From assembly GCA_037481935.1 (NCBI GenBank), contig JBBFKQ010000003.1, positions 1 to 64,000 of the forward strand: a stretch of 64,000 nucleotides of DNA, in the 5' to 3' direction. Below are positions 1 through 64,000 of this stretch, piece after piece (the first letter of the stretch is position 1; every line of letters begins with the position of its first letter). Made by a program: the position numbers and the translations under genes. Below the pieces are notes generated by a model, which was not told the origin of the DNA, did no database searches, and was given only the letters and a program-made list of their open reading frames with translations. This stretch comes from Aquificaceae bacterium. Lineage in GTDB: Bacteria > Aquificota > Aquificia > Aquificales > Aquificaceae.

Positions 1-255
1 GCTGTTTCTAACAGGCAGGAGATAGCAAGGAGGCTCATGGAGGTGGGTAGGAGTCCAGATGAGCCTGTTGCCTTTGTGGAGAGGGGGACAACCTCTGGGC
101 AGAGGGTTGTGATAACTAGCCTCAGGGAGCTTTCTGTGAGTCCTCCTGAGGTTAAGCCCCCTGCAGTTATGGTGGTGGGGAAGGTGGTGGGCTTGAAGGA
201 CTATCTGGTATGGTTTGAAGTATCCGAAAAAACCTTTGAAGTTCCCCAGGTTTAG
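1..255 (+). CDS. cobA: Uroporphyrinogen-III C-methyltransferase, C-terminal fragment
   Basis: The frame is open from the window edge to a TAG at 253-255, so only the last 84 residues are visible. They match the C-terminal end of SUMT/CobA tetrapyrrole methyltransferases: an RGTT..QR segment followed by PPAVMVVGKVV and a terminal LVWFE. Family enzymes methylate uroporphyrinogen III at C2 and C7 with SAM to give precorrin-2 for siroheme or cobalamin. The visible ATG at 37 is internal to this domain and is not the start. Because the N-terminal part is missing, a fusion (for example with uroporphyrinogen-III synthase) cannot be excluded. Confidence 0.8.
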   Translation, partial: AVSNRQEIARRLMEVGRSPDEPVAFVERGTTSGQRVVITSLRELSVSPPEVKPPAVMVVGKVVGLKDYLVWFEVSEKTFEVPQV

Positions 256-272
256 GGAACGAATTACAGAGA

Positions 273-308
273 AGGGCATACCTTAAGGTCTTTCCCTGTC
301 TTGTTTTT
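273..308 (+). terminator. Possible intrinsic terminator after cobA
   Basis: An imperfect hairpin (AGGG/CCCT outer stem, ACC/GGT inner stem around a TTAA loop) is followed by TTGTTTTT. It sits 18 bases after the cobA stop and before nrdD, as expected for a terminator. The stem is interrupted by an internal loop, so the call is tentative. Confidence 0.35.
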
Positions 309-362
309 CCAAAAAACTCTATTTAAGATTTTAAAGTAAATAAACTATTAAGGAGGTAAAAT

Positions 363-2468
363 ATGCTGAAAGTGGACATTCCCAGAGAAAGGTCTGCATC
401 TTCCAGAGGTGCCCTGCCAGAAGTGGTAAAGAGGGATGGTGCAATTGTTAGCTTTGACAGGGGCAGAATAGAGAGGGCAATCTCAAAGGCTTTCAGGGCT
501 GTTGATGAGCCAGTGGATGCTTCTACTACGGAGGAGCTTGTGGAGGAGGTTGTTTTCAAGGTGTTGAGTCTGGAAAAGAAAAAGGTTCATGTGGAGGAGA
601 TACAGGATATAGTGGAGGAAGTGCTTATCCTCCATGGCTTCGCAAAGGTTGCGAAGGCCTACATCCTTTACAGAAAGAAGAGGGAGGAAATCAGAGATAT
701 ATCAAAGGCCATAGTTGATGCAGAAAAAGTCGTTCAGGACTATGTATACCAGCAAGACTGGAGGGTTCAGGAAAACGCCAACGCAAGCTACTCCTTCTCC
801 GGTTTAATGCTCCACACCGCGGGGACCGTCATAGCCCACTACACCCTCACCCACGTATATCCTGAAAGGATTGCAAAGGCTCACAGAGAGGGGGACCTTC
901 ATATACATGACCTTTCCCATGGCATAGTGGGATACTGTGCAGGATGGTCTATGGAAGACCTATTAAGAAAGGGCTTTAGAGGTGGTCCTGGGAGGGTTAC
1001 CGCAGGTCCTGCAAAGCACCTCTCTTCTCTTCTTGGTCAAATGGTCAACTTCCTTGGTGTGACGCAGATGGAGTTTGCAGGTGCTCAGGCTCTCAACTCA
1101 GTGGATACTTTCCTTGCACCGTTCGTGAGGGCAGACAGACTTGGCTATAATGAGGTTAAACAGCTTGTTCAACAGCTTGTCTTTTCCCTCAACGTCCCCT
1201 CAAGATGGGGAGGCCAGGCACCTTTCATAAACTTCTCCTTTGACTGGACTGTTCCAGGAGACATGAAGGATAGACCTGTCATAGTTGGAGGTAGAGAAAG
1301 GCCCGACATAGGATACTATGGAGAATTTCAGAAGGAGATGGACATCATAAACAGAGCTTTTATGGAAGTTATGATGGAAGGGGACAACGAAGGCAGGATA
1401 TTTTCCTTCCCCATACCCACTTATAACATAACTCCTGACTTTGAATGGGACTCGGAGAATGCAAGGCTCTTATGGAAGATGACCGCAAAATACGGCATAC
1501 CCTATTTTCAAAACTTCATATCAAGCTCCCTGAAGCCGGGGGATGTAAGAAGTATGTGTTGCAGGCTCCAGCTTGACCTGAGGGAACTCAGAAACAGAAT
1601 GGGTGGTCTTTTTGGAAGCGCCGACAAGACAGGCTCCATAGGAGTTGTAACCATAAACATGCCCAGAATAGGCTACCTTTCTAAGTCCGAGGATGAGTTT
1701 TTTGAAAGGCTTAATGAACTTATGGAGCTTGCGAAGGATAGCCTCGAGATAAAGAGGAAAGTCATAGAAAGGAACCTGAAAAGGGGTCTCATGCCTTACT
1801 CAAGGGAGTATCTGCAATCCTTTGACACCTTCTTTTCTACCATAGGTCTTGTTGGCATGAACGAGGCATGCCTTAACTTCCTTGGTGTCTCCATAGCAGA
1901 GCCTGAGGGCAAGGAGTTTGCCATAAGGGTTCTTAAGTTCATGAGGGAGAGGCTTTCTGATTTTCAGGAGGAGACAGGACATCTTTACAATCTTGAAGCG
2001 ACGCCTGCGGAGGGAACATCCTACAGACTCGCAAAGATAGACAGAATGAAATATCCCGACATAATAACAGCAGGAGAAGGAGAACCTTACTACACGAACT
2101 CAACCCATCTGCCAGTAAACTATACCGATGACCTCTTTGAAGTGCTTCAACATCAGAAGGACTTCCAGACCCTCTACACGGGCGGAACTGTCATACACGC
2201 CTTCTTACAGGAATCTCCTAGTGAACTGGCAGTGGCAAGGTTTATAAAAAGAGCTTTTGAAAATTACCCCATTCCATACCTCACTATTACGCCTACCTTC
2301 TCCGTCTGTGAAGACCACGGCTACATACGGGGCGAACACTTCCATTGCCCCCAGTGTGGAAAACCTGCAGAGGTTTACTCAAGGGTCGTGGGATATTACA
2401 GGCCTGTGCAAAGGTGGAACAGGGGCAAGCAGGAGGAGTTCAGACAGAGGCTGGAGTATGCTATCTAA
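363..2468 (+). CDS. nrdD: Anaerobic (class III) ribonucleoside-triphosphate reductase
   Basis: 701 residues, full length for NrdD, which makes dNTPs from NTPs using a glycyl radical. An ATP-cone regulatory domain occupies roughly residues 18-110. The catalytic MCCR cysteine motif is near residue 397. A C-terminal zinc site is formed by CEDH (about 648) and CPQC (about 662). The glycyl-radical loop RVVGYYRPV with its WNRGK tail is near residue 675. A strong Shine-Dalgarno (AAGGAGGT) precedes the ATG. The activase gene nrdG is not adjacent, so activation must come from elsewhere in the genome. The last 4 bases overlap the convergent Rrf2 gene. Confidence 0.95.
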   Translation: MLKVDIPRERSASSRGALPEVVKRDGAIVSFDRGRIERAISKAFRAVDEPVDASTTEELVEEVVFKVLSLEKKKVHVEEIQDIVEEVLILHGFAKVAKAYILYRKKREEIRDISKAIVDAEKVVQDYVYQQDWRVQENANASYSFSGLMLHTAGTVIAHYTLTHVYPERIAKAHREGDLHIHDLSHGIVGYCAGWSMEDLLRKGFRGGPGRVTAGPAKHLSSLLGQMVNFLGVTQMEFAGAQALNSVDTFLAPFVRADRLGYNEVKQLVQQLVFSLNVPSRWGGQAPFINFSFDWTVPGDMKDRPVIVGGRERPDIGYYGEFQKEMDIINRAFMEVMMEGDNEGRIFSFPIPTYNITPDFEWDSENARLLWKMTAKYGIPYFQNFISSSLKPGDVRSMCCRLQLDLRELRNRMGGLFGSADKTGSIGVVTINMPRIGYLSKSEDEFFERLNELMELAKDSLEIKRKVIERNLKRGLMPYSREYLQSFDTFFSTIGLVGMNEACLNFLGVSIAEPEGKEFAIRVLKFMRERLSDFQEETGHLYNLEATPAEGTSYRLAKIDRMKYPDIITAGEGEPYYTNSTHLPVNYTDDLFEVLQHQKDFQTLYTGGTVIHAFLQESPSELAVARFIKRAFENYPIPYLTITPTFSVCEDHGYIRGEHFHCPQCGKPAEVYSRVVGYYRPVQRWNRGKQEEFRQRLEYAI

Positions 2469-2917
2469 CCCGAGTTTTTCTGGGCGTGGGCGGGCTCATG
2501 CCTGTGCCTGCCTTCCACATCTGCAAGTTCTGCCACGGTAGTGGTGGTCAGGTATTCAAGTATTCTTTCTCTGAGTTCAGTCCACTTGTGATGGACCACG
2601 CAGGGTGAGCTCTGCCACTCTTCACACCTTCCAGGTCTTAGAGCACAGTAATCCAGCTTGTATTCTTCGTCAAGGTAGCGTATAACATCCATGATGGTTA
2701 TCTCTTCAGGTGGGACGGCAAGGGTAAAACCGCCGGTTGGGCCCTTATAGGACTTTAAAACCCTTTCCCTTGCCAGTTTGTGAAAAATCTTTGAAAGAAA
2801 GGGCTTTGGAATCCTCTGGGCTTCTGCAATTTCCTCCACCTTGACAAGCCTGTCCCTGTTGAGGGCAAGGTACGCAAGGGCCAGAAGGGCATATTTAACA
2901 GTTTCTGAGTATATCAT
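2465..2917 (-). CDS. Rrf2 family transcriptional regulator
   Basis: 150 residues with an N-terminal winged helix (about 1-65: SETVKYALLALAYLA, then IPKPFLSKIFHKL) and the Rrf2-type cysteine triplet C91, C98, C106 that in IscR/NsrR/RirA-like proteins holds an Fe-S cluster. Such proteins sense Fe-S status, NO or redox state. The gene converges on nrdD and diverges from glnE with a 56-base gap. Its targets are unknown; autoregulation or control of neighbours such as nrdD or glnE is inference. The C-terminal tail after residue 130 is polar and probably disordered. Confidence 0.85.
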   Translation of the reverse strand: MIYSETVKYALLALAYLALNRDRLVKVEEIAEAQRIPKPFLSKIFHKLARERVLKSYKGPTGGFTLAVPPEEITIMDVIRYLDEEYKLDYCALRPGRCEEWQSSPCVVHHKWTELRERILEYLTTTTVAELADVEGRHRHEPAHAQKNSG

Positions 2918-2973
2918 GAAAATAAATTATATGCCAGAAGCACTTTTTTGCAAAGTGAAATTAGAATATAAGC

Positions 2974-5754
2974 ATGTTTCCCTCAGATTGGTGGAAAAAG
3001 GCGGAAGAAAGGGTAAACAATCTCAAGAAGGCAAAGGAAAGCCTTGAGGAGCTACTCAGCAAACATCCTGAGCCTAAGAGCCTTTTGGACTACCTGAACG
3101 ATAGAAGGTTCATACTGCTCCTTGAGCTCCTTGACCAGTCTGAGTGTATAAAGAAGTTTCTTATAAACCATCCAGAGGACTTTCAGAGAACCATACCAGG
3201 TCTGTGGTATGTCTTCAAAGACAAAAAAACCTATCTGAAGGAGCTGGAGGGTCTCGTGTGGGAGAGTATGTCCGATGAAGAGTTTTCAAGGACCCTCGCT
3301 TACTACAGACACAGGGAGCTTATGAGAATAATGGCAAAGGAGATACTTGGCACTGCCAGATACGAGGAGCTTCTTCAGGAATACTCACAGCTTCCTGATG
3401 CCATGTTAGAGCTTGCCTACAGGAGAGCTTACAAAGAGGCGGTGGAGAAATACGGAAAGCCTCTGGATGAAGAGGGAAGACCTGCCACAGGATGCGTGAT
3501 AGCCCTCGGGAAGCTGGGAAGCTATGAGCTCAACTACTACTCAGATATAGACATAATGTTCATACATTCCACAGACAGGGGACAGGCGGGGAAGTTAACT
3601 CTGAACGAGTTCTTCTCGAGGTTTTTCCAGAAAGTCTTCAGGCTCATGACCCAGATAACGCCGGAGGGCAAGCCCTACGAGGTGGACCTTGACCTGAGAC
3701 CTTTTGGCAAATCTGGACCTGTAAGCATGTCTCTCAGAAGCGCAGAGCTCTACTATGAGTCTTATGGTAGAACGTGGGAGAGGTTCGCCCTTCTGAGAGC
3801 AAGATACTGTGCGGGAGATGAAGAGCTTTACAGGGCCTTTGAAAGGGAAGTAAAAGAGCCCTTTGTCTTTAAAAAGTCTGTGGACTACAGAATACTGGAG
3901 GAGATAAGGCTTATAAAGGCACAGATAGCCAGTGAGGCAAAGAAGAAACTGCTTGGCAGAAACAACATAAAGACGGGAGAGGGTGGTATAAGGGAGGTGG
4001 AGTTTGCAGTTCAGTCCCTGCTTCTGCTTCTGGGGGGAAAGTTTCCTTTCCTCAGAGAGAGCAACACCTTCAGGGCCATATGGAAGCTGAGTCAGAAGGG
4101 GGTCTTTTCTGGGGAAGAAGCCATATTTTTAGAGAGGGCTTACGAGTTTCTCAGAAGGCTTGAACACAAGGTTCAGCTCTATTCCTGCACGCAAACGCAG
4201 AGCTTTTCAGAAGCAGATTTCCCAAGGCTTGCAAAGGCTATGGGCATGAAGGAGCAGGAGCTCAGGGACAGCTATGAAAAGTTCACAAAGGGTGTAAGCC
4301 TTATCTTTTCTCAGATAATGCCCTCACAGGTAGAGGAGGAGCTCCATCCTATTCAGAGAGCCTTGCTGAACAGCGATCTGGAAGAGGCAAGGGAAATCCT
4401 GAACGGCTACGGCTTTAGAGAGCCAGTAAGAGCCTTTAACATACTCCTTAGCTACATAAGCGGAAGGGAGGGCATAAAGCTGTCCACTCAGGAAAAAGAG
4501 ACATTTATAAAAGTCCTTCCTCAGCTTCTTGAAAGTATGGCTCAGACCACAGACCCGGATGAAACCCTTTCCAACTTTGATAAGTTCTTTTCAAACCCCA
4601 CAGGCAGGAAGGTAATCCTGAGCCCTGCAAAGGAAGACGTAAGCAAAAGCCTCTGCAGGGTCTTTTCTCTCTCATCTTACCTTTCCACGCTGATAAGCAG
4701 ATATCCAGACCTTGTGGAGGATGTGCTCACCCTTTATCAGGACTTTCCTGAGGAGGAAAGGTTCACTGAAGAGTTTGAAAAATACAGAAGCACACTGGGG
4801 CTCAGCCCGGAGAATCTCTACAGAAGGTTTAAAAGGGTCTGGGAGATAAGAATAGCTCTTGTGTATCTTGTAAAGAAGGAGGACAGATACAGAAAGCTCT
4901 TCAGCTTCTTTGAAAAGCTCTCAGACCTTGCAGACTTTTTATTGCGAAGACTGTGGAAAGACCTCGGGTTTGAGGACATGCTTCTTCTTGCCCTTGGCAA
5001 GTATGGAAGCAAAGAGCTCACAGTTGGCTCTGACCTTGACCTTGTTTTCCTGTGCAGAGAATCCGGAGAGGAAAAGACCAGAAAAGCTCAGGAACTGATT
5101 GCCTTTCTCACAAAGCATACCTCGGAGGGTTACCTTTACGATGTGGACTTCAGGCTCAGACCCATGGGAAGCGCCGGAGAAATAGCTCCCTCCATGAGCT
5201 TTTACAGAGAATACTTCCAGTCTCAGGCAAGGACATGGGAAAGACTTGCATGGACAAGATGCAGATACGTAGCTGGACCGCAGGAGCTTGCAGAGGAGTT
5301 TGAAGGGCTCCTCAGAAGCTTTCTCTTTGAAAAGCCACTGGGTGAAAAGGAAAGGGGAGAAATAAGGGATATGAGGCTTGCCCTTGAGGGCAACGCAAAG
5401 AAGGGAAAGGAAATTTTGGACCTCAAGTTCTCTCCCGGAGGGCTTATTGACGCAGAGTTTCTCATTCAGTATTACAGCCTTTTAGAAAGGCTAAGAGAAC
5501 CCTCAATGATAAGAGCCTGTGGTAGGCTTATGGAAAAGTATCCGGTTCTCAAAGAGGTGCAAGAGCACTACACTTTTCTCAGGCTTGTGGAAACAAGGCT
5601 CAGGCTTTCAAAGGAGAGGGCAGGGTCTTTACTTGGACCTCAGGATATGAAAAGGGTAGCAAGCTCGCTGGGCATGCAGACAGAGGAGCTTCAGGAAAAG
5701 GTTATGGGTAGCATGAAGAGGCTGAGGGATATCTTTCTTGAGGTCTTTGATTGA
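2974..5754 (+). CDS. glnE: Bifunctional glutamine synthetase adenylyltransferase/adenylyl-removing enzyme
   Basis: 926 residues, the usual GlnE length. Two nucleotidyltransferase domains are visible: GKLGSYELNYYSDIDIMF near residue 178 (adenylyl-removing half) and GKYGSKELTVGSDLDLVF near residue 675 (adenylyltransferase half), each keeping the GS..D.D metal-binding core. Each is followed by its RP.G/RTWERFAL or RTWERLAW segment. The enzyme adds or removes AMP on glutamine synthetase under PII control. The intact first motif implies de-adenylylation is retained. It ends 1 base before the convergent mgtE-like gene. Confidence 0.95.
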   Translation: MFPSDWWKKAEERVNNLKKAKESLEELLSKHPEPKSLLDYLNDRRFILLLELLDQSECIKKFLINHPEDFQRTIPGLWYVFKDKKTYLKELEGLVWESMSDEEFSRTLAYYRHRELMRIMAKEILGTARYEELLQEYSQLPDAMLELAYRRAYKEAVEKYGKPLDEEGRPATGCVIALGKLGSYELNYYSDIDIMFIHSTDRGQAGKLTLNEFFSRFFQKVFRLMTQITPEGKPYEVDLDLRPFGKSGPVSMSLRSAELYYESYGRTWERFALLRARYCAGDEELYRAFEREVKEPFVFKKSVDYRILEEIRLIKAQIASEAKKKLLGRNNIKTGEGGIREVEFAVQSLLLLLGGKFPFLRESNTFRAIWKLSQKGVFSGEEAIFLERAYEFLRRLEHKVQLYSCTQTQSFSEADFPRLAKAMGMKEQELRDSYEKFTKGVSLIFSQIMPSQVEEELHPIQRALLNSDLEEAREILNGYGFREPVRAFNILLSYISGREGIKLSTQEKETFIKVLPQLLESMAQTTDPDETLSNFDKFFSNPTGRKVILSPAKEDVSKSLCRVFSLSSYLSTLISRYPDLVEDVLTLYQDFPEEERFTEEFEKYRSTLGLSPENLYRRFKRVWEIRIALVYLVKKEDRYRKLFSFFEKLSDLADFLLRRLWKDLGFEDMLLLALGKYGSKELTVGSDLDLVFLCRESGEEKTRKAQELIAFLTKHTSEGYLYDVDFRLRPMGSAGEIAPSMSFYREYFQSQARTWERLAWTRCRYVAGPQELAEEFEGLLRSFLFEKPLGEKERGEIRDMRLALEGNAKKGKEILDLKFSPGGLIDAEFLIQYYSLLERLREPSMIRACGRLMEKYPVLKEVQEHYTFLRLVETRLRLSKERAGSLLGPQDMKRVASSLGMQTEELQEKVMGSMKRLRDIFLEVFD

Positions 5755-5755
5755 T

Positions 5756-6712
5756 TCAGAGAAGGAGAGAGGCTACAAGGAAGTAGACAAAGACCGATAT
5801 TATATCCTGCAACACGGTGGCAAGAGGGCCGCTTCCGTGTGCTGGGTCCGAGCCAAGCCTTTTGAGAAACATGGGCAGCAAAGAGGCCACAAAGCCGGCC
5901 GCCGTTGAAGCAAGAAGTATGGCAAGAGAGACAACGAGGGCGATTTTCATATCCTTCCAGAAGATGGATACTGCAAAGAAACTGAAAAAGAAGAGGGCAA
6001 GGCCTATGGCACTGCTTGTTTTGGTTTCCCTTCCTATGTCTACAGGTATTCTCAGGGCAAGAGCCCTGACTATGAGAGCCTCTGTCTGCGTTCCCACAGC
6101 ATCTGCAAGGTAAACCACCGTTGGTATAAAAAAGGCAAGAGCCACATGCCTTTCCAGCTCTTTTTCAAACATGCCCACCACTCCAGCGGCTAGAAATCCA
6201 CCCACAAGACCAGCGAGGAGCCAGGGCAGCCTGTAGAGGACTCTTCTGCCAAGGTCTGCACTCCCATAAGACACAGCCATATTGTCTGGTCCCAGAATAC
6301 CCGCCATCTTTGAGAGGTCTTCCTCATGTTCCTGAAGCAAAACTCTGAGAAGGGTGAAGGGTGGTATGAGTCCAAGAAAGTATCCATAGTGGTCCACAAC
6401 GGGCATGGCGTATTCGCCCTTCTGCACCGCCTGCCATGCTACCACCTCCTGGTCTGTATCTGGGCTTACCCTTGGGGGGTCTGAGTCCATGATGCCACCT
6501 ATCCTGTCCTCGGGACCTGCACTGAAGAGGTCCTCTGCCGTAACTATTCCAACAAGCTTCCCTCCCTCAAGAACCACTATGTGAGAGGCGGAGACATACT
6601 TTTTGCCAAGTATCCTTTCAATGGTCTCCTCCACAGTGTTTTCAGGATGTGCTATTGGCACATCAACAACTGCAAGAGCTTTTGCAGTCTCATAAAAGGC
6701 TCCCCTGTCCAT
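5756..6712 (-). CDS. MgtE-like Mg2+ transporter lacking the N domain
   Basis: 318 residues against about 450 for classical MgtE. Two CBS domains fill about residues 15-135, then five hydrophobic helices form the MgtE pore domain (about 165-318). The pore end retains DPAHGSGPLATVLQD, matching the DPA..sGP....D signature whose aspartate lines the Mg2+ site. The superhelical N domain that helps gate Thermus MgtE is missing: the protein begins almost directly with CBS1. It is probably an inner-membrane divalent cation channel with simplified gating. The start codon lies downstream of gltX on the same strand. Confidence 0.85.
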   Translation of the reverse strand: MDRGAFYETAKALAVVDVPIAHPENTVEETIERILGKKYVSASHIVVLEGGKLVGIVTAEDLFSAGPEDRIGGIMDSDPPRVSPDTDQEVVAWQAVQKGEYAMPVVDHYGYFLGLIPPFTLLRVLLQEHEEDLSKMAGILGPDNMAVSYGSADLGRRVLYRLPWLLAGLVGGFLAAGVVGMFEKELERHVALAFFIPTVVYLADAVGTQTEALIVRALALRIPVDIGRETKTSSAIGLALFFFSFFAVSIFWKDMKIALVVSLAILLASTAAGFVASLLPMFLKRLGSDPAHGSGPLATVLQDIISVFVYFLVASLLL

Positions 6713-6752
6713 GTGTATAGTCTATCAGACCAATCTTAATATTCCGTTAAAA

Positions 6753-8162
6753 TCAGCCCAGAAGCCTGAGTGCCCTTGCAACTCTTTCCAGAACCTTTTC
6801 CGTGGGCATCACATCACAGATTATGTCCACTCCTACACCCTCCAGCTCTCCCGTGAGGCAGGCTCTGAGGGCATGCCACACATCCTTTGCCTTCAGATTT
6901 AGCTCCTTCTGTATCTCCTTCGCTATTTCCTTCACTCTGGTAGCATTGAGCTCGCCCTCCTGAGCTTTTTGCAGGAAAAGCTCAAGCACTTCCCTTGAGT
7001 GCTCGTTCTCAAGCACCGCCATAGCCTGCTCTGAATAGCTTATCTCTTCCACAAAGAAGGGCTTTAATCTTTCAACCCCATCAAGCAGGGTTTCAAAGGA
7101 GTCTCTGGTTCTTTCAAGGACCTTTTTTACATATTCCCTGTCTACTTCGTATCCAGCCCTCTGGAGGAAAGGCATAAACTCCTCCACAAGCCTGTCAAGG
7201 GAGAGAACTTCCCTTATGTATACCCCGTTCATCCACCTGAGCTTTTCCTTGCTGAAGACCGCAGGCGATGAGTTAACATCCTCAAGCCTGAAAAGCTGTA
7301 TGAGCTCATCTTTTGAAAATATCTCCTTCCCTTCCTCCGGGGGGGACCAGCCCAGAAGGCACAGAAAGTTAAAAAGGGCTTCCGGCAGGTATCCTTCCTC
7401 TCTGTAGTTTCTGACAGAAACCGCTCCATGTCTTTTTGAGAGCTTGCTCCTGTCCTCTCCCAGTATGACGGGTAGGTGGGCAAACTCTGGAATCTCAAAA
7501 CCCAGAGCTTCGTAGATGAGTATCTGCTTTGGTGTGTTGGGTATGTGGTCTTCGCCCCTTACCACATGGGTGACACCCATAAGGGCATCATCCACCACCA
7601 CCACAAAGTTGTAGGTGGGTGTCCCATCGCTCCGCACTATCACAAAATCTCCAAAGTCATCCACGCTTATGGCTATGTGCCCCTTTATGAGGTCTTCAAA
7701 GACAACAACCCTTCCATCGGGCACCCTGAAGCGTATAGCATAGGGCTTGCCCTCTCTCTTGAAGGCTTCCGCTTCCTCCCTGCTGAGAACTCTACACTTG
7801 CCCGAGTAGCGGTAGGGCACTCCTCTTTCCTCCGCCTTCTTGCGTTCTTCTTCCAGTTCATCCACCGTGCAGAAGCAGGGGTAGGCGTGTCCACTCTCAA
7901 GAAGTCTCTGTGTATACTCCCTGTATATGTCAAACCTCTCCGACTGCCTGTAGAACTCATCCCACTCAATTCCAAGCCACTGAAGGTCCTCAAGAAGCAT
8001 CCTCTCAAACTCCTCTGTGGACCTTTCCCTGTCCGTGTCCTCAACCCTAAGGATAAACTTTCCTCCATGATGTCTTGCAAAGAGGTAGCTGAATATGGCG
8101 GTTCTTGCGTTCCCCAGGTGCAGGTATCCTGTGGGGCTCGGTGCAAAGCGTGAAACTACCAT
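6753..8162 (-). CDS. gltX: Glutamyl-tRNA synthetase
   Basis: 469 residues from the ATG at 8162 (MVVSRFAPSPTGYLHLGNA). An upstream in-frame ATG at 8201 would add 13 unrelated residues and overlap nth, so it was rejected. The class I signature HLGNA and the KMSKS equivalent DRSKLSKRHG are both present, followed by the helical anticodon-binding region. It charges tRNA-Glu, which here also feeds heme synthesis through HemA. A tRNA-Glu gene lies at 56415. A TATAAT box lies 6 bases before the start, suggesting a leaderless transcript in addition to any read-through from nth. Confidence 0.95.
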   Translation of the reverse strand: MVVSRFAPSPTGYLHLGNARTAIFSYLFARHHGGKFILRVEDTDRERSTEEFERMLLEDLQWLGIEWDEFYRQSERFDIYREYTQRLLESGHAYPCFCTVDELEEERKKAEERGVPYRYSGKCRVLSREEAEAFKREGKPYAIRFRVPDGRVVVFEDLIKGHIAISVDDFGDFVIVRSDGTPTYNFVVVVDDALMGVTHVVRGEDHIPNTPKQILIYEALGFEIPEFAHLPVILGEDRSKLSKRHGAVSVRNYREEGYLPEALFNFLCLLGWSPPEEGKEIFSKDELIQLFRLEDVNSSPAVFSKEKLRWMNGVYIREVLSLDRLVEEFMPFLQRAGYEVDREYVKKVLERTRDSFETLLDGVERLKPFFVEEISYSEQAMAVLENEHSREVLELFLQKAQEGELNATRVKEIAKEIQKELNLKAKDVWHALRACLTGELEGVGVDIICDVMPTEKVLERVARALRLLG

Positions 8163-8168
8163 GGGAAT

Positions 8169-8174
8169 ATTATA
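8169..8174 (-). promoter_or_regulatory. -10 box 6 bases before gltX start
   Basis: Exact TATAAT on the minus strand, 6 bases upstream of the gltX ATG and with no Shine-Dalgarno between. Transcription would begin at or near the start codon. No convincing -35 is visible, and the box overlaps the end of nth. Confidence 0.4.
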
Positions 8175-8826
8175 GCCCGTAGTTATTCCTGTAATAGTCA
8201 CACCATGCGCTCACGGGACATTCTCCGCATTTTGGCCTTACGGGCCTGCATATAGTCTGACCGAAGGCCACGAGAAGTCTGTTGTAGTCCCTCCAGTATT
8301 CCTGGGGAACCACCTGCATGAGGGCTTTCTCTGTCTCCTCTGGATTTCTTGTCCTTACCAGACCCCAGCGGTTGCTTATGCGGTGCACATGCACATCCAC
8401 CGCTATGGCAGGCTTTCCAAAGCCCTCTGAAAGCACTATGTTCGCCACCTTTCTTCCCACTCCCCTGAGCCTGAGAAGGTCCTCCATTGTATCCGGCACT
8501 TTTCCACCAAATTCCTCCACAAGCTGTCTTGCAAGCTCCTTAAGATGTTTTGCCTTGTTTCTATAAAAGCCCACGGGATGTATGAGCCTCTGGAGCTCAT
8601 CCAGATCCATCTTGAGCAGGTCCTGGGGACTCTTTATCCTCTCTAAAAACCTCTTGCAGACTTCTGCTGTTGTTTCATCCCTTGTCCTTGTGGAGAGGAG
8701 GGCACAGAGGAGGGCACTGAGGGGGTCCTTTCTTTTCTGGGCTATGAGCTTGACGATAGGGGCGTGCCACCTGGGATATTCTCTTTTCATTATCTGGAGG
8801 ACTGTTGGAAGGTCTTCCTTTCTCAT
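8170..8826 (-). CDS. nth: Endonuclease III (DNA glycosylase/AP lyase)
   Basis: 218 residues. The helix-hairpin-helix LRLRGVGRKVANIVL includes the catalytic lysine, and the conserved aspartate follows in AVDVHVHR. The C-terminal C-x6-C-x2-C-x5-C set (CRPVRPKCGECPVSAWC) is the [4Fe-4S] site. The enzyme removes oxidised pyrimidines and nicks abasic sites in base excision repair. It lies in a minus-strand run between the MFS gene and gltX, 13 bases after the MFS stop codon. Confidence 0.95.
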   Translation of the reverse strand: MRKEDLPTVLQIMKREYPRWHAPIVKLIAQKRKDPLSALLCALLSTRTRDETTAEVCKRFLERIKSPQDLLKMDLDELQRLIHPVGFYRNKAKHLKELARQLVEEFGGKVPDTMEDLLRLRGVGRKVANIVLSEGFGKPAIAVDVHVHRISNRWGLVRTRNPEETEKALMQVVPQEYWRDYNRLLVAFGQTICRPVRPKCGECPVSAWCDYYRNNYGL

Positions 8827-8839
8827 AAGTTTTTGTATT

Positions 8840-9979
8840 TTAAGACAGCCTTAGCCTGAATAGAAGCCCGAGGGCCAGAAGATGGAGCAGGATTGAATAC
8901 AGCACAAGAATCTGTAAGGAAAACTCGTATAGCATACCCATCAGTGCACCACCGAGAAAGGCGGAAAGGCCGTAGAAAAAGTGGAAAAGACCGTAAGCCC
9001 TTCCCCTTGCACCTTCAGAAGAGAGCTCTGCAACTGCAGACCTCATTATGGACTCCTGAACGCCGAGGCTTATGCCCCACAAAATTACAGCAATCACAGG
9101 CTGGCCTGTAAGGAAGATGAAAATGGGAGAGAAAATTCCCACAGATAGCCCCAGAAGTAGAGAAGTAAAGCCAATCCTGTCGTAGAGAAAACCAAAGAAA
9201 AGGGCAGAGAGGGCATCAACTCCCATGGCTAAGGCAAAGAGAAGGGCAACCTCCCAGCCGTTAAAATTTAACCTCTGAGAGAGGTGAAAGCCAATAAGTG
9301 GAAACTGTAAAAAGCTCATAGATACAAGACACGAAGCAAGCATGTAAAGGTAAAAATTCTTACTCAGAGAGCCCTTCTGCCACGAGGTCCCTTTGAATTC
9401 AGCTCTATCAACCTGTGACCTTCTGGCTATGAGGAGCAAAAGCATGGCAAGCGTTGCCGGCAAGAAGAGAAGGACAAAGGCGCTTCTGTAGCTAAGCCCA
9501 AGGAAGAGGACAAGTGCAACACAGACAGGACCCAGAACCGCACCCAGCTGGTCGAGAAACTCATGAAGCCCAAAGCCCCTGCCATGACCCACCACCTGAG
9601 TTGCCCTTGAGAGCAGGGCATCCCTTGATGGGGTCCTCAGACCCTTGCCAGCCCTTTCAAGAAAGAGAAGAAGGCTTGCGCTCTGCCAGCTCAACGCAAA
9701 TCCAAGAAGCGGAACTGCAAAAAGATTCAGAGCGTAGCCCACAAGGGTAAAAGCCCAGTAACTTTTCAGCCTGTCGGAGACAAGACCAGAAAGGAGTCTC
9801 ACCCAGTATCCCAGTAGCTCAGCAAGTCCAGATACAAGGCTTACCCAGAGGGCGGAGGCACCAAGAAAGGCAAGATACGGACCGATGATGCCTCTTGCCC
9901 CCTCGTAGGTAAAGTCGGAAAGAAGGCTCACAAGACCCATGAGAAATATGAACCTGTAAGCCTTCCCCTTATCCCACAT
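8840..9979 (-). CDS. Major facilitator superfamily transporter
   Basis: 379 residues with about 12 predicted transmembrane segments and an MFS-like loop 2-3 motif region (GLVSDRLKSYWAF). The repeated second-half motif FFGFLYDRIG is also present. The segment FLERAGKGLRTPSRDALLS resembles helix 4-5 of drug/H+ antiporter-type MFS proteins. Substrate is not predictable from sequence. It overlaps the DUF4911-like gene by 11 bases, so the two are probably translated together downstream of dnaX. Confidence 0.8.
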   Translation of the reverse strand: MWDKGKAYRFIFLMGLVSLLSDFTYEGARGIIGPYLAFLGASALWVSLVSGLAELLGYWVRLLSGLVSDRLKSYWAFTLVGYALNLFAVPLLGFALSWQSASLLLFLERAGKGLRTPSRDALLSRATQVVGHGRGFGLHEFLDQLGAVLGPVCVALVLFLGLSYRSAFVLLFLPATLAMLLLLIARRSQVDRAEFKGTSWQKGSLSKNFYLYMLASCLVSMSFLQFPLIGFHLSQRLNFNGWEVALLFALAMGVDALSALFFGFLYDRIGFTSLLLGLSVGIFSPIFIFLTGQPVIAVILWGISLGVQESIMRSAVAELSSEGARGRAYGLFHFFYGLSAFLGGALMGMLYEFSLQILVLYSILLHLLALGLLFRLRLS

Positions 9980-10220
9980 CTATGTGCTCTACCTCACACA
10001 GAATTCTGACCTCGGGGAGAAAGGAGGCTATGTTTTCCAGAACCTCTAAAAGCCCCCTGTATGTGTCCGGAGTAGCAATAAGATAGACCTCATCGGATGA
10101 CTTTTCCTTTGTCCGCACTATGGCATACCTGCCAGAGCCATCTACAAGGGATGTAAAAAGCCCTATCTTCTCCTTAGGAACCCTTACCAGAAGCACCCTT
10201 GCTTTTACCTCTCTGCTCAT
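9969..10220 (-). CDS. DUF4911-like small protein
   Basis: 83 residues with an alternating beta/alpha pattern and no membrane segment. The arrangement VLLVRVPKEKIGLFTSLVDG, then AIVRTKEK, then a closing helical half resembles the DUF4911 family of uncharacterised bacterial proteins. The annotated ATG lies within the dnaX 3' end (47-base overlap). A GTG nine codons later, preceded by GAGAGGT, is an alternative start. It sits between dnaX and an MFS gene. Function is unknown. Confidence 0.6.
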   Translation of the reverse strand: MSREVKARVLLVRVPKEKIGLFTSLVDGSGRYAIVRTKEKSSDEVYLIATPDTYRGLLEVLENIASFLPEVRILCEVEHIDVG

Positions 10221-11628
10221 GGCTGATTATCTTGGCACCGAACATGTCCTTCACCTTTTCCACAAAGGGTGGAAGACCAGATTCTTCCTGAGCCTTTTCC
10301 ACCACAAAGTCAATCCTTGGGTTTATTGACCTTATCCTTTGCATGTCCTGCTCGGTAAGGTCCTTCTCCCTTATGTAAAAAACAAGCCTGTCCTCCTTGA
10401 ACTCATACCTTGACCTTCTGAGCACCTCCATCACAAGGGTATCCAGCTTGCCCTCAAGGGACTTGAGAGGGTCTTCCTGTCTTTCGCTCTGCTCCTGCAC
10501 TACTGCAGAAGAGCTCTGTGGGCTCTGCAGATACTTCAGAAGCTCTCCCACAGGCATTATGTCCCTTACTATCTGAGTTTTTATGACCGCAAGCTCACAG
10601 GCTCTCAGGAAGTCTCTGCTTCTTGCATCAAGCCTTGCAGTGTTTAGCACCTTTTCCACATATAGAAGGGCATTCAGCGGTATGTTCCCCATGCTCCTGT
10701 GGAAGTCCTCCACCGCCATAACCTTCTCTGGCTCTTTCAGGCTTTTGTAGAGTATAAGACCTCTGAGCTCCTCCTCAAGAAAATCCCAGAACCTGGGCAG
10801 GTTAAAGCCCCTGTGGCTCAGGTCATTGAGAAAGGCAAGGGCGGAATCCACCTCCGAGCTCAGGAGCATTCTCAGAAAATCCCTCACCCTCTCCTGAGAT
10901 ACTATACCAAGAAACTCCTCAAGGACCTCAGAATTTACCCTGCCCTCACCGTAGGTGCTTAGCTGGTCAAGCAGGGAAAGTGCATCTCTCATACCACCGT
11001 CGCTTATCTTTGCTATGGTTATCAGAGCCTTTTCCTCACACTGGATATCTTCTCTCTCGCATATACTCTTCAGATACTCTGATATCTCTTCCTCTCTGAG
11101 CTTTGAGAATATAAGCCTTTGACACCTTGAGAGGATGGTGGGCATTATCTTCTCATACTCTGTGGTGCACAGCACAAAGATGGTTCTTGGTGGTGGCTCT
11201 TCAAGGGTTTTCAGAAGGGCGTTGAAGGCCTCTCTGGTGAGCATGTGGGCTTCATCAAGTATGTAGACCTTGTATTTGCCCCTTATGGGTGCGTATGATA
11301 CTGCATCCCTTATGGCCCTTATGTCATCTATTCCTCTACTGGAGGCGGCATCTATCTCTATGAGGTCTGGAAAACTTCCTCTGTCTATTGCAAGGCAGTT
11401 TTCACATCTTCCACAGGGTTCACCCTCTTCTGGCTGAAGACAGTTTATTGCCCTTGTAAGTATTCTTGCAAGGGTAGTCTTCCCCGTTCCCCTTGGACCT
11501 GCAAAGAGATAGGCGTGGGAAAGCTTGCCCAGCCTTACCGCATTCCTGAGAACACGCACTGCCACATCCTGACCTACCACCTCGGAGAAGCGTCTGGGTC
11601 TGTATTTTCTTGCAAAAGGGACATACAT
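10174..11628 (-). CDS. dnaX: DNA polymerase III subunit tau/gamma
   Basis: 484 residues from the ATG at 11628 (MYVPFARKYRPRRFSEVVGQ), the conserved DnaX N-terminus. The longer open frame to 11916 would run through the promoter region and into divergent clpC. Walker A GPRGTGKTT, zinc-binding CLQPEEGEPCGRCENC, Walker B YILDEAHML and sensor 1 LCTTEYEKI are present. It is the ATPase motor of the clamp loader; its partner delta-prime is encoded at 31417. The C-terminal region is short compared with E. coli tau, and no obvious slippery A-run was noted. Confidence 0.93.
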   Translation of the reverse strand: MYVPFARKYRPRRFSEVVGQDVAVRVLRNAVRLGKLSHAYLFAGPRGTGKTTLARILTRAINCLQPEEGEPCGRCENCLAIDRGSFPDLIEIDAASSRGIDDIRAIRDAVSYAPIRGKYKVYILDEAHMLTREAFNALLKTLEEPPPRTIFVLCTTEYEKIMPTILSRCQRLIFSKLREEEISEYLKSICEREDIQCEEKALITIAKISDGGMRDALSLLDQLSTYGEGRVNSEVLEEFLGIVSQERVRDFLRMLLSSEVDSALAFLNDLSHRGFNLPRFWDFLEEELRGLILYKSLKEPEKVMAVEDFHRSMGNIPLNALLYVEKVLNTARLDARSRDFLRACELAVIKTQIVRDIMPVGELLKYLQSPQSSSAVVQEQSERQEDPLKSLEGKLDTLVMEVLRRSRYEFKEDRLVFYIREKDLTEQDMQRIRSINPRIDFVVEKAQEESGLPPFVEKVKDMFGAKIISHEQRGKSKGASGKGS

Positions 11629-11638
11629 GCTGTTAAAT

Positions 11639-11644
11639 AGTATA
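11639..11644 (-). promoter_or_regulatory. -10 box 10 bases before dnaX start
   Basis: TATACT on the minus strand, 10 bases before the dnaX ATG, in the 75-base divergent gap with clpC. No Shine-Dalgarno intervenes, so the dnaX message is probably leaderless or nearly so. Confidence 0.4.
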
Positions 11645-11703
11645 ATCCTTCTTGCAAAACTTTCAGCCTTCCCTATCTTTATTCTATAAGAGAGGTGTGA
11701 AGC

Positions 11704-14139
11704 ATGTTTGAGAAATTTACGGAAAAGGCAAGACAGATTATCCTCCAGGCAAGGGAGGAAGCTATAGAGCTTGGCCATACATACCTTGGCAGCGAGCACA
11801 TACTGCTGTCGCTCATAAGGGAAGAGGACCTTCCCTCCCTTGTGCTTACCCGCTTTGGACTGACCCAGGAAAAGGTGCGCAAGGCCATAATGGGTCAGAT
11901 AACGCGCGGGAGCCATTCAGGCGAGATACTCTTTGCACCAGACGCCAAGAGAGTCCTTGAGTTTGCAGTAGAAGAAGCCCGCATACTCCACCATCAGTTT
12001 GTGGGTCCAGAGCACCTTCTCATTGGCATAGTCAGGGAAAAGACAGGGCTTGGAGGAAGGATACTCAGAGGCTTCGGGCTGGATGAATACTCTGTCCGAA
12101 GGGAGGTTCTTCAGATACTGGGAGAACTGCCCCCTCAGGAGACCACCAAGTATGCACCCACACCAAACCTTGACAGGTTTTCAAGAGACCTTACCCAGAT
12201 GGCAAGGGAAGGCAAGCTTGACCCTGTCATAGGAAGGGAAAAGGAGATAGAAAGGGTTATACAGATACTGGTTAGAAGGAGAAAAAACAACCCTGTTCTT
12301 CTTGGAGACCCTGGCGTTGGAAAGACTGCCATTGTGGAGGGCCTTGCCCAGAGAATAGCTTACAAGCAGGTGCCAGACCCGCTTCTCAACAAAAGAGTTG
12401 TTGCCCTTGACCTTGCAGCCCTCGTGGCTGGAACGAAGTATAGGGGTCAGTTTGAGGAGAGGCTCAAGAACATACTCAAGGAGCTGGAAAAGGCGCCCAA
12501 CGTGATACTCTTCATTGATGAGATACACACTCTCGTGGGAGCTGGCTCTGCAGAGGGCTCAATAGATGCCAGCAACATGCTAAAGCCAGCCCTTGCAAGA
12601 GGTGAAATACAGGTTATAGGTGCTACTACCCTTGACGAATACAGGAAATACATAGAAAAGGATGGCGCTCTGGAAAGAAGGTTCCAGCCTATCATAGTGG
12701 ACCAGCCCTCTCAGGAAGATACCATAAGGATACTTTACGGTCTTAAATCCAAGTTTGAGGAGTTTCACAATGTGGAATACAAGCCTGAAGCCATAGAAAA
12801 GGCTGTGACACTCTCTGAGAGATACATAACAGAGAGAAACCTGCCAGACAAGGCAATAGACGTGATAGATGAGGCAGGTTCTCTTGTAAAGCTCAGAGCA
12901 TACCAGTTGCCGCCTGATTTAAGGGACATAGAGGAGAAGATAAAGGAGATTGAGGAGAAGAAGGAGGAGGCAGCAAGCGAGCAGGATTACGAAAAGGCTG
13001 CAAGGCTCAGAGACGAAGAGCTCAGGCTAAGAGCAAAACTTGAAAGCCTCAAAGCCAAGTGGAAACAGGAAATGGCTGCCAACAGGCCTAAGGTAACAGA
13101 GGAGGATGTGGCAGAGGTGGTGGCAAGGTGGACGGGTATACCAGTAAAGAGGATACATGAGAACGATATGGAAAAGCTACTGCATATAGAGGAAGAGCTT
13201 CACAAGAGGGTGATAGGGCAAGATGATGCCATAAAGGCTGTAGCAAGAGCCATAAGAAGGTCAAGGGTTGGACTCAAGGGCAGACACAGGCCCATAGGTG
13301 TATTCCTCTTCCTTGGACCCACGGGAGTGGGAAAGACTGAAACTGCCAAGGCTCTTGCAGAGTATCTCTTTGGTTCTGAAGAGGCCCTTGTCAGGTTTGA
13401 TATGTCCGAATACATGGAAAAGCATACAGTCTCAAGGCTGGTGGGTGCACCCCCGGGATATGTGGGCTACGAAGAGGGCGGACAGCTCACGGAGAAGGTA
13501 AGAAGAAGGCCCTACTCGGTGCTTCTTTTTGATGAAATAGAAAAGGCTCATCCCGACGTTTTCAACATATTCCTCCAGATATTTGACGACGGAAGGCTTA
13601 CCGATGCCATGGGAAGAACGGTGGATTTTGCCAACACCATAATCATAATGACCTCCAACCTGGGTGCAAGGCTTATTGCCCACGGCTCTCAGATGGGCTT
13701 TGAGAAGAAGTTTGGCATGATAGACTACGAGCAGATGAAAAAGAATGTGCTTGACCAGGTAAAGAAGAGCTTCAGCCCCGAGTTTCTCAACAGGCTCGAT
13801 GAAGTCATAGTATACAGACCGCTCGAGAAGGAGGATGTGGTAAAGATACTTGAGCTTCAGCTTGAACAGGTAAACAGAAGCCTTCATGAGTGGAATGTAA
13901 AGGTAAGGCTACACAAGAGTTTTGTAGACTGGATAATAGACAGGGAATACAAGCCAGAATACGGTGCAAGAAGTCTGAAAAGAGCACTTCAGCACCATGT
14001 GGAAGACCTTCTGGCGGAGGAGCTACTGAAGGGAACTCTCGCAGATGTGGAGCTCGTGGAGATAAGGGTCAAGGAAGATAAGCCCTACATAAAGCCGGTG
14101 AAGAAGAAGGAGAAGCTGGAGGCGATTTTTAACCAGTGA
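11704..14139 (+). CDS. clpC: ATP-dependent Clp protease ATP-binding subunit ClpC
   Basis: 811 residues with the full ClpC plan. Two N-terminal repeats occupy about 1-145. AAA+ module 1 has Walker [10 protein letters not shown] near residue 205. A UVR-like coiled region ([17 protein letters not shown]) lies near residue 425, and AAA+ module 2 has GPTGVGKTE near residue 538 with the [14 protein letters not shown] pore loop. It unfolds substrates for ClpP. AGAGGTG precedes the ATG. No mcsAB or ctsR lies nearby, unlike Gram-positive clpC operons. Confidence 0.95.
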
Positions 14140-17100
14140 GGAGCTCAGCCGGGTTTTCCAGGGTAAAGACCCTGGATAGCCCCCCTCTTCCGCTTACACC
14201 TATTACCCTGTCTGCAAAGCTGGCGAGTACCTCTCTCAGTGTAACCACAATAAACTGAGCACCTTTTGACCTCTCCTTCAAGAGCTCTCCCACCCTTCTT
14301 GCGTTGGCCTCATCAAGGTGTGCATCCACCTCATCAAAGTAGTAAAAGGGTGATGGTCTGTAATCCTGTATGGCGAATATGAGGGACAGGGCAGCAAGGG
14401 TTTTTTCTCCACCTGATATAGCCTCCAGGTATTGCACCTCCTTGCCTCTGGGCTTTACCACCAGGCTTACACCCCCGGAAAGCGGGTCATCTTCCCTTTC
14501 AAGCACCATGTATGCCTTACCACCGGGTGAGAGCTCTGAGAAAATTCTTCTGAGATTTCTGTCAACCGCCTGAAAGGTCTCCATAAAAGCTCTGAGCTTC
14601 TTTGTCTCTACTTCCTGTATGAGCTCCTTTATGGACTCCTTTTCTTCCTTTAACCTTCTGTATCGCTCCTGATAATCTGAGTGCCTTTCCTCATATTCCC
14701 TGTATTCTTCCTCAGCCTTGAAGTTTACGCTACCAAGGGAAGATAGCTCCTTTATCACCTTTGAAAGCTCCTCTCTGAGCCTTCCGGAGCCCTCTTTTAT
14801 CTCCACCACCTCCCCCTCATAGCCAAGCTCTCTTAGCCTGCTGAGGCTCTCCTTGTATCTCTCTTCAAGCTTTGCCCTCTCAAGCCAGAGCCTGTGAAGT
14901 TCCTCTTTGAGAGATTCTTCCTGAAACCTGAGCCTTCCAAGCTCTGACTGAAGGCTTCTGTGCTCCTCCTCAAGCCTGTCTTTTTTCCTGTATAGCTCAT
15001 AGGCCTGCATATTCACATGCTTTAGCTCTTCCTCCAGCTGTTGCCTTTCTTTGCGGAGTTCCTCCAGTTCAAGACCTAACTTCTCAATCTCATCCTGAGC
15101 GCTTTCAACAAAGGCAAGCTTTCTCCCAATCTCCTTCTGAAGGCTCTCCTTCTCTATCTGAAGCTCTCTCAGCTTTAACTGATGGGAGTGTATGGATTCT
15201 CTGAGCTTCTCCATCTTCTGCTTCTCTTTTTCGTATTCGCGCCTCAGGTCCTCCACGCCGGACTCTCTGTAATGAAGAAGCACTGACTGCCTCTTTATGC
15301 TGAGGTTTTCCAGCTTTTCCTCAAGGTAGGATATATCTTCCTTCAGGGATAAGGTTTTTTTCTTTGTTTCCTCCTTTTCTCCTTCAAGTATATGCACATA
15401 CTCTTCAGCCTTCTGCAACTTCTCCTGTATGTCTTTTAGCCTTTCGTATCCAGACCTGTCTGTCTCTTCCACCTCCTCCAGCCTTCTGCGAAGTATGGCT
15501 ATGACACTTTCCTTTTCAAGCAGTTCATCTCTGAGCATTTTCAGGAGCTTTTCTTCCTTAGCTTCCTCTTCCCTTAGCTTTTCTTCAAGCTGGAGAAGCC
15601 TGTTGAGCTCTTCAAGATAAAAACCTCTTCCCAGCTCACCCCTCTCCTCGCTGTGTCCACCACTGATAACACCGCTCTTTTCAAAAAGCTCCCCATCAAG
15701 GGTTACCATTCTGTAGGAGTTCCCCAGGCCCCTGGCAGTGTCAAAGCCGTCCACAAGGAGCGTGTCCCCAAAGATAAAGCGTATGGCTTTCTCGAACCTC
15801 TTCTCATACTCAAGGAGGTTCACTATAAAGTCTATCACACCCCTATGCCTTGGTGGATAGGGAGGAAGGTTTGTTTCCCTTATTCTGCTCAGTGGTATGA
15901 AGTTAAGCCTCCCCCATTTAAGTTCTTTGAGCCTCTGTATGCACCTCTTTGCCACATCTTCATCCTGCACCACTATGTAGGAGAGCCTTCCACCCCCAGC
16001 GACCTCAACCGCCCTGAGGTATTCAAGGTCTCTCACCTTTATGAGACCAGACGCTCTCCCATAAACACCCTCTATGCCTTCAAAGGGAAGCTCTTCGGGC
16101 GGCATGCTCTGAAGCCTGCCCTTCAGCATTGCAATTTCTTTGAGAACCTCCTCCTTTTCCTGCCTTATCTTTTTGAGCCTCTCTTCCAGCCTCTGGTATT
16201 CTTCCTTTTTTACCCTTATGGACCTTTCCTCCTCTTTCAGCATTTTCTGGTAGTTTTCCCTTTTCATGAGAGATTCCCCCATGTTTGCCTTTATCTTTCT
16301 CTCCTCTTCTCTGAGCCTTTCCATATCCTCCTTTACCCTTTCTTTTTTGAGCTCCAGTTCTCTGAGCTTGAGCTCCATTCTTGAAAGCTCTTTCCTTGCC
16401 TCCTCCAGCGATGTGCTGAGTTCCCTGAGCTTTTCCTCCGTCCTTTCCATCTCCTCAAGGGAAACCTTCAGGCTTTCCTCCCTTTCCTTTATGCTTTTCC
16501 AGAGCAGGTTTGCAGATTCTTCTGTGCCAAGAAGCTCCACTTCCTCCCCTTCAATCGCTCTGAGCAGATTTTCCTCTTCCCTTAGAAGTATCTCTTTTTG
16601 CCTCTCAAGTGAAGCTATTTGCTCCTGTGTGGAGAAAATATCCTTCCGGAGGTTATCAATCCTTCTTTCATGCTTTTCTAGGCTCTGACCCATGTTCTCT
16701 ATAGACTGAGAGAGCCTTCCTACCTTCTCCCTGAAAGGAAAGAGGTTCTCACTCACATCTTTTAGCTCCTTCTCCACATGCAGGAGCCTCTCCTCGTATG
16801 CTTTTATCCGCTCTCTCAGCCTCTGGAGTTCCTCCTCTTTTGAGGATATTTTTTCGGATACCTCATTCACCGACTTTTTCAGCTCATAAGCAGTTTTGAG
16901 GGTGAGCCGTATGTCAATGCTCCTTCTCTTTTCCTCCAGCTCCCTGTAGAGGTTAAGCCTTTTGAGCTCCTCTCTTAGCTTTTCCATTTGCACTTCCATT
17001 TCATCCATAAGAAGCCTTAGCTCTCTGAGCTTCAGCTCCACCTCTCCCAGGTCTGCAAGCGCTCTCTGCTTTTTCTCCTCATACTCCTCAATCCCTGCAA

Positions 17101-17590
17101 TCTCTTCAAGAAGCTTCCTCCTCTCCACTGGCGTCATCTTTAAGAACCTGACTATATCCCCCTGAAGCACCACATTGTAGGCATTCTCGTATATGCCTGC
17201 CTTAGAGAGGAAATCCATAAGGTCCTTCTCTCTGACAACCGCCCCGTTTATCCGGAAAACCGTCCTTCCATCCTGATAGACCTTTCTTGATATGACTATG
17301 TCCTCATCCTGAAGGGGGAAGAGTCCGTGGTTTTTGAAGTGAACCTCCACATAGGCGTATTCTGCCCTGTCAGAGTCTTTTGAGTATATGAGATAGGAGA
17401 GATTCCTTGCCCTCAGGGTCTTTGCAGTGGCTATACCAAGGGCAAAGGATATGGCATCGCCTATGTTGGACTTGCCTGCACCATTAGGACCCACAACGCC
17501 TATGAAGCCCTGTCCCAGTGGTATTTCTACCCTCTCCTTTCCGTAAGATTTGAACCCCTCTAAGGTTATTTTTTCTATCCAGGCTTTCAC
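14129..17590 (-). CDS. smc: Chromosome segregation protein SMC
   Basis: 1153 residues. The N-terminal ATPase half has Walker A GPNGAGKSNIGDAI, followed by long coiled coils. A hinge lies around residues 500-640 (EGVYGRASGLIKV and the GG-rich EKSGVISGGHS). The C-terminal half carries the signature EAISGGEKTLAALS and Walker B YYFDEVDAHLD. SMC with ScpA/ScpB compacts and aligns sister chromosomes. Start is GTG at 17590 (MKAWIEKITLEGFKSYG). It overlaps the convergent clpC end by 11 bases; scpAB are not adjacent. Confidence 0.96.
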   Translation of the reverse strand: MKAWIEKITLEGFKSYGKERVEIPLGQGFIGVVGPNGAGKSNIGDAISFALGIATAKTLRARNLSYLIYSKDSDRAEYAYVEVHFKNHGLFPLQDEDIVISRKVYQDGRTVFRINGAVVREKDLMDFLSKAGIYENAYNVVLQGDIVRFLKMTPVERRKLLEEIAGIEEYEEKKQRALADLGEVELKLRELRLLMDEMEVQMEKLREELKRLNLYRELEEKRRSIDIRLTLKTAYELKKSVNEVSEKISSKEEELQRLRERIKAYEERLLHVEKELKDVSENLFPFREKVGRLSQSIENMGQSLEKHERRIDNLRKDIFSTQEQIASLERQKEILLREEENLLRAIEGEEVELLGTEESANLLWKSIKEREESLKVSLEEMERTEEKLRELSTSLEEARKELSRMELKLRELELKKERVKEDMERLREEERKIKANMGESLMKRENYQKMLKEEERSIRVKKEEYQRLEERLKKIRQEKEEVLKEIAMLKGRLQSMPPEELPFEGIEGVYGRASGLIKVRDLEYLRAVEVAGGGRLSYIVVQDEDVAKRCIQRLKELKWGRLNFIPLSRIRETNLPPYPPRHRGVIDFIVNLLEYEKRFEKAIRFIFGDTLLVDGFDTARGLGNSYRMVTLDGELFEKSGVISGGHSEERGELGRGFYLEELNRLLQLEEKLREEEAKEEKLLKMLRDELLEKESVIAILRRRLEEVEETDRSGYERLKDIQEKLQKAEEYVHILEGEKEETKKKTLSLKEDISYLEEKLENLSIKRQSVLLHYRESGVEDLRREYEKEKQKMEKLRESIHSHQLKLRELQIEKESLQKEIGRKLAFVESAQDEIEKLGLELEELRKERQQLEEELKHVNMQAYELYRKKDRLEEEHRSLQSELGRLRFQEESLKEELHRLWLERAKLEERYKESLSRLRELGYEGEVVEIKEGSGRLREELSKVIKELSSLGSVNFKAEEEYREYEERHSDYQERYRRLKEEKESIKELIQEVETKKLRAFMETFQAVDRNLRRIFSELSPGGKAYMVLEREDDPLSGGVSLVVKPRGKEVQYLEAISGGEKTLAALSLIFAIQDYRPSPFYYFDEVDAHLDEANARRVGELLKERSKGAQFIVVTLREVLASFADRVIGVSGRGGLSRVFTLENPAELLTG

Positions 17591-17598
17591 AGAGTAAT

Positions 17599-17604
17599 AG
17601 TATA
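17599..17604 (-). promoter_or_regulatory. -10 box 8 bases before smc start
   Basis: TATACT on the minus strand, 8 bases before the smc GTG, without an intervening Shine-Dalgarno. A TATAAT on the opposite strand (17601-17606) overlaps it and could serve the divergent DUF4149 gene. Confidence 0.4.
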
Positions 17605-17672
17605 ATTTAAACAGTTATGTTAGGAAAAGTTAAAAACACAGCAAGGGTCTCAGAGCAAAGTAAAAGGGAAGA

Positions 17673-18098
17673 ATGGCTTCTGAAATTCTGATAGCTCTGT
17701 ATTGCGGTTCTCTCTTTGCTTTAGTCTTCTTAGTTGCGCCAGTGCTTCTGAGAGCTGAGAGGAATAAGGACTTTGCAGGAAGTCTTTATGGGAGATTGCT
17801 CTGGAGGTTTTACAAACTTGCTTTTTTACTGCTTTTGTTGTATCTTATCTTAGGTGATGCAAAGGTCTACGCTCTACTTCTCATGCTGGGTCTTGGGCTA
17901 AACGTGGGCATCTCATACTGGCTAAAAAACTACAAGAGAAAGCTGGGGGACATAGACCTTCTTGATTACAACGAGCCAAGAAGGGTCCTCTTCAGAAGGG
18001 TTTCCATGCTTTCAACTGTGATTCTTTTTATGAATTTCCTGCTTTCTCTCTATGTGCTTATAAAACAACTTAAAGGAGGTGGTCTTGCAGGAATATAG
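17673..18098 (+). CDS. DUF4149-like four-helix membrane protein
   Basis: 141 residues with four hydrophobic helices (about 5-27, 48-62, 64-84, 110-133). The first-loop pattern FLVAPVLLRAE.NKDFAG resembles DUF4149 proteins, where an AP-x-LF..l segment is followed by an AG-containing helix. Function is unknown. A second DUF4149-like gene is at 37087 and a distantly similar protein at 25313. It overlaps the probable infC start by 14 bases, so translation of the two is likely coupled. Confidence 0.65.
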   Translation: MASEILIALYCGSLFALVFLVAPVLLRAERNKDFAGSLYGRLLWRFYKLAFLLLLLYLILGDAKVYALLLMLGLGLNVGISYWLKNYKRKLGDIDLLDYNEPRRVLFRRVSMLSTVILFMNFLLSLYVLIKQLKGGGLAGI

Positions 18099-18600
18099 GG
18101 TAAACAGGCAGATAAGGGCAAAGGAGGTAAGGCTCATAGATGAAAATGGAAAGCAGTTAGGCATAATTCCAATTCAGGAAGCTCTGAGGATAGCCAGTGA
18201 AAAAGGACTTGACCTGGTTGAAGTGGCCCCTCAGGCAAACCCCCCTGTGTGTAAGATACTTGACTACGGGAAGTTTCTCTACGAGCTCAAGAAGAAGGAA
18301 AAGGAAGCGAAGAAAAAGCAGAGGGAACACGCCATTGAAGTCAAAGACATGATGCTATCTGTGAGGATTGACGAGCATGACCTGAAGGTAAAGCTCAAGC
18401 ACATGAGGGAATTTCTTATGGATGGAGACAAGGTGAGGGTAAGGATAAGGTTCAGGGGCAGGGAACATCTTCATCCAGAGCTGGGCGACAAGCTGGCAAA
18501 CAGAATAGTGGAAGAGCTTTCAGACGTTGGGCAGCTTGAATCCTCTATAAAGAAGGAGGGAAATTTTTTAATCTTTTCACTTCTGCCTAAAAAGAGATAA
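18085..18600 (+). CDS. infC: Translation initiation factor IF-3
   Basis: 171 residues: IF3-N (EYRVNRQIRAKEVRLID), a lysine-rich linker helix near residues 70-85, and IF3-C (KDMMLSVRI.EHDLKVKL). IF3 binds the 30S subunit and proofreads start codons. The first in-frame start, GTG 18079, overlaps the Shine-Dalgarno GGAGG at 18075-18079 and cannot be used from it. TTG 18085, five bases after that motif, gives the conserved N-terminus and is preferred. A non-AUG start fits the known autoregulation of infC through rare start codons. rpmI and rplT do not follow; a GGDEF gene does. Confidence 0.93.
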   Translation: MQEYRVNRQIRAKEVRLIDENGKQLGIIPIQEALRIASEKGLDLVEVAPQANPPVCKILDYGKFLYELKKKEKEAKKKQREHAIEVKDMMLSVRIDEHDLKVKLKHMREFLMDGDKVRVRIRFRGREHLHPELGDKLANRIVEELSDVGQLESSIKKEGNFLIFSLLPKKR

Positions 18601-18611
18601 ATTTTTTATTC

Positions 18612-21095
18612 ATGCTCAGTCTCAGAGTGGCGGACATAATTGAAAGTGAAGAACCAGTGTGTCCTTCTGAATGCACGTTGAAAACTGCCTTTGAAAAAAT
18701 GAGGGAGGGAGGAAAGGGCTATGTGCTTCTCATGAAAAAAGAAGTTCCCATAGGGATAATAACAGAAAGGGACCTTCTAAGGTTAATCACAGAGAGTGTA
18801 TCCCTTGAAGAAAATGCTCTCAAATTCGCTTCAAAGAGCCTGATTTCGGTAAGAGAATACAGAGACATTTATTACGCCCTCAGTCTTATGGTAGAGAACG
18901 GCATAAGAAGGCTTGTGGTTGTAGACAGCGAAGGCAGGTTTATGGGAACTGTTACAATGGAGAAGGTGCTGAGCCATCTGGAGGAGGACTTTTTCAAAAG
19001 AAGAATGAAGGTCAGAGACCTTCTTCTGGATAAGGAGCTGGTATGGGTTGGAGAAAATACAAATCTCCTTGAGTGCCTCAAGCTTATGAAGGAAAAGAAC
19101 ATAGGAGCTCTACCCGTGCTGATAGGCGGTATGCCGGCAGGTGTAATAACCGAGAGGGACATTGTAAAGCTGTTTGACCGTATAGACCTTTCTGCCCCCG
19201 TAAGGTTATACATGAGTAAACCTGTGATAACTATAGACGAGGACGCTCCGGCAGAGCTTGCCCTCAAGATAATGGAGGAGAAAAACATAAGAAGGCTTGT
19301 GGTGGTGGATAGTAAGGGTTACGCCGTAGGAGTAATAAGCAACAGGGATATAGCGAGGAATGCCTACGAAGGATACTGGAAGTTTCTTGAGACAAAGCTC
19401 AGACACGCAAAGGATGTTTTAAATCTTCTTCCCGAGCCTACCTTTGAAGTTCTTGACATCTTTTCAAACCAGGTAATAGTCTGGATGAACGCAAAGGCTG
19501 TGGAACTTTTTGGTAATCTAATAGACCATGATATTACGGAAGTTGTCCCAGATAAGGATTGGTCTTATGTGTATTCAAGATTATTGAGAGAGAGAAAAGC
19601 CGAAAAATACAGGTTTGCATTGAAGGACAAGACCTATGAAATCTCTGCCAGCTATCTTTTTGTAGAGTCCCAGAAGATTAGAGGAAGGATAAAACTGATG
19701 CTCAGAGACATAACTCAGGAAACACTGTCCCACAAAACCATAGCAAGAGAGCTTGACAACTACAGGAGGATTATGAATTCTACAGAAGATATGATTATCG
19801 TATACGAAGCGGATAGCGGGACCATAAAGCTAGCAAACAGGGCAACTGTAAGAAAGCTTGGATACACGGAAGAGGAGCTTACACAGATGACCATATTCCA
19901 GATAGTGGATGCAGACCCAGAGTTTATAATCCAGAACATACAAAAAATTGTGAGAAGAGATGAAGTTGTAAGGGGCAGGAGGTATTATAAAGATATGTAT
20001 GGAAACAGACTGCCTGTGGAAATAACCGCAACAAAGGTTCACATGAACAGCACACCTTACATACTCATAGTTGCAAGAGATATAACAGACAGGCTGAAAC
20101 TTGAGGAGGAAATTGAGAGAAAGACAAGGGAACTTGAAAGCATTCATGATTTTATCCTTAACCTAAACAGATGTGGCTCAGAAGGCGAAGCCTACAATCT
20201 TCTTGCACACATGCTTGTAAAAATTTCAGGAGTGGACACGTTTGCTGTATATAGGATTAATCCCTCACTGAACAGGGTAGTTGACAGAATTATCTATGGA
20301 AACAGAGAATACACAGAGTGTCTTGAGGAAGGTCAGGACCCTTCCCTGTGTAAGGTCTTTCAGAGCACTCAGCCCTTCCTTGTAAGGGACAGAGAAGCGT
20401 ATTCATGTCCTTCTTTCAAGTCCATTTATGGTTCTTATATGTGTATGTCTGTGGTATCTGGAGGAAGGACAATAGCTCTTTTAAGTATGATATCTCGGAA
20501 GGAAAACTTTTTTGATAAGGAAAAGGTAGAGTTTATAGAAAACCTCGTTAATACCTTTACACCCTTCCTATCAAACCTGAGACTAATAGAAATAAACAGG
20601 GAACTCTCCATAAGAGACCCTCTTACCAATCTCTATAACAGGAGGTTTGTAACAGAGTTTCTACAAAAAGAACTGGAAAAGGCAAAAAGAAACAGGAGTT
20701 CCTTAGCTATACTTCTAATAGACCTTGACCACTTTAAAAAAATAAATGACACATATGGGCATCAGACGGGAGACTTATGTCTCAAGACCTTTTCTGAGGT
20801 GCTGACGAGGAGTATAAGAAGTATGGACATAGCAGGCAGGTGGGGGGGTGAGGAGTTTATAGTTATCCTTCCCGACGCATCAAGGGCCGACGCAGTCGCA
20901 GTGGCAAACAGGATAAGAGAAGCCATAAAAAGAAGCGTGGTCTACGCCGAAGGATTAAAGCCTGTAAGCATCAGTGCCAGCTTTGGAGTGGCTACATTTC
21001 CCGACAATGGTGAAGATGTGGACGAGCTCATAAAGGTTGCGGACGGCAAGTTATACATGGCAAAGATGGAGGGCAGGGACAGAGTAATTCCATGA
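18612..21095 (+). CDS. CBS-PAS-GAF-GGDEF diguanylate cyclase
   Basis: 827 residues, with no membrane segment. Four CBS repeats fill about 1-250, followed by two PAS-like domains (about 265-365 and 380-490; the second ends IVARDITDR). A cysteine-rich GAF-like region covers about 505-650, and GGDEF about 660-827 with the active-site motif GRWGGEEF. An inhibitory RxxD site (RSMD) lies five residues before GGEEF, so c-di-GMP product inhibition is expected. No EAL or HD-GYP domain is present. The CBS repeats suggest adenine-nucleotide sensing and PAS/GAF suggest redox or small-molecule input. It overlaps radA by 4 bases. Confidence 0.9.
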   Translation: MLSLRVADIIESEEPVCPSECTLKTAFEKMREGGKGYVLLMKKEVPIGIITERDLLRLITESVSLEENALKFASKSLISVREYRDIYYALSLMVENGIRRLVVVDSEGRFMGTVTMEKVLSHLEEDFFKRRMKVRDLLLDKELVWVGENTNLLECLKLMKEKNIGALPVLIGGMPAGVITERDIVKLFDRIDLSAPVRLYMSKPVITIDEDAPAELALKIMEEKNIRRLVVVDSKGYAVGVISNRDIARNAYEGYWKFLETKLRHAKDVLNLLPEPTFEVLDIFSNQVIVWMNAKAVELFGNLIDHDITEVVPDKDWSYVYSRLLRERKAEKYRFALKDKTYEISASYLFVESQKIRGRIKLMLRDITQETLSHKTIARELDNYRRIMNSTEDMIIVYEADSGTIKLANRATVRKLGYTEEELTQMTIFQIVDADPEFIIQNIQKIVRRDEVVRGRRYYKDMYGNRLPVEITATKVHMNSTPYILIVARDITDRLKLEEEIERKTRELESIHDFILNLNRCGSEGEAYNLLAHMLVKISGVDTFAVYRINPSLNRVVDRIIYGNREYTECLEEGQDPSLCKVFQSTQPFLVRDREAYSCPSFKSIYGSYMCMSVVSGGRTIALLSMISRKENFFDKEKVEFIENLVNTFTPFLSNLRLIEINRELSIRDPLTNLYNRRFVTEFLQKELEKAKRNRSSLAILLIDLDHFKKINDTYGHQTGDLCLKTFSEVLTRSIRSMDIAGRWGGEEFIVILPDASRADAVAVANRIREAIKRSVVYAEGLKPVSISASFGVATFPDNGEDVDELIKVADGKLYMAKMEGRDRVIP

Positions 21096-22426
21096 AAAAG
21101 GTAAAAAACCTCTTCGTATGCCAGGAGTGTGGATATTCAAGCTCAAGATGGCTCGGGAAGTGTCCTGGTTGCGGTGCCTGGAATTCAATGGTGGAAGAGG
21201 TGGAAGTAAAGGGCCTTGCCAGAGTTCTAGAAAAAAAGCATCATCCAAAACCCCTCTTCCGCTGGGAAGGGGAGGAAAGCTTCAGACTCAGCACTGGTTT
21301 CTCGGGTCTTGACCAGGCACTGGGTGGTGGACTGGTAAAGGGACAGGTCATACTTCTTGCGGGTGAGCCAGGGATAGGCAAGTCCACGCTACTTCTACAG
21401 GTATGTGAAGAGTTTTCAAGAATCTACGGACCGGTTCTCTACATCTCCGGTGAGGAATCACCCTCACAGATTGCAGTAAGGGCAAAAAGGCTCGGGGTTG
21501 GCTCAGAGAGCCTCCTTGTCTTTCCGGAGACGAACCTTGAGACTATTATTGAAACCCTTGGGGAAGAAAAGCCTTCTCTTCTTGTAGTAGATTCGGTGCA
21601 GACACTTTACAGCTCAAACCTTGAATCTTCTCCGGGCTCTGTGGCACAGGTCAGGGAGTGTGCCTTCAGGCTATCAGAAGCCTGTAAGCTCCTCAACATT
21701 CCCCTTTTCCTCGTGGGTCAGGTGAACAAAGAGGGCGTGCTTGCTGGTCCAAAGGTGCTGGAGCACATAGTGGATACGGTGCTCTACTTTGAAGGAGAGA
21801 GGTTTAACTTCTACAGGGTGGTGAAGGTGGTAAAGAATCGTTTCGGCGCTTCAGGCACTGTGGCCGTATTCAAGATGTCTGGGTCGGGGCTTGAGGAGGT
21901 GCCAGAGCCTTCAGCCTTTTTCCTTCAGGAAAGGGCTGGATCCTCGGGGAGCGTTATATTCCCGCATACGGAGGGTAGCAAGCCCGTGCTTCTGGAGGTT
22001 CAGGCTCTCACCATACAGGCGCTATATACCACTCCCCAGAGAAGAACCCAGGGATTTGACCCTAACAGGCTATCTCTCATACTTGCAGTGCTTGAAAAGG
22101 AAGCAAAGGTGTTTACAAGAGACAGGGATGTGTTCGTGAACATAGTGGGTGGTGTGAGGGTGGAAGAGCCAGCGGTAGACCTGGCGGTTGCCCTTGCAGT
22201 GGTAAGCTCAGTAAAGGAAAAACCTGTGGGTGATGTGCTCGTTTTTGGAGAGCTGGGTCTCTCTGGAGAGGTCAGGTCAATCCATTTTGCACAGGAAAGA
22301 CTCAGGGAAGGGCTCAGATTCGGTTTTAAAAAGGCCATAATTCCAGCGGGCTGCAGTATAGAAGTGGAGGGTATGGAAGTGGCTGGTGTGAGGCATATAA
22401 AGGAGGCCCTTGAGTTTATAATTTAG
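21092..22426 (+). CDS. radA: DNA repair protein RadA (Sms)
   Basis: 444 residues. The N-terminal zinc finger has two CxxC pairs (CQECGYSS and CPGCGAW). A RecA-like core follows with Walker A GEPGIGKSTLLLQ near residue 92 and the RadA-specific VKNRFGASG near residue 250, then a Lon-like C-terminal domain. RadA is a branch-migration helicase that helps process recombination intermediates. ATGA overlap with the upstream GGDEF gene indicates coupled translation; the response regulator follows after 3 bases. Confidence 0.95.
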   Translation: MKKVKNLFVCQECGYSSSRWLGKCPGCGAWNSMVEEVEVKGLARVLEKKHHPKPLFRWEGEESFRLSTGFSGLDQALGGGLVKGQVILLAGEPGIGKSTLLLQVCEEFSRIYGPVLYISGEESPSQIAVRAKRLGVGSESLLVFPETNLETIIETLGEEKPSLLVVDSVQTLYSSNLESSPGSVAQVRECAFRLSEACKLLNIPLFLVGQVNKEGVLAGPKVLEHIVDTVLYFEGERFNFYRVVKVVKNRFGASGTVAVFKMSGSGLEEVPEPSAFFLQERAGSSGSVIFPHTEGSKPVLLEVQALTIQALYTTPQRRTQGFDPNRLSLILAVLEKEAKVFTRDRDVFVNIVGGVRVEEPAVDLAVALAVVSSVKEKPVGDVLVFGELGLSGEVRSIHFAQERLREGLRFGFKKAIIPAGCSIEVEGMEVAGVRHIKEALEFII

Positions 22427-22429
22427 ACT

Positions 22430-23077
22430 GTGAAGGTGCTTCTTGTGGAGGATGACAGACTACTGGGGGAGTCTCTTAAAGAATACTTAGGGTCAGAAGG
22501 CTTTGTGGTGGACTGGATATACGACAGCAGGGAGTTTTTTGACCTTCTTCAGGTGTCTTCCTACGATGTTATAGTGCTTGACCTGATGATGCCCCATGTG
22601 AGCGGAGAGCAGCTTCTGAGAGGACTTAGAGAGAAGGGAGATAAAACCTCCGTGCTTATTCTGACAGCAAAGGGAAGGCTTGAGGACAAAGAAAGATGCT
22701 TTTCTCTGGGTGCGGATGATTATCTGACAAAACCCTTTGAACCCAGGGAGCTTCTACTCAGGCTCAGGGCTCTACACAGAAGGGTTGTAAGGGATGAAAG
22801 GCTGAAGCTGGGAGGGGTTGAAATAGACCTTCAAGCGGGCAGAGTATGGGTCGAGAGCAGAGAAATAAGACTTGGCAGAAAAGAGTGGCTTCTTCTTAAG
22901 CATCTGGTGGAAAACAGGGGAAGGTTTGTCTCCACAGAAGAGCTTCTCAACTATGTGTGGGGAGATGAGCCAGTTGGGGATGAGGTGGTCCGGGCTCACA
23001 TAAAAAACCTCAGGAGGCTTCTGCCTGAGGGCTTTATAACCTCTCAGAAGGGAAGGGGATACAGGGTTGAAGGCTGA
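22430..23077 (+). CDS. OmpR-family response regulator
   Basis: 215 residues from a GTG start (MKVLLVEDD). The receiver domain (1-115) has the acidic pocket ED at 8-9, phosphoacceptor aspartate in VIVLDLMMP (near residue 51) and lysine in LTKPF. The C-terminal winged helix (about 125-215) includes LLKHLVENRGRFVSTEELLNY. It overlaps the histidine kinase gene by 11 bases. The signal and target genes cannot be told from sequence. Confidence 0.92.
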   Translation: MKVLLVEDDRLLGESLKEYLGSEGFVVDWIYDSREFFDLLQVSSYDVIVLDLMMPHVSGEQLLRGLREKGDKTSVLILTAKGRLEDKERCFSLGADDYLTKPFEPRELLLRLRALHRRVVRDERLKLGGVEIDLQAGRVWVESREIRLGRKEWLLLKHLVENRGRFVSTEELLNYVWGDEPVGDEVVRAHIKNLRRLLPEGFITSQKGRGYRVEG

Positions 23078-24044
23078 GAAGTTCTGGCTTTACTTTTCTC
23101 TTTCTCTGCTTCTTGTTGCCGGTTTAAGCCTGATAAATCTGGTGGTTTTTCTTGAACTCAAAAGGCTGGGTGAGGAGAGCCTTTACAGGATTGCCTACCA
23201 GCACTTTCTTAACTATCTTCAAAACCCACAGCACAGGGGCGACGAAGACTTTCTCATAAATCCGCCGGAAGGAAGCCAGCACAGAATTTACATCTTTGAG
23301 GACCCCACCAATCCCCTGAGGACCATAAGGGTTGGGGTCAGGGAGGAATTCCTCAAGGAGAGAACTGACAGCCTTGTAAAGAGGCTTCTTTTTTTGGAAT
23401 TTTTCCTTGTTTTCACGCTAGTTTTTCTCTACCAGAGGGTGGTGGAGGGCTACCTTACAAGGCTCAGAGAAAAGGAAGAGTGGATTAAGGGGCTCTTGCT
23501 CTCTCTTGCACACAGGCTTGGAAATTTTCTGGCAACCCAGAGGGTTCTGCTCGCAATACTTAAAAAATCCCATCCAGAAGACCAGAACCTTAAAAGGTTA
23601 GAAAAGAGCCTGGAAAAGGTTCAGAGGGAGCTCAGCCTCTTTATAAACCCGGTGATGGAGGACAGAGTTGACAAAAGGCAACTCCTTAACTTAAAGGAGC
23701 TTGTAGAGGAAATCCTCAACTTTTTTGAAGAGGAAAAAGAAGGCAAAAGGCTAATCCTGAAAGTCAGAGACCTCTATGTGCGTATGAACAGAGAAGACCT
23801 TCAGGATGTGCTGTATAACCTTATAGGCAATGCCATAAAGCACTCAAGAGGGTTCGTGCACATAAAAACATGCAGCAGAAGGGACCTTCTTGTGGTAAGA
23901 AACGATATGAGCCCTGTTGAAAATCATGGTATGGGGCTTGGTGTTGAGCTCACACGCAGGATACTTGAAAAATACGGCTTTAGGCTGAAGATAAGCCTCA
24001 GGAAGCACTACACCGCCTTTATACAGTTCAAAAAGCGGGAGTAA
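23067..24044 (+). CDS. Sensor histidine kinase
   Basis: 325 residues from a TTG start preceded by GGAAGGGG. Two membrane helices (about 7-30 and 110-128) bracket a short 80-residue extracytoplasmic region. The phosphoacceptor helix reads SLAHRLGNFLATQ, a variant of the usual H-E-L-R-T/N-P context. The ATPase domain has an N-box YNLIGNAIKHS and G-box GMGLGVELTRRILEKYG; the first glycine box is short. It is the cognate partner of the preceding regulator by overlap. The last 17 bases overlap convergent hisS. Confidence 0.85.
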   Translation: MKAEKFWLYFSLSLLLVAGLSLINLVVFLELKRLGEESLYRIAYQHFLNYLQNPQHRGDEDFLINPPEGSQHRIYIFEDPTNPLRTIRVGVREEFLKERTDSLVKRLLFLEFFLVFTLVFLYQRVVEGYLTRLREKEEWIKGLLLSLAHRLGNFLATQRVLLAILKKSHPEDQNLKRLEKSLEKVQRELSLFINPVMEDRVDKRQLLNLKELVEEILNFFEEEKEGKRLILKVRDLYVRMNREDLQDVLYNLIGNAIKHSRGFVHIKTCSRRDLLVVRNDMSPVENHGMGLGVELTRRILEKYGFRLKISLRKHYTAFIQFKKRE

Positions 24045-25242
24045 ATTCCACCCTGACTTGATTCCCAGAATCCATATCCTTGAGTGTGTAAAAGCCCCCA
24101 GACTTCTCTTCCTCACCAACTATCACAGCGTAGTTTGCTCCCAGCCTGTTGGCAAGTTCAAGCTGCTTTTTGAGGCCTCCCTTTCTGTAGGAGAACTCAA
24201 CCCTTTTGCCTTCCCCCCTGAGAGCCTTCGCCACCTGAAGGGCATAATCAAGCACATTACCAAAGGGTATGACCAGATAGAGAGGGTCTTCTGAGGGGGA
24301 GTTTTTAACAAGCATGGAAAGCCTCTCCAGCCCAACAGCAAAGCCAATTGCCGGAGTGGGTGGACCACCAAACTCTTCCACAAGATAATCGTATCTGCCG
24401 CCCGCCACCACAGTAATACCGAGCTCCTCAGAAACAGCCTCAAAGACAGTCTTTGTGTAGTAATCAAGGCCTCTGACAAGGTTTGGATTCTCCCTGTAGG
24501 GAATGGAAAGGGAGTTGAGGTATTCTTTGAGGCTTGAGTAATGCTCTCTGCACTCATCACAGAGAAAGTCCACCATCTTGGGTGCATCTATCACCGCCTC
24601 TTTGCAGGTGGGCACCTTGCAGTCTAGAACCCTGAGGGGGTTCCTGTCCTTTCTGTCAAGGCATACCTCACAGAGATGGCCCTCTACACCATTGAGAAAC
24701 TCCGTGAGTGCCTGCCTGTAGGCTGGTCTGCAGACCCTACAACCTATGGAGTTTATCTCTATCACAACCCTCACACCGAGCTCAGAGAGTATCTCATAAA
24801 GGAGCTGTATGAGCTCGGCATCCACCACAGGCTCCAGACTTCCAAAAACTTCAGCACCGAGCTGATGAAACTGCCTGTATCTCCCTGCCTGTGGACGCTC
24901 GTAGCGGAACATGGGCCCCTCGTAGAAGAGTTTTACGTAGGGTTTTAGTGCATATAGCTTGTTCTGGACAAAGGCTCTGACCGCACCAGCTGTGCCCTCT
25001 GGCCTGAGGGCAAGCCATCTTCCTTTCCTGTCCTGAAAGACAAACATCTCCTTCTGCACTATGTCCGTAACCTCACCTATGCTCCTCTGGAAAACTTCAA
25101 GGTATTCCACAACTGGAAGCACTATTTCCTCAAAGTTATACAGCCTCAACTTTTCTCTTATGAAGTCAGAAAGGTATCTGAACTTTTTAAGCTCCTCTCC
25201 ATAAAGGTCATGGAAGCCTCTTACACCCTGAAACTCAGGCAT
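24028..25242 (-). CDS. hisS: Histidyl-tRNA synthetase
   Basis: 404 residues, class II. Motif 1 region LPVVEYLEVFQRSIG, motif 2 LALRPEGTAGAVRAF and motif 3 AIGFAVGLERL are present, along with the HisRS histidine A motif GLDYYTKTVFE and a C-terminal anticodon domain. A cysteine-rich insertion (CEVCLDRKDRNPLRVLDC, CKEA, CDEC) resembles the zinc-ribbon-like insertion of many bacterial HisRS. A TATAAT lies 8 bases before the ATG. Confidence 0.95.
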   Translation of the reverse strand: MPEFQGVRGFHDLYGEELKKFRYLSDFIREKLRLYNFEEIVLPVVEYLEVFQRSIGEVTDIVQKEMFVFQDRKGRWLALRPEGTAGAVRAFVQNKLYALKPYVKLFYEGPMFRYERPQAGRYRQFHQLGAEVFGSLEPVVDAELIQLLYEILSELGVRVVIEINSIGCRVCRPAYRQALTEFLNGVEGHLCEVCLDRKDRNPLRVLDCKVPTCKEAVIDAPKMVDFLCDECREHYSSLKEYLNSLSIPYRENPNLVRGLDYYTKTVFEAVSEELGITVVAGGRYDYLVEEFGGPPTPAIGFAVGLERLSMLVKNSPSEDPLYLVIPFGNVLDYALQVAKALRGEGKRVEFSYRKGGLKKQLELANRLGANYAVIVGEEEKSGGFYTLKDMDSGNQVRVEFTPAF

Positions 25243-25250
25243 AGAGATTA

Positions 25251-25256
25251 ATTATA
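25251..25256 (-). promoter_or_regulatory. -10 box 8 bases before hisS start
   Basis: Exact TATAAT on the minus strand, 8 bases before the hisS ATG, no Shine-Dalgarno in between and a weak -35 at best. It points to a leaderless hisS transcript. Confidence 0.45.
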
Positions 25257-25267
25257 GTCCTCCAGGG

Positions 25268-25295
25268 TTGACACTCTACAGTTTTGGCTTAGAAT
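25268..25295 (+). promoter_or_regulatory. Sigma-70 promoter for the hemA-murA operon
   Basis: TTGACA at 25268-25273 and TAGAAT at 25290-25295 with a 16-base spacer. It precedes the membrane-protein gene at 25313 and would drive the run through cupin, hemA, Lrp-like, the 58-residue protein and murA. Confidence 0.65.
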
Positions 25296-25312
25296 ATAAG
25301 TAAAGATTTACT

Positions 25313-25759
25313 ATGAAAGAGCTTGTGCTTTTCCTTCACATAGTCCTTGCATCCCTGTGGGTGGGTGGGATGCTCTTCCTGGTTCTTGTTCTAGCTCCCT
25401 TTGTGAGAAAACTTCCCATAAGAGACCAGGCCTTTCAGGAGGTGGGCAGACGTTTCAGCCTGTATGGAACACTGGGTTCACTTTCCCTTCTTTTTCTTAC
25501 AGGGCTCTTGAACATACATTACATACTGGGCTTTTCAGGCCTCCTTGACCTTTCAAACCCTTACACCAGGACTCTTATGCACAAGCTGATAGTCTTTTTT
25601 TTCATAGTTGTAGTCTCACTAGTTCATGACCTTTACTTTGGACCAAAGTCTGCAGGCTCCGCCTTTCATAGAGGTCTGGCGAGACTTCTTGGCTTTATAA
25701 ACCTGCTCCTCAGTTTTTTGGTAGTCTACCTTGCAGTAAAACTCAGGTTTGGAGGTTAA
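25313..25759 (+). CDS. Four-helix membrane protein (CopD/DUF2269-like)
   Basis: 148 residues with four hydrophobic segments. The N-terminus (LVLFLHIVLASLWVGGMLFL) has the H....W.GG pattern seen in CopD, HemJ and DUF2269-type heme- or copper-associated membrane proteins. HKLIVFFFIV in helix 3 supplies a second conserved-looking histidine. Its place two genes before hemA makes a heme-related role attractive, but this is inference; family membership is approximate. First gene after a good promoter. Confidence 0.6.
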   Translation: MKELVLFLHIVLASLWVGGMLFLVLVLAPFVRKLPIRDQAFQEVGRRFSLYGTLGSLSLLFLTGLLNIHYILGFSGLLDLSNPYTRTLMHKLIVFFFIVVVSLVHDLYFGPKSAGSAFHRGLARLLGFINLLLSFLVVYLAVKLRFGG

Positions 25760-25761
25760 AG

Positions 25762-26064
25762 ATGGCAAAACTTTTGAAAGCAGAGGGTGTTTTTTCGGAT
25801 TTCATGCCAGCAAAAAAGGCCCTTCATGTGGAGGAAGACTTAAGGTGCATTGCCTTTTATCTCAAGGCTGGTCAGAAGATAAACCTTCATACATCACCGC
25901 ACAGAGTTATCACCCTCGTGCTTCAGGGTGAAGGAGACTTTTTTGTGGGGTCGGAAGAAAAGAGGGAAAGACTTGGAAAGGGAGAAGCTCTCCTCTACGA
26001 ACCCAATGAGCCTCATGGTTTTCAGGCCGTGGAGGATATGGTGGTTGTGGCTATTGTGGTGTGA
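25762..26064 (+). CDS. Cupin domain protein
   Basis: 100 residues forming a single small beta-barrel cupin. Motif 1 appears as KINLHTSPHRVITLVLQGEGDF (shown here in part: H..PH..ITLVLQGEG), motif 2 as LLYEPNEPHGFQA. The histidines are suitable metal ligands. Two bases separate it from the upstream membrane-protein gene, and its stop overlaps a GTG in the hemA frame. Substrate is unknown. Confidence 0.75.
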   Translation: MAKLLKAEGVFSDFMPAKKALHVEEDLRCIAFYLKAGQKINLHTSPHRVITLVLQGEGDFFVGSEEKRERLGKGEALLYEPNEPHGFQAVEDMVVVAIVV

Positions 26065-26075
26065 TATATTTATAC

Positions 26076-27305
26076 ATGATGTATCGCATATTTGTCTGGG
26101 GTGTAAACTTCAAAACTGCCCCCGTGGAGCAGAGGGAGCTCCTCGCCTGTAGCAGGGAAGATGCCTATTATCTTTTGCCACCCCTCAAAACCATAAGGGG
26201 TATAAGGGAGATAATACTTCTCTCCACCTGTAACAGGGTAGAGGTTTACACTGTTGCTGAAGACTACGAGCCTATGAACAGGCTCGTGCTTGAACTTCTC
26301 CAGCTCAAAGGTGTGGACACAAGGCTGCGGAAAAATTCCTTCTTCCTTGAAGATGGTCTGGCGGTTGCGCATGTCTTTAAGGTTGCAAGCGGGCTTGAGT
26401 CCATGGTGGTTGGGGAAACTCAGATAGTCAGCCAGTTCAAAGAGGCATACAGAGTAGCCAGAGAGCTCCACTGCACTGGGAAGGTCCTGAACAGGCTATA
26501 TGAAAAGGCTCTCAGAACTGCCAAGCGGGTCCGGACAGAGACGGGAATAAGCAGAAATGCAGTATCGGTAAGCTATGTGGCTGTGGAGCTAGCCAAGAGA
26601 ATATTCGGAAGCCTTGCACGCACAAAGGTTCTCCTCGTTGGCGCCGGGGAAATGGCTGAGCTCTCTGCCAAGTATCTGAGGAAGCTGCAGGCGCATCTGT
26701 TTATAAGCAACAGAACCTACGAGAGGGCAGTAGAGCTGGCTAAGGAGCTTCAGGGGCATGTGTTGAGGTTTGAAGAGCTGTCCGAACACCTTCATGACTT
26801 TGACATAGTCATAGTCTCAACGGGCAGCAAAAAATTCGTCATAGACCATCAGATGGTAAAAAAGGCAATAAGAAGAAGGAACTACAAGCCAATCTTCTTC
26901 ATAGACATATCCGTTCCTAGAAATGTGGACCCTGAAGTAAACGAGATTGATGAGGTATTTCTCTACAACATAGATGATCTGCAGGAGGTGGCGGAGAAAA
27001 ATCTGAGGGAGAGGTTGAAGGAAAAGGAGAAAGGGGAGATAATCGTGTGGGATGAGGTGAGTAAGTTTATGAAGTGGCTGGAGTTTCTCAGGGTTGAGAA
27101 AGAGATAGTAAACATAAAAGAAGCATGGAAAGATGTGGAGGAAAGAGAGCCCAGGGTAAGAAGGCTGGTTCACCTTGCAGTGGAGGAGATAAGAAAGGAC
27201 CCGTCCCTTGCAGAGAAGTTGGTTAAAATATTCTTGCAGGAGGTGGAATATGCAGACTCAGAGCGAAGGCTATCCCATGTCCATAACAGAGCTTATGGAG
27301 CTTGA
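26076..27305 (+). CDS. hemA: Glutamyl-tRNA reductase
   Basis: 409 residues from ATG 26076. GTG 26061, overlapping the cupin stop, is the alternative and would add five residues. The active-site cysteine motif LLSTCNRVEVY, the glutamate-recognition region GLESMVVGETQIVSQFK, the NADPH Rossmann motif VLLVGAGEMAELSA and a C-terminal dimerisation helix are present. It reduces glutamyl-tRNA to glutamate-1-semialdehyde, the first committed step of the C5 heme pathway. hemC and hemB are not adjacent. Confidence 0.95.
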   Translation: MMYRIFVWGVNFKTAPVEQRELLACSREDAYYLLPPLKTIRGIREIILLSTCNRVEVYTVAEDYEPMNRLVLELLQLKGVDTRLRKNSFFLEDGLAVAHVFKVASGLESMVVGETQIVSQFKEAYRVARELHCTGKVLNRLYEKALRTAKRVRTETGISRNAVSVSYVAVELAKRIFGSLARTKVLLVGAGEMAELSAKYLRKLQAHLFISNRTYERAVELAKELQGHVLRFEELSEHLHDFDIVIVSTGSKKFVIDHQMVKKAIRRRNYKPIFFIDISVPRNVDPEVNEIDEVFLYNIDDLQEVAEKNLRERLKEKEKGEIIVWDEVSKFMKWLEFLRVEKEIVNIKEAWKDVEEREPRVRRLVHLAVEEIRKDPSLAEKLVKIFLQEVEYADSERRLSHVHNRAYGA

Positions 27306-27545
27306 GAGCGAATACTCCATAAAGGCATACGTGCTAATAAAGGCTGACCCGAGGGAGATTCCTTCCATAATGCTGGCTCTCTCAACCTTTGAAGGTGTAA
27401 AAACCGCAGATGTGGTAACAGGTCCCTACGATATCATAGTTTTTGCAGAACTCAAGAATCAGGATGAACTTGGCAGGCTTGTAATAAACAAGATACACTC
27501 TCTGGAAGGGGTGAAGGAAGCTCTTACCTGCGTGGTAGTGAGGAT

Positions 27546-27549
<4 letters not shown>
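27250..27549 (+). CDS. Stand-alone Lrp/AsnC ligand-binding (RAM) domain protein
   Basis: 99 residues from ATG 27250, chosen because AGGAGG stands 6 bases before it inside the 3' end of hemA (56-base overlap). There is no helix-turn-helix. The sequence (KAYVLIKADPREIPSIMLAL, VKTADVVTGPYDIIVFAE) is the beta-alpha-beta-beta-alpha-beta RAM fold of Lrp proteins. Such single-domain proteins form oligomers that bind amino acids or other effectors and may act with a full-length regulator. Confidence 0.8.
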
Positions 27550-29417
<1,868 letters not shown>

Positions 29418-29443
29418 CTCCTTTAAGGTTTTTCTGTAAATTT

Positions 29444-29471
29444 ATTTTAGTCCTTTATTGTAAAATGTCAA
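29444..29471 (-). promoter_or_regulatory. Sigma-70 promoter of the Hsp20 gene
   Basis: On the minus strand, TTGACA (29466-29471) and TAAAAT (29444-29449) with a 16-base spacer, about 26 bases before the Hsp20 ATG. The box begins just after the ubiX stop, separating Hsp20 from ubiX. It is a housekeeping-type rather than sigma-32-type promoter. Confidence 0.7.
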
Positions 29472-29476
29472 GGGCT

Positions 29477-30049
29477 TCATTCCCTCCATCTTCTATAAAG
29501 ACCATGTTCAATCCTGAGAGCGTCCAGCACCTTTCCCACCACAAAGTCCACAAGCTCCTGAAGGCTCTGCGGTCTGTGATAAAAGCCGGGGCTTGCGGGC
29601 ATAATCAGAGCACCAGCCTTTGCGACTTGGAGCATATTTTTCAGATGAATGAGAGAATAGGGGGCCTCTCGCACAAGGAGCACTAAGGGGACCCTTTCCT
29701 TGAGGGCAACTTCGCAAACCCTGTGGACAAGGTTCTGATTGGTGCCAGAGGCTATATGGGCAAGGGTGCTCATGGAACAGGGTGCCACCACAACCCCTCT
29801 GTAGTGGACGAGCCTTGAGCCGCTGGCTACCGGGCTTGCAATGTCTCTGTCTGGAATAAGCCTCACATGGGGAAATTCCTCAAGTATCTTACCTTTAGTT
29901 AAGTCAAGCTCTTGCTTGAGAACAACCCAGCCAGAAGAGGAGACAATAAGGTCTATCTCAAAGTTCATTGAGGTAAACACCTGAAGAAGTCTGTATCCAT
30001 ATATGGCACCGCTGGCGCCCGTTATACAGAGAACAAGTTTTTCGGGCAT
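29477..30049 (-). CDS. ubiX: UbiX flavin prenyltransferase
   Basis: 190 residues from ATG 30049 (MPEKLVLCITGASGAIYG). The longer open frame into divergent accC is an artefact. The FMN-binding GASGA, the SSSGW loop, VVAPCSMSTLAHIASG and the C-terminal RPQSLQELVDFVVGKVLD are typical. UbiX makes prenylated FMN for UbiD-type decarboxylases, used in ubiquinone or menaquinone synthesis. The ubiD gene is not in the window. It diverges from accC with only 39 bases between starts. Confidence 0.93.
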   Translation of the reverse strand: MPEKLVLCITGASGAIYGYRLLQVFTSMNFEIDLIVSSSGWVVLKQELDLTKGKILEEFPHVRLIPDRDIASPVASGSRLVHYRGVVVAPCSMSTLAHIASGTNQNLVHRVCEVALKERVPLVLLVREAPYSLIHLKNMLQVAKAGALIMPASPGFYHRPQSLQELVDFVVGKVLDALRIEHGLYRRWRE

Positions 30050-30058
30050 GTGGAAAAT

Positions 30059-30064
30059 TGTATA
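30059..30064 (-). promoter_or_regulatory. -10 box 9 bases before ubiX start
   Basis: TATACA on the minus strand, 9 bases before the ubiX ATG, with no Shine-Dalgarno between. Confidence 0.35.
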
Positions 30065-30075
30065 GCCTTTGCGTG

Positions 30076-30081
30076 TAAAAT
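30076..30081 (+). promoter_or_regulatory. -10 box 7 bases before accC start
   Basis: TAAAAT, 7 bases before the accC ATG and directly preceded by TG. No Shine-Dalgarno follows. With the ubiX box it fills a compact divergent promoter. Confidence 0.4.
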
Positions 30082-30088
30082 AGTCCTG

Positions 30089-31420
30089 ATGCAGAGCCTT
30101 CTTATTGCCAACAGGGGTGAGATAGCGGTCCGGGTGATAAGGACCTGCAGGGAAATGGGCATAAGGACCGTGGCGGTGTATTCTGAAGCAGATGCCAACA
30201 GCATGCATGCGAAGCTTGCAGACAGAAGCATATGCATAGGACCGGCAGAGCCTTCTAAGAGCTACCTTGATATACCCAGAATAATATCCGCCCTTGAGGT
30301 GTCTGGTGCAGAGGCGGTCCATCCAGGTTATGGCTTTCTCTCCGAGAACCCGAAGTTTGCGGAGATAGTGAGAGCCAGCGGTAAGGTTTTTGTGGGACCC
30401 TCTGCAGAGACCCTTGAGCTTATAGGGGACAAGGTCAGGGCAAAGGAGGTGGCAAAAAGGGTTGGGCTCCCCCTTGTCCCTGGCAGTGATGGTCCGGTGG
30501 ACTTTCAGAAGGCTCTTGAGGTTGCCAGCAGGGTGGGATATCCAGTGGTGATAAAGGCGGCAGCCGGTGGAGGGGGTAGGGGGATAAGGGTTGTCAGCAA
30601 TGATAGAGAACTGAGAGAGAAGCTACCTCTTGCCATGCAGGAGGCGGAGGTGGCCTTCGGCGATGGAAGGGTTTACATTGAAAAATACCTTATAAACCCA
30701 AAACATATAGAAATACAGGTTCTCGTTGACAGATACGGCAACGTGCTCACCCTTGGGGAGAGGGAGTGTTCGGTTCAGAGAAGACATCAGAAGCTAATAG
30801 AGGAGGCTCCAAGCTACCATCTTACAGAGGAAAAGAGGAAAGAGATGGAGGCTCTTGTGGCAGACTTCTGCAGGGAGATAGGCTACGAAGGGGCGGGCAC
30901 GGTAGAGTTTCTTATGGACCAGGAGGGCAACTTTTACTTCATGGAGATGAACGGTCGTATTCAGGTGGAACACCCAGTTACCGAGATGGTCTACGGAATA
31001 GACCTTGTGGAGTGGCAACTCAGGATAGCGAGAGGTGAGAGGCTAAACATAAAAAAGCCTGAAAGAAAAGGCTATGCCATAGAATGTCGGATAAACGCCG
31101 AAGACCCAAACACCTTTCTTCCTTCACCGGGCAAGGTGGAAGAGCTCTATCTTCCAGGAGGCTTTGGGGTTAGAGTTGATACTCACATATACTGTGGCTA
31201 TTCTGTCCCGCCCTTCTATGATTCCCTTCTAGGCAAGCTCGTATGCTGGGGACAGACAAGGGAAGAAGCCACAAACAGGGCGCTGAGAGCCCTTGAAGAG
31301 TTCAGGATAAGTGGCACAGGACTTAAGACCAACATAGACTTTCACAAGAGGGTGCTTTCCAGCAGAGAGTTCCAGCAGGGGAGGCACCACATAAGGTTTG
31401 TAGAAGAGCTCATGATATGA
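30089..31420 (+). CDS. accC: Acetyl-CoA carboxylase biotin carboxylase subunit
   Basis: 443 residues from ATG 30089 (MQSLLIANRGEIAVRVIRTC). It has the ATP-grasp glycine loop AAAGGGGRGIRVV, the carboxylase signature GERECSVQRRHQKLIEEAPS and the catalytic MNGRIQVEHPVTE. It carboxylates the biotin of AccB with bicarbonate and ATP. Aquificales also carry related small subunits of 2-oxoglutarate and pyruvate carboxylases; the length and absence of an adjacent biotin-carrier subunit favour AccC but do not exclude those. BirA (53070) and BioA (60336) in the window fit biotin use. Confidence 0.88.
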   Translation: MQSLLIANRGEIAVRVIRTCREMGIRTVAVYSEADANSMHAKLADRSICIGPAEPSKSYLDIPRIISALEVSGAEAVHPGYGFLSENPKFAEIVRASGKVFVGPSAETLELIGDKVRAKEVAKRVGLPLVPGSDGPVDFQKALEVASRVGYPVVIKAAAGGGGRGIRVVSNDRELREKLPLAMQEAEVAFGDGRVYIEKYLINPKHIEIQVLVDRYGNVLTLGERECSVQRRHQKLIEEAPSYHLTEEKRKEMEALVADFCREIGYEGAGTVEFLMDQEGNFYFMEMNGRIQVEHPVTEMVYGIDLVEWQLRIARGERLNIKKPERKGYAIECRINAEDPNTFLPSPGKVEELYLPGGFGVRVDTHIYCGYSVPPFYDSLLGKLVCWGQTREEATNRALRALEEFRISGTGLKTNIDFHKRVLSSREFQQGRHHIRFVEELMI

Positions 31421-32388
31421 GAGAAAGGCTAAAAAAGTTCCTGAGCAGGCTCTACCATCAGAAAAGGGTTCCCGCCTCCATCCTCTTCTACGGCAAAGAA
31501 GGTGTGGGCAAGAGGGATATTGCCTTTGAGTTTGCCACTTCGCTCCTCTGCCTTAAGGAGAGCTATCCACCCTGTGGAAACTGTCAGTCCTGTGTCCACA
31601 TGCAGGATTTCAGACATAGAAAGGAAGAGGAGCTAATCTTTTATGGGGAGGATAGAAAAGGCAAGAGGGTCTATCTCTACCTTCAGGGAGACCATCCAGA
31701 CTTTGTATACCTTAAACCTGAGAAGGCGGAGATAAAGATTGACCAGATAAGGGGAGTTAAAGATTTTGTATACCTGAAACCCGCCCTCTCTAAGAGAAAA
31801 GTTGTATTCGTAGAGCCCGCAGAGAGCATGAACCCACAGGCACAGAACGCTCTACTGAAGGTCCTTGAGGAGCCGCCAGAGGATACCCACTTTCTTCTTG
31901 TTACCAGCAGGCTTCAGAAGCTACTACCTACCGTAAGGTCAAGGAGCTTTCTTTTGGAGGTTCCACCACTGAGCGAGGAGGAACTAAGGGAAATCACGGG
32001 AATACAGGACCCTCTGATACTCGAACTTTCCGAGGGAAGTCTTACCATGGCTCTTAAGCTCAAAGAAGATAAGGAGCTGCTCACCACTGCAGAAACCATA
32101 CTGGAAGGAGACCTGCTCTCCCTATACAAAAAGGCTCTTGAGGTGGAAAAGTGGGATTACGACAGACAGTCAATGCTTTTGAAGTTGCTCCTGAACATGC
32201 TTCACATGAAGTATAAACAGACCAGAGATGAGGCTTTTGAGCAGGCTCTTGACAAAGCCTCTGCAGGGTTAGAATATTTAAGCAAGGGTATAAGGCTCAG
32301 CCTTTTACTCTTTCAGCTCAGAGGAGGTGTAAAGAATGTCTTACATAAAGGCAAAATTTCAGGACACCAACAAGGTGCTTCAGGTTGA
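31417..32388 (+). CDS. holB: DNA polymerase III subunit delta-prime
   Basis: 323 residues. It has a P-loop variant YGKEGVGKRD, a zinc-binding set C-x8-C-x2-C-x2-C (ending PPCGNCQSC), VVFVEPAESMNPQAQNALLKVLEEPP in the Walker B/sensor region, and an SRS-like RSRSF segment (TVRSRSF). Unlike E. coli delta-prime, the P-loop lysine is kept. It forms the clamp loader with DnaX. It starts by ATGA overlap with accC. Its placement directly before a ricT-like gene matches the holB-yaaT order of Bacillus. Confidence 0.9.
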   Translation: MRERLKKFLSRLYHQKRVPASILFYGKEGVGKRDIAFEFATSLLCLKESYPPCGNCQSCVHMQDFRHRKEEELIFYGEDRKGKRVYLYLQGDHPDFVYLKPEKAEIKIDQIRGVKDFVYLKPALSKRKVVFVEPAESMNPQAQNALLKVLEEPPEDTHFLLVTSRLQKLLPTVRSRSFLLEVPPLSEEELREITGIQDPLILELSEGSLTMALKLKEDKELLTTAETILEGDLLSLYKKALEVEKWDYDRQSMLLKLLLNMLHMKYKQTRDEAFEQALDKASAGLEYLSKGIRLSLLLFQLRGGVKNVLHKGKISGHQQGASG

Positions 32389-33205
32389 AGGCGTATGGGA
32401 GAGCGACGTTTCCAGAGGTGAACTTCTTGTAGTGCAATCGGAGAAGGGGGAAGAGGTGGTAAAGGTGCTTGGCACATCAAGAGAGCCTTCATCCTTGAAA
32501 GCCATATTCCTCAGGAAGGCTAAAGAGGAAGACATAAGAAGAATGGAAGAAAACGAGGAAAAGGCAAGGGAAGCCATGGAGGTATGCAGGAAGAAGATAG
32601 CCGAACATGGGCTTGACATGAAGCTCATAAAAACCTACATACCACTGGATAAGGGCAGGATATTCTTCTACTACACTTCCGAGCACAGGGTAGATTTCAG
32701 GAATCTGGTGAGGGACCTTGCAAAGGTCTTCAAAAAGAGGATAGAGATGAGACAGGTGGGCGTAAGGGATGCAGTGCAGATTCTTGGATGGGTGGGCACC
32801 TGCGGGGAGGTTCCATGCTGTGTCAGGTTTCAGGAGGAGTTTCAGTCCGTATCCCTGCGGGATATTGAGGAGCAGAACCTCCCTCTCTCACCTCAGAAGT
32901 TTACGGGTCCCTGTGGAAGGCTAATATGCTGTCTGGTCTTTGAGAGGGAAAACTATCTTGTAAAGTCCCTCCTGCCGGAGGCTGGAAGCGAAGTATGTTT
33001 TGAGGGCAAGGTTTACAGGGTATTGCAGGTGGACCCGCTCAGGTGGAAGATTAGCCTCCTTTCCGAGGAGTCAAAAAGGGAAGTGGACCTGAAAGATATT
33101 CTGCCAGAGGGTTATGAAAGGGCACTGAACCATTGCAGAAGCTGTGGGGGTTGCTGTAGAAGGGCTGTGACGGAAAATGAGGCTTTTGCAGGAATTGAAC
33201 AGTAG
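32336..33205 (+). CDS. ricT: PSP1 domain protein, RicT (YaaT)-like
   Basis: 289 residues. The start ATG 32336 follows GGAGGT by 7 bases, within holB (53-base overlap). The PSP1 C-terminal homology domain spans roughly residues 60-150 (FLRKAKEEDIRRMEEN, YYTSEHRVDFRNLVRDLA). A cysteine cluster follows: CGEVPCC, CGRLICC, and a terminal CRSCGGCC. Bacillus RicT with RicA and RicF carries [4Fe-4S] clusters and promotes RNase Y-dependent mRNA maturation; RicA and RicF are not seen here. The terminal CRSCGGCC is an additional metal-site candidate. Confidence 0.85.
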   Translation: MSYIKAKFQDTNKVLQVEGVWESDVSRGELLVVQSEKGEEVVKVLGTSREPSSLKAIFLRKAKEEDIRRMEENEEKAREAMEVCRKKIAEHGLDMKLIKTYIPLDKGRIFFYYTSEHRVDFRNLVRDLAKVFKKRIEMRQVGVRDAVQILGWVGTCGEVPCCVRFQEEFQSVSLRDIEEQNLPLSPQKFTGPCGRLICCLVFERENYLVKSLLPEAGSEVCFEGKVYRVLQVDPLRWKISLLSEESKREVDLKDILPEGYERALNHCRSCGGCCRRAVTENEAFAGIEQ

Positions 33206-33986
33206 TCTCAACAGGCTCTATCTATTTGAACTGCATGATGGCAGAAGAGTGGAGGCGGTTTACTACAGAGGAGATACCCTCTGCATATCCACACAGGCAG
33301 GGTGTGCCATAGGCTGTCCCTTCTGCCTTTCTGGCATAGATGGACTTTTCAGAAGCCTCTCACTGGAGGAGATAACAGGTCAGTATGAGCTGCTGAAAGA
33401 CAGGCTTCACATAAGGCGGGTAGCGGTTGCAGGAATTGGTGAGCCTCTTATGAACTGGGAGAAGGTAAAGGAAGCCTTCTGGCATTTTAAAGATGAAGGG
33501 CTCAGGGTGAGTTTTTACACTACGGGCTATCCGGTAAGTAAGCTCAGAGAGCTGCTGAAACTACCCCACAATGGAGTCAGCATATCCATACATTCTGTAA
33601 GAGAAGAAAAGAGAGAAAAGTTGCTCCCCCATGCTGGCAGTTTGAGGAACCTTGTGCAGGCTCTCAGAGAAGAGCTGTCCACAATGCCCTCAAGGAAGAG
33701 AAAAAGGATAAGCCTTGCCTACCTTCTGATTAAGGGGGTGAACGACTCTGGAGATGAGCTCATGGGTTTTGCACAGCTGGTGAAAGAGCTTGGTGTGAGC
33801 GCAACCCTTTTGCGATACAACCAGACGGTGAAAGACTTCAGTGATGTGGAGGACTGGGAATACGAGAAGGCCTTTTTAATTCTCAGGTCCTACGGTATAA
33901 GGGTGACGCTTTCTACAAGGTTCAGAAAGGATTCTCTTGGAGGATGCGGGACGCTCCTTACAAACAGAAGGCTTACAATGTGTTGA
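33177..33986 (+). CDS. Short RlmN/Cfr-like radical SAM protein
   Basis: 269 residues against about 345-390 for RlmN. The radical SAM cluster motif CAIGCPFC (C-x3-C-x2-C) is near residue 43, GIGEPLMNWEKV follows near 82, SISIHS near 133, and the C-terminal GGCGTLL carries the cysteine methylated in RlmN. The additional upstream cysteine (TLCISTQAGC) is also present. The N-terminal accessory domain that binds rRNA or tRNA is absent; the protein starts directly before the barrel. The mechanism is therefore probably RlmN-type but the RNA target is uncertain. It overlaps ricT by 29 bases. Confidence 0.8.
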   Translation: MRLLQELNSSLNRLYLFELHDGRRVEAVYYRGDTLCISTQAGCAIGCPFCLSGIDGLFRSLSLEEITGQYELLKDRLHIRRVAVAGIGEPLMNWEKVKEAFWHFKDEGLRVSFYTTGYPVSKLRELLKLPHNGVSISIHSVREEKREKLLPHAGSLRNLVQALREELSTMPSRKRKRISLAYLLIKGVNDSGDELMGFAQLVKELGVSATLLRYNQTVKDFSDVEDWEYEKAFLILRSYGIRVTLSTRFRKDSLGGCGTLLTNRRLTMC

Positions 33987-34392
33987 TAAGGTCCTTTATA
34001 ACCTCCTCATGAAATTCCTCACTTGACTCACTACCCTCTGCTGCACAGTATAGAGGCATTACCTGAACCCTTGCCACACCCTGCCTTAGCATACCTAACT
34101 TCTCAGCGGCGGACTTTGAGAGGTCTATTATCCTGCTCTTTCTGGATGGCCCTCTGTCTGTGACTACCACCACCACATCCTCCCCGGTGCTGAGATTTCT
34201 TACCAGCAGATAGGTTCCAAGAGGATAATCCCTTGATGCGGCGGTAAACTTGTGCTTGTTAAAAGCCTCTCCAGAGCTTGTTTTTCTGCCATGAAACTTT
34301 CCGCCATACCAGCTGGCATATCCTTCCTGAATTCTACAATCCATGGAAAAGGCCACAGAAAAAAGCAGAAGAAGAAAAACAGCCATTTTCAT
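33973..34392 (-). CDS. rlpA: RlpA-like double-psi beta-barrel lipoprotein/secreted protein
   Basis: 139 residues from ATG 34392, which follows AGGAGG by 7 bases. A signal peptide (MKMAVFLLLLFSVAFS) leads to the mature domain. The RlpA double-psi barrel reads GYASWYGGKFHGRKTSSGE, ASRDYPLGTYLLVRN and VVVTDRGP. No C-terminal SPOR domain is present. A cysteine at about 19 (SMDC) does not form a clear lipobox. RlpA proteins are peptidoglycan lytic transglycosylases in some bacteria. It overlaps the convergent radical SAM gene by 14 bases. Confidence 0.85.
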   Translation of the reverse strand: MKMAVFLLLLFSVAFSMDCRIQEGYASWYGGKFHGRKTSSGEAFNKHKFTAASRDYPLGTYLLVRNLSTGEDVVVVVTDRGPSRKSRIIDLSKSAAEKLGMLRQGVARVQVMPLYCAAEGSESSEEFHEEVIKDLINTL

Positions 34393-34470
34393 GAGGACAC
34401 CTCCTGAGGATTGTAGTCTTCCTAATGATACCACATATCATTTCATATTTTCAACCCCCTCTTTCTGATG

Positions 34471-34476
34471 TAAAAT
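34471..34476 (+). promoter_or_regulatory. -10 box 7 bases before acyP start
   Basis: TAAAAT, 7 bases before the acylphosphatase ATG, in the 91-base divergent gap with rlpA. No Shine-Dalgarno lies between it and the start. Confidence 0.4.
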
Positions 34477-34483
34477 TCTATGG

Positions 34484-34756
34484 ATGATAGCCCTAAAAAT
34501 ATACGTGAATGGTATTGTGCAGGGCGTTGGCTACAGAGCCTTTACGAGAAGGCTTGCCCAGAGCTATGGGCTGTCTGGGTGGGTCAAGAATCTGCCAGAT
34601 GGAAGGGTTGAAGTTTTTGTTCAGGGAGAAAAGGATGTGGTTTGGGAATTTTTGAAGGAACTTTGGGAGGGTCCGCCTGCGGGAAAGGTTGACCGCATGG
34701 AGGTCCTCAAGGAGGTGCCAAGCCATGAAGAAAGGGATTTTACTGTTAGGTATTAG
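34484..34756 (+). CDS. acyP: Acylphosphatase
   Basis: 90 residues, the family length. The phosphate-binding loop VQGVGYRAFTRRLA with the catalytic arginine is at about 12-26, and the catalytic asparagine is in GWVKNLPDGRVEV (about 37-50). It hydrolyses the carboxyl-phosphate bond of acylphosphates. The last 32 bases overlap the start of the LysM gene. Confidence 0.95.
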   Translation: MIALKIYVNGIVQGVGYRAFTRRLAQSYGLSGWVKNLPDGRVEVFVQGEKDVVWEFLKELWEGPPAGKVDRMEVLKEVPSHEERDFTVRY

Positions 34757-36122
34757 CCTGAGCCTTTCCTTTGCCCTTGAGTGTAAGAATTACAGGGTAA
34801 AGGAGGGAGACACTCTTGAAAAGATAGCCAGAAGAGAAGGTGTGGACATAAACAGTCTCAAGTCTGCCAACAGAGGTCTTGATGAAAGGAGACTGAAGGC
34901 CGGTCAGAACCTATGCATACCTGTAAAAACTACAAAGAAAAAGCCCTCAGAGAAGTATGCAATCTATGAAGTAAAAAGAGGGGATAGCCTTCAGAAGATA
35001 GCGGACAGCTTTGGTGTTGATGTAAGGACGCTGAAGGAGTTCAACAACTTAAAGGATGACAGGCTTGTGGAAGGTCAGAAGATAAGGATACCCGCAAAGG
35101 GAAGCTCTGTGGAAAAAAGGGGAGGGGCAGAAGAGACGGATTACGAAACCTACACGGTCAAAAAGGGGGCAAGGCTTGAACACGTGGCAAAGGCAACCGG
35201 CATTCCCCTCAAGGAGCTGGAGAGGTTAAACCCGGAATTAAAAGATGCATGGCTGAAGCCCGGAACGCAGGTAAAGCTGCCAAAGGGCAGTAAACAGACA
35301 GTGGCAAAGGAAGAAAAGTATGAACTTTACACAGTCAAGAGGGGTGCGAAGCTTGAACATGTGGCAAAGGCAACCGGGACTTCTGTTAAAGAAATTGAGA
35401 GGCTCAATCCAGAACTCAAAGGTAGATGGCTTCCTGCGGGAACAAGGGTGAAAATACCTCTCAGAGAAACAGAAGAGGTAAAGTCTAAGAGGACAAGGGA
35501 GGAAGCCTATGAGATATACAGGGTCAGAAGGAGCGGAAGGCTCAGAGATGTTGCCAGAGCCACCGGTGTGCCTTTGAAAGAGCTCGAAAGGCTCAACCCA
35601 GAGCTAAAGGGCAAGCTCCTGCAGGCTGGGACAAAAGTGAAAATACCCAGAAGGGAAATGGCGGAAAAACCAGCACAGGAAAGCGGACAGCCACCCAACA
35701 GAAGAGAAGAGAGGTCTGTAGTGGGAGAATTAGAGAAGGACACATCAACTGCACCAGCACCCAGAGGTCTCAACATACAGCTCCCCGTGGACGGCAAGGT
35801 GTCAAGGGTGCCAAAGGGCATAGAAATCTCAGCTCCATGCTCTTCGCCTGTAAAAGCTGTTGAGGATGGCAGGGTTATATACAGCGGGGGTGACCTGCAG
35901 GCTTACGGAAACATGGTAATAGTGGAACATGACAACTTTATATCCCTCTATGCCTACAATGAGTCAAACCTCGTGAAAAGAGGAGAAAGGGTCAGCAAGG
36001 GGCAGGTCATAGCCAGGGTTGGCAAGAAGAATAACTCTGAGGAATGTCTCCTGCGCTTTGAGCTCAGGAACAAGGAGGGAGTCCCCCTTGACCCCACGGA
36101 GTATATCAGAGACCTTCAGTGA
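34725..36122 (+). CDS. LysM-repeat protein with degenerate LytM/M23 domain (NlpD-like)
   Basis: 465 residues from ATG 34725, set by AAGGAGGT nine bases upstream. A signal peptide (about 1-19) is followed by five LysM repeats (starting YRVKEGD, YEVKRGD, YTVKKGA, YTVKRGA, YRVRRSG), a low-complexity linker, and a C-terminal M23 fold (about 360-460). All metal ligands are replaced: KGIEI for H-x-x-x-D, LYAYN for the H-x-H histidine, LRFEL for the last. This is the pattern of NlpD/EnvC-type proteins that activate amidases instead of cutting peptidoglycan. Periplasmic, acting in cell division or separation. Confidence 0.85.
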   Translation: MKKGILLLGISLSLSFALECKNYRVKEGDTLEKIARREGVDINSLKSANRGLDERRLKAGQNLCIPVKTTKKKPSEKYAIYEVKRGDSLQKIADSFGVDVRTLKEFNNLKDDRLVEGQKIRIPAKGSSVEKRGGAEETDYETYTVKKGARLEHVAKATGIPLKELERLNPELKDAWLKPGTQVKLPKGSKQTVAKEEKYELYTVKRGAKLEHVAKATGTSVKEIERLNPELKGRWLPAGTRVKIPLRETEEVKSKRTREEAYEIYRVRRSGRLRDVARATGVPLKELERLNPELKGKLLQAGTKVKIPRREMAEKPAQESGQPPNRREERSVVGELEKDTSTAPAPRGLNIQLPVDGKVSRVPKGIEISAPCSSPVKAVEDGRVIYSGGDLQAYGNMVIVEHDNFISLYAYNESNLVKRGERVSKGQVIARVGKKNNSEECLLRFELRNKEGVPLDPTEYIRDLQ

Positions 36123-36735
36123 AAAGCCTGTCTCCTATATCTCCCACTCCGGGCACTATGTATCCCTTTGGGCTCAGCCCCTCATCCACGCTCAGCAGAA
36201 AGAAGTCAACATCGGGATGTGCAGACATGGTCCTCTCAAGCCCCTGAGGCGATGCAACTAAGTTGAGAGTTACCATTTTTTCCGGTTTCAGGGATTTAGC
36301 TTCGCTCAGGGCAAGACTGAGAGTTCCGCCCGTTGCCAGCATGGGGTCAAGAAGTATAACGAATCTGCCTTCAAGGGGTGGTAGCCTTCTGTAATACAAC
36401 TCCGGGGTGAGTGTGTCCTCATTTCTCTTTATAGCAAGAAAACCCGCCTTTGCACCCGGCAATGCCCTCAGGGCACCATTGAGCATGGGAAGCCCCGCTC
36501 TGAGTATACATATAAAAACAATCCTGTCTTCCTCAACAAACTCAAAACTTCTTCCTACACCCATGGGTGTCTCAACGCTTTCCATCCTCAGGGGAAATCC
36601 CTCAAGAACAAAGGGAATACTCATAAGGGTTATCTCCTCAAGGAGACTTCTTAGCTTCTCCGGTGGAGTATGCCTTTTTCTCACAAGGTTCAGCTTGTGC
36701 CTTATCAATGAGTGGTCAATTATCTTCAAGGCCAT
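36106..36735 (-). CDS. upp: Uracil phosphoribosyltransferase
   Basis: 209 residues from ATG 36735 (MALKIIDHSLIRHKL), the usual Upp length; the upstream ATG at 36759 adds eight residues and overlaps the previous gene further. The PRPP-binding loop LLDPMLATGGTLSLAL and the C-terminal uracil-binding GYIVPGVGDIGDRLF are intact. It salvages uracil to UMP. It overlaps the RusA-like gene by 20 bases and the convergent LysM gene by 17. Confidence 0.94.
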   Translation of the reverse strand: MALKIIDHSLIRHKLNLVRKRHTPPEKLRSLLEEITLMSIPFVLEGFPLRMESVETPMGVGRSFEFVEEDRIVFICILRAGLPMLNGALRALPGAKAGFLAIKRNEDTLTPELYYRRLPPLEGRFVILLDPMLATGGTLSLALSEAKSLKPEKMVTLNLVASPQGLERTMSAHPDVDFFLLSVDEGLSPKGYIVPGVGDIGDRLFTEGL

Positions 36736-37090
36736 AGTGAAAATCTCCAAGACGCACAAGGGTTCCCTGCTGACCTTTCAAAACCCTCTTGAGAGTTCTT
36801 ACCTCGTATATCTGGCTGTCATTCTTTATGACCCCGCCCTTTTCCAGCACATCCCAGAGGCTTTTCAGCATGTTGTCTATGTCTCTCCTCCTGTGATTGG
36901 GAAGTATGAGCTCTACATACACAGAAAGCCTGCCCTCAAGTGGCTCACCCCTGTATTGCTCCCTTATCTCCCACAGTGCTCTCACCTCCCAGTTCTTTAC
37001 CCTTGGAGGTTTGAACACTTTTCCACCCTTTCTTCTTATATACCTGTTGCTCTTTGGCACTGGAAGCATAGAAAGCCTTAACTCTATCAT
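36716..37090 (-). CDS. RusA-like Holliday junction resolvase
   Basis: 124 residues from ATG 37090, which overlaps the stop of the DUF4149 gene as ATGA. The RusA core is visible: RRRDIDNMLKSLWDVLE, then GGVIKNDSQIYEV, supplying the acidic residues and lysine that bind Mg2+ in RusA. RusA homologues are usually phage-borne, but no other phage gene is nearby and the gene lies in a housekeeping operon, so it is probably domesticated. Confidence in the family is good; activity is untested. Confidence 0.8.
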   Translation of the reverse strand: MIELRLSMLPVPKSNRYIRRKGGKVFKPPRVKNWEVRALWEIREQYRGEPLEGRLSVYVELILPNHRRRDIDNMLKSLWDVLEKGGVIKNDSQIYEVRTLKRVLKGQQGTLVRLGDFHYGLEDN

Positions 37091-37479
37091 CTTCTCATAA
37101 GAAGTATGCATAGAAGGAGAGTAATTAAAAGGCTCAGCAGGTTAATACCCATGGATATGCCGTGCCATTTCATGAAGGCACTGTAATCTACAGGCTTTAG
37201 GGCATGAGCGGTGGGAAGCACATAAAAAAGGTGAAGGGCATGAAGCATAAGGTTCACAAAAGCAAGCCCAGCTACGAGCTTACCGAGCCTGAAACCAAGA
37301 AAGAGGGTCGCAAGAGAAACCACAAGACCTATACCAAAATAGACGGGGAATACCCTTTCTACAACCGCACCTGCCTGCTCCTTCTGAAGGACTCTGAAAA
37401 GAGTGGGGGCCACAAAAAAGCTGAAGAAAGAACCAAGCCCAAGGTAAGAGGAATTTAAAAACAGCAGAAACTTATACAT
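37087..37479 (-). CDS. DUF4149-like four-helix membrane protein
   Basis: 130 residues with four hydrophobic helices. FFSFFVAPTLFRVLQKEQAG (about 18-37) is the characteristic DUF4149 segment, and NLMLHALHLFYVLP carries histidines in helix 3. It overlaps dapA by 8 bases and the RusA-like gene by 4. Function is unknown; the family relates to TMEM205-like proteins. Confidence 0.75.
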   Translation of the reverse strand: MYKFLLFLNSSYLGLGSFFSFFVAPTLFRVLQKEQAGAVVERVFPVYFGIGLVVSLATLFLGFRLGKLVAGLAFVNLMLHALHLFYVLPTAHALKPVDYSAFMKWHGISMGINLLSLLITLLLCILLMRR

Positions 37480-38362
37480 CCCTCACTACCGGAAGGTTGT
37501 AGACCTTCAGGGTCTGTATGAGCCTCCTTTCGTTTTCCGGCTTCATTGGACACAGGGGGAGTCTGAATTCCTTCTCACACATGCCGAGAGCCCAGCAGGC
37601 GGTCTTTACGGGAATGGGATTGGTTTCTATAAAGAGCACCTTAAAAAGCTCAAACAGCTCGTAGTGCATCTCTCTTGCTCTCTGGAAGTCTCCCCTGAGG
37701 GCGTAGTCCACAAGGGCCTTTACCTCTCTGGGAATTATGTTGTTGGCAACGGATATAACACCCCTCGCACCCAGAGCCATCATGGGTAAGGTGAGGGAAT
37801 CATCACCGGATAGGATGGTAAAGTTTTCACCAAGAAGTCTTCTGAGCTCGGAAATCCTGTCCATATTAGGAGTGGACTCTTTGGAGCCTATTATGTTTGG
37901 ACAGTCCTTGACAAGCCTGTAAATGGTCTCCGGAGCTATTTCCACACCAGTTCTTGAGGGTATGTTATACAGTATTATGGGAATGTCCACCTCCTCCGCC
38001 ACCGTCTTGAAGTGCTGATATAGCCCCTCCTGTGTAGGTTTGTTGTAGTAGGGGACCACAAGCAGACAGGCGTCAGCCCCCACTCTCTTTGCATGGGATG
38101 TGAGCTCTATAGCCTCATGGGTGGCGTTTGCCCCTGTGCCGGCTATTACTTTAATCCTTCCCCTTGCATACCTTACCGCATGCTCTACCACTCTTTCATG
38201 TTCCTCAAAGGTGAGGGTAGGAGACTCTCCAGTTGTGCCACAGACCAATATGGCGTCAGTATGGTTGTTTGCGTGAAAGTCTATTAGACTCTCAAGAGCT
38301 CTGAAATCCACCTCCCCATCCTTGAAGGGGGTTATGAGGGCGACTATTGAACCCTGAAACAT
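37472..38362 (-). CDS. dapA: 4-hydroxy-tetrahydrodipicolinate synthase
   Basis: 296 residues. It has the pyruvate-binding GTTGESPTLTFEEH motif, the tyrosine in ILYNIPSRTG, and the Schiff-base lysine in NIIGSKEST (near residue 160; most homologues have GIKE). It condenses pyruvate with aspartate semialdehyde, the first step to lysine and meso-diaminopimelate for peptidoglycan. The upstream pathway enzyme lysC is at 43764. A TATAAT lies 7 bases before the ATG and tRNA-Asp lies just upstream on the same strand. Confidence 0.95.
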   Translation of the reverse strand: MFQGSIVALITPFKDGEVDFRALESLIDFHANNHTDAILVCGTTGESPTLTFEEHERVVEHAVRYARGRIKVIAGTGANATHEAIELTSHAKRVGADACLLVVPYYNKPTQEGLYQHFKTVAEEVDIPIILYNIPSRTGVEIAPETIYRLVKDCPNIIGSKESTPNMDRISELRRLLGENFTILSGDDSLTLPMMALGARGVISVANNIIPREVKALVDYALRGDFQRAREMHYELFELFKVLFIETNPIPVKTACWALGMCEKEFRLPLCPMKPENERRLIQTLKVYNLPVVRDV

Positions 38363-38369
38363 GAAGATA

Positions 38370-38375
38370 ATTATA
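38370..38375 (-). promoter_or_regulatory. Extended -10 box 7 bases before dapA start
   Basis: TATAAT on the minus strand preceded by TGT (extended -10 context), 7 bases before the dapA ATG. The -35 region would fall within the tRNA-Asp 3' end. It suggests leaderless dapA initiation as well as possible read-through from the tRNA. Confidence 0.45.
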
Positions 38376-38390
38376 ACATATGGTTAGGGA

Positions 38391-38468
38391 TGGCGGAGCC
38401 GACGGGACTTGAACCCGCGCCCTCCGGCTTGACAGGCCGGCGTTCTGACCGGGCTGAACTACGGCTCC
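38391..38468 (-). tRNA. tRNA-Asp (anticodon GTC)
   Basis: Minus-strand cloverleaf. The acceptor GGAGCCG pairs with CGGCTCC, discriminator G is followed by an encoded CCA (78 bases with CCA), the anticodon stem GGCCT.../...GCC encloses the loop with GTC, and the T loop reads GGTTCAAGTCC. It lies between the pterin dehydratase gene and dapA on the same strand, with a TATAAT 13 bases upstream. Confidence 0.95.
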
Positions 38469-38481
38469 TTTAGAGGAGAAT

Positions 38482-38487
38482 ATTATA
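38482..38487 (-). promoter_or_regulatory. -10 box of tRNA-Asp
   Basis: TATAAT on the minus strand, 13 bases before the mature tRNA-Asp 5' end and directly after the pterin dehydratase stop. The -35 match is weak. Confidence 0.5.
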
Positions 38488-38802
38488 TCACCTTTTGAGC
38501 AAAAGGGAAGAGATTTTTTCTATCTCCTCTGCAAGGCTAAAGTCTCTGTCTGTTATACCTCCCGCCTCGTGGGTGGTCAGCTTAACCCTTATTTTCTTAA
38601 AACCGGCCTCTACGTCTGGGTGATGCCAGTGTGCTTCCGCAAGACTTGCAATGGCATTAAAGAGAAAGACCGTTTCCTTCCAGTTTTTTGTGCTGTATTC
38701 TCTGACAATAAAGCCTTCTTCAAAGGCCCAGCCGGGCAATCCCTTTAGTTTACTCTCTATCTCCTGGGCTGAGTAAACCTTCAGTTCTCCCTTGCCTGAC
38801 AT
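38488..38802 (-). CDS. Pterin-4a-carbinolamine dehydratase
   Basis: 104 residues. The family active-site motif is EAHWHHPDVEAGFKKIRVKL (about 56-75) followed by THEAGGITDRDFSLA. The enzyme dehydrates 4a-hydroxytetrahydrobiopterin; in bacteria lacking phenylalanine hydroxylase it may take part in other pterin or molybdopterin chemistry, or act as a DCoH-like cofactor. No phhA is in the window. It overlaps the fur gene by 22 bases. Confidence 0.92.
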   Translation of the reverse strand: MSGKGELKVYSAQEIESKLKGLPGWAFEEGFIVREYSTKNWKETVFLFNAIASLAEAHWHHPDVEAGFKKIRVKLTTHEAGGITDRDFSLAEEIEKISSLLLKR

Positions 38803-39209
38803 GCGGGGCAGACTCCGTATATGTGCAGTGAATACTTGTGAACCCTATAGCCTTCCATATAGGCTGGTGGGTCCCAGTCTATGCAGAACTCCACGTCCCT
38901 TATGGCTCCACACTGGGTGCATATGAGATGGTGGTGGTCGCTTATGTTGGCATCATACCGCACAGAGCCACCCCAGTAGGCAACCTTCTTGACAAAGCCC
39001 AGCTCCTCAAGGGTTTCCACCGTTCTGTATACAGTGGCAAGGGACACAAAGGGATACTTCTTCTTTATCTCGTTGTATATTTCCTCAACGGTGGGGTGGT
39101 CTTCCCTGCTCAGTAAAACCTCGTAGACTGCCACTCTCTGAGGCGTTATCTTTAGCCCCATATTCTTACAAGCCTCTATAAATTCCTGAAGCCTTTCTTC
39201 CTTAAGCAT
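38781..39209 (-). CDS. Fur/PerR-family metalloregulator
   Basis: 142 residues. The N-terminal winged helix (about 10-85) ends in the family motif SLATVYRTVETLEELGFV. Metal-site residues follow: ISDHHHLICTQCGAIRDVEF and the terminal zinc pair CPAC with CTQC. It could be Fur, PerR or Zur; the sequence alone does not settle it. It diverges from a DUF192 gene over only 20 bases that contain a shared near-palindromic -10. Confidence 0.9.
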   Translation of the reverse strand: MLKEERLQEFIEACKNMGLKITPQRVAVYEVLLSREDHPTVEEIYNEIKKKYPFVSLATVYRTVETLEELGFVKKVAYWGGSVRYDANISDHHHLICTQCGAIRDVEFCIDWDPPAYMEGYRVHKYSLHIYGVCPACQAREN

Positions 39210-39214
39210 GGGTA

Positions 39215-39223
39215 TATAATATA
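39215..39223. promoter_or_regulatory. Bidirectional overlapping -10 boxes for fur and DUF192
   Basis: TATAAT on the plus strand (39215-39220) lies 9 bases before the DUF192 ATG. The overlapping minus-strand TATATT/TATTAT lies 6-8 bases before the fur ATG. One AT-rich near-palindrome can therefore start both genes, each with almost no leader. Confidence 0.45.
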
Positions 39224-39229
39224 AACCAT

Positions 39230-39607
39230 ATGCTAATAATTTTCAATATCATACTCTTTCTTATCACATATGCAACTAATGCACAGGTTCATCAGTGCAG
39301 GCTTCTGGTGGCGGACACACCAGAAAAACACGAAAGGGGGCTTATGCATCTGAGGTCCTTTGTGGGATACGACGGTATGGTATTCTTATACAGAGACAGG
39401 GCCATAAGGCACTTCTGGAACAGGAACACACACCTTGAGCTTGACCTATACTGGATTGACAGGGGCAGGCTTGTGGGAAGGTCATACCTCCCTCCAGAGG
39501 AAAAGGCAGGAACGGTAGTGGTCTCCTCACCCCAGCCCGTGGATACGGTGGTGGAGCTGATAAGAGGTAGAAAGTGCATGTATAGAGATATTCTCCTTTC
39601 ACCTTAG
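39230..39607 (+). CDS. Secreted DUF192 protein
   Basis: 125 residues with a signal peptide ([18 protein letters not shown]) and a DUF192 domain: [43 protein letters not shown] and VVELIRG. The family is widespread in extremophiles and its function is not established. The gene ends 9 bases inside the convergent mraY end. Confidence 0.85.
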
Positions 39608-40678
39608 CTTGAGGCTGGCAATGGCAAGTATACCGAGCAGGATAGATATTATCCACATCCTGACCACTATCTTTGGCTCTGGAACTCCAGAGAGCTCAAG
39701 GTGGTGATGAAAAGGTGCCATCTTGAAGAGCCTTTTGCCCTTTGTTAGCTTGAAGTAGACAACCTGAAGTATAACCGACATGGTCTCAAAGACAAATACC
39801 CCTCCAGCTATTGGAAGGAGAAGCTCTGACTTGGAAACAAGGGCCATTACACCCAGACCTGCACCGAGGGCAAGAGCCCCCACATCCCCCATAAAGAGCT
39901 GTGCGGGAAAGGCATTAAACCACAGAAAACCAAGCCCCGCACCTACTATGGCAAAGCAGAGAACTGTAAGGTCCCCTGCATAGGGAACATATGGAATATT
40001 CAGATAGCCAGCTATGCCCGCATGACCTACCGCATAGGCTATTATTCCAAGACTTGCGGCGGTTGTCATTACAGGTCCTATGGCAAGCCCGTCAAGTCCA
40101 TCTGTTAAGTTTACCGCGTTGGAAGTGGCAACTATAACAAGCATGGCAAAGGGAATGTAGAAAAGCCCGAGCTCTATCTCAAGATTCTTAAAGAGAGGAA
40201 AGTAGAGCTTTGTGTTTACGCCACTGTAGAGATATATAAGGACGGATGTGAAACCGGCAACAAGGAGCTGTGCAGAAAACTTTTTCTTTGCAGATATACC
40301 TTTCTTGTTCCTGAGCTTGACAAAGTCATCCCAGAAGCCTATTAGGGCAAAGCCAAGTATGCAGAGGGTTATAACCCAGAAGTATATGAGGTCAAGCCTC
40401 ATCAAAAGAAAGGAGCTCAGAAAAACTGAGAGGACTATTATGAGACCTCCCATGGTGGGGACGTATCTCTTTACAAGGTGACCCTCTGGGGTGTATTCCC
40501 TTATGTATCCCTTGAAAAGCCTCTGAATAGCCTTCATCTTTTTCATGAAAATGGGCGTTAAAATCAGGGTCAGAGAAAAGGCGATGAGCACCGCAAGAAA
40601 AGAACGAAAGGTTATGTATTTGAACACATTGAAAGCGAAAAAATAATCCCTCAGGTATAGTGCCATATGGTAAAGCAT
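39599..40678 (-). CDS. mraY: Phospho-N-acetylmuramoyl-pentapeptide-transferase
   Basis: 359 residues (355 from ATG 40666) with about ten membrane helices. Catalytic acidic motifs are FWDDFVKL (loop 2), [15 protein letters not shown] (loop D) and the [15 protein letters not shown] histidine motif. It transfers phospho-MurNAc-pentapeptide to undecaprenyl phosphate, giving lipid I. The gene stands apart from any mur/fts cluster, as is typical of the dispersed genomes of this group. It follows the methyltransferase gene by one base. Confidence 0.95.
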
Positions 40679-40679
40679 T

Positions 40680-41252
40680 TCAGCACCTGTTCCTGCTTAA
40701 TAGTCTATCAAGGATTATGGCAACTGCGTTCCTGACGGAAAGATGGTTCCACTCACCCGCACCGTAAACAGGTTCAAGGATGTAGTCAAAGGTGTTCATA
40801 AGGGAAGGAGGTATGCCGTAGCCGGTGCCAAAGACTATGAGAAAGTCCCGCTCTCTTCTGTGTATTTCCTCCGACAGCCAGTGGTAAGAGACCGTGTTTG
40901 GATAGGTTCTGGCGTCCGTTCCCACTATAAGGGGTCTTCTGCCTCTACTTTCCTGTATATCTTCAAGAACCTCATCAAAGGTATAACACAGTCTCACAAG
41001 CTTTACTATTTCGTTTCTCGTGGGGTTTGTCCTAAAACCCTCCTCTGAGAGCCAGTATTCTATCTGTTTCTTTATTATGTATCTCTGACCATCAACGGGC
41101 TGAACTATGTAGTAGGTGTTTATCTCATAGGCTCTTGCGGGGCGGGCTATGTCATGAAGGTCCATGGTAGTGAAGGAGGTTATTATGGTCCTTCCATCTC
41201 TGTCCATGGCAGGATAATGGAGCAAGGCTATGAAGACGTTATGATTTATCAT
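40680..41252 (-). CDS. SPOUT-like RNA methyltransferase (Methyltrn_RNA_4 family)
   Basis: 190 residues. [40 protein letters not shown] and [12 protein letters not shown] form the N-terminal core. The C-terminal [20 protein letters not shown] and [17 protein letters not shown] resemble the SAM-knot region of TrmD-like proteins. It matches the PF09936-type family, predicted from structure to be SAM-dependent RNA methyltransferases; the substrate is unknown. It is translated just upstream of mraY and diverges from the GT9 gene over 17 bases. Confidence 0.8.
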
Positions 41253-41261
41253 AAATTCCTT

Positions 41262-41267
41262 ATTATA
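41262..41267 (-). promoter_or_regulatory. -10 box 9 bases before the RNA methyltransferase start
   Basis: TATAAT on the minus strand within the 17-base divergent gap. The 9 bases to the ATG include AAGGA, which would be lost as a ribosome site if transcription starts 7 bases after the box. Confidence 0.35.
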
Positions 41268-41269
41268 GC

Positions 41270-42052
41270 ATGTGGCTTCTTTACCGTCGGGGTGGTCTCG
41301 GGGATACGCTTCTCACCTTCCCCCTTCTTGAGCTCCTAAGAGAGTCTGGCAAGACTGTCTGGGCTGTGGGCAACACGGATTACTTTTTACTTGCAAAGGA
41401 GGTGGGATGGGCTCAGGTGGTAAGTTCAGAGATTCCCGAAAGAGAGTTTGAGGGAAGAATCATCATAAGTATGGATGGAAATCTAAAGCCCTTTCCGGAA
41501 AGAAGGGTGTGGATTGTGGAGCATTACCTGAAAAGCCTCTCTCTGAAGGGAAACTTCTCAAAAGTTCTGCCCATAGAGCCCGCAGAAAATGGCCTCCTTG
41601 AAGGCTATGCAGTTCTTCATCCCTCCAGCGGTTCATGGAAGAAAAATCCACCTCTTGAGCTTTTTCTGCGTATAGAGCAATTTCTTAAAAGAGAGGGCTT
41701 CAGAACCCTATACCTGATAGGTGAAGCAGACCAGTGGCTAAAAGACCACATAAAAAATTACTTTGAGAGTTTTTCACCTCTTGAGATAGCAAGGGCACTG
41801 AAGAGGGCACGGCTTTTCGTCGGTCTTGACAGCGGGCTTTCCCATCTTGCCAGCTACTGCGGACTTCCAACTTATATCTTCTACGGTCCCACGGACCCCC
41901 TCGTGTGGAGACCAATAGGGGAAAGGGTTTTTCAGATAAGCCTCGGGCTTTCCTGCAGTCCATGCTTTCCAGATGTTTGCGAGGAAAGGAAATGCCTTCA
42001 TACAGATTTGCTCTTCAACAGGTTTCTCATGCTATACAACATGCAGAGTTGA
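41270..42052 (+). CDS. Glycosyltransferase family 9 (heptosyltransferase-like)
   Basis: 260 residues, shorter than the 320-350 of WaaC/WaaF. The N-terminal RRGGLGDTLLTFPLLELL is the GT9 acceptor-side motif. The nucleotide-sugar domain has HPSSGSWKKNPP, FVGLDSGLSHLASYCGLP and YGPTDPLVWRPIG. A C-terminal cysteine cluster (LSCSPC..DVCEERKC) is also seen in many GT9 proteins. It probably adds heptose to lipopolysaccharide core; the heptose-phosphate kinase is encoded close by at 42830. Confidence 0.82.
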   Translation: MWLLYRRGGLGDTLLTFPLLELLRESGKTVWAVGNTDYFLLAKEVGWAQVVSSEIPEREFEGRIIISMDGNLKPFPERRVWIVEHYLKSLSLKGNFSKVLPIEPAENGLLEGYAVLHPSSGSWKKNPPLELFLRIEQFLKREGFRTLYLIGEADQWLKDHIKNYFESFSPLEIARALKRARLFVGLDSGLSHLASYCGLPTYIFYGPTDPLVWRPIGERVFQISLGLSCSPCFPDVCEERKCLHTDLLFNRFLMLYNMQS

Positions 42053-42083
42053 TACCTCTAAAAAAGAGCTTTGTGATTTTCTT

Positions 42084-42572
42084 GTGAGCCTTGAGCTTGT
42101 CATAGGATTGATAACAATAGTGGGAGCAATTGTAGGAGTTGGTGTTTTTCTTATTATGTACCTGGACAAAAGGCTTGACGATTTTTCTTCCCCAATTACG
42201 GGGATTGAACAGTCTATAAGGGAGTTCAGAGATTATGTTGAAGCTCGTTTAGAAGCCTTGCACAGAGAACTTGCGGAGCATAAGGCGGATACCGCGAGGA
42301 AGTTTGACGAGGTCAAAGCGGACAGCACAAGAAGATTTGAGGAAGTCAAAGAAGAGATTAAACTTGTCAGACAGGAACTTGCTGACCACAAGGCAGATAC
42401 CGCAAGAAGGTTTGAAGAGGTTAAGACGGACAACCTAAAGAGATTTGAAGAACTGAAAGAGGAAATAAAAGACCTCAGGGTTGAAGTCAAGGAGCTCAGG
42501 AAAGAGGTAAGGAAGAGCATGGTTAATAAAGCTCAACACCCCTTATGTGTTCTATGTTATTCCCCCTTATAA
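42084..42572 (+). CDS. Membrane-anchored coiled-coil protein with tandem 36-residue repeat
   Basis: 162 residues from GTG 42084, chosen because earlier starts lie within the GT9 gene and add unrelated residues. One N-terminal membrane helix (LVIGLITIVGAIVGVGVFLI) precedes a long charged coiled coil. Residues about 63-134 hold two copies of a 36-residue unit (LAEHKADTARKFDEVK..., LADHKADTARRFEEVK...). The plan resembles DUF1640-type proteins, but I do not recognise a defined family or function. The 3' 50 bases overlap convergent yraN. Confidence 0.6.
   Translation: MSLELVIGLITIVGAIVGVGVFLIMYLDKRLDDFSSPITGIEQSIREFRDYVEARLEALHRELAEHKADTARKFDEVKADSTRRFEEVKEEIKLVRQELADHKADTARRFEEVKTDNLKRFEELKEEIKDLRVEVKELRKEVRKSMVNKAQHPLCVLCYSPL
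42270..42485 (+). repeat. 108-base tandem duplication inside the coiled-coil gene
   Basis: Two adjacent 108-base units (42270-42377 and 42378-42485), starting CTTGCGGAGCA and CTTGCTGACCA. They encode nearly identical 36-residue coiled-coil segments. Synonymous drift between them shows the duplication is not recent. Confidence 0.75.
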
Positions 42573-42852
42573 TCACAAGGTCAAGTCTGTAGTCCTCTGC
42601 CGGATGTCTGTGAAGATAGTATTCCACACACCTTAGGAGTCTTTCCATCTTTTTCCTGTCCATTCTCTCCACAGGGTCTCCCAGACCTTCTGTCTTTCCA
42701 CCCTTTACTTCCACAAAGACCACCACTTTGTCGTCAAGGGCTATGATGTCTATTTCTCCTGTTCTGCAGTGGTAGTTCCTGTAAAGGATTCTGTAGCCAA
42801 GCCCCTCCAGATACTTTACCGCAAGCTCCTCAAATTCTGCACCCTTCCTCAA
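42523..42852 (-). CDS. yraN: YraN/UPF0102 nuclease-fold protein
   Basis: 109 residues. The restriction-endonuclease-like core is [40 protein letters not shown] (E..D....EVK), then ERMDRKKMERLL and YRLDLVII. The family often sits near ribonuclease HII or recombination genes. Here it is the last gene of a lysC-hldE kinase-yraN run, overlapping the kinase by 23 bases. Its physiological role is not settled. Confidence 0.88.
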   Translation of the reverse strand: MRKGAEFEELAVKYLEGLGYRILYRNYHCRTGEIDIIALDDKVVVFVEVKGGKTEGLGDPVERMDRKKMERLLRCVEYYLHRHPAEDYRLDLVIIRGNNIEHIRGVELY

Positions 42853-43774
42853 GGCTCTGGAATATCTCCTCCGGTCTTACTACCGCAGTGCCCAGTTTGC
42901 CCACCACTATGCCTGCGCAGAGGTTTGCAAGCTCGCAGGCAGTATCCCAGTCCAGCCCTGCAAGGGCACAGGCTGTTAGCACGGCAACCACCGTATCCCC
43001 TGCTCCGGAAACATCGTAGACCTGTTTTGCCCTTGCGGGAAACACCTTGAACTCTCTGTCAAAAAGAGCCATACCTCTGGCACCGAGTGTTATCACAAGG
43101 GTTTTAAGTCTGAGCTTCCCCTTTAGCCCCCACCCAAGCCTCTGCAAACTATCTTCAGAAAACATTGCCATGGCCTCCTTTTCGTTGGGCGTCATCAGGT
43201 CTGCACCCACATACAGCTCCCTGTTCTGTGGTCTGGGGTCAACAGAGAAGAACACCCTTCTTTCCCTTATCCTGTCCACAGTGCTTCTGCATACCACCCC
43301 CTTTGCGTAATCAGAAACCACTATACCGTCCACGTCCAGGTCTATCCTCTGAAGAAGCTCCTCAAGAGCCTTTCCCTCCAGAGACCTCCTGCTTTCGCTG
43401 TCAATCCTCAGGAGCTGTTGAGAAAGGGCCACTATACGGGTTTTTTCTGTGGTGGGTCTTGATGGGTCTTCCACAAGAAGGTCCTCTATCCCAGAATCTT
43501 TAAGAAGTCCTCTTATGATATGCCTCCCGAAGTCCTGACCCACCACGCCAAGAAGATATGTTTTTACCCCGAGACTTGCCAGATTGTGGGCAACGTTTCC
43601 CGCACCACCAAGCCTGAACTCCTCCCTCTGAACCTCCACCACAGGCACTGGAGCCTCAGGGGAGATTCGCTCCACCTTTCCAAAGACATACCTGTCAAGT
43701 ATCACATCTCCCACTACCAGAACCCTGAGGCTTTTAAACCTCTCAAGAATTTCTGAAAGCCTATCAGGATTCAT
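42830..43774 (-). CDS. D-glycero-beta-D-manno-heptose-7-phosphate kinase (RfaE1/HldE kinase domain)
   Basis: 314 residues of PfkB/ribokinase fold. The substrate-side motif [17 protein letters not shown] is near residue 55, [20 protein letters not shown] near 28, and the PfkB signature [15 protein letters not shown] near 250 with catalytic aspartate. No cytidylyltransferase domain is fused, so the adenylyl step must be separate. It provides heptose-1,7-bisphosphate for LPS core; the GT9 gene next door is a likely user of the pathway. It overlaps lysC by 11 bases. Confidence 0.9.
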
Positions 43775-45002
43775 TGACCACCTTTACCTCTTCACCCTCC
43801 TCTATAAAGGCCTGATGAAGCTCCCTTACCGCAAGCTCTCCGTATTTGTCCTCTATAAGGCATGATATCTTTATCTCAGAGGTGGATATGGCCATTATGT
43901 TTATGCCGTTTTTGTAGAGAACCTCAAACATCTTTGCAGCGGTTCCGTAGGAGCTCCTCATGCCTATCCCCACCACAGAGACCTTTGCTATTCTGTCGTC
44001 CCTTACCACCTCCTGAGCTCCTATCTCCCCTGCCACTCTTTTTAGTATACCCTCTGCTTTTTGTGCGTCTGCCTTGTTAACGGTAAAGGACATGTCCGTA
44101 TAGCCCTGATGGGACACATTCTGCACTATCATATCCACCACAATATGGGCATCTCCAAGGGCCTTAAAGATACTGTAGGCTATGCCCGGTCTGTCGGGCA
44201 CGCGCACTACAGTTATCCTTGATTCATTCCTTTCAAGGGTTATTGCCCGAACCACGCTCTTTTCCATCACTTCCTCCTCAGGGACTATCCATGTCCCTTC
44301 ACTGTCAGTAAAAGAGCTTCTTACATGTATTCTTACACCATGTTTCATGGCAAACTCAATGCTTCTTGCCTGCATCACCTTTGCACCCAGAGATGCCATC
44401 TCAAGCATCTCTTCGTAGGATATTATGGGTATCTTCCTTGCGTTTGGCACTATTCTCGGGTCAGCCGTAAAAACTCCCTCCACATCTGTGTATATCTCAC
44501 AGTCTGCACCAAGGGCATAAGCCAGTGCAACAGCAGAAAGGTCTGAACCTCCTCTTCCAAGGGTTGTCACCTCCCAGCTTTCCGTGACCCCCTGAAAGCC
44601 GGCCACCACTGGCGTGTAGCCCTCCTGAAGGAGGTTTTTGAGCCTCTGGACGCCTATTTTCCTTATCCTTGCCTTTGTGTGCACATCATCGGTGATTACA
44701 GGCACCTGCCATCCGCAGAGGCTGACTGCGGGAACACCAAGGCTCTGGAGAGTCATGGCAAAAAGAGCTATCGCCTGCTGCTCCCCTGTGGATATGAGCA
44801 TGTCAAGCTCACGTTCTGGGGGCATTGTCTCTATCTGCTTTGCAAGGTTTATAAGCCTGTCTGTCTCCCCTGCCATGGCGGAGGATACCACCACCACTTT
44901 ATAACCCTCCTTTAACTTTTCAAGGACTTTTTTTGCAGAATTGCCTATCCTTTCAAGACTTCCCACAGAAGTCCCGCCAAACTTGACCACAATTAGCCTC
45001 AT
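43764..45002 (-). CDS. lysC: Aspartate kinase
   Basis: 412 residues, monofunctional. The kinase domain begins [15 protein letters not shown] and has [23 protein letters not shown] and [13 protein letters not shown]. Two C-terminal ACT domains (about 265-405, [13 protein letters not shown] and [12 protein letters not shown]) give feedback control by lysine and/or threonine. It phosphorylates aspartate at the head of the lysine, threonine and methionine pathways. Confidence 0.95.
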
Positions 45003-45009
45003 CCATACT

Positions 45010-45015
45010 ATTTTA
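45010..45015 (-). promoter_or_regulatory. -10 box 7 bases before lysC start
   Basis: TAAAAT (within TATAAAAT) on the minus strand, 7 bases before the lysC ATG with no Shine-Dalgarno between. Confidence 0.4.
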
Positions 45016-45025
45016 TACTACCCCC

Positions 45026-45053
45026 TTGACAGGAGAAAAATTTTGTATATAAT
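45026..45053 (+). promoter_or_regulatory. Perfect-consensus sigma-70 promoter before a small RNA
   Basis: TTGACA (45026-45031) and TATAAT (45048-45053) are exact matches with a 16-base spacer, the strongest promoter in the window. The expected start is near 45060. It drives the 90-base structured segment that ends in a terminator before sfsA. Confidence 0.8.
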
Positions 45054-45059
45054 AATCAT

Positions 45060-45149
45060 CTGTAAGGATAAAAAAGTTAGGGGCAGTTAGAAACTCCCTC
45101 CCCCTCCCTCCCCTAATTGTTTTGCCCCACCGCCCGGTGGGGCCTTTCT
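45060..45149 (+). ncRNA. Candidate small RNA or sfsA leader RNA
   Basis: The segment from the predicted start to the terminator holds no credible ORF. A stem TTAGGG/CCCTAA (extended as TTAGGGG 45077-45083 with CCCCTAA 45110-45116) encloses a 26-base loop containing several CTCCC/CCTCC runs, which are complementary to Shine-Dalgarno sequences. The terminator hairpin follows 7 bases later. This is the layout of a stand-alone regulatory RNA using C-rich seed loops. The alternative is an attenuating leader for sfsA, whose ATG is 3 bases after the T-rich tail. Confidence 0.6.
45124..45149 (+). terminator. Intrinsic terminator before sfsA
   Basis: Perfect 8-bp stem GCCCCACC (45124-45131) and GGTGGGGC (45136-45143) with a GCCC loop, followed by CTTTCT. 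The tail is short for a strong terminator. The 3' arm is also the only G-rich, Shine-Dalgarno-like sequence before the sfsA ATG. Confidence 0.65.
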
Positions 45150-45152
45150 AAA

Positions 45153-45797
45153 ATGAAGTTCCCAGAACTGATAAAGGCAAACTTTATTCAGAGACTCAAC
45201 AGGTTTGTGGGACTCATATCCCTTGAGGACAAGGAACTTACCGCATACATACGCAACACCGGCAGGCTCAGGGAATTACTCTTTTCTGGCAATGAAGTAT
45301 ATGTAGCCGAAAAGACAATTGGCAGGCACCCCTTTGAAATAATCCTTGCAAAGAGGGGAGATTATCTCGTCTGTATAGACTCCCACATAGCTCCAAAGCT
45401 TTATGTAGAATGGGTAAGCTCACCGGCCATCTTTGAGCCCCGCTTTGGAAACAAGAGGTTTGACCTCCTGATAAACGGAAGGCCCATTGAGGTGAAGTCT
45501 GTTAACCTCGTAGAGAACAACACAGCCCTTTTTCCAGATGCTCCAACCCTGAGAGGTAAACAGCACATAGAAAAGCTCATAGAACTTTCAAAAGAGGGAT
45601 ACAACCCGCTCATAGTTTTTGTAGTGCAGAGGGGAGATGCGGAAGTCTTCTCTCCCAACTGGAGGGTGGACCCCGAATTTTCAAAGGCTCTACTGAGATA
45701 CTTTCAGCTTGGTCTTGAGATAAGAGCTTACAGATGTTCCGTCAGCCTTGAGGAGATTAAATTAAAAGAAGAGATACCCGTGGAGGTTCTGCCATGA
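45153..45797 (+). CDS. sfsA: SfsA family DNA/RNA nuclease-fold protein
   Basis: 214 residues from ATG 45153; the longer frame from TTG 45117 would translate the terminator hairpin. The family motif RFDLLINGRPIEVKSVNLVE and FPDAPTLRGKQHIEKL are intact, preceded by AYIRNTGRLRELL. SfsA was named for sugar fermentation stimulation; the fold is nuclease-like and its true role is unclear. The start has no free Shine-Dalgarno. Its stop overlaps the nicotinamidase ATG. Confidence 0.9.
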   Translation: MKFPELIKANFIQRLNRFVGLISLEDKELTAYIRNTGRLRELLFSGNEVYVAEKTIGRHPFEIILAKRGDYLVCIDSHIAPKLYVEWVSSPAIFEPRFGNKRFDLLINGRPIEVKSVNLVENNTALFPDAPTLRGKQHIEKLIELSKEGYNPLIVFVVQRGDAEVFSPNWRVDPEFSKALLRYFQLGLEIRAYRCSVSLEEIKLKEEIPVEVLP

Positions 45798-46381
45798 AGG
45801 TCAGGCTAACACCAAAGGACGCCCTAATAGTGGTGGACATGCAGAGGGACTTTATGCCGGGGGGTGCCCTTCCTGTGCCAGATGGAGATACCATAGTGCC
45901 AAGGCTAAACGATTACATAAGGCTCTTTTTTGAAAGGGGGCTTCCGGTCTTTTTCACCAGAGACTGGCATCCACAAAATCACATATCCTTCAAGGAGCAG
46001 GGAGGTCTGTGGCCACCTCACTGCGTGCAGGGCACAGAGGGTGCAGGGTTTCACCCAGACCTGTTTATACCCCATGACAACCGCTTTATAATCTCAAAAG
46101 GAACAAGCCCGGATTTTGACGCATACTCTGGCTTTCAGGGCACAGTTTTGCATAGCCTACTGCAGGAGAGAGGTATACGCAGAGTCTTCGTAGGTGGCGT
46201 TGCCACCGATTACTGCGTGAAGAATACGGTGCTGGGAGCTCTAAATTTGGGTTATCAGGCATTTCTACTTCTGGACGGTATAAGAGGCGTGGATGTAAGC
46301 CCGGGAGACTCGGAGAGGGCAATAGAAGAGATGCTCTTCTCGGGTGCCGTGGGGCTGGAACTTCCCCACGTAGCGGACTAA
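45794..46381 (+). CDS. pncA: Nicotinamidase (isochorismatase family)
   Basis: 195 residues. Catalytic triad: aspartate in VVDMQRDFMPGG, lysine in ISKGTSPD, cysteine in GGVATDYCVKNTVLGA. The metal-binding DWHPQNHISF and the WPPHCVQGTEGA segment are specific to PncA-type nicotinamidases. It deaminates nicotinamide to nicotinate for NAD salvage. ATGA overlap with sfsA. Confidence 0.92.
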   Translation: MKVRLTPKDALIVVDMQRDFMPGGALPVPDGDTIVPRLNDYIRLFFERGLPVFFTRDWHPQNHISFKEQGGLWPPHCVQGTEGAGFHPDLFIPHDNRFIISKGTSPDFDAYSGFQGTVLHSLLQERGIRRVFVGGVATDYCVKNTVLGALNLGYQAFLLLDGIRGVDVSPGDSERAIEEMLFSGAVGLELPHVAD

Positions 46382-46388
46382 GGACATT

Positions 46389-46579
46389 CTGAAGGCGTTA
46401 AGGATTCTGACCCCGTGCCTTTACGCTCTGTCGTGCGTGCCTGCCATAGACTACGAGAGAGCCAAAATGCACCCCGTATACATAGAGGACATGAGGGTGG
46501 AGGAGGTCCGTTTCGGGTCAGGAGATGTAACCCACCCTTCAACGCCTGGTGCTACACGGATGTCTATCCCCTCAGGTAA
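46389..46579 (+). pseudogene. Small frameshifted gene, possible lipoprotein
   Basis: One frame from about 46383 reads ALRILTPCLYALSCVPAIDY, then MHPVYIEDMRVEEVRFGSG; a second frame, entered one base short near 46530, reads NPPFNAWCYTDVYPLR and stops at 46577-46579, 21 bases before the convergent hpt end. Joined, they give a roughly 63-residue product with a hydrophobic N-terminus ending in a cysteine, like a weak lipoprotein signal. No ATG is available; CTG 46389 after AAGGA is the best start. A single missing base would explain the break. I recognise no family. It could also be a decayed remnant. Confidence 0.4.
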
Positions 46580-46600
46580 GTCTGTTCGTGGCGCAGGGAG

Positions 46601-47125
46601 CTACTCCACTGCGTATATCCCCCTCAGGTTTCTGCCTTCCTCGTCCCAATCCAGCCCATAGCCTACGAGAAAAAGGTTGGGCACCTCAAAGCCCACAAAG
46701 TCCGCATTAAAATCTACTTTTCTTCTTTCCTTCTTGTCAAGGAGAACACAGGTCTTTATGTCTTTGGCACCCTTGAGCTTGAGTAGCCTGTAGACTTCTG
46801 CAAGGGTGTAGCCTGTATCAAGTATGTCATCCACAAGCAGAACCCTCAGACCTTCTATGTCTCTGTCTAAATCCTTTACCACCTTCACATGCCCTGCGCT
46901 CTCCTGTGATGAGCCATAGCTGGAAACCCACATAAAATCCACCTGCACAGGCAGGTCAAAAGCCCTTATGAGGTCTGCGGTAAAGACAAAGGCTCCCTTC
47001 AAAAGTCCAACCACAAGAAAGGGCTCGGGGTAGTATTTTTCTATAACCGCTGCCAGCTCCTCAACCCTCTGCCTTATCCTTTCCTCTGGTATGAGCAACT
47101 TCAAAGGTTTTCCCTTTATCCTCAT
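46601..47125 (-). CDS. hpt: Hypoxanthine phosphoribosyltransferase
   Basis: 174 residues from ATG 47125, placed 6 bases after GGAGG; the TTG at 47143 lies upstream of that site. The PRPP loop is VLLVDDILDTGYTLAEV, with the GLLKGAFVF and MWVSSYGSS segments before it and a purine-side VDFNADFVGFEVP. It salvages hypoxanthine (and usually guanine) to nucleotides. It overlaps rimI by 65 bases. Confidence 0.93.
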   Translation of the reverse strand: MRIKGKPLKLLIPEERIRQRVEELAAVIEKYYPEPFLVVGLLKGAFVFTADLIRAFDLPVQVDFMWVSSYGSSQESAGHVKVVKDLDRDIEGLRVLLVDDILDTGYTLAEVYRLLKLKGAKDIKTCVLLDKKERRKVDFNADFVGFEVPNLFLVGYGLDWDEEGRNLRGIYAVE

Positions 47126-47561
47126 CCTCTTCCTCCAGCTCAAGCATCATCTGGAAGGCGTTTTCACCGTCCGAGTAGTATTTGTTTCTTTCTGAAACTA
47201 TTTTAAAGCCGAGGGACTGGTAGAGTCTTATTGCCCTTATGTTGGATCTTCTCACATCCAGAAGAATCCTCTGAGCCTTGTCTCTAAAATACTCTACGAG
47301 AAACTCCATAAGCTTTTTACCATAGCCTCTACCCCAGAGGTCTTTCCTTACCGCTATGGACATAAGATTAGCATCATCATAAATCTTCCACACAACTGCA
47401 TAGCCGATTATGGTTCCTCCCTCTTCAAGAACGAATCTGTAAGAGTAGTCAAGCTCAAACTCTCTCTCAAAGGCCTTTCTACTCCATGCATCGGAATTAA
47501 AGCACTCTTCGTTTATCTTCAGCACATGCTCAATGTCTTCTGGTCTCATCTCCCTTATCAT
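47061..47561 (-). CDS. rimI: Ribosomal protein alanine N-acetyltransferase-like GNAT protein
   Basis: 166 residues from ATG 47561 (GTG 47564 adds one residue). It is a GNAT fold: REMRPEDIEHVLKINEECF, acetyl-CoA loop VRKDLWGRGYGKKLMEFL, and the RimI-type ILLDVRRSNIRAIRLYQSLGF and RNKYYSDGENAFQMML. RimI acetylates the N-terminus of ribosomal protein S18; other protein targets are possible. It has an acidic tail that overlaps the hpt start. Confidence 0.85.
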   Translation of the reverse strand: MIREMRPEDIEHVLKINEECFNSDAWSRKAFEREFELDYSYRFVLEEGGTIIGYAVVWKIYDDANLMSIAVRKDLWGRGYGKKLMEFLVEYFRDKAQRILLDVRRSNIRAIRLYQSLGFKIVSERNKYYSDGENAFQMMLELEEEDEDKGKTFEVAHTRGKDKAEG

Positions 47562-47609
47562 CACTATTGACCCTTTTCATGATAACCTCCAAACTTGAAG
47601 CAAAGGAAT

Positions 47610-47615
47610 TATATT
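47610..47615 (+). promoter_or_regulatory. -10 box 7 bases before prfB start
   Basis: TATATT, 7 bases before the prfB ATG, with no Shine-Dalgarno between; an AAAGGA further upstream would lie outside a transcript starting here. Confidence 0.4.
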
Positions 47616-47622
47616 AAAACTT

Positions 47623-48738
47623 ATGCTTGCGGAGGTTAAAAACAAACTGGAGGAGTTGAAGGAGAAGTTAGAAGATACAAGGGTCGTTTTTGACCCTGAG
47701 GCTATGAGGGAAGAGCTAAAGAATATAGACAGGAGTATGGCTTCTGCGGATTTCTGGAACGACCAGGAAAAGGCAAAGGCAATAACTCAGAGAAGGAGGT
47801 GGCTTGAGGAAAACCTCAGGGAGGTTGAGCGGATAGAGAAAACGCTCAAAGATGTAGAAGAGCTGGCTGACGCAACTCAGGAGGGGGACCTTGAAACGGT
47901 GCAGATGCTCCTTGAAGAGCTCCATTCGGTAGAGAAGCCTCTGAAGGAGCTTGAGATAAAAGCCCTTCTTTCAGAGGAGATGGACTCAAAGAATGCCTAC
48001 CTCACAGTTCAGGCAGGCGCGGGTGGCACTGAAGCCTGCGATTGGGCAAACATGCTTCTGAGAATGTATAGACGCTGGGCGGAAAGGCACGGCTATGAGG
48101 TGGAGTTGGTGGACATAAACCCGGACGACGTGGCAGGCATAAAGAGTGCAACCCTCCTGATAAAGGGTCCTTATGCTTACGGATATCTGAAGGGAGAGCA
48201 CGGAGTTCACAGGCTGGTGAGGATTTCCCCTTTTGATGCCAATGCAAGAAGGCACACCTCCTTTGCCAGCGTGAGCGTGGCACCACAGATAGACGAGACC
48301 ATAAACATAGAGATAAGGGAAGAAGACATTGAGATGGAGACCTTCAGGGCAAGTGGTGCGGGCGGTCAGTATGTAAACAAGACAGACACTGCAGTCAGGC
48401 TCAGGCACAAGCCAACGGGCATAGTGGTCTCCTGTCAGCAGGAGAGGTCTCAGCTACAGAACAGGCTGAAAGCCCTTGAGCTACTGAAGGCAAAGCTATA
48501 TCAGCTTGAACTGCAGAAACTTGAGGAGAAGAAAAAGGCACTTGAGGGGGAAAAAACTGACATAGGCTGGGGCTATCAGATAAGGTCCTATGTATTCCAG
48601 CCCTACCAGCTTGTTAAGGACCTGAGAACGGGCCTTGAAGTTGGCAACGTCTCCGCGGTGATGGATGGAGAAATAGACCCCTTCATAGAGGAGTATCTCA
48701 GGTGGAGAGCAAGGGAAAGGGCAGAGGCTACCTCTTAA
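47623..48738 (+). CDS. prfB: Peptide chain release factor 2
   Basis: 371 residues. The stop-codon recognition tripeptide SPF occurs in [14 protein letters not shown], identifying RF2 (UGA/UAA), and the catalytic loop is [13 protein letters not shown]. The N-terminal coiled region is continuous in one frame, so the programmed +1 frameshift found in many prfB genes is absent. Its 3' end overlaps the hydrogenase beta gene by 37 bases, so the two may be co-expressed. Confidence 0.95.
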
Positions 48739-49817
48739 GCCTTGAGGGACTGGAGGAGCTCTTTGAGAGACTTAAGAAAGCTTACAGGGTCATAGCCCCC
48801 GAGCTCGGGGAAGGAGTAATAGTCTTTTCAGAGGTTGACCGCTTTGAAAGACTTCCTCTGGGCTACAGGAATGTAGAAGGGCCCGGCTTTTATGCCCTTG
48901 AGAAGGCTCAGGGCTACTTTACCTACACCCATCCCTACAACTCCCCCAGGAGCTTTCTCCATCCTCCCGAGCTCACCCTCATGAGGGTGAGAAGAGAAAA
49001 TGGAAGGCTTGCCTTTGAGACAAGCCTGCCTGAGGGAAAACTCTGCCTCTTTGATGTGAGAGCCTGTGACCTTTCAGCTCTGAAGGTGCTGGACTTGGTC
49101 TTTCTCCACAAAAATCCCCACCCCGACCCTTACTATGCCAGCCTCAGAAAGGACCTTTTTGTTGTTGCGGTAAACTGCACATACGCCACTGCCACATGCT
49201 TCTGTACCACAATGGGAACGGGTCCTGAGGTAAAGGAGGGCTACGACCTTCTCATAACGGAGCTTCGGGAGGGCTTTCTCCTTGAGGCAGGCTCTGAGAG
49301 GGGCGATAAAATCCTTGCCTCTGTTGAGAGAAAAATACCGGCTGAGGATAGACACTTTGAGGAGAAAAAAGAAAGGCTCAGGAAAACTGAAGACATGATG
49401 AAAATCCACTTTGAAAGAGAAGGTCTCCCACAGAGGCTATACGGCAGGATGGAGTCTGTATACTGGGAGCATACAGAAAGGCGATGTCTTGCCTGCACAT
49501 CCTGCACGCAGGCATGCCCCACATGTTTTTGCTTTGACATACTTGAAAAGAATGACCTAAAGCTCAGAGAGAGCCAGAGAGTAAGGGTCTGGGATTCGTG
49601 CTTTTCACCTTCCTTTGCCACAGTCCACCGCTTTAACCTCAGGCAGAGCGTTCACTCCCGCTACAGGCAGTGGCTCATGCACAAGTTCGCCTACTGGATG
49701 GACCAGTTTGAAACCTTTGGCTGTGTGGGATGCGGAAGGTGCATAACATGGTGTCCTGTGGGCATAGATGTGAGAGAGGAGGTAAGAAGGGTGGTGGATG
49801 AAAATCAGGTTCAGTGA
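48702..49817 (+). CDS. hydB: Group 3b [NiFe] hydrogenase beta subunit (HydB)
   Basis: 371 residues from GTG 48702. Two C-terminal [4Fe-4S] motifs are visible: [14 protein letters not shown] and [16 protein letters not shown]. The N-terminal half ([29 protein letters not shown]) matches the sulfhydrogenase/hydrogenase 4Fe-4S beta family. It relays electrons between the small subunit and the flavin subunit. It is the first gene of a B-G-D-A set as in Pyrococcus, except that two small genes separate it from G. Confidence 0.92.
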
Positions 49818-50052
49818 ACAATTTTTGAAAGATGCGTGGAGAGAAAGAGGCAGCTTCATGATAAGTAAAGGGGTCACCTTAGAGAAAATTGTGGAATACG
49901 CCATTGAACCCGATTACATAATTCAGGACCCCAAGTATGTAAATAGACAGTGGAGAATAAAGAAAGTTGCTGGAAGGTGTTTAAAGATTGTCACAGAAAG
50001 CTCTGACGATATATTAATAGTGGTTACCGTATTTTTTTTGATAGAAGTTTAA
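49798..50052 (+). CDS. DUF4258-like putative toxin, C-terminus altered by a T8 tract
   Basis: 84 residues in the continuous frame. The body ([53 protein letters not shown]) resembles DUF4258 proteins, often found paired with small DUF2283 partners in toxin-antitoxin-like loci. At 50032-50039 a run of eight T leads to FFLIEV and a stop. Shifting by the homopolymer (six or nine T) instead gives FFDRSLRRKGLCE with a stop at 50075, an ending that looks more like relatives. It overlaps hydB by 20 bases. Confidence 0.65.
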   Translation: MKIRFSEQFLKDAWRERGSFMISKGVTLEKIVEYAIEPDYIIQDPKYVNRQWRIKKVAGRCLKIVTESSDDILIVVTVFFLIEV

Positions 50053-50065
50053 GGAGAAAGGGGTT

Positions 50066-50275
50066 ATGCGAATAGCCTACCATCGTGATGTTGACGTGCT
50101 TTACATAAAGTTAAGGGACAGACCTGCAATTGACAGCGAACATATTGAAGAGATGGGGATTGTCCTGGACTACGATGAGCACAACCAGGTTGTGGGAATA
50201 GAAATATGGGGATGGTCAGAGAGACAGAAAAAAGGTGAGGAACTGAACATACCCCTTGAAGTAAGAGAATGTTGA
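50066..50275 (+). CDS. DUF2283 protein, putative partner of the DUF4258 gene
   Basis: 69 residues. The DUF2283 fold reads AYHRDVDVLYIKLRDRP, MGIVLDYDEHNQVVGIEIWG. AAGGAG and AGGGG precede the ATG. These proteins are small beta-rich partners of DUF4258-like toxins; whether this one neutralises its neighbour is inference. It overlaps the hydrogenase gamma gene by 7 bases, so it is embedded in the hydrogenase operon. A second, unpaired DUF2283 gene is at 54407. Confidence 0.75.
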   Translation: MRIAYHRDVDVLYIKLRDRPAIDSEHIEEMGIVLDYDEHNQVVGIEIWGWSERQKKGEELNIPLEVREC

Positions 50276-51069
50276 TGATTATAAACACATACACCCTTAA
50301 GGCAGGAGAGGTTCTCAGGGTCATAAAAGAATGCGAGGGAGTCTACACCTTTTATGTAGAGGCACGGGAGAGGGCGCTTCCTGGACAATACAACATGCTC
50401 TACGCCTTTGGTATGGGGGAGGCACCCATCACCATAGCAAGCAAGGTCGACAACTATGTGGTGCACACGGTTAGAGCGGTGGGTGATGTGACAAGACATA
50501 TAGACCAGCTAAAAGAAGGCGACCTTCTCTACTGGAGAGGTCCATATGGAAACAGGTGGAACCTTGAAGAGGCTTATGGTAAGACCCTCCTGATACTTTC
50601 TGGGGGTCTCGGGCTTGCTGCCACAAGATGGGTCTTTGAGGAGGCCATGAAGGCGCCGGTGAAAAGGCTCGTGCACCTTTATGGTTCAAAGGATTATGAC
50701 AGTCTTTTATACAGATACCTCTACGAGGAGTGGAGCTCGGGGGCAGAGTTTCACATAACCCTTGACAGACCAGACCCCAGATGGAAAGGAAGAGTTGGGC
50801 TCATAACAGAGCTTATCAGGGAGGTAGAGCTTGACAGGGATACTGTGGTTTTTGTCTGCGGACCCGACCCCATGGTAAAAGCCTGCGTGGGGGTGCTTCA
50901 GGAAAAGGGCGTTCCCCTCAGCAACATATACGCCTCCCTTGAGAGGCACATGAAGTGCTCCGTGGGAACATGTGGGCATTGCATGATAGGTCCTTATTTT
51001 GTCTGCAAGGACGGTCCCATATTCAGGTATGACCTTATAAGGGAATACTTTGAGAGGAAAGAGGTATGA
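50269..51069 (+). CDS. hydG: Group 3b hydrogenase gamma subunit, FAD/NAD(P)-binding (HydG)
   Basis: 266 residues of the ferredoxin-NADP reductase/PyrK-like family. An FAD-binding barrel comes first (about 10-100), then an NAD(P)-binding domain with LLILSGGLGLAATRW and VFVCGPDPMVKACV. A C-terminal [2Fe-2S] set (CSVGTCGHC..PYFVC) completes it. It exchanges electrons with NAD(P)H. Start ATG 50269 overlaps the DUF2283 stop; ATG 50275 is possible. Not to be confused with the radical SAM HydG of [FeFe] hydrogenase maturation. Confidence 0.92.
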   Translation: MLMIINTYTLKAGEVLRVIKECEGVYTFYVEARERALPGQYNMLYAFGMGEAPITIASKVDNYVVHTVRAVGDVTRHIDQLKEGDLLYWRGPYGNRWNLEEAYGKTLLILSGGLGLAATRWVFEEAMKAPVKRLVHLYGSKDYDSLLYRYLYEEWSSGAEFHITLDRPDPRWKGRVGLITELIREVELDRDTVVFVCGPDPMVKACVGVLQEKGVPLSNIYASLERHMKCSVGTCGHCMIGPYFVCKDGPIFRYDLIREYFERKEV

Positions 51070-51809
51070 GGGTAGGAGTTTTCAAGTTTTCCTCTTGCGA
51101 TGGCTGTCAGCTTGCCTTCTTTGAGCTGGAGGAGGAGCTATTGACACTCTCAGAGGTGCTGAGCATAGACTATTTCCTTGAGGCGAGCTCCTCAAACAGG
51201 TGGGGAAAGTTTGACCTTGTCTTCGTTGAGGGTTCTGTTTCCACGCCCGAGGAGGAAGAGAGGATAAGGAGGATAAGGGAAAATTCAAAATTCCTTGTTG
51301 CCATAGGAGCCTGTGCAGTCTCGGGAGGCATTCAGTCTGCAAGAAACTTTCAGGACTTTCCAGAGCTATACTCTTCTGTCTATTCTCAGAGATACGATGT
51401 CAATCCGCATTCAAAACCCATTTCTGACTTTGTAAGGGTGGACCTTGAGATTAGAGGGTGTCCAATAAACAGAGAATCTCTAAGAGAAGTCGTAGTTGCC
51501 CTCCTGCATGGCAGGACTCCACAGCTTCCTTCTTATCCCCTCTGTCTTGAGTGCAAGAGAAGGGGAAACCCCTGCGTGGTGGTTGCTTACGGGCTCCTTT
51601 GCCTTGGACCTGTTACGGTAGCTGGATGCGGGGCCCTCTGCCCCAGCTACAAAAGGGGATGTTACGGCTGTTATGGTCCTGTGGAAAAGCCTGACCTTCA
51701 GGCTCTTCTGGAGGGCTACCGCAGGCTGGGGCTTTCTGAAGAAACCCTAAGAGAGCTTCTACAGGTCTCCTTCAACGGCTACAATAAGAGCATAAGGGAA
51801 TGGCTATGA
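51066..51809 (+). CDS. hydD: Group 3b [NiFe] hydrogenase small (delta) subunit (HydD)
   Basis: 247 residues. The proximal cluster is built from SSCDGC, GACAVSGG and RGCPINRESL. Additional cysteines in CLECKRRGNPC, CGALCP and CYGCYGP can hold two further [4Fe-4S] clusters. There is no signal peptide or Tat motif, so the enzyme is cytoplasmic. ATGA overlap with the gamma gene and 10-base overlap with the large-subunit gene. Confidence 0.93.
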   Translation: MRVGVFKFSSCDGCQLAFFELEEELLTLSEVLSIDYFLEASSSNRWGKFDLVFVEGSVSTPEEEERIRRIRENSKFLVAIGACAVSGGIQSARNFQDFPELYSSVYSQRYDVNPHSKPISDFVRVDLEIRGCPINRESLREVVVALLHGRTPQLPSYPLCLECKRRGNPCVVVAYGLLCLGPVTVAGCGALCPSYKRGCYGCYGPVEKPDLQALLEGYRRLGLSEETLRELLQVSFNGYNKSIREWL

Positions 51810-53077
51810 AGGTCCGGATTGATGCACTCACCAGAGTGGAAGGAGAAGGAAGCCTTGAGGTATTCCTGAGAAATGGGAGGCCAGAGAGCCTGAGGCTTTC
51901 CATCTACGAGCCTCCTAGGTTCATAGAGGGTATCCTCAGGGGCAAGCCCTATTATGTGATACCTGACATTACTGCACGTATATGTGGTATATGCCCCGTT
52001 GCCTATCAGATGAGCGGTGTCCAGGCAGTGGAAGATGCCTTTGGTGTGAAAATTCCTGAGGATGTGGAAAAGGTGAGAAGGCTCATGTATTTTGGCGAGT
52101 GGATTCAGAGCCATGCCCTTCATGTCTTTTTCCTTCATCTTCCTGACTTTTTCAGAGTCCCTTCTGTCCTTGAACTTTCAAAGGTAGACAGAGAGCTTGT
52201 GCTTGCAGGTATGGAAATAAAGCGGGCGGGTAGTCTTATAATCCAGACCCTTGGTGGCAGGACCTCCCATCCCGTTTCCGTAGTGCCGGGAGGCTTCAGC
52301 CATCTTCCAGAGAGCCTGACATCCCTGAAGGAAGTCCTGGAAAAAGCCCTTGATAAGGCTATGTGGGCTACAGAAAGGCTTGCAGAGCTACACTTTCCAG
52401 AGCTTGAGCTCTCAAATGTGCTCTTTGTCTCACTCCTTGAGGAGGACTATCCCATCCTCAAGGGAAACATACACCTTGAGGGAGAGAGGATAAGCCCCAG
52501 GGATTTTAAGGACTTCTTTGTGGAGTTTGAAGTTCCCTACTCCACCGCCAAGCATGCCATGACGAAGGATGGAAAGGTGTATGTGGTGGGTCCTCTTTCA
52601 CGCTTCAACAACGCCTTTGAAAGGCTTTCAACCCTTGCAAGGGAGATGGCTACAAAAGTGGGACTTGAGCCCCCAGTAAGGAATCCCTACAGGAGCCTCC
52701 TTGTGAGAATGATAGAGTTGGTGCACTCTCTGGAAAGAGCTGTCCATATGGTAAGGGAATACAGAAGACCCGAAGTAACGAGGGTTAAAGTAGTGCCAAA
52801 AAGCTCTGAAGGCTACGGAGTTTCTGAGGCTCCGAGGGGCATTCTCTGGCACCATTACGCCTTTGACGAGGAGGGCAGGATTCTCAGTGCGGACATAGTG
52901 CCACCCACATCCCAGAACCAGAGAGTCATGGAGCTTGTGCTCTGGGAGTTCATAAGAAGACAGGATAGCCCCACAGAAGAGCTCCTCAGAGACCAGGCAG
53001 AGCCCATAATAAGAAGCTTTGACCCATGCATATCCTGTGCCACCCATTTTCTGAGGGTAAACCTGAAGTATGCTTAA
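51800..53077 (+). CDS. hydA: Group 3b [NiFe] hydrogenase large (alpha) subunit (HydA)
   Basis: 425 residues. The two Ni-binding CxxC pairs are present: RICGICPVAYQMSG (near residue 58) and the C-terminal DPCISCATHF. Only about nine residues follow the final histidine, a short extension of the kind removed by a maturation protease. It holds the NiFe(CN)2CO site for reversible H2 activation coupled to NAD(P)(H); some family members also reduce polysulfide. Maturation genes (hyp, protease) are not in the window. Confidence 0.94.
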   Translation: MAMKVRIDALTRVEGEGSLEVFLRNGRPESLRLSIYEPPRFIEGILRGKPYYVIPDITARICGICPVAYQMSGVQAVEDAFGVKIPEDVEKVRRLMYFGEWIQSHALHVFFLHLPDFFRVPSVLELSKVDRELVLAGMEIKRAGSLIIQTLGGRTSHPVSVVPGGFSHLPESLTSLKEVLEKALDKAMWATERLAELHFPELELSNVLFVSLLEEDYPILKGNIHLEGERISPRDFKDFFVEFEVPYSTAKHAMTKDGKVYVVGPLSRFNNAFERLSTLAREMATKVGLEPPVRNPYRSLLVRMIELVHSLERAVHMVREYRRPEVTRVKVVPKSSEGYGVSEAPRGILWHHYAFDEEGRILSADIVPPTSQNQRVMELVLWEFIRRQDSPTEELLRDQAEPIIRSFDPCISCATHFLRVNLKYA

Positions 53078-53759
53078 AAGCCTTATCTGGCTTGAAGAGC
53101 TCCCCTCTACGCAGGACTTTTTAAAGGAAAAGAATTTTCCCGAGGGCACGGTGGTGGTAGCAAACAGGCAGACCTCCGGTCGGGGAAGACTGGGCAGAAG
53201 CTGGCACTCCCCAGAGGGTGGTCTATACTTTAGCCTTTCACTTCCGGTGGGAATAAGGGATGAGATGACCCTTCCCCTCGTGGTTGCCCACTCCGTTGCC
53301 CACTATCTGAAAAAGCTTGGCTTTATGCCTGCCATAAAGTGGGTCAACGATGTTTATGTGGGTGGCAAAAAGGTCTGTGGCGTGCTGACAGAGAGGCTCA
53401 GAGAAAGGATATTGCTGGGTGTGGGAATAAATCTCAATCAGGAGAGCTTTCCAGAGTGGATTGATGGGGCATCCCTCAGGATGCTTTCCGGGAAGACCTA
53501 CCAAAGAGTGGATTTTCTCCTAGAACTTCTCACTTATTTAGAGGGGGACCTGAAGAGGCTTCAGCAAGAGGGTTTTGGAGCCTTCAGGAAAGAGATAGAG
53601 GAGAGGCTGCTTTTTAAAGAGAGCGAGGTGATTCTCTACACGCCAGAGCCTCTTGTAGGCATACTGCAGGGGATTGGGGAAGATGGAAGCCTTCTGCTCC
53701 AGACACAGGATGGTCTGAAGTCTTTCAGCGTGGGTGAAATTACCCTGAGAGCCTTTTGA
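53070..53759 (+). CDS. birA: Biotin--[acetyl-CoA-carboxylase] ligase
   Basis: 229 residues. The biotinoyl-AMP loop is TSGRGRLGRSWHSPEGG, followed by KWVNDVYVGGKKVCGVLTE and GVGINLNQ, then a C-terminal SH3-like domain. No N-terminal helix-turn-helix is present, so it is a monofunctional ligase and not a biotin repressor. It modifies the carrier proteins of biotin carboxylases such as AccC. It overlaps hydA by 8 bases. Confidence 0.94.
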   Translation: MLKSLIWLEELPSTQDFLKEKNFPEGTVVVANRQTSGRGRLGRSWHSPEGGLYFSLSLPVGIRDEMTLPLVVAHSVAHYLKKLGFMPAIKWVNDVYVGGKKVCGVLTERLRERILLGVGINLNQESFPEWIDGASLRMLSGKTYQRVDFLLELLTYLEGDLKRLQQEGFGAFRKEIEERLLFKESEVILYTPEPLVGILQGIGEDGSLLLQTQDGLKSFSVGEITLRAF

Positions 53760-53762
53760 TGC

Positions 53763-53768
53763 TATACT
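53763..53768 (+). promoter_or_regulatory. -10 box 6 bases before hisG start
   Basis: TATACT, 6 bases before the hisG ATG, directly after the birA stop. No Shine-Dalgarno precedes the ATG, so hisG is probably leaderless and separate from the hydrogenase operon. Confidence 0.45.
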
Positions 53769-53774
53769 AAAGCC

Positions 53775-54380
53775 ATGCTGAGAATAGCCCTACCAAAAGG
53801 CAGGCTCTTTGAGGAAAGCCTGGAGCTCTTCCTGAAGAGAGGAATAATAGACAGGGGCTTTGAGGAGGGAAGAAGGCTCAGCGTAAGGGTGGGAGGATAC
53901 GAGTTTCTTCTTGTAAAGCCATCAGATGTGCCCGTCTACGTGGAAAACGGGGTGGCTGACCTTGGCGTGGTGGGCAGAGATGTGCTCCTTGAGAAAAAGC
54001 CAGACCTGTATGTGCTCCTTGACCTTGGCATAGGCTTCTGCAAGATTGTGGTGGCAGGAAAGGAGGAAGGCAGAGAAAGATACCTGAAAAGCTCTTACCT
54101 CAAGGTAGCTACCAAGTATCCACGCATCACTCAGGAGTTTTTCTCAGAAAAGGGCGTGAGATGTAAGGTAATTCCACTGAGTGGCTCTGTAGAACTGGCT
54201 CCCATCATGGGACTTTCCGACTTTATAGTGGACCTTGTGCAGACGGGAAGGACTCTGAAGGAAAACAACCTAGTGGTTGTGGAAGAGATAACCACATCCA
54301 CTGCCATGCTTGTTTGCAACAGGGCAAGCTACAGAAACATGCGGGAGGAGGTGATGGAAATCTTAGAAAAGCTCTTGTAA
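53775..54380 (+). CDS. hisG: ATP phosphoribosyltransferase, short form
   Basis: 201 residues: the HisGS catalytic core without the C-terminal regulatory domain. IALPKGRLFEESLELF, the VGRDVL segment and the PRPP loop DFIVDLVQTGRTLKENNL are visible. Short HisG enzymes work with HisZ, a HisS paralogue, as the regulatory subunit; the hisS at 24028 is a genuine synthetase and hisZ must be elsewhere. First step of histidine synthesis. Confidence 0.94.
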   Translation: MLRIALPKGRLFEESLELFLKRGIIDRGFEEGRRLSVRVGGYEFLLVKPSDVPVYVENGVADLGVVGRDVLLEKKPDLYVLLDLGIGFCKIVVAGKEEGRERYLKSSYLKVATKYPRITQEFFSEKGVRCKVIPLSGSVELAPIMGLSDFIVDLVQTGRTLKENNLVVVEEITTSTAMLVCNRASYRNMREEVMEILEKLL

Positions 54381-54406
54381 ATGCACATGGAATAGAATAA
54401 ATTCAG

Positions 54407-54628
54407 ATGAGGATAACCTACGACCCAGTGGCTGATGCGGTGTATGTTTACCTGAGGGAGGTGGAAACTGTTCGTGTGGCACGCACTGAAGAAATAGCTG
54501 AGGGTATATTAGTAGACTACGACCACGAGGGCAATCCCGTCGGCATAGAAATCCTATGGCTGAAGGAAAGGAAGGCAGACCTAAGCACCATAACCACCAC
54601 CATCTACTCACATTCTGCAAGCGGATAG
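54407..54628 (+). CDS. Solitary DUF2283 protein
   Basis: 73 residues: ITYDPVADAVYVYLREVE, then EGILVDYDHEGNPVGIEILW, a clear DUF2283 pattern, similar in plan to the gene at 50066. No DUF4258 or other toxin-like gene adjoins it. It may be an orphan antitoxin or a regulator. The 3' end overlaps the convergent unknown gene by 25 bases. Confidence 0.75.
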   Translation: MRITYDPVADAVYVYLREVETVRVARTEEIAEGILVDYDHEGNPVGIEILWLKERKADLSTITTTIYSHSASG

Positions 54629-55248
54629 CTGAAGGGCGGTAGCTCCAACTCTCCGTAGGGAGTTCTTACCGGGTTCTGGAGCAGTTTTTCTATGAGCTTT
54701 AGCTTGTCCTCAAGGCTTTCCGCGGGCATACCGTAGATTTTGGCAAGCTCCTCAAGCTCTGGTGCTTTGCCCAGTTTTCTGGCTATCTCCCTTGCTATCA
54801 CATACACCTTCTGGTCTATTTCGGGGTATATGTCCTTTATGAAGGTGACCACATCAGAGGAGTAAACAACTACCCTGTGAACCCTTGCCATGAGCTGAAC
54901 CATCTGCTCCACCGTTGTCTGCTCGTAGATATTTACCTCTTGCCCGAATTTTAACCCAGCCATAAGCTTGCCGTTTGCCTCCTGAGCATGATATATGCAG
55001 TAAGTCTGTGGCACCTCTTCCCACCCGTGCTCCATGGCCACGCTGAGAAAGGCTCCCATAGCTTCTTCTCTGCTCTGGAATATACCGGTGAGCCTTTCAA
55101 AGTCTCCATCTTCTATAGTGGCCACCACAAGGGTGCAATCTCCTAGGGGGTATTTCTCAAAGGTGGGGGATAGCTCCTGCCAGTCTGAAAAGGGTTCAAG
55201 CCCCTTCAGGTCCTGCTGAACTTCTCTAAAAAGCTTCTGTATTTTCAT
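54604..55248 (-). CDS. Hypothetical protein (214 residues)
   Basis: I recognise no family. The product is soluble, acidic and has no signal peptide. The first half mixes strands and helices (LGDCTLVVATIEDGDF, EEMGAFLSVAMEHGW-like region), and the second half is helical, with KIYGMPAESLEDKLKLIEKL near the C-terminus. A good Shine-Dalgarno (AGGAGGG) lies 6 bases before the ATG. It is monocistronic, divergent from bpsA with shared overlapping TATAAT boxes. It may be a lineage-restricted protein. Confidence 0.75.
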   Translation of the reverse strand: MKIQKLFREVQQDLKGLEPFSDWQELSPTFEKYPLGDCTLVVATIEDGDFERLTGIFQSREEAMGAFLSVAMEHGWEEVPQTYCIYHAQEANGKLMAGLKFGQEVNIYEQTTVEQMVQLMARVHRVVVYSSDVVTFIKDIYPEIDQKVYVIAREIARKLGKAPELEELAKIYGMPAESLEDKLKLIEKLLQNPVRTPYGELELPPFSYPLAECE

Positions 55249-55267
55249 TTTGCCCTCCTGACTGTGC

Positions 55268-55273
55268 TATAAT
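55268..55273 (+). promoter_or_regulatory. -10 box of bpsA, overlapping a divergent one
   Basis: TATAAT at 55268-55273 on the plus strand, with a minus-strand TATAAT at 55272-55277 overlapping it. They serve bpsA and the divergent 214-residue gene. Both -35 regions are weak. Confidence 0.4.
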
Positions 55274-55308
55274 TATACAGCTTTGACTCTTTTACTGGAG
55301 GTGGTATA

Positions 55309-56376
55309 TTGAGCATCCTCGTTGAACTTGCAGGCAGAGCGAGGGAGATAGGCGGCGTCAGGGTTTACAAGAAGAACATAGAGCGTGTGCTTTCTGCTCT
55401 GCTCAGAAGCGGAGACTTCTGGGAAGTGGTGGACATGTCAGACCTTCCAGTCCCTGCTGCCTCTGGTATAGTGAAAACTCTGGTTGAGAGGGGCATAGCT
55501 TTTATAGATGATGAAGAGAACATAAGGCTTACCCAGAAAGGTTTTGACCTTGTGAGGGAACTGGGCATAGAGCCCTACGTGGATTACGTATGTCAGGCGT
55601 GCGAAGGCAGGGGCATACCCTTCTATGCAGACATAGACTTCTACAGAGAGTTTCTTCAGGTCACAAAGGACAGGCCAAAGGCCATAAGGGATTACGACCA
55701 GGGCTCTGTCACCCCTGAGACTACCGTTGCCAGGGTCCTCTTTATGGATTCAAGGGGCGACCTCAGGAACAAAGACATTCTAGTCCTCGGTGCAGAGGAC
55801 GATCTGACGGGTCTTGCAGTTGCCCTTTCAAGGAAGGCACGCAGCGTGCTGGTTATAGATATAGACAAAAGGCTCATAGACTTTGACAATAGAATCTTCA
55901 GGGAGCTAAACATAAACAACGCAGAGGCAAGGGTCTGGGACCTCAGGAATCCCTTTCCTGAGGAGATACTCGGACATTACGATGTGTTTGTCTCAGACCC
56001 ACCTGAGACACTGCCGGCTTTCAGGGCCTTTATAGGCAGGGGGATAGCAACCCTCAAGGAGGATGGCGGCGTCGGATACTTTGGTCTCACCCTCAGAGAC
56101 TCCTCTGTCTTCCGCTGGAGGGACTTTCAGGTGGCGCTGACCACAGAGTTCGGTGTAGCTATAACGGACATAGTCCAGGACTTTAATGCCTACATAACAT
56201 GGGATTATCATCCTGAAACAAAGGCGGCAGAGGTTGCCCCAGTTAAAAGACAACCCCAGGGCGTATGGTACAGGTCTGCGTGGTATAGAATAGAGGCTCT
56301 GCCCGGCTTTAAGAGGTGGAATGAGCCAATTTCAGAGGATGTTTTCTACCTTGATGAGGAAGGCTCCACCACTTGA
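55309..56376 (+). CDS. bpsA: N(4)-bis(aminopropyl)spermidine synthase
   Basis: 355 residues from TTG 55309, with GGAGGT eight bases upstream. An N-terminal winged-helix-like region (about 20-85) precedes CQACEGRG and the aminopropyltransferase core: ILVLGAEDDLTGLAVALS, VLVIDIDKRLIDFDNRIF and FVSDPPETLPAF. This matches the DUF43/BpsA family that makes branched-chain polyamines in hyperthermophiles, using decarboxylated SAM as aminopropyl donor. Such polyamines stabilise nucleic acids at high temperature and are a good marker of lifestyle here. Confidence 0.92.
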   Translation: MSILVELAGRAREIGGVRVYKKNIERVLSALLRSGDFWEVVDMSDLPVPAASGIVKTLVERGIAFIDDEENIRLTQKGFDLVRELGIEPYVDYVCQACEGRGIPFYADIDFYREFLQVTKDRPKAIRDYDQGSVTPETTVARVLFMDSRGDLRNKDILVLGAEDDLTGLAVALSRKARSVLVIDIDKRLIDFDNRIFRELNINNAEARVWDLRNPFPEEILGHYDVFVSDPPETLPAFRAFIGRGIATLKEDGGVGYFGLTLRDSSVFRWRDFQVALTTEFGVAITDIVQDFNAYITWDYHPETKAAEVAPVKRQPQGVWYRSAWYRIEALPGFKRWNEPISEDVFYLDEEGSTT

Positions 56377-56401
56377 CACAGAACTTTATGTATGCTATAC
56401 T
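56373..56401 (+). promoter_or_regulatory. Sigma-70 promoter of tRNA-Glu-gyrB
   Basis: TTGACA (56373-56378) and TATACT (56396-56401) with a 17-base spacer. The expected start is about 7 bases before the tRNA-Glu 5' end. The -35 overlaps the bpsA stop codon. No other promoter separates the tRNA from gyrB. Confidence 0.75.
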
Positions 56402-56414
56402 TTATAAAGATTTA

Positions 56415-56490
<76 letters not shown>

Positions 56491-56500
56491 CTTTACAAAC

Positions 56501-58882
56501 ATGAGCGAGAAGAGAGAAGAAAACACCCAGATAGACTATCAAGCAACAGATATAAAGGCAGTCACCGGTCTTCAACACGTTCGCCTCAGGCCCTCCATGT
56601 ATATAGGAGACATAGGGGAAAGGGGCTTTCATCATCTAATATGGGAAATCCTTGACAACGCCGTGGACGAACACATGGCTGGCTATGCCAGCCATATAAC
56701 AGTGATAATTCATGTAGATGGCTCTGTGGCTGTGGAGGATGATGGAAGGGGAATACCTGTAGACATTCATCCAGAGACGGGTATTCCTGCCGTTCAGATG
56801 GTCTTTACCATGCTGGGGGCAGGGGGGAAGTTTGACAAGAAGGTATACAGATACTCTGGCGGTCTTCATGGCGTGGGTGCATCTGTGGTAAATGCCCTCT
56901 CCGAGTGGCTTATGGTGGAGGTTTACAGGGAGGGCAAAATTTACAAGCAGGAATACAGGAGAGGAGAGCCACTTTACCCTGTGAAGGTGGTGGGTAGCAC
57001 CACAAGGCGCGGGACAAAGGTGGTTTTCAAGCCTGACCCGGAGATTTTTGAAACTACAAAAATAAAGTTTGACATAGTGGAAAGACGCATAAGGGAGCTG
57101 GCATACCTCAATCCCGATTGCACCTTCAGACTGATAGACGAAAGAAGTGGCAAGGACATAACCTTCAGGTTTGAGAAGGGCATAGAGGACCTTGTGAGGT
57201 TTCTCTCTGCTGGCAAAGAGCCCCTCTTTGAGGAGATTATAAGAATCAGAGGAGAAAGAGACGGAGTTTATGCGGATATAGCCTTCAGTTATACAAAAGA
57301 CTACAGGGAGTCTGTGGAGACCTTTGTAAACAACATAAAGACCCTTGAGGGTGGGACACACCTTACAGGCTTCAGGTCTGGGCTTACAAAGGCGGTTATG
57401 AAGGTCCTTCCCAGCATAAAGCTGCAAAAAGAGCTAAAGGAAACCATAACAGGCGAAGACCTCAGGGAAGGTCTTGTGGCAGTCATATCCTGCAGGGTGC
57501 CAGAGCCGCAGTTTGAGGGTCAGACAAAAACCAAGCTGGGAAACCAGAATGTAAAAAACATAGTGGAGTCCATAACCTACGAATACCTCTCTGAATACTT
57601 TGACACCAACAGAGACCTTTTCAGACTTATAGTGGAAAAGGCTGTGGAGGCTGCCCTTGCAAGAGAAGCTGCCAAGAAGGCAAAGGAGCTGGTGCGGAGA
57701 AAGTCTCCCCTTGAGGATTCCTCTCTTCCCGGAAAGCTGGCGGACTGCTCTGAAAAGGACCCCAGCAAGTGTGAGATATTCATAGTGGAGGGCGAATCGG
57801 CAGGTGGCTCTGCCAAACAGGGCAGAGACAGGAGAACTCAGGCAATCCTGCCCCTAAGGGGCAAAATCCTTAATGTGGAGAAGGCAAGGCTTGACAAGGT
57901 TTTCTCCAACGAAGAGGTCAGAACCATAGTGAGCTCCCTTGGCTGTGGCATAGGTGAAGACCTTGACACTTCAAAGCTAAGGTATCACAGAATAATATTG
58001 ATGACGGATGCTGACGTGGACGGCTCGCACATAAGGACGCTCCTTCTTACCTTCTTTTACAGATACATGCCAAAGCTGATAGAAGAGGGGCACCTTTACA
58101 TAGCTCAGCCGCCCCTTTACAGGGTCAAAAAGGGCAAGAAGGTTCAGTATCTCAAAGATGATAGGGAGCTTGAGGGCTTTCTGCTCAAAGCCCTTGAAGA
58201 AGAAGCATTGCTCACAGACAGCAATGGAACAGAGCTCAGGGGTGAGGCACTCCTCCAGGTCCTTAGAGAAATCAGAGATATTGAAGAAAGCTACAGGGCA
58301 ATAGCAAGGCTCAAGGGTGAGGACATTCTCAGAGCCCTTCTGACCGCAGGGCTTACGGAGGAAAGCCTCAGAGATGCTTCAACCCTCAGCCAGAAGGTGA
58401 AAGAGCTGGAGAAAGAGCTCCCAGACATGGTCATAGATGTGCGCTATGACAGGCTTGAGGATGCCTATGAAATAGTCTTCAGAGACAGGCTTACGGGCAG
58501 AAGGGTAATGGTGGATGCGGACTTCCTTTCTTCTCTCTCTTACAGGTCCCTCCTTGAGGGCTCTAAGGTGAGGTTTCCCGTGAAGGTTTCTTACGAAAGG
58601 AAGACGGTGGAGATTGAAGCTCCTCAGGACTTTTATTCAAAGGTTTTTGAGCTCGTCAAAGAGTCCTTTGAAATACAGAGATATAAAGGTCTTGGGGAGA
58701 TGAACCCAGAACAGCTCTGGGAAACCACCATGAACCCGGCCACAAGGAGGCTTCTGAAGGTTACCATAGAAGACGCTGCAGAGGCAGACAGGATATTCTC
58801 CATACTGATGGGAGAAGAAGTGGAGCCCAGAAGGGAGTTTATAGAGGCCTATGCAAGAGAGGTAAGGAACCTTGACGTTTAA
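56501..58882 (+). CDS. gyrB: DNA gyrase subunit B
   Basis: 793 residues. GHKL ATPase: EILDNAVDEHMAGYA, EDDGRGIPVDIHPE, YRYSGGLHGVGASVVNALS. The transducer carries the conserved QTKTKLGN lysine. Toprim: EIFIVEGESAGGSAKQGRDR and DADVDGSHIRTLLLTFFYR. The closing segment is QRYKGLGEMNPEQLWETTMNP (shown over two parts in the family as RYKGLGEMN). With GyrA it controls supercoiling. A 170-residue insertion-like stretch before the tail is typical of Gram-negative GyrB. The only G-rich site before the ATG is the 3' acceptor strand of tRNA-Glu. Confidence 0.96.
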   Translation: MSEKREENTQIDYQATDIKAVTGLQHVRLRPSMYIGDIGERGFHHLIWEILDNAVDEHMAGYASHITVIIHVDGSVAVEDDGRGIPVDIHPETGIPAVQMVFTMLGAGGKFDKKVYRYSGGLHGVGASVVNALSEWLMVEVYREGKIYKQEYRRGEPLYPVKVVGSTTRRGTKVVFKPDPEIFETTKIKFDIVERRIRELAYLNPDCTFRLIDERSGKDITFRFEKGIEDLVRFLSAGKEPLFEEIIRIRGERDGVYADIAFSYTKDYRESVETFVNNIKTLEGGTHLTGFRSGLTKAVMKVLPSIKLQKELKETITGEDLREGLVAVISCRVPEPQFEGQTKTKLGNQNVKNIVESITYEYLSEYFDTNRDLFRLIVEKAVEAALAREAAKKAKELVRRKSPLEDSSLPGKLADCSEKDPSKCEIFIVEGESAGGSAKQGRDRRTQAILPLRGKILNVEKARLDKVFSNEEVRTIVSSLGCGIGEDLDTSKLRYHRIILMTDADVDGSHIRTLLLTFFYRYMPKLIEEGHLYIAQPPLYRVKKGKKVQYLKDDRELEGFLLKALEEEALLTDSNGTELRGEALLQVLREIRDIEESYRAIARLKGEDILRALLTAGLTEESLRDASTLSQKVKELEKELPDMVIDVRYDRLEDAYEIVFRDRLTGRRVMVDADFLSSLSYRSLLEGSKVRFPVKVSYERKTVEIEAPQDFYSKVFELVKESFEIQRYKGLGEMNPEQLWETTMNPATRRLLKVTIEDAAEADRIFSILMGEEVEPRREFIEAYAREVRNLDV

Positions 58883-59666
58883 GAGAATAGTAGTGGGCAT
58901 AGATGGCTCAAGTGCTGGCTGGACTGCCAAGGATTACGCCTTTGAGCTGGGGGAGAAGCTATCCATTCCTGTGGTGGGCGTTCACATAATAGACAGCAGG
59001 CTTCTGGAGGAGAGCTTTCTGGAAGACCTTGCTGGCGTGCTGGGCTTTACCTATTATCTGGGCATATCCCAGAAGGTGAGAGATTTCTTTGAGGAGCAGG
59101 CAAATGCCCTGATTGAGGAGTTTCTCACTGAAGGAAGGCAGAGAGGAATAAGGGTTTCCTCTTTCCAGACGGTGGGAATTCCCTATGAGGAGCTTGTTAA
59201 TCAGGTAGACCCGGAGGACCTTCTCATAATCGGGAGAAGCGGGAAAAGACCGGTGAGGGGCTTTCTTCTGAGCTCCACTGCAGAGGTGGTATCAAGAAGG
59301 AGCAGAGCTCCCGTTATGCTTGTGCCTGAAGAAAAGGCCCCAGTAAGCAATATATGTGTTGCCTACGACGGAGGAGAGGTATCAAAGAAGGTCCTGAAAC
59401 TGGCAAGAGAGCTTTCAGGGATATACGGTGCCCGGCTTCATGCCCTCTACGTAGGAGAAGAGCCACCTGAAAAGCCCGAGGGAGTTGAGCTTCAGGTTGT
59501 GCCCGGGATACCGGAAGAAAGAATATTAAGCCACTGTCAGGAGACAGGTGTTGACCTTCTTCTTATGGGTGCTTACTCAAAGGGTAGGGTTAGGGAGCTT
59601 TTCCTTGGAAGCGTCACCAGCTTTGTGATGCATCACATAAACATACCCCTTCTTCTGGTGAAGTGA
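58872..59666 (+). CDS. Tandem universal stress protein (UspA)
   Basis: 264 residues from TTG 58872, which overlaps the gyrB stop and follows AAGGAA. It holds two Usp domains. The first begins RIVVGIDGSSAGWTAKDYA and has IIGRSGKRPVRGFLLSSTAE. The second begins NICVAYDGGEVSKKVLKLA and has MGAYSKGRVRELFLGSVT. The G-x2-G-x9-G-S/T pattern is recognisable in the first domain (GRSGKRPVRGFLLSS) and altered in the second, so ATP binding may be one-sided. Confidence 0.88.
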   Translation: MTFKRIVVGIDGSSAGWTAKDYAFELGEKLSIPVVGVHIIDSRLLEESFLEDLAGVLGFTYYLGISQKVRDFFEEQANALIEEFLTEGRQRGIRVSSFQTVGIPYEELVNQVDPEDLLIIGRSGKRPVRGFLLSSTAEVVSRRSRAPVMLVPEEKAPVSNICVAYDGGEVSKKVLKLARELSGIYGARLHALYVGEEPPEKPEGVELQVVPGIPEERILSHCQETGVDLLLMGAYSKGRVRELFLGSVTSFVMHHINIPLLLVK

Positions 59667-59667
59667 T

Positions 59668-60339
59668 ATGGGGAAGCTCTATGTGGTGGCTACGCCCATC
59701 GGAAACCTCAAAGACATAACCCTGAGGGCTCTTGAGGTCCTCCAGAGCGTGAACTTTATAGCCTGTGAAGACACAAGGAGAACCCTCATACTGCTAAACC
59801 ACTACAACATAAAGGAAAAAAAACTCATATCCTACTACGAGCCCAAGGAAAGCGTGCAGGTGCCAAAGGTGCTCAAGCTCCTTGAAAAGGAAGACGTGGC
59901 GCTGGTGAGCGATGCGGGCATGCCATCCATTTCAGACCCGGGTTACAGGCTAATTAGAGCCTGCATAGAAAAGGGCATTCCAGTGGAGGTCGTCCCCGGA
60001 CCAAGTGCAGTGCTTACAGCCCTTGTGGGCTCGGGCCTGCCCACCGACAGGTTTGCCTTTGTGGGCTTTTTGCCACGAAAGGGGCTTGAGAAGTTCTATG
60101 AAGAGCTAAAAGCTTATACAGACACTACCCTCATAGCCTTTGAGTCACCCAACAGACTCCTGAAAAGCTTGCAGGCGATGGAGAAAGTCTACGGTGGGGA
60201 GCTTCCCGTTTGCGTTGCCAGAGAGCTCACAAAGCTTCACGAAGAATACATCAGAGGTAAACTTTCTGAGGTGCTCAAAGAGCTGGAAGGCAGGGGAGAT
60301 ATAAAGGGTGAGGTGGTTGTGTCGTGGAGGATTTCATGA
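59668..60339 (+). CDS. rsmI: 16S rRNA 2'-O-ribose C1402 methyltransferase
   Basis: 223 residues. The tetrapyrrole-methylase fold begins LYVVATPIGNLKDITLRAL, with CEDTRRT, LVSDAGMPSISDPGYRL and VPGPSAVLTAL. It 2'-O-methylates C1402 in 16S rRNA together with RsmH to tune decoding. It follows the usp gene by one base. ATGA overlap with bioA. Confidence 0.94.
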   Translation: MGKLYVVATPIGNLKDITLRALEVLQSVNFIACEDTRRTLILLNHYNIKEKKLISYYEPKESVQVPKVLKLLEKEDVALVSDAGMPSISDPGYRLIRACIEKGIPVEVVPGPSAVLTALVGSGLPTDRFAFVGFLPRKGLEKFYEELKAYTDTTLIAFESPNRLLKSLQAMEKVYGGELPVCVARELTKLHEEYIRGKLSEVLKELEGRGDIKGEVVVSWRIS

Positions 60340-61676
60340 CAGACCCACAGCTCCTTGACCGCTGGGATAAGGAATACTTCTGGCATCCTTTCACCCAGAT
60401 GAAGGTCTACCGGGAGGAGGAAAACCTCATATTTGAAAGGGGAGAGGGCGTTTATCTGTATGACATAAAGGGGAGGAGATTTATTGATGCCATATCTTCG
60501 CTGTGGTGCAACGTGCACGGACACAACCACCCAGAGCTAAACAGAGCCCTCATTGAACAGCTTCAGAAGGTGGCTCACACCACCACCCTCGGAAGCTCCA
60601 ACGTGCCTGCCATATTGTTGGCAAAAAGGCTCATGGAGATTGCTCCAGAGGGTCTTACAAAGGTCTTTTATTCGGAGGACGGTGCGGAGGCAGTGGAGAT
60701 TGCCCTCAAGCTGGCTTATCAGTACTGGAGAAACATAGGAGAAAGGAGAAGGGTCTTTATTACCCTTTCGGAAGCCTACCATGGGGACACCCTTGGAGCG
60801 GTAAGCGTTGGAGGCATTGACCTTTTTCATGGCACCTACAGAGACCTGCTCTTTGAAACCATAAAGCTACCTTCACCCTACCTATTCTGCAGAGAGAGAT
60901 ATGGCGGGCTCTGTGAAGAGTGCAGGGATGAGCTTTTGAGCATGCTGGAGGAGACTCTCAAGAGCAGGGATGACATTGTGGCAGTTAGCCTTGAGGCGGG
61001 CATTCAGGGTGCAGCGGGCATGCTTCCCTTTCCAAGGGGCTTTTTAAGGGGTGTGAGAGAGCTAACGAGAAAGTACAACACACTCCTTATAGTGGACGAG
61101 GTGGCAACGGGCTTTGGAAGGACGGGAAGTATGTTTTACTGTGAGCAGGAAGGGGTTAGCCCTGACTTTATGTGCCTCGGAAAGGGCATCACTGGAGGAT
61201 ATCTTCCCCTTGCGGCAACGCTCACCACAGAGGAGGTCTTCAACGCCTTTCTGGGAGAGTTTGGAGAGCTAAAGCACTTCTATCATGGACACACCTACAC
61301 GGGCAACAACCTCGCCTGTGCGGTGGCTCTGGCAAACCTTGAGGTCTTTGAGAAGGAGAAAACTCTGGAAAAACTCCAGCCCAAGATAGAGCATCTCTCA
61401 AAGAGGCTCCAGGAGTTCTGGGAGCTTCCCCACGTGGGAGATGTGCGACAGCTGGGCTTTATGGCAGGCATAGAGCTGGTAAAGGACAGAAGCACCGGCG
61501 AGAAGTTCCCCTACGGAGAAAGAACCGGCTTTAAGGTTGCTTACAGATGCAGAGAAAGGGGCGTCTTTCTCAGACCCCTGGGCGATGTGATGGTGCTCAT
61601 GATGCCACTGGTGATAAGCCTTGAGGATATGGACTATGTGCTGGACACTCTCAAGTGGGCTATAGCTCAGCTTTGA
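60336..61676 (+). CDS. bioA: Adenosylmethionine-8-amino-7-oxononanoate aminotransferase
   Basis: 446 residues from ATG 60336, five bases after GGAGG; the upstream GTG 60324 lies before that site. A class III aminotransferase: DKEYFWHPFTQMK and SLWCNVHGHNHPEL are BioA-like, with VFYSEDGAEAVEIALKLAYQYW and LIVDEVATGFGRTGSMF, and the PLP lysine in MCLGKGITGGYLPLA. It makes 7,8-diaminopelargonate in biotin synthesis, using SAM (or lysine in some relatives) as amino donor. Confidence 0.93.
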   Translation: MTDPQLLDRWDKEYFWHPFTQMKVYREEENLIFERGEGVYLYDIKGRRFIDAISSLWCNVHGHNHPELNRALIEQLQKVAHTTTLGSSNVPAILLAKRLMEIAPEGLTKVFYSEDGAEAVEIALKLAYQYWRNIGERRRVFITLSEAYHGDTLGAVSVGGIDLFHGTYRDLLFETIKLPSPYLFCRERYGGLCEECRDELLSMLEETLKSRDDIVAVSLEAGIQGAAGMLPFPRGFLRGVRELTRKYNTLLIVDEVATGFGRTGSMFYCEQEGVSPDFMCLGKGITGGYLPLAATLTTEEVFNAFLGEFGELKHFYHGHTYTGNNLACAVALANLEVFEKEKTLEKLQPKIEHLSKRLQEFWELPHVGDVRQLGFMAGIELVKDRSTGEKFPYGERTGFKVAYRCRERGVFLRPLGDVMVLMMPLVISLEDMDYVLDTLKWAIAQL

Positions 61677-62094
61677 ACCTGTCCTTCAGTGTTTCTGTCT
61701 CCACAAAGAGCTTTTTTGAGAAGTCCACCACCACTTCTAAAAGTTCGCCAAGCTCTTCCGGGAGGTATGTGTGAGCTATCTTGTTTCTCAGAAGCCTCGC
61801 ACTGAGCCAGAGCTCCGCATCTTTAACAAAACCCGCCCTCTAAAGCCTGAGAAGTCTGTTTCTCAGAGTGTCTGACTTTTTGCCAAAAAGATACAGCTCA
61901 AGGGTGGTAAAAAAGCTCAGTACGGTTTCCACAAACTTTTCAAACCTGAAGCTCATAGCATCATACCTTTCAAGCTCCTCCGGCTCATATTCCCTCTTTG
62001 GGTCGTAGGGTGTGTAGCCCTTTATGGAAGCCTCCAGAAGTCTTTTGCTTTTCAGCACATCTTCAAAGCTCTTCTGGACGAATCCTTTTTGCAT
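61660..62094 (-). pseudogene. HEPN-domain toxin gene interrupted by an in-frame TAG
   Basis: An 84-residue first part (MQKGFVQKSFEDVLKSKRLL to LRNRLLRL) stops at TAG 61840-61842. The same frame continues for 59 residues (RAGFVKDAELWLSARLLRNK... to DRFKAEL) to a TAG at 61660-61662 inside the bioA end. Together they make a normal HEPN protein of about 144 residues. The RNase motif R-x4-H (RNKIAH, residues 103-108 of the restored protein) lies after the amber codon, so the translated N-terminal part lacks it. It pairs with the overlapping MNT gene, the usual antitoxin partner. Confidence 0.8.
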
Positions 62095-62350
62095 TCTTCA
62101 GCATCTCTCTGAAAAAGGGCTTATCTCTGTAGACGAGCACGTCTATGTCCTGCTCGCATTCCATGAAAAACTTTGTCTGAACTCTGAGGGCGAGCTCTAC
62201 GGGGTTTTCCGGCTTTGAAGGAATCAGCAATATGTCTATGTCCCCACCCCTGAGGTCGTCCCTCAGCCTTGAGCCAAAGAGATAAACCTCACCCTCAAAG
62301 CCTTCAAGTGCTTTCTTTAGAGCCCTTCTCTCCTCCTCCGACAGCCTCAT
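62063..62350 (-). CDS. MNT-type nucleotidyltransferase, antitoxin of a HEPN-MNT pair
   Basis: 95 residues of minimal nucleotidyltransferase fold: VYLFGSRLRDDLRGGDIDIL, with the GSRxR...GGDID catalytic motif, and a third acidic residue in CEQDIDVLVYRD. Such proteins AMPylate and neutralise HEPN RNases in some pairs. It overlaps the HEPN gene by 32 bases and the ygfZ gene by 47. The catalytic residues look intact although the partner is broken. Confidence 0.85.
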   Translation of the reverse strand: MRLSEEERRALKKALEGFEGEVYLFGSRLRDDLRGGDIDILLIPSKPENPVELALRVQTKFFMECEQDIDVLVYRDKPFFREMLKNAKRIRPEEL

Positions 62351-63233
62351 CGCACAGCCTCAACAATTCTACCCTGTTTCCCCTGTCCGTCTCAAAGACT
62401 TTCTGGGTCTGTGTCTTTGCTCTGAGCACATAACCAAGGGCAAGAGGTCTGAGAGGGCTCACAGAAGTTATAACGCCTATGTCTTTGTCTTCATGCCTTA
62501 TCTTCTCACCCTCTGAAAGCCCCTCACCTTCAAAGAGTGCCAGCACCCTCGGAAGCCTTCCCCTGTAGTGGACCCTTGCTATGGCTTCCTGACCCACATA
62601 ACAGCCCTTTGTAAGGCTTATGGCATATTTTAGAAGGCACGCCTCAAGAGGGGAAAAGCCATCCTTTAACTCTTTGCCAAGCGCTGGCACGAGCCTTTCA
62701 ACCCTGAGGTCTTCAAACTCCTCCTCAGAGAGCTCTTTTCCGGGAAGCTCCAGACCCGAGAGGTCTCCCACAAGGTCGTAGCCCTTCTCTCTGAGCCTTA
62801 TGGGGTTGCAGGCTACAAGAACACCCTTCGCCTCCCTTACCTCACCCTCCTGCTGTGCAAAACCGAAGCGAGAAAGGAGAAACTCATCTACACCTTCACC
62901 AAAGACAAAAACATGCTCCATGCTGAGCACCTCAAAGTAAACCCTCATGGAGAGCTTAAGACGGTTGAACTCCTCCACCACCCTATCAGGGTCAAGGGGG
63001 GTATCAAGCAGGTAGCTGTCCCCCAGCCTGTAGACAAAAAATTCCCCTATAGGAAAGCCGTTCTGTCTGAGCCAGAGGTTGTAAGTGAGGGTGTTTTCTT
63101 TCATACCCTTTATGTCGTTGGTGAGCAGGTTGTGCAGGAAGGCGGTATGCTCTTCTGCCATGCCCTTTGGAAGTAATTTACCGGTTTTTCCGTAGACCTT
63201 TATCTTTCCTCTCCTTAACCTGAGCCATTGCAT
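62304..63233 (-). CDS. ygfZ: YgfZ/GcvT-like folate-binding protein
   Basis: 309 residues. The YgfZ signature KGCYVGQEAIARVHYRGR with its conserved cysteine is near residue 213, and FLHNLLTNDIKGM is near the N-terminus. YgfZ binds folate and supports maintenance of Fe-S enzymes under oxidative stress, which fits a cell rich in Fe-S proteins (hydrogenase, radical SAM, Nth). It is not the glycine-cleavage T protein, being shorter and lacking its C-terminal features. The C-terminal 15 residues overlap the MNT gene. Confidence 0.88.
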   Translation of the reverse strand: MQWLRLRRGKIKVYGKTGKLLPKGMAEEHTAFLHNLLTNDIKGMKENTLTYNLWLRQNGFPIGEFFVYRLGDSYLLDTPLDPDRVVEEFNRLKLSMRVYFEVLSMEHVFVFGEGVDEFLLSRFGFAQQEGEVREAKGVLVACNPIRLREKGYDLVGDLSGLELPGKELSEEEFEDLRVERLVPALGKELKDGFSPLEACLLKYAISLTKGCYVGQEAIARVHYRGRLPRVLALFEGEGLSEGEKIRHEDKDIGVITSVSPLRPLALGYVLRAKTQTQKVFETDRGNRVELLRLCDEAVGGGEKGSKEST

Positions 63234-63285
63234 AGGTGAAAATTATCTGAAAAGCAGAACTCCCTTTCAATGACAGGGGTCAAGC

Positions 63286-64000
63286 CTACGTCTTTCTCAG
63301 CTTCACGAAACCATAAAGCACCATCAGGATGGTCAGTCCGGCCATCAGGTAGACTACAAACTCCTTCAAAAGATGTGGAACTACAAAAAGAAGGATTATG
63401 GCTGTGGCTATCATAAAGCCGAGGGTTATAACGCTCATGGCGAGTCTGTTTATATCTTTTCTAAGGTCTTCAATAAGCTTTTCCTCTCCAGTATAATCAA
63501 CGGATACCCTCAGCTCTCCTCTCTCCAGCTCTCTTAAGAACTTCTTTGTCTTTGGCACCGCCTCAAGCCCCAGCTTCGTGAGCATTAGAGTGTTCTTCAC
63601 AAACTCACTTTTTGTGAGCATGGGAAATATCATGCGCCTGAACCCCTTTTTCACAAGAGGCTCTATCTCCTTAACAAGCCTGAAGTCCGGGTCAAGCTGT
63701 ATGGCAGTCCCCTCCGCAAGAGCGAGGGTTTTAAGAAGAAGGAATAGGTCTGAGGGCAGTTTCATCCTGTATTTGTAGGAAAGCCTCAGAGTGTCGTTCA
63801 CTACCTTGGAGAGTTTGACCTCCCTCACGGGTTGCATAAAGTAGTAAGAAAAGAGTATTTCAAGCTCCCTGCTGAGGAATTTCTCGCTCCTTGTTCTCGC
63901 AGAAACTCCAAGATCGTAGAGGGCATCCATCACAAGGTCAAGGTCATTCCTGAGTATGCCATACATGAGCTGAAAGAGGTTTAGCCTGTCCATGTTGCTC
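63286..64000 (-). CDS. UbiB/ABC1 family kinase-like protein, C-terminal part
   Basis: The frame is open to the window edge, so at least 237 C-terminal residues are present and the kinase core lies outside. The visible part has the ABC1 C-terminal helical region (LSYKYRMKLPSDLFLLLKTLALAEG, read in the family as LP.e..ll.ktl...eG; LDPDFRLVKEIEPLVKK) and two terminal membrane helices (SVITLGFMIATAIILLFVV, FVVYLMAGLTILMVLYGFV). UbiB/COQ8 ATPases support quinone synthesis. The ATG at 63993 is internal. Confidence 0.85.
   Translation of the reverse strand, partial: SNMDRLNLFQLMYGILRNDLDLVMDALYDLGVSARTRSEKFLSRELEILFSYYFMQPVREVKLSKVVNDTLRLSYKYRMKLPSDLFLLLKTLALAEGTAIQLDPDFRLVKEIEPLVKKGFRRMIFPMLTKSEFVKNTLMLTKLGLEAVPKTKKFLRELERGELRVSVDYTGEEKLIEDLRKDINRLAMSVITLGFMIATAIILLFVVPHLLKEFVVYLMAGLTILMVLYGFVKLRKT

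Follow-up and report, generated by a model that had tools for sequence, protein, structure and literature searches.

A candidate C-rich small RNA gene conserved across the Aquificales

Anatomy of the locus

In the window, i.e. the whole stretch of 64,000 nucleotides of Aquificaceae DNA analyzed here, a strong promoter and a hairpin lie between a divergent aspartate kinase gene on the left and sfsA on the right (45153..45797, + strand; NCBIfam TIGR00230), which raises the question of whether this segment is a leader of sfsA or an RNA gene in its own right, and of what such an RNA would do. We favor, with somewhat better than even confidence, the reading that positions 45060-45149 constitute a free-standing small-RNA gene, probably encoding a trans-acting C-rich sRNA that pairs with G-rich ribosome-binding sites. 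The computed evidence comprises a promoter, an ultraconserved tract, a covarying terminator, and conservation in Aquificaceae and Hydrogenothermaceae that is independent of the neighboring genes.

The promoter (45026..45053, + strand, reading toward the sRNA) is composed of the -35 hexamer TTGACA (45026-45031), a 16-bp spacer and the -10 hexamer TATAAT (45048-45053). The first-pass annotation had described it as an exact match, which we confirmed: TTGACA-N16-TATAAT occurs a single time within the 64 kb, while shuffling expects 0.02 occurrences. The spacer sequence AAAAATTTT (45032-45047) reappears in the promoter spacer of many Aquificaceae copies, and in genome G019 the layout TTGAC-AAAATTTT-TANNNT was observed at the sRNA gene only. 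Elsewhere in the window, a 199-aa ORF (41973-42572) carries repeated units of the ADTARRFEEVK type.

Judging from the position of the promoter, transcription is predicted to start at about 45060-45066, which would place a variable 5' segment at 45060..45093 (+ strand), including the G-rich heptamer TTAGGGG at 45077-45083. It is followed by the ultraconserved 20-nt C/U tract CTCCCTCCCCCTCCCTCCCC (45094..45113, +; RNA CUCCCUCCCCCUCCCUCCCC), with its repeated, anti-Shine-Dalgarno-like CCUCC words, and by an A/U-rich linker, UAAUUGUUUU (45114..45123, +); the heptamer CCCCTAA spans the junction of the two (45110-45116). An 8-bp terminator hairpin with a GCCC loop, GCCCCACC-GCCC-GGTGGGGC (45124..45143, +), precedes the tail CTTTCT (CUUUCU in the RNA; 45144..45149, +), which is nearly invariant in Aquificaceae and marks the predicted 3' end, 3 nt short of the sfsA ATG at 45153. 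The hairpin and its position just before the start codon were thus correctly described in the first-pass annotation; its description of the tail as T-rich needs correcting, since the run of T residues there is a weak one (CTTTCTAA). Folding of the complete RNA is better than that of its shuffles (z about -2.5 to -2.8), an effect of the terminator alone, since the score falls to -0.66 once the terminator is removed. In several folds predicted for 37 C, some of the tract is base-paired.

Conservation and recorded transcripts

A DNA search matched 58 of the 61 Aquificaceae genomes at E<=1, the best matches ranging mostly from 7e-80 to 1e-7; for a few genomes, the matches were at chance level alone. 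Within the Aquificota genomes, we searched two covariance models. Out of 112 genomes from the order, 82 gave a match to the first (R1) with E<=0.01, the weakest of these matches being doubtful, in agreement with the conservation anticipated for the Aquificales. The second (R2), although trained on Hydrogenothermaceae sequences only, picked up the RNA of Aquificaceae at those very loci, the E values being 1e-7 to 1e-10 for the most part; its matches were weaker in genus g11 and in some of g4, and in family f5, which belongs to the same class and another order, they ranged from 1e-7 to 6e-4. A pattern scan covering one genome per species (84,980 species) returned 31 loci, 30 of them titled Aquificota or a subgroup of it; the remaining one is titled Acidobacteria, and its 98,060-bp contig has the same size as an Aquificaceae contig.

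When 12 genomes belonging to the window's genus were compared, mean identity was 99.4% over the 56-nt block that runs from the tract through the tail, against 67% for the 35 nt ahead of it and 68% for the first 600 nt of sfsA. TTGACA and TATAAT-like hexamers are located 5' of nearly all Aquificaceae type-A copies having upstream DNA. The TTGACA promoter is retained across copies though the spacers vary. The tract takes the form AAACUCCCUCCCCCUCCCUCCCC in Aquificaceae, now and then with extra CCCU units, and the form ACCUCCCCCCUCCCUCCCCC in Hydrogenothermaceae, where it lies near the predicted 5' end, directly after a TTGACA/TATATT-type promoter. The C-rich runs, expected to be conserved and unpaired, proved near-invariant and mostly unpaired, with partial pairing in some folds. 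As a separate observation, the 3' end of a tRNA-Ser(UGA) gene (L288, 1427-1517) has the 13-mer TCCCTCCCCCTCC in common with the sRNA tract, probably by chance; G019 and G003 show a similar match.

Across 28 Aquificaceae sequences, pairing of the terminator stem holds in 100% of cells, with both sides changed at five of the eight pairs; in Hydrogenothermaceae it is paired in 14/14 rows, with two-sided changes at 6/7 pairs. Two other helices behaved differently. The TTAGGGG/CCCCTAA stem, proposed at first to enclose the C-rich loop, was paired in 54% of cells, no better than slid controls, which rules it out as a feature of the family and leaves it, at most, as a trait of the window's genus. In part of the Aquificaceae, a 5' GGGAG/CUCCC hairpin covers the first tract unit (79% of cells paired), with no two-sided changes among the Aquificaceae rows. 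This hairpin is not essential, because Hydrogenothermaceae have no counterpart and the tract begins the RNA there.

Two members of the family already have transcripts on record, in Aquifex aeolicus. In genome G003, which we take to be that of A. aeolicus VF5 (an assignment that leans partly on the coordinate match itself), R1 matches lie at 989724-989822 (+) and 1168985-1169084 (-). An RNA of A. aeolicus named Aae-65 reportedly goes back to Willkomm in 2005. The dRNA-seq study of Lechner (2014, PMC4227106) lists n68, the same RNA as Aae-65, at 989704-989840 (+) with 476/756 reads, and n75 at 1168974-1169071 (-) with 158/79 reads; n75 was additionally found by northern blot, with signal from both strands. 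Both published loci overlap our matches with agreeing strands, and since these two homologous copies coincide with reported ncRNAs, transcripts of the family exist in A. aeolicus, as the proposal of a discrete transcript had implied. The main text of that study treats n68 and n75 as separate candidates, gives no function, leaves the polarity of n75 open and aligns them in few species (4/2 and 3/3), whereas in our analysis both belong to a single family, and a strand is assigned to each.

No Rfam family reached its threshold in our scan, in line with the earlier statement that no named RNA family fits; RF02344 (ar14) scored 12.9 bits against a gathering cut-off of 58.8. The alpha-r14 or 'cuckoo' RNAs of alphaproteobacteria that this model represents (among them NfeR1) likewise possess an ultraconserved unpaired anti-Shine-Dalgarno motif, CCUCCUCCC, on diverging stems (PMC10746234). 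However, they have three hairpins with the 9-nt motif on each, while the Aquificota RNA has one linear 20-nt tract; CCUCCUCCC is absent from both the Aquificaceae and the Hydrogenothermaceae forms, in which single U residues split the C runs and a single hairpin is conserved. The sRNAs sX13 of Xanthomonas and HPnc5490/RepG of Helicobacter use C-rich motifs to target G-rich ones close to translation starts (PMC3771888); their C runs are 4-5 nt long and located in loops. The conserved C-rich regions of IsrR (Staphylococcus) and FsrA (Bacillus) pair with Shine-Dalgarno sites, and these RNAs end at an intrinsic terminator, as here, but the regions are short and split. IsrR is controlled by Fur (PMC9410917), which is echoed by a Fur-like box in family f5, unlike the window promoter, where no significant box was detected.

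The RNA thus displays traits of the class of C-rich trans-acting sRNAs: a conserved C-rich region, unpaired except in some folds, and, judging from the sequence, its own promoter and intrinsic terminator. Should the proposed mechanism be right, it would act as alpha-r14, sX13, IsrR or FsrA RNAs do, but through one long linear tract in place of short loop motifs; with no Rfam threshold reached, it is best described as a new family belonging to an already known type of RNA.

Putative targets and competing functions

According to the mechanism that we propose, a strong housekeeping sigma-70 promoter would produce an RNA of ~85-95 nt, ended by the intrinsic terminator, and the C/U tract would serve as a long single-stranded seed. 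This seed would pair with G-rich stretches, chiefly ribosome-binding sites, and so reduce the translation of several mRNAs; the pairing, almost entirely G:C, would be expected to survive the growth temperature of a hyperthermophile, and Hfq may assist it. Two Hfq homologues score above the Pfam cut-off in all 11 Aquificales genomes tested (in the window's genome at G000:C2:222289-222477 and G000:C8:25313-25489), making an sRNA network plausible. For the Hfq of A. aeolicus, nanomolar affinity to uridine-rich RNA has been reported (PMC5379935).

Target prediction, based on gene calls from a simple script, covered the whole of G019 and 700 kb (45%) of A. aeolicus. The CCUCC words of the tract match the 16S 3' end ACCUCCU. 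In G019, the tract pairs on average ~1 kcal/mol better at translation starts than in mid-gene, and the pairing sites peak at the Shine-Dalgarno position; strong duplexes nonetheless showed no enrichment at starts relative to mid-gene, 18% of shuffled tracts reached the value of the real one, and none of the predicted starts carried a perfect complement of at least 10 nt. Agreement between orthologues was weak and mixed with Shine-Dalgarno conservation, and the hfq starts were unremarkable as targets. Across the sequence covered in the two genomes, the predictions gave no overall signal exceeding that of ordinary Shine-Dalgarno pairing. The proposed blocking of Shine-Dalgarno sites by the seed therefore fits the anatomy and the better mean pairing at starts, without standing clearly above shuffled tracts; the predicted targets decide the matter in neither direction.

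Two individual leads emerged, both weak. The densest cluster of tract-complementary starts in A. aeolicus falls in the type I-B/III-B cas/cmr operon (G003:C1:246792-262955), where 8 of the 16 starts lie at or below -23 kcal/mol; over the 45% of the genome covered, the permutation p value was 0.003-0.017 at three of four thresholds of our own choosing and 0.17 at the fourth, and the cluster was not repeated in G019. The second lies inside a PII-like coding sequence of the window's own genome (L287, G000:C7:87718-87730), where 13 nt are perfectly complementary to the tract, as are 11 nt in the corresponding G019 gene; the codons concerned encode VVGRGREGG, and the richness of this peptide in Gly and Arg could by itself account for the G residues.

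The missing signal at translation starts and the near-invariance of the tract would also suit one conserved protein partner. The tract might thus sequester a C-binding protein, such as the transcription factor Rho, which favors unstructured C-rich RNA, or another RNA-binding protein. We consider this improbable, yet the best of the competing functions: a tract of ~20 nt is short for a Rho site, and selection by Rho alone gives a C/U tract no reason to hold its U positions.

Slightly less probable, in our estimation, is a narrower version of the sRNA reading, in which the RNA would be a Fur-controlled, iron-sparing sRNA like FsrA or IsrR. Eight loci of family f5 (L317, L318, L319, L320, L322, L323, L324 and L325) carry TGA[GT]AACTATTATTA in the promoter, overlapping the -10 element and no more than ~60 nt 5' of the C tract, with 11-12 of 14 matches to the 7-1-7 Fur box consensus; the box is duplicated in G114 and present as a tandem copy in L319. 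We regard it as a weak regulatory lead. Scored against the same consensus, the window promoter gave a non-significant 10/14 (p 0.10), and no significant box was found at the Aquificaceae promoters tested, save L062 (p 0.012), or at most Hydrogenothermaceae copies. Nor does the box stand beside feoB in the f5 genomes, even with two mismatches allowed, and a proxy enrichment revealed no excess of Fe-S-type proteins among the predicted targets.

The remaining candidate close to the gene itself is a cis-acting leader or attenuator, in which the terminator and its G-rich 3' arm (GGUGGGG, 45136-45142) would set the transcription and translation of sfsA. The hairpin ends 9 nt from the sfsA ATG, there is scant space for a separate sfsA promoter, and the adjacency is retained in genera g1, g2, g7 and g10. 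However, sfsA lies 3' of the RNA in these four genera only. In the others, thymidylate kinase-like, purD-like, permease, ABC protein, rhomboid-like and other genes follow (named by eye from their N-termini), and at all Hydrogenothermaceae loci examined the RNA adjoins genes other than sfsA, so that across the genera and loci compared there is no constant linkage to sfsA. The distance from tract to sfsA also varies among relatives (59-68 nt), which shows that the frame of an in-frame TTG at 45117, from which sfsA would be lengthened through the hairpin, is not conserved, and the tract is conserved far above sfsA. Gene context across genera accordingly rules out an sfsA leader as the main role, the alternative raised in the first-pass annotation, and we see little chance for this reading as a whole. 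In the window's genus, sfsA is probably transcribed by read-through of the terminator, which may feed the gene as a side effect.

Least credible of all is a DNA element that would act on replication or on the divergent aspartate kinase gene. At 45094-45113, the minus strand does read G4 A G3 A G5 A G3, which fits the pattern of a quadruplex, and its C-rich complement could form an i-motif, but the conserved promoter and covarying terminator indicate RNA, the Hydrogenothermaceae form (CCUCCCCCCUCCCUCCCCC) is without four separate runs of three, and the divergent neighbor varies between genera. The RNA, in short, stays constant while its neighbors change, and with its strong predicted promoter, conserved tract and conserved terminator, the locus is best read, as was first suggested, as a discrete and conserved sRNA gene.

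Implications for the Aquificota

Conserved base-pairing sRNAs are rarely traced past the genus or family, and this RNA is shared by Aquificaceae and Hydrogenothermaceae and, it appears, by an additional order; its putative seed hardly changes, while the promoter spacer, the 5' part, the letters of the stem and the neighboring genes do. A broader and frankly speculative interpretation, which we think unlikely to hold in full, is that of a class-wide, probably ancestral Aquificota sRNA whose near-invariant 20-nt C/U seed would, at high temperature, mask G-rich ribosome-binding sites; the seed would stay constant, while its targets, for instance the CRISPR-cas operons of Aquifex, and its regulation, by Fur in a different order, would shift between lineages. 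The analysis also joins two orphan ncRNAs of A. aeolicus, listed apart in the main text of the 2014 study, in one family, and gives n75 a strand. We know of no sRNA target in hyperthermophiles, and this RNA offers a candidate for Hfq-linked regulation in these organisms.
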